Assembly (NCBI GenBank): GCA_007136585.1
Contig: SLGR01000010.1
Location: forward strand, 1 to 8,222
Length of the DNA stretch: 8,222 nt
Direction: 5' to 3'
Source of the DNA: Candidatus Sumerlaeota bacterium
GTDB lineage: Bacteria > CG03 > SLGR01
Part shown: positions 1 to 8,222 of the stretch, piece by piece
How positions within the stretch are numbered: the first letter of the stretch is position 1
Layout: each line of letters starts with the position of its first letter
Notes under the pieces: model-generated
The model's database searches: none
The model's input: the letters and a program-made list of their open reading frames with translations, nothing else
What the model was told of the DNA's origin: nothing
Translations under genes and position numbers: made by a program

Positions 1-1
1 G

Positions 2-901
2 GAGGGGGTGGCGGTTTCAGCTGATTTCCACAAGGTTCCGGATGAGGATTGGGAACACCGTCTAGGGCTTGAGTTTCCTCTTACCGGGAATTTTCTTTTA
101 AGGGCGGGGGTGCAGAGCAGGCCGGCCAGATTCTCGTTCGGATTCGGGGCGCAGGCCGGGATATTTTCCCTGAACTACTCTTACAGGACTCACAGCGAAC
201 TTGAGGCGCAGCATATGTTTTCAATGCAGGGGCGGTTCGGGAGGGACCCGGACGATATCAGGAGGGTATCCCCGGCCGATGAAGTGGAAGAAGAGGAAGA
301 GACCGGGATAGTTGTTAATATAAATACCGCCACATCTGAAGAGCTCACTGCCGTGCCCGGGCTCGGACCGACCACTGCGGGAAGGATAATTGAGTACAGG
401 GAGCAGACAGGTGAGTTCAGGAGCGTAAGGGATCTTATGAGGATATACGGGTTTACCCGTGATATGTACAGCAGGTTCAGGGATTACCTTACGGTTGAAG
501 GGGAGACTACTATCGCCCCCGATATGATGCCGGTCCCCTGGAGGGTTCCTGATATAGGGGATTACTACGAAGAACATTACGCCCCTGATGAGGCGCCTGA
601 GGAAGTTCCTGTGGAAGAACCGGAAGAAAAACCTGAGGAAGTTCCTGCGGAAGAGCCGGAAGAAGAACCGGGAGAGGATCCCGAAGCGGATCCAGAGGAA
701 GAATTGTTTAACTTAAATACAGCCTCGGCTGCGGAACTCAGGGGAGCCGGGATTCCTCCGGCACTGGCTAGGAGTATAATAAGGTACAGGAGTTCGCACG
801 GAGATTTCAACCAGTGGGAGGATCTTATGAGTGTCCCCGGGATGCGCAGGAGCTTTCTTGAGTCGCTTCAGGATGCAGCGGTGCTGGAGCCCTCCCGGTA
901 A
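2..901 (+). CDS. PorV-like outer-membrane barrel C-terminus fused to two ComEA-type helix-hairpin-helix domains (5' partial)
   Basis: The frame is already open at the left edge (codons Glu, Gly, then GTG at 8), so the GTG is probably internal and the gene lacks its 5' part. Residues below count from that GTG. Residues 18-78 alternate in the manner of the last strands of a PorV/UPF0164-type barrel (LNYSYRTHSEL, then FSMQGRFG), closely resembling the end of the barrel encoded at 6001-6873. An acidic tract (92-98) follows. The first ComEA-like HhH unit spans about 102-163 (VVNINTATSEEL, hairpin PGLGP at 117-121). A Pro/Glu-rich repeat linker covers 197-232. A second HhH unit spans 233-295 (LFNLNTASAAEL), with a diverged hairpin (AGIPP). 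If the barrel sits in the outer membrane, the C-terminal tail should lie in the periplasm. HhH domains of this family usually bind DNA without sequence specificity, but they also occur as protein-interaction modules. The next gene starts 19 bp downstream and also carries HhH domains. Architecture is well supported; function is not known. Confidence 0.85.
   Translation, partial: EGVAVSADFHKVPDEDWEHRLGLEFPLTGNFLLRAGVQSRPARFSFGFGAQAGIFSLNYSYRTHSELEAQHMFSMQGRFGRDPDDIRRVSPADEVEEEEETGIVVNINTATSEELTAVPGLGPTTAGRIIEYREQTGEFRSVRDLMRIYGFTRDMYSRFRDYLTVEGETTIAPDMMPVPWRVPDIGDYYEEHYAPDEAPEEVPVEEPEEKPEEVPAEEPEEEPGEDPEADPEEELFNLNTASAAELRGAGIPPALARSIIRYRSSHGDFNQWEDLMSVPGMRRSFLESLQDAAVLEPSR
596..703 (+). repeat. 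Three in-frame 36-bp imperfect repeats encoding a Pro/Glu-rich linker
   Basis: Three consecutive 36-bp units (596-631, 632-667, 668-703) encode the 12-residue units PEEVPVEEPEEK, PEEVPAEEPEEE and PGEDPEADPEEE. The first two copies are nearly identical in DNA; the third is diverged. The linker separates the two HhH domains of the left-edge gene. Extended Pro/Glu-rich segments are common in periplasm-spanning proteins such as TonB, so a stiff spacer is the simplest reading. Tandem copies could expand or contract by slippage without changing the frame. Confidence 0.85.
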
Positions 902-920
902 GGGTCTTTTCTTTCCTGGG

Positions 921-3062
921 ATGAGAAAAACCCCGGTTATACTTTTTTTAACGGTGCTTATCTGCGCATCCTCCGCTTATACAGCGCGGCGTGGTTTTGT
1001 TGATATCAACCGTGCGGATGCGGAGCGTCTGGCGGAGCTTCCCGGGGTCTCTCCGGAGCTGGCTGAGGCTATAGTTGAAACCCGCGAAAAAGTTAATTTT
1101 TTCAGGCGGATAAACGATCTTATGGAAGTTGAAGGGATGACCGGGGAAATATTTGACGGCATATCCCCTATGCTCATAATGACCCCGCCGGGGGCCCTTC
1201 GCGCCGATGAGATAATTGAAGAACTTGAGATAATGGAAGAAGAGGAAGAGGATTACTTCCTGGAGCTTGATGTGGATATATCACGCCTTGAGGCATACAG
1301 GAGCAGTCCCCTTGATCTTAATACGGCCGTTTACTCCCAGCTGCTGGAACTCCCGGAGATAGACCATACGCTTGCCGAAGCTATCCTTTCGCTGAGGCGT
1401 CAGATGAGGGGGTTTGATACCGTTGAGGATATAGTAGAGGTTGTGGGCCCCGGCAGATTTGAGAGGATACGCCCTTTCGTGGCGGTCCTTGACGAGACAG
1501 AACTTGTAAGGCTGCATGGAGATTTCAGGGTCTCCGCCGAGGTTATCCACCCTTATGACGAGTACTACTTTTCTCTTGATAGAAGGTACCAGTACCCGCT
1601 GCAGGTAGAGGCAAGACACAGACTCAGGTACGGGAACAGGCTGGAGCTGGGGCTGCAGATTAGACGTAAGGCCTCTCCGCATTTTCCCCCGAGGTACGAC
1701 GGAGCAAGAAAAATAGATTACGGGAACCTCAGTGAGTATTACCTGGGAACAAGGTACCTTCTGATGCGCAGTATGGGTCCGTTTGATACGGTTGTTCTGG
1801 GAAGTTACAGACTGGATTATTTCGGCCCGGCAACCCGGACGAGGCGTTTAAGAGGTCTCAGGATAGATGAAAGAACTTCTGTTTACGGGGGGTTTTACGG
1901 AGCGGCGGCGGAGACCCGGCCGGGGGATTGGGAGGTGACGGTTTTTCTTTCGGAGAAGGAGCTGCCTTTCAGAAGCGTTAATGAGTACGACGGTTCAGTT
2001 CCCGAACATCAGGGGTCGCTTTACGATACTGCAAACCTTCCTATATACGACCCGTATTATCTTAAGGAATCTATCTACGGGGGGATTCTGAGGCGCGAAC
2101 TTCCTTCGGGGCTGAAACTCAGCGCCGGAGGGTACTTAAAGAGCTACGACAGGGTCCTGGACCATGAGGGCGATTTCAACAGGTTCCGGGGGGACGAGAT
2201 AAGGATACTGGATCTTGAGGCCGAGTATACCTACAGGAATTACCGGGTCATAGCCGACTGGGGGATGTGCCGGTACCATACCTTTGACGCTTTTTATGAC
2301 TCCGACGGGCTTAGAATATGGGAGGAAGGAAGGGAGTGGCGATGGGATACCGGTTACGCTCTCCGGCTTGCTTTTATTTCTCATCACGATATTGCGAATT
2401 TCTGGATTCACTATTGGAGCGTTGATCACGATTATTTTGATTTTCCGGGAGAAGGTCGCCTTGCAACTTATAACGCCAGGAACGAGGTTCGGTATACCCT
2501 TGGGGGCAGGGTAGAGCCCCGGAGGGGGATGCATACCCAGGCGGATCTTATGTACCAGGAGAAGATTAAACCCGTTTACCGTGACACGAGGCTGGACCGT
2601 ATGAGCCTTAGACTGCGCCAGTCCTGGGATGTAACCCAGGAGTTTCTCCTGAGGTATTCCGGAACTTTAAGCCGCGGCAGGGAGTGGCGCACGGTGGATG
2701 CAAGGTACTCCCCGAGGATTTATGATTCCCACAGGCTTGAGATTATTCACAGGCCTTCGGCGCGTGTGCGCCTCAGGGGGGTTTTCAGGAGAGCCAGGGA
2801 AAGGTTCGACGAGACCGCGGAGCTGATTTCCTACGATACCGACAGCGGAAATTACGGCGAGATCAGGTACAGGCCGGTTGACCCGCTTCTGATGCTGGCA
2901 AGGATATATATTAATGACGGGGGTAACGGCCTGGGGTGGCGGATAAGACCCGTCTATACTTTTTCGCGCCACGCAAGGCTCAGGATGGAATTTGAAAAGG
3001 ATCCCAGAGCCGGGGATGATTCAAGGAGCACCTTCTCGGTTCAGTATGATATGTCTTTTTAA
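921..3062 (+). CDS. Exported protein with two ComEA-type HhH domains followed by a large predicted outer-membrane beta-barrel
   Basis: The 713-residue product starts at ATG 921, which gives a clean signal peptide (MRKTPVILFLTVLICASSAYT). An in-frame start at 831 would lie inside the preceding gene and add 30 residues unlike a signal sequence. No good Shine-Dalgarno sequence is visible, so coupling to the gene ending at 901 is likely. HhH unit 1 covers about 27-87 (VDINRADAERLAELPGVSPELA) and HhH unit 2 about 131-189 (LDLNTAVYSQLLELPEI). A strongly acidic linker lies between them (about 96-122, including five Glu in a row at 106-110). From about 195 to the end, short alternating aromatic/polar segments rich in Tyr, Arg and Asp suggest a beta-barrel, and the protein ends in Phe (QYDMSF), as expected for BAM-assembled proteins. 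Proteins with N-terminal HhH and a C-terminal barrel are annotated in Bacteroidota and relatives without an assigned function. The HhH part should face the periplasm. The HhH call is firm; the barrel is inferred from composition and terminus. Confidence 0.85.
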   Translation: MRKTPVILFLTVLICASSAYTARRGFVDINRADAERLAELPGVSPELAEAIVETREKVNFFRRINDLMEVEGMTGEIFDGISPMLIMTPPGALRADEIIEELEIMEEEEEDYFLELDVDISRLEAYRSSPLDLNTAVYSQLLELPEIDHTLAEAILSLRRQMRGFDTVEDIVEVVGPGRFERIRPFVAVLDETELVRLHGDFRVSAEVIHPYDEYYFSLDRRYQYPLQVEARHRLRYGNRLELGLQIRRKASPHFPPRYDGARKIDYGNLSEYYLGTRYLLMRSMGPFDTVVLGSYRLDYFGPATRTRRLRGLRIDERTSVYGGFYGAAAETRPGDWEVTVFLSEKELPFRSVNEYDGSVPEHQGSLYDTANLPIYDPYYLKESIYGGILRRELPSGLKLSAGGYLKSYDRVLDHEGDFNRFRGDEIRILDLEAEYTYRNYRVIADWGMCRYHTFDAFYDSDGLRIWEEGREWRWDTGYALRLAFISHHDIANFWIHYWSVDHDYFDFPGEGRLATYNARNEVRYTLGGRVEPRRGMHTQADLMYQEKIKPVYRDTRLDRMSLRLRQSWDVTQEFLLRYSGTLSRGREWRTVDARYSPRIYDSHRLEIIHRPSARVRLRGVFRRARERFDETAELISYDTDSGNYGEIRYRPVDPLLMLARIYINDGGNGLGWRIRPVYTFSRHARLRMEFEKDPRAGDDSRSTFSVQYDMSF

Positions 3063-3088
3063 AATGTCAGGGTGTGTATTTCCTTTAC

Positions 3089-3093
3089 GGAGG
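3089..3093 (+). promoter_or_regulatory. Shine-Dalgarno GGAGG deciding the start at 3104
   Basis: GGAGG lies 10 bases before ATG 3104, with a second GGAGA (3096-3100) closer in. This supports ATG 3104 over the in-frame GTG at 3074, which lies upstream of the site and would place MYFLYGGWRI before the signal peptide. It is the clearest ribosome binding site in the window. Confidence 0.75.
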
Positions 3094-3103
3094 TTGGAGA
3101 ATA

Positions 3104-4360
3104 ATGAAGTTTAAAATATTTTTATCTGTACTTTGGGCATCTCTTCTGGCAGGAGCGGTCCCGGCTTTGCCGTGGAGCTACCCCGGATCGGGCATAGCCG
3201 CCACAGGCGAGCCGGTTCCCGGGGACGGGATCTATCATATGGACGCCCGGACCCTCTCCCTGGGAGGCGCTTCCGCGGCTTCTGCTCACGGCCCGTATGC
3301 TGTATTTTATAACCCCGCCGGTCTAGGACTGGTACCCAGGAGGGCTCTTGCCGTCTCCGCAGGACTGGGGTTTGCCGGGGAAAGGGTCCCGGATGAGCGC
3401 AAGTACTCTTCTTCGCATTTTTTCCGCGCGGGGCCGGTCTCGGTAATTTACCCGGCCGGAAGGTTTTTCCTGGGGGTCGGGTACGCCCGAAGGCGGGATA
3501 TGGGGTATGAGTATGATTACAAGTCCTTTACTCAGGGTAAGGCCGATACCTTCAGGGTGGAATCTTCCGGAGGTATTAACGGGATAACCCTGGCCTGCGG
3601 GCTGGGAGTTCTACGGGACCTTTATGCGGGTGTTACGGTTGATTTACTTACCGGCTCCGCCTCTGGCGAGCGCAGCACGGTTATCTATCGCTCGTCCAGG
3701 GATATTTATGAGGGTGAGCGGGATTTCAGCGGGACCTCATTCTCCCTGGGGGCTGTATATTCGCTGATGGAAGAAAGGCTCATTGCGGCAGCCGTATGGA
3801 ACCCGGGTTATACCTTAAGGGACGAGTGGTCCCTGGAGAGAAGTGAATACCTGTGGGGTGCGAATAACTGGACGGAATCATCTTCATCGGAGCCGGAGGG
3901 GCAAAGGGACCTTAGTATGCCCTCCGGGTTTACGCTCTCGGCCCAGTATAATTTCCCGGGACTTGACCGCACTATGCTTACAGCGGATGTAAGCCGCAGG
4001 AACTGGAGCAGTTTCAGGTACAGGGAGAAGAAAGACACCTCCGACCCGGCCTACGGGGAGAGGATCGATCCTTCCTACAGGGATGTAACCGCCTTCAGGG
4101 CCGGACTGGAACACTATATAGATTTTACGACAGCCTTACGGGCCGGGTTTGCCTACGAACCTTTCTACGGTGATACGGGGGTGGACCTGGTAAAGTTTAC
4201 GGCGGGTGTGGGGGTAGAGCTTTCCAGGAGTTTTTTCCTGGATATAGGTTTGGGGTACGGAATGCGGACATACTACGGGGATAACCCGTTCTCAGATGAC
4301 GAGCAGAGGGTTTCGGAAAATATAATGAGGATTATGTGCAGTACGGAATGGCATTTTTAA
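3104..4360 (+). CDS. FadL/OmpP1-like outer-membrane beta-barrel protein
   Basis: This 418-residue exported protein has a signal peptide at about 1-21 (cleavage near AVPA). An N-terminal block at 46-75 holds the motifs MDARTLSLGGASAAS and FYNPAGLG; this Asp-Ala-Arg...Gly-Gly...Asn-Pro-Ala-Gly-Leu pattern is shared by FadL/OmpP1/TodX and PorV/UPF0164 barrels. Later features favour FadL: a MLTADVSRRNWSSF strand (291-304), and near the C-terminus paired strands of the type found in FadL porins (AFRAGLEHYIDFTTALRAGF). The protein ends in Phe (STEWHF). FadL-family proteins carry hydrophobic compounds across the outer membrane, but no substrate can be read here, and a role as a PorV-type secretion partner is possible. 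It lies 41 bp after the HhH-barrel gene and 39 bp before the subtilase gene, consistent with one transcript. The start is set by the strong Shine-Dalgarno sequence. Confidence 0.8.
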   Translation: MKFKIFLSVLWASLLAGAVPALPWSYPGSGIAATGEPVPGDGIYHMDARTLSLGGASAASAHGPYAVFYNPAGLGLVPRRALAVSAGLGFAGERVPDERKYSSSHFFRAGPVSVIYPAGRFFLGVGYARRRDMGYEYDYKSFTQGKADTFRVESSGGINGITLACGLGVLRDLYAGVTVDLLTGSASGERSTVIYRSSRDIYEGERDFSGTSFSLGAVYSLMEERLIAAAVWNPGYTLRDEWSLERSEYLWGANNWTESSSSEPEGQRDLSMPSGFTLSAQYNFPGLDRTMLTADVSRRNWSSFRYREKKDTSDPAYGERIDPSYRDVTAFRAGLEHYIDFTTALRAGFAYEPFYGDTGVDLVKFTAGVGVELSRSFFLDIGLGYGMRTYYGDNPFSDDEQRVSENIMRIMCSTEWHF

Positions 4361-4399
4361 GTAGCAGCCGCCTGATGTTCTATAAAAGGGTATCCTAAG

Positions 4400-6004
4400 G
4401 TGAGAAAAAGCTTTAAAATTATCTGGGTGCTTATACTTCTTGCGCTTCCGGGGGAGCTCCGGGGCGGGTATGAGATCCTTGAGATAGGCGGGGTTTCAGC
4501 AAGAGCCGTATCCGGGGAGGTAATACTGAAATTCAGATCCGGGGTCCCGGCCGGGGTTAAAGCTGAAGCCCTCTCCGGGGCCGGAGCCCGGGTTATATCA
4601 AGGCAGTCGGTACTCGGAATAAAACTTGTGGTTTCTGATACCAAGGGAACAGAGTCTCTCGTGAGGTATTTCAGGTCGCTTGACGAGGTTGAGTACGCCG
4701 TCCCTAATTACGTGGTTACAGCCTCCTCGTACAGGCTCCCAGGGGATTTTTCCAGCCTGGCGGAACTCCGGCAGAGACAGTGGGGTCTTGAGCGGATCAA
4801 CGCCCCCGGGGCCTGGGATATAACAACGGGCGAGGATGTCCTTGTGGCGGTGCTTGATACCGGTATAGATATAGACCACGAGAAACTCAGGAATAATATA
4901 TGGGTCAACCCCGACCCGCTGAGCCCCCTTGATTTCGGCGACGGGTATATAGTGGTTAACGATACGCACGGATGGAATTTCATAGATAACACCAATAACA
5001 TAAGCACTTCCGGAGTCCACGGTACCCACGTGGCCGGGATAATAGCCGGGGAAGAGGTTTCCACAAGCTCCCCGGCCTCGGGGTTTGTGGGAGTGAACTG
5101 GAACGCAGATATAATGGCGGTGGAGGTGCTCTGCTCATCAACCGGAAGCGGAGACTCCTGGGCCCTGGTCTCAGGTATACTTTACGCTCTTCGCCGCGGG
5201 GCCGATATAATTAATATGAGTCTGGGGTACGCTCCGGGACATGAGAGGATATCTCCGGTGGAGGAAGCCTGCGAGTACGCCTACAGCAGGGGGGTTCTCC
5301 TCGTCTCTTCATCGGGGAACATAGACGGAAGTCCCGGGTACGGGGGAGGTATAGGTCAGCCGGCTTCCTACAGGAGTGTTATAGCTGTAGGCGCGACCGA
5401 CAGCGAGGACCGTAAGGCGGTTTTCTCGAATTACGGGGAAGAGCTGGAGATATCCGCTCCCGGGGTTGATATTTACTCTACTCTTCCCGGGGGTACCTAC
5501 GGGGAAAAATCCGGGACCAGTATGGCCGCCCCTTTTGTTTCGGGAATAGCCTCAATGGTAATATCTGTCTGGAGGGATAGGGGGCTGGACTGGACCCCGG
5601 GACAGGCACGCCAGGTTCTGACCGCTTCCGCTGAAACTCCGGCCGGGGGGAAAGACCGTATGCTGGGGTATGGGTACTCTGATCTATTATCCGCGGTAAG
5701 AACAGCCTCCGAGTCCCAGGGAAAGGTTGAAGAAAAGAGGTTGCTTGTATATCCGAACCCGTTCTACCCTGAGGAGGGGCAGGAGGTCAAGATAGTCCTC
5801 CCGGCCCGTAAGGAGGCCGGGGCAAGGCGGCTCAGAATTTACACCCTTGACGGGGTCAGCGTTCTTGAGAGGGATGTGCGGAATCTTCCAGTAACCTGGG
5901 ACGGAAGAAACTCCGAAGGAAGAAGGTGCGCAAGCGGTCTCTATTTTTTCTATCTTGAGACCGAAGACGGTTCGGAGACCGGAAGGATAACCCTCATAAG
6001 ATGA
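4400..6004 (+). CDS. Secreted pre-pro-subtilase (peptidase S8) with C-terminal FlgD-like/T9SS type A-like sorting domain
   Basis: This 534-residue protein starts at GTG 4400, giving MRKSFK plus a hydrophobic core (signal peptide about 1-22). AAAAGGG at 4384-4390 may serve as a ribosome site. Residues 37-108 resemble a fervidolysin/I9-type prodomain (GEVILKFRSG, then VEYAVPNYV), which acts as intramolecular chaperone and inhibitor in this family. The catalytic domain spans about 126-437: Asp153 in VLDTGID, His210 in HGTHVAG, oxyanion Asn307 in SSSGN and nucleophile Ser374 in SGTSMAAPF. All key residues are present, so it is probably an active serine endopeptidase. The C-terminal 448-534 (LLVYPNPF, then VTWDGRN, ASGLYFFYLE, ending GRITLIR) matches the FlgD Ig-like/type IX secretion type A CTD pattern. 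The domain suggests sorting to, or anchoring at, the cell surface. Its stop codon overlaps the start of a PorV-like barrel gene. The S8 call is very secure; T9SS export is inference. Confidence 0.95.
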   Translation: MRKSFKIIWVLILLALPGELRGGYEILEIGGVSARAVSGEVILKFRSGVPAGVKAEALSGAGARVISRQSVLGIKLVVSDTKGTESLVRYFRSLDEVEYAVPNYVVTASSYRLPGDFSSLAELRQRQWGLERINAPGAWDITTGEDVLVAVLDTGIDIDHEKLRNNIWVNPDPLSPLDFGDGYIVVNDTHGWNFIDNTNNISTSGVHGTHVAGIIAGEEVSTSSPASGFVGVNWNADIMAVEVLCSSTGSGDSWALVSGILYALRRGADIINMSLGYAPGHERISPVEEACEYAYSRGVLLVSSSGNIDGSPGYGGGIGQPASYRSVIAVGATDSEDRKAVFSNYGEELEISAPGVDIYSTLPGGTYGEKSGTSMAAPFVSGIASMVISVWRDRGLDWTPGQARQVLTASAETPAGGKDRMLGYGYSDLLSAVRTASESQGKVEEKRLLVYPNPFYPEEGQEVKIVLPARKEAGARRLRIYTLDGVSVLERDVRNLPVTWDGRNSEGRRCASGLYFFYLETEDGSETGRITLIR

Positions 6005-6873
6005 ACAGGTTGAAGACAGCCCTTGCGGCCGGACTTATATACGCTTTTGCGGCCGGTTCCTTATCCGCGGCCGGAAGAAGCGGCGGCAGGATACTGGAGG
6101 TAACGACCCTACCAGGGGTTGCTGCCCTTGGGGAGGCCTACTCCGCCCGTTCAGGGCGGGCGGCCTCGGTATCGATTAACCCTGCCGCCCTTGCCCGCAT
6201 CCGGTTTACGGAAGCGGTTTTCGCTCATACGGTATATTATGCTGATACTTCCCTTACATCAGTCTCGGCTGCCTGGAAATGGGGGAGCGCGGGGCTGGGC
6301 GGAGAGTGGAAGCAGTTTTATTCCCGCGATATTTACAGGGACGAATGGGGGGGAGGAAGGGAGAGTTTCGTAAACAGGTTTACCGGGATAACACTGGGAG
6401 GAGGCTTTCCTGTTTACGGGAGAGTATCCTGCGGGGTTTCAGTGAGTACTGTTAAGGAGACTCTTTATGAGTATTCCGATACGGCTCTCTCCCTGGGAGC
6501 GGGGGTTTATATTACGGGTTTCAGGGGGGACTCGTTTGCCTTTACCGTGAGGAACTTCGGGACCTCACTTGAACATAAGGATAGGGCCGGGTCACAGAAC
6601 ACCCTTGCCTCAGCGGCGGGGGCTCACAGGATGGGAAATTATATTCTATCCTGGGAACTTCTGAGATCACGCGAGCTTGACCTGGGGTGGAGAGCCGGGC
6701 TTGAGGGTGATCTCTCCGGTTTGATACTCAGGGGCGGCCTGAGATATGAGCACGGAGCCGATTTCTCACTGGGGGTGGGGGTGCCTTACGGCAGGTGGAA
6801 CTTTGATTATGCTTATTCGCCTCACCGGGACCTTGAGGCGGCTCACCGGATCTCTGTCGGGGCTTTATTCTAA
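6001..6873 (+). CDS. Small PorV/UPF0164-like outer-membrane barrel protein
   Basis: The start ATG overlaps the subtilase stop codon (ATGA, 6001-6004), so translational coupling is likely; GGAAGG at 5981-5986 is somewhat far for a ribosome site. The 290-residue product has a signal peptide at about 1-23 (LSAA cleavage region). The motif at 31-66 (LEVTTLPGVAALGEAYSA, then INPAALARI) is a version of the PorV/PorQ/UPF0164 N-terminal signature, here with NPAAL instead of the usual NPAGL. The remainder is alternating beta-strand sequence ending in Phe (ISVGALF). The terminal strands (FDYAYSPHRDLEAAHRISVG) resemble the barrel end of the left-edge HhH fusion. It is shorter than most PorV-type proteins. 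In type IX systems PorV collects CTD-bearing cargo at the outer membrane, so overlap with a CTD-bearing protease suggests a cargo-partner pair. A generic barrel role remains possible. No substrate can be assigned. Confidence 0.8.
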   Translation: MNRLKTALAAGLIYAFAAGSLSAAGRSGGRILEVTTLPGVAALGEAYSARSGRAASVSINPAALARIRFTEAVFAHTVYYADTSLTSVSAAWKWGSAGLGGEWKQFYSRDIYRDEWGGGRESFVNRFTGITLGGGFPVYGRVSCGVSVSTVKETLYEYSDTALSLGAGVYITGFRGDSFAFTVRNFGTSLEHKDRAGSQNTLASAAGAHRMGNYILSWELLRSRELDLGWRAGLEGDLSGLILRGGLRYEHGADFSLGVGVPYGRWNFDYAYSPHRDLEAAHRISVGALF

Positions 6874-6961
6874 AATGCTATTTTGTACTTGATATAAAAC
6901 TCTGAATCTGCTTTTATCGTACTTATATAATGCGGTACGGCAGCAGTATTAAAATAAATTT
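6874..6961 (+). promoter_or_regulatory. AT-rich intergenic region with likely promoter for the second subtilase
   Basis: This 88-bp gap is the longest in the window and clearly more AT-rich than the genes. It holds a perfect TATAAT at 6926-6931 with no convincing -35 at standard spacing, and a second TATAAA at 6893-6898. Each lies within a copy of a direct repeat (GTACTTGATATAA 6885-6897; GTACTTATATAA 6919-6930; 34 bp apart). A short inverted repeat, CGTAC (6918-6922) and GTACG (6935-6939), brackets the TATAAT and could be an operator. No hairpin plus T-run terminator is visible after the preceding gene. The sequence shows the motifs; promoter activity is inferred. Confidence 0.45.
6885..6930 (+). 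repeat. Short direct repeat GTACTT(G)ATATAA, two copies
   Basis: GTACTTGATATAA (6885-6897) and GTACTTATATAA (6919-6930) differ by one inserted G. Both contain a -10-like element and lie upstream of the second subtilase gene. The 34-bp start-to-start spacing is about three helical turns, so both copies would face the same side of the DNA. This could be a regulator site or chance in AT-rich DNA. Confidence 0.4.
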
Positions 6962-8222
6962 ATGAAACGGTATTTAATATATTTTCTGATAACGGTAATA
7001 TACTCCGGGCCTATTTTCGCCAGGGATATAACCGTATATACGGTCCGGGGGCGGGAGACACGGGCGGTCCGGGGGGAGCTGATAGTAAGGTTCAGGAGCG
7101 GCCTCTCAGATGCTGAAAGAGAGGCGATAATTGAGAGCCGCGGCGCCGTAAAGGTCAGGGACTTGCGGACCCCCGGTTCGGTCAAAGTGGAGGTTCCGGG
7201 GGATGCCCTTGAAAGTATTATGGCGGCTCTTGAAGCTGACCCCGGGGTTAAGTACGCAGAGCCCAATATGATATTCACTTCTCAGAAACTTCCCGGTATT
7301 TACGGGGACATCCAGGATCTTGAGAGCGCCCAGTGGGGTCTTGCCAGGGTCCAGGCCCCTTCGGCCTGGGAGGTGGATACAGGCTCCGGGAAAGCTGTCA
7401 TAGCCGTTATAGACAGCGGCATAGATCTCACTCATCCGGATTTAAGTGAGAATATATGGAGGAACCCGTTTGAGGAGGCGGACGGGACAGATACCGCAGG
7501 AAACGGGTATGAAGACGATATATACGGATGGAACTTTGTTGATGATAACAACAACCCCAACCCCCCGAATACTAATGAGAACCACGGCACCCACGTTGCA
7601 GGTATTGCCGCAGCCTCCGGAAGCCTCGGGGCTGTGGGTATGAGCTGGGGAAACCTTATAATGCCGCTTCGGGCCCTTGCGGGTAGTGAGGGAACGACGG
7701 TGGATATAGTAGAGGCCATAGAATATGCCGCTGATAACGGCGCTGATGTGATCAATATGAGCCTGGGCGGAGATAAAAACCTGCTCTTAAGGGACGCTGT
7801 CAATTATGCTTACGGGAAAGGTGTTCTTATTGTTGCCGCCAGCGGCAACACGCATCCTCTGCCCATAGCGTATCCTGCGGCCTATGAGAACGTCATAGCC
7901 GTAGGAGCTTCAGATAAAGATGATCTCAGGGCCCCTTTTTCGTGTTATATTCCCCCTACTCACGGGTACAGGATTGACCTTGTCGCTCCCGGGGTTGATA
8001 TTTATTCAACGCTTCCCGGAGATACCTACGGGGAGAAACCCGGGACCAGTATGGCGGCTCCCTTTGTCGCGGGTCTTGCCTCTCTTATTATATCCTACAA
8101 AAACGACAGGGGTATACCGTGGAGTAATGATGAGGTTTGGCGTATACTCATTCAGAACGCGGACGGGCTTAACGGAGGCGGGTACCCCGTCCGGGATGAC
8201 GAGACCGGGTACGGAAGGATAA
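6962..8222 (+). CDS. Secreted pre-pro-subtilase (peptidase S8), paralog of the upstream protease (3' partial)
   Basis: The reading frame from ATG 6962 stays open to the window end (420 codons visible), so the gene is cut at its 3' side. No Shine-Dalgarno sequence precedes the ATG; the leader is A/T-rich (AAAATAAATTT). MKRYLIYFLITVIYSGPIFA is a signal peptide. A fervidolysin/I9-type prodomain spans about 35-105 (GELIVRFRSG, then VKYAEPNMIF). The catalytic domain begins near 124: Asp151 in VIDSGID, His211 in HGTHVAG, oxyanion Asn296 in AASGN and nucleophile Ser363 in PGTSMAAPF, so all catalytic residues are present. A Gly/Asp/Asn-rich loop at about 171-198 (NGYEDDIYGWNFVDD) is typical of calcium-binding loops in related subtilases. 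It aligns with the 4400-6004 protease through prodomain and catalytic domain. Whether it also carries a sorting domain lies beyond the window. It probably has its own promoter, given the 88-bp AT-rich gap. Confidence 0.93.
   Translation, partial: MKRYLIYFLITVIYSGPIFARDITVYTVRGRETRAVRGELIVRFRSGLSDAEREAIIESRGAVKVRDLRTPGSVKVEVPGDALESIMAALEADPGVKYAEPNMIFTSQKLPGIYGDIQDLESAQWGLARVQAPSAWEVDTGSGKAVIAVIDSGIDLTHPDLSENIWRNPFEEADGTDTAGNGYEDDIYGWNFVDDNNNPNPPNTNENHGTHVAGIAAASGSLGAVGMSWGNLIMPLRALAGSEGTTVDIVEAIEYAADNGADVINMSLGGDKNLLLRDAVNYAYGKGVLIVAASGNTHPLPIAYPAAYENVIAVGASDKDDLRAPFSCYIPPTHGYRIDLVAPGVDIYSTLPGDTYGEKPGTSMAAPFVAGLASLIISYKNDRGIPWSNDEVWRILIQNADGLNGGGYPVRDDETGYGRI

Follow-up and report, generated by a model that had tools for sequence, protein, structure and literature searches.

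Adjacent genes that join HhH domains to outer-membrane barrels in opposite orders may belong to an extracellular-DNA handling module

The DNA that we analysed (the window; 8,222 nucleotides) is the whole of contig C158 in a 1.88 Mb draft genome, G000, and it begins inside a gene for an outer-membrane barrel. Gene 1 (positions 2–901, plus strand) has lost its 5′ part at the contig end, so the window holds just the final strands of a PorV-like β-barrel (2–241). This fragment matched the PorV_fam model weakly over its residues 17–76, scoring 21.3 bits for the first 76 residues against a cut-off of 90. Two HhH units follow the end of the barrel. Unit 1 (311–493; HHH_3, 72.3 bits) is of the ComEA type and has a canonical hairpin, PGLGPTTAGRI, and unit 2 (698–874; HHH_3, 56.0 bits) has the hairpin GIP and is mostly basic in relatives. 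The translation between them (506–697) is an acidic, proline-rich linker whose length varies among relatives. Alignment of ten longer gene 1 relatives revealed the same order, a PorV-like barrel and then HhH, and an AlphaFold2 model of one relative, of moderate confidence, has a FadL/PorV-type barrel of 14 strands with two helical HhH units behind it. In structure comparison this full-length model matched FadL and the type IX secretion system (T9SS) protein PorV (8gl6_F).

Gene 2, also on the plus strand, starts at the ATG at 921 and ends at 3062; position 831 is merely the start of the longest open reading frame. Its hydrophobic, signal-peptide-like N terminus (921–983) has a homologous start in relatives. 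Two further HhH units come next, one at 999–1169 with a degenerate PGVS hairpin and a net charge of about −7 (HHH_3, 59.5 bits), and one at 1308–1481 with the hairpin PEID, which lacks the GhG pattern (HHH_3, 40.0 bits). The remainder (1512–3059) is predicted to form a large outer-membrane β-barrel of about 24 strands, placed behind the two HhH units in an AlphaFold2 model of moderate confidence (m25ca31f6eeae, mean pLDDT 72). No Pfam or NCBIfam model matched the barrel part. In structure comparison its best matches, limited to shape, were large outer-membrane barrels: FimD/PapC ushers and TonB-dependent receptors. We considered and rejected gene 2 as an usher of the chaperone–usher type, since no usher Pfam model matched and the likeness is one of barrel shape alone (Z of about 17, 11–14% identity). 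The original prediction, of four HhH units shared by two consecutive genes with opposite domain orders, was thus borne out: all four domains exceed the Pfam HHH_3 cut-off and are the sole HHH_3 domains of the assembly, and the structure predictions place a barrel in front of the HhH units in the gene 1 relative and behind them in gene 2. One family of the phylum carries a single HhH in each gene, with a repeat-like tail replacing unit 2 of gene 1. Both genes also matched TIGR00426 (98.3 bits for gene 1 and 58.3 for gene 2, cut-off 53.1), and neither reached TIGR01259, the whole-protein ComEA model (107.4 and 55.3 bits, cut-off 152.35). From the barrel topology, the HhH units of both genes would lie on the periplasmic side.

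The rest of the window continues on the same strand. Gene 3 (3104–4360) completes a triplet and encodes a FadL/BamG-like outer-membrane protein that exceeds the Toluene_X cut-off. BamG of the Bacteroidota BAM complex is likewise a FadL-like barrel; we rejected gene 3 as a BamG itself because its match to the NCBIfam BamG equivalog model (91 bits) is far below the cut-off of 250. An exported S8 peptidase follows (4400–6004; Peptidase_S8), with a type IX-like C-terminal tail that matched CHU_C and Por_Secre_tail weakly, and then its partner, a PorV/PorQ-like barrel (6001–6873; PorV_fam, 53.7 bits, below cut-off). A second S8 peptidase (6962–8222) runs on into contig C214, with which the window shares an exact end overlap of 121 bases. 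C214 and C59 share an end overlap of the same exact length, so the cluster extends past the window. C214 carries a PorV-like gene, a long ComEC (981 amino acids) and a PD-(D/E)XK nuclease gene. Read across the three contigs, the order on one strand is the pair, the FadL-like gene, S8 peptidase, PorV, S8 peptidase, PorV, long ComEC, PD-(D/E)XK nuclease, a ComEC-like metallo-β-lactamase, two small proteins and a canonical ComEC. The original prediction had suggested looking for comEC nearby in related genomes, and the cluster reaches two comEC genes in the window's own genome.

On the 5′ side, relatives encode a triple-SpoVG protein and a PLD nuclease, both exported and the latter with a type IX-like tail, as well as a PorV-like barrel, a ComEC-like metallo-β-lactamase and an LTD protein. 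Contig C153 of the window's own genome bears this upstream set and ends inside the metallo-β-lactamase gene that precedes the LTD gene in relatives, and from this synteny we infer that C153 adjoins the window. The first 121 bases of the window matched the window alone, giving no overlap join to a preceding contig, and in this genome the assembly has a gap where the LTD gene would lie. A 5′-nucleotidase gene was not found in the cluster of the window's lineage.

The arrangement is conserved in the phylum. Relatives of gene 2 were present in 14 of 16 genomes. Wherever the neighbours could be assessed, a PorV-like gene came immediately before gene 2 (13 of 13 loci) and a FadL-like gene immediately after it (12 of 12). 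The adjacency of the pair is far beyond chance. In two further genomes (G003 and G007), the pair lies near a long ComEC on one contig in the same arrangement. The only HHH_3 domains in G000, G002, G005 and G007 are those of the pair, so that no free ComEA was found in these four genomes; in another family of the phylum, the pair and a free ComEA occur together. G001 (97% complete) carries a deletion through which gene 1 has lost both HhH units and gene 2 its signal peptide and first HhH unit; this genome is the only one of the 16 from the phylum with no match to the Competence domain (PF03772). We rejected a strict dependence of ComEC on the pair, because two genomes lack the pair yet have ComEC (a long ComEC in G006, a ComEC in G004). 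A secretin and DprA were found in all 16 genomes, G000, which also holds ComEC, being one of them. With secretins in every genome, these bacteria may take up DNA by an ordinary pilus.

A profile search with gene 2 identified HhH-barrels in many genomes outside the phylum; a gene 2 scan of named genome contigs gave three loci only. At 43 loci outside the phylum, a PorV-like gene lay directly upstream in 32 and a FadL-like gene directly downstream in 24, as called with HMMs that were built from the window's phylum and whose PorV and FadL models cross-match weakly. Collapsing four close locus pairs (L035/L036, L135/L136, L129/L142 and L130/L138) lowers these adjacency counts and leaves their direction unchanged. 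The conserved adjacency that the original prediction proposed to look for therefore holds in the phylum and elsewhere. We then tabulated the flanking domains in other phyla. The gene before PorV (n = 26) encoded an OB-fold in 15 cases, LTD in 11, DUF5689 in 7 and a FlgD_ig/CTD tail in 12, and the gene after the FadL-like gene (n = 15) encoded a 5′-nucleotidase in 10 and PLD in 2. The 25 commonest families in a control set of 40 genes, drawn from these loci, did not include OB-fold, LTD, DUF5689, 5′-nucleotidase or PLD. In G223, a genome of another phylum, PLD, SpoVG, LTD, PorV, HhH-barrel, FadL-like and ComEC genes stand in one row, with one hydrolase gene separating the FadL-like gene from ComEC; this was the only case outside the phylum in which ComEC adjoined the module. 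Taken together, the cluster genes and the neighbours in other phyla indicate that the context of the pair concerns nucleic acid.

We examined which of the HhH units might hold DNA. In HhH motifs, the backbone of the GhG hairpin touches the DNA phosphate. Judged by this hairpin pattern, putative DNA competence is divided sharply between the classes of HhH: the GhG hairpin was present in 1 of 85 HhH units borne on the large barrel (13 proteins from the window's phylum are included, the remainder being from elsewhere) as compared with 17 of 21 free ComEA-like HhH proteins (Fisher p of about 5 × 10⁻¹⁵), and 13 of 15 first HhH units on PorV-like proteins keep it. In the window, only unit 1 of gene 1 has it (PGLG), and the HhH units of gene 2 do not. 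Charge follows a similar division, in that barrel-borne HhH units are mostly acidic and PorV-borne units mostly neutral to basic. The first PorV-borne HhH also aligned best with free ComEA-like HhH, with a mean score of 107 as against 70 and 67 to barrel-borne units. On the basis of hairpin, charge and alignment scores, the ComEA-like, putatively DNA-competent domain is the first HhH of the PorV-like protein, and the HhH units of gene 2 are probably structural, gating or docking modules. The idea that two ComEA-like barrels hold DNA under the outer membrane therefore stands in part. The first HhH of gene 1 has the hairpin and basic residues expected of such a domain; the gene 2 units lack them in nearly every relative, a lack that the original prediction had itself named as refuting, and on the hairpin survey we rejected gene 2 as a second DNA holder.

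Among known systems, the first HhH of gene 1 shares the canonical hairpin of ComEA. ComEA is membrane-anchored or free in the periplasm, whereas this HhH is fused behind an outer-membrane barrel; the HhH units of gene 2 differ from ComEA in missing the hairpin. Gene 1 resembles the type IX proteins PorV and PorQ in barrel type, in the cargo-then-PorV gene order and in the match of the relative's model to the 8gl6 PorV, and differs from them in its HhH tail and in falling below the family cut-offs. A further parallel is Riemerella anatipestifer, which has no pilus homologues and in which natural transformation depends on each of three proteins: a DUF5689 protein, the outer-membrane barrel that is its operon partner and a protein with HhH (PMC8459023). 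A DUF5689-type surface protein, an outer-membrane barrel, HhH and ComEC are the shared parts. The two systems differ in that the HhH and the barrel of Riemerella are separate proteins and that its barrel has a carboxypeptidase-regulatory domain. Riemerella offers an experimentally supported parallel to the proposed surface-to-periplasm station for nucleic acid. The extracellular nuclease ExeM includes LTD and OB-fold domains in its make-up (PMC6085458), and both also occur in proteins encoded before the PorV gene; the EEP nuclease domain that accompanies them in ExeM was absent from our domain tally of the genes in this position.

Considering the cluster context, our data suggest an undescribed outer-membrane station for outside DNA; our searches of the open-licence literature turned up no account of an HhH fusion to PorV or to any other outer-membrane barrel. 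We give a probability of roughly one half to the reading that bacteria with a T9SS have a module for capturing and handling extracellular DNA, that the pair is its outer-membrane part and that in the window's lineage the module feeds ComEC. No simpler reading accounts for every component. Under this model, the LTD/OB-fold surface protein encoded just upstream, with its type IX-like tail, would be exported, its PorV-like partner would keep it at the surface, and bound DNA would be trimmed by nucleases encoded in the cluster (PLD and the ComEC-like metallo-β-lactamase). DNA or large fragments might then pass the outer membrane through the usher-sized gene 2 barrel or close to it. On the periplasmic side, the two HhH units of this barrel, degenerate and acidic, would provide a gate or docking surface and would not grip DNA. 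The ComEA-type HhH on the PorV-like barrel would catch DNA in the periplasm, replacing ComEA, the free form of which was not found in this lineage, and the long ComEC encoded downstream would move one strand inward. DNA taken up in this way may serve as food or as genes. In favour of the model are the one-strand run into ComEC, the similar rows in G003, G007 and G223, the hairpin of the first PorV-borne HhH, the nucleic-acid neighbours in other phyla and the joint loss in G001; against it weigh the near absence of the hairpin from barrel-borne HhH, the ComEC genes that G004 and G006 keep without the pair, the scarcity of ComEC beside the module in other phyla, the secretins of all 16 genomes and the association with SprA.

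A bolder proposal is that, in type IX bacteria, the HhH-barrel itself forms the DNA channel of the outer membrane and the secretin route is replaced or bypassed. Here the OB-fold, LTD or DUF5689 protein would bind DNA outside, a pore of about 24 strands would be gated by its own HhH, and the HhH of the PorV-like partner would catch DNA ahead of ComEC. We regard this as tentative and, on balance, unlikely.

Competent bacteria that lack type IV pili must bring DNA across the outer membrane by some other route, and Riemerella shows that such a route exists. An HhH-barrel family conserved near nucleic-acid genes in many phyla is a concrete candidate for its channel, and one open to genetic tests in relatives that grow in culture.

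The main rival to the DNA reading is a role in type IX secretion. It holds that the tailed product of the preceding gene is a cargo anchored or shuttled by the PorV-like protein, that the HhH-barrel is a partner in export or assembly and that the HhH units dock proteins, with DNA playing no part. SprA matches occurred in 36 of the 38 genomes that have the HhH-barrel versus 9 of the 40 that lack it (Fisher p of about 2 × 10⁻¹¹, a value inflated by kinship among the genomes), an association that may reflect shared ancestry alone. In G000 itself, SprA blocks lie in a short frame of 1,756 amino acids that scored 92 bits, below the 200-bit cut-off. Every tailed cargo gene in and around the window, the S8 peptidases included, precedes its own PorV-like gene, and a FlgD_ig/CTD tail recurs on the gene before PorV in other phyla (12 of 26); by this cargo-then-PorV pairing, the LTD/OB-fold protein encoded upstream is probably a cargo of type IX secretion that the PorV-like partner holds, and the HhH-barrel module may be part of the type IX system. 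The degenerate, acidic HhH of the barrel, the BamG-like gene 3 and the usher-like shape of the gene 2 barrel would all suit a secretion role. Yet such a role would leave unexplained both the company of ComEC, PD-(D/E)XK, PLD, exported SpoVG repeats and 5′-nucleotidases and the presence of a GhG-bearing, ComEA-type HhH on the PorV-like protein, and we consider it possible without favouring it. Were it correct, the pair would add an unrecognised partner to PorV-type systems.

Two further explanations keep less of the proposed machinery. The module might feed on nucleic acid without importing long DNA, in which case surface nucleases and 5′-nucleotidases would release nucleosides for uptake through the FadL-like barrel and the HhH would hold fragments. 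The frequent 5′-nucleotidase downstream, the PLD and LTD/OB-fold proteins and the reliance of known degraders of extracellular DNA on extracellular nucleases and nucleotidases (PMC8289736) all fit this view. However, the cluster of the window's lineage has two ComEC genes and no 5′-nucleotidase was found there, and a barrel of about 24 strands exceeds the size needed for nucleosides, which makes feeding alone improbable. It is more doubtful still that the HhH units are structural leftovers in proteins of some unrelated envelope function, close to ComEC by chance. HhH domains do have roles away from DNA; the photosystem II protein PsbU is one example, and its model matched gene 1 with a score just above its cut-off; the degenerate HhH of the barrel and the lack of ComEC linkage in most phyla also agree with such an origin. 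Against it, the domains encoded beside the pair are consistently linked to nucleic acid across phyla.

Every peptidase bearing a type IX-like tail at the window, L074 and L042 loci was followed directly on its 3' side by its own PorV-like gene. These pairs lie at window positions 4400-6873, at window positions 6962-8222 together with 1-1361 of locus L074, and at 11839-16785 of locus L042; cargo and anchor are arranged as though they moved together as cassettes.

Two types of ComEC were found across the phylum, the canonical one and a second, longer one. The start of a gene for a PD-(D/E)XK (RecB/Cas4-like) nuclease overlaps the end of the long comEC by 4 bases, and after this nuclease gene comes one for a ComEC-like metallo-beta-lactamase (L074:4519-5610 and L075:1-861; L054:1049-2896).

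Elsewhere, SpoVG is known as a cytosolic, nucleic-acid-binding regulator. Here we found SpoVG-domain proteins with signal peptides (L155:4658-5854, L040:16515-17675, L042:1148-2290 and L115:4167-4838), and those of the window's phylum carry three such domains each. A PLD-family gene lies near the exported SpoVG gene in two phyla.

The operons at loci L035 and L036 are nearly identical and encode proteins of equal length, so one of their contig labels (Fibrobacter and Gemmatimonas) is probably wrong. The gene 2 relative in genome G002 (L038:2639-4726) has an in-frame TAA just upstream of the C-terminal strands, which reflects either an assembly error or a recent truncation. HHH_3 matches in genome G003 fell in open frames of 13,409, 9,931 and 20,244 codons (contigs C25, C42 and C45, respectively), which may encode giant proteins.
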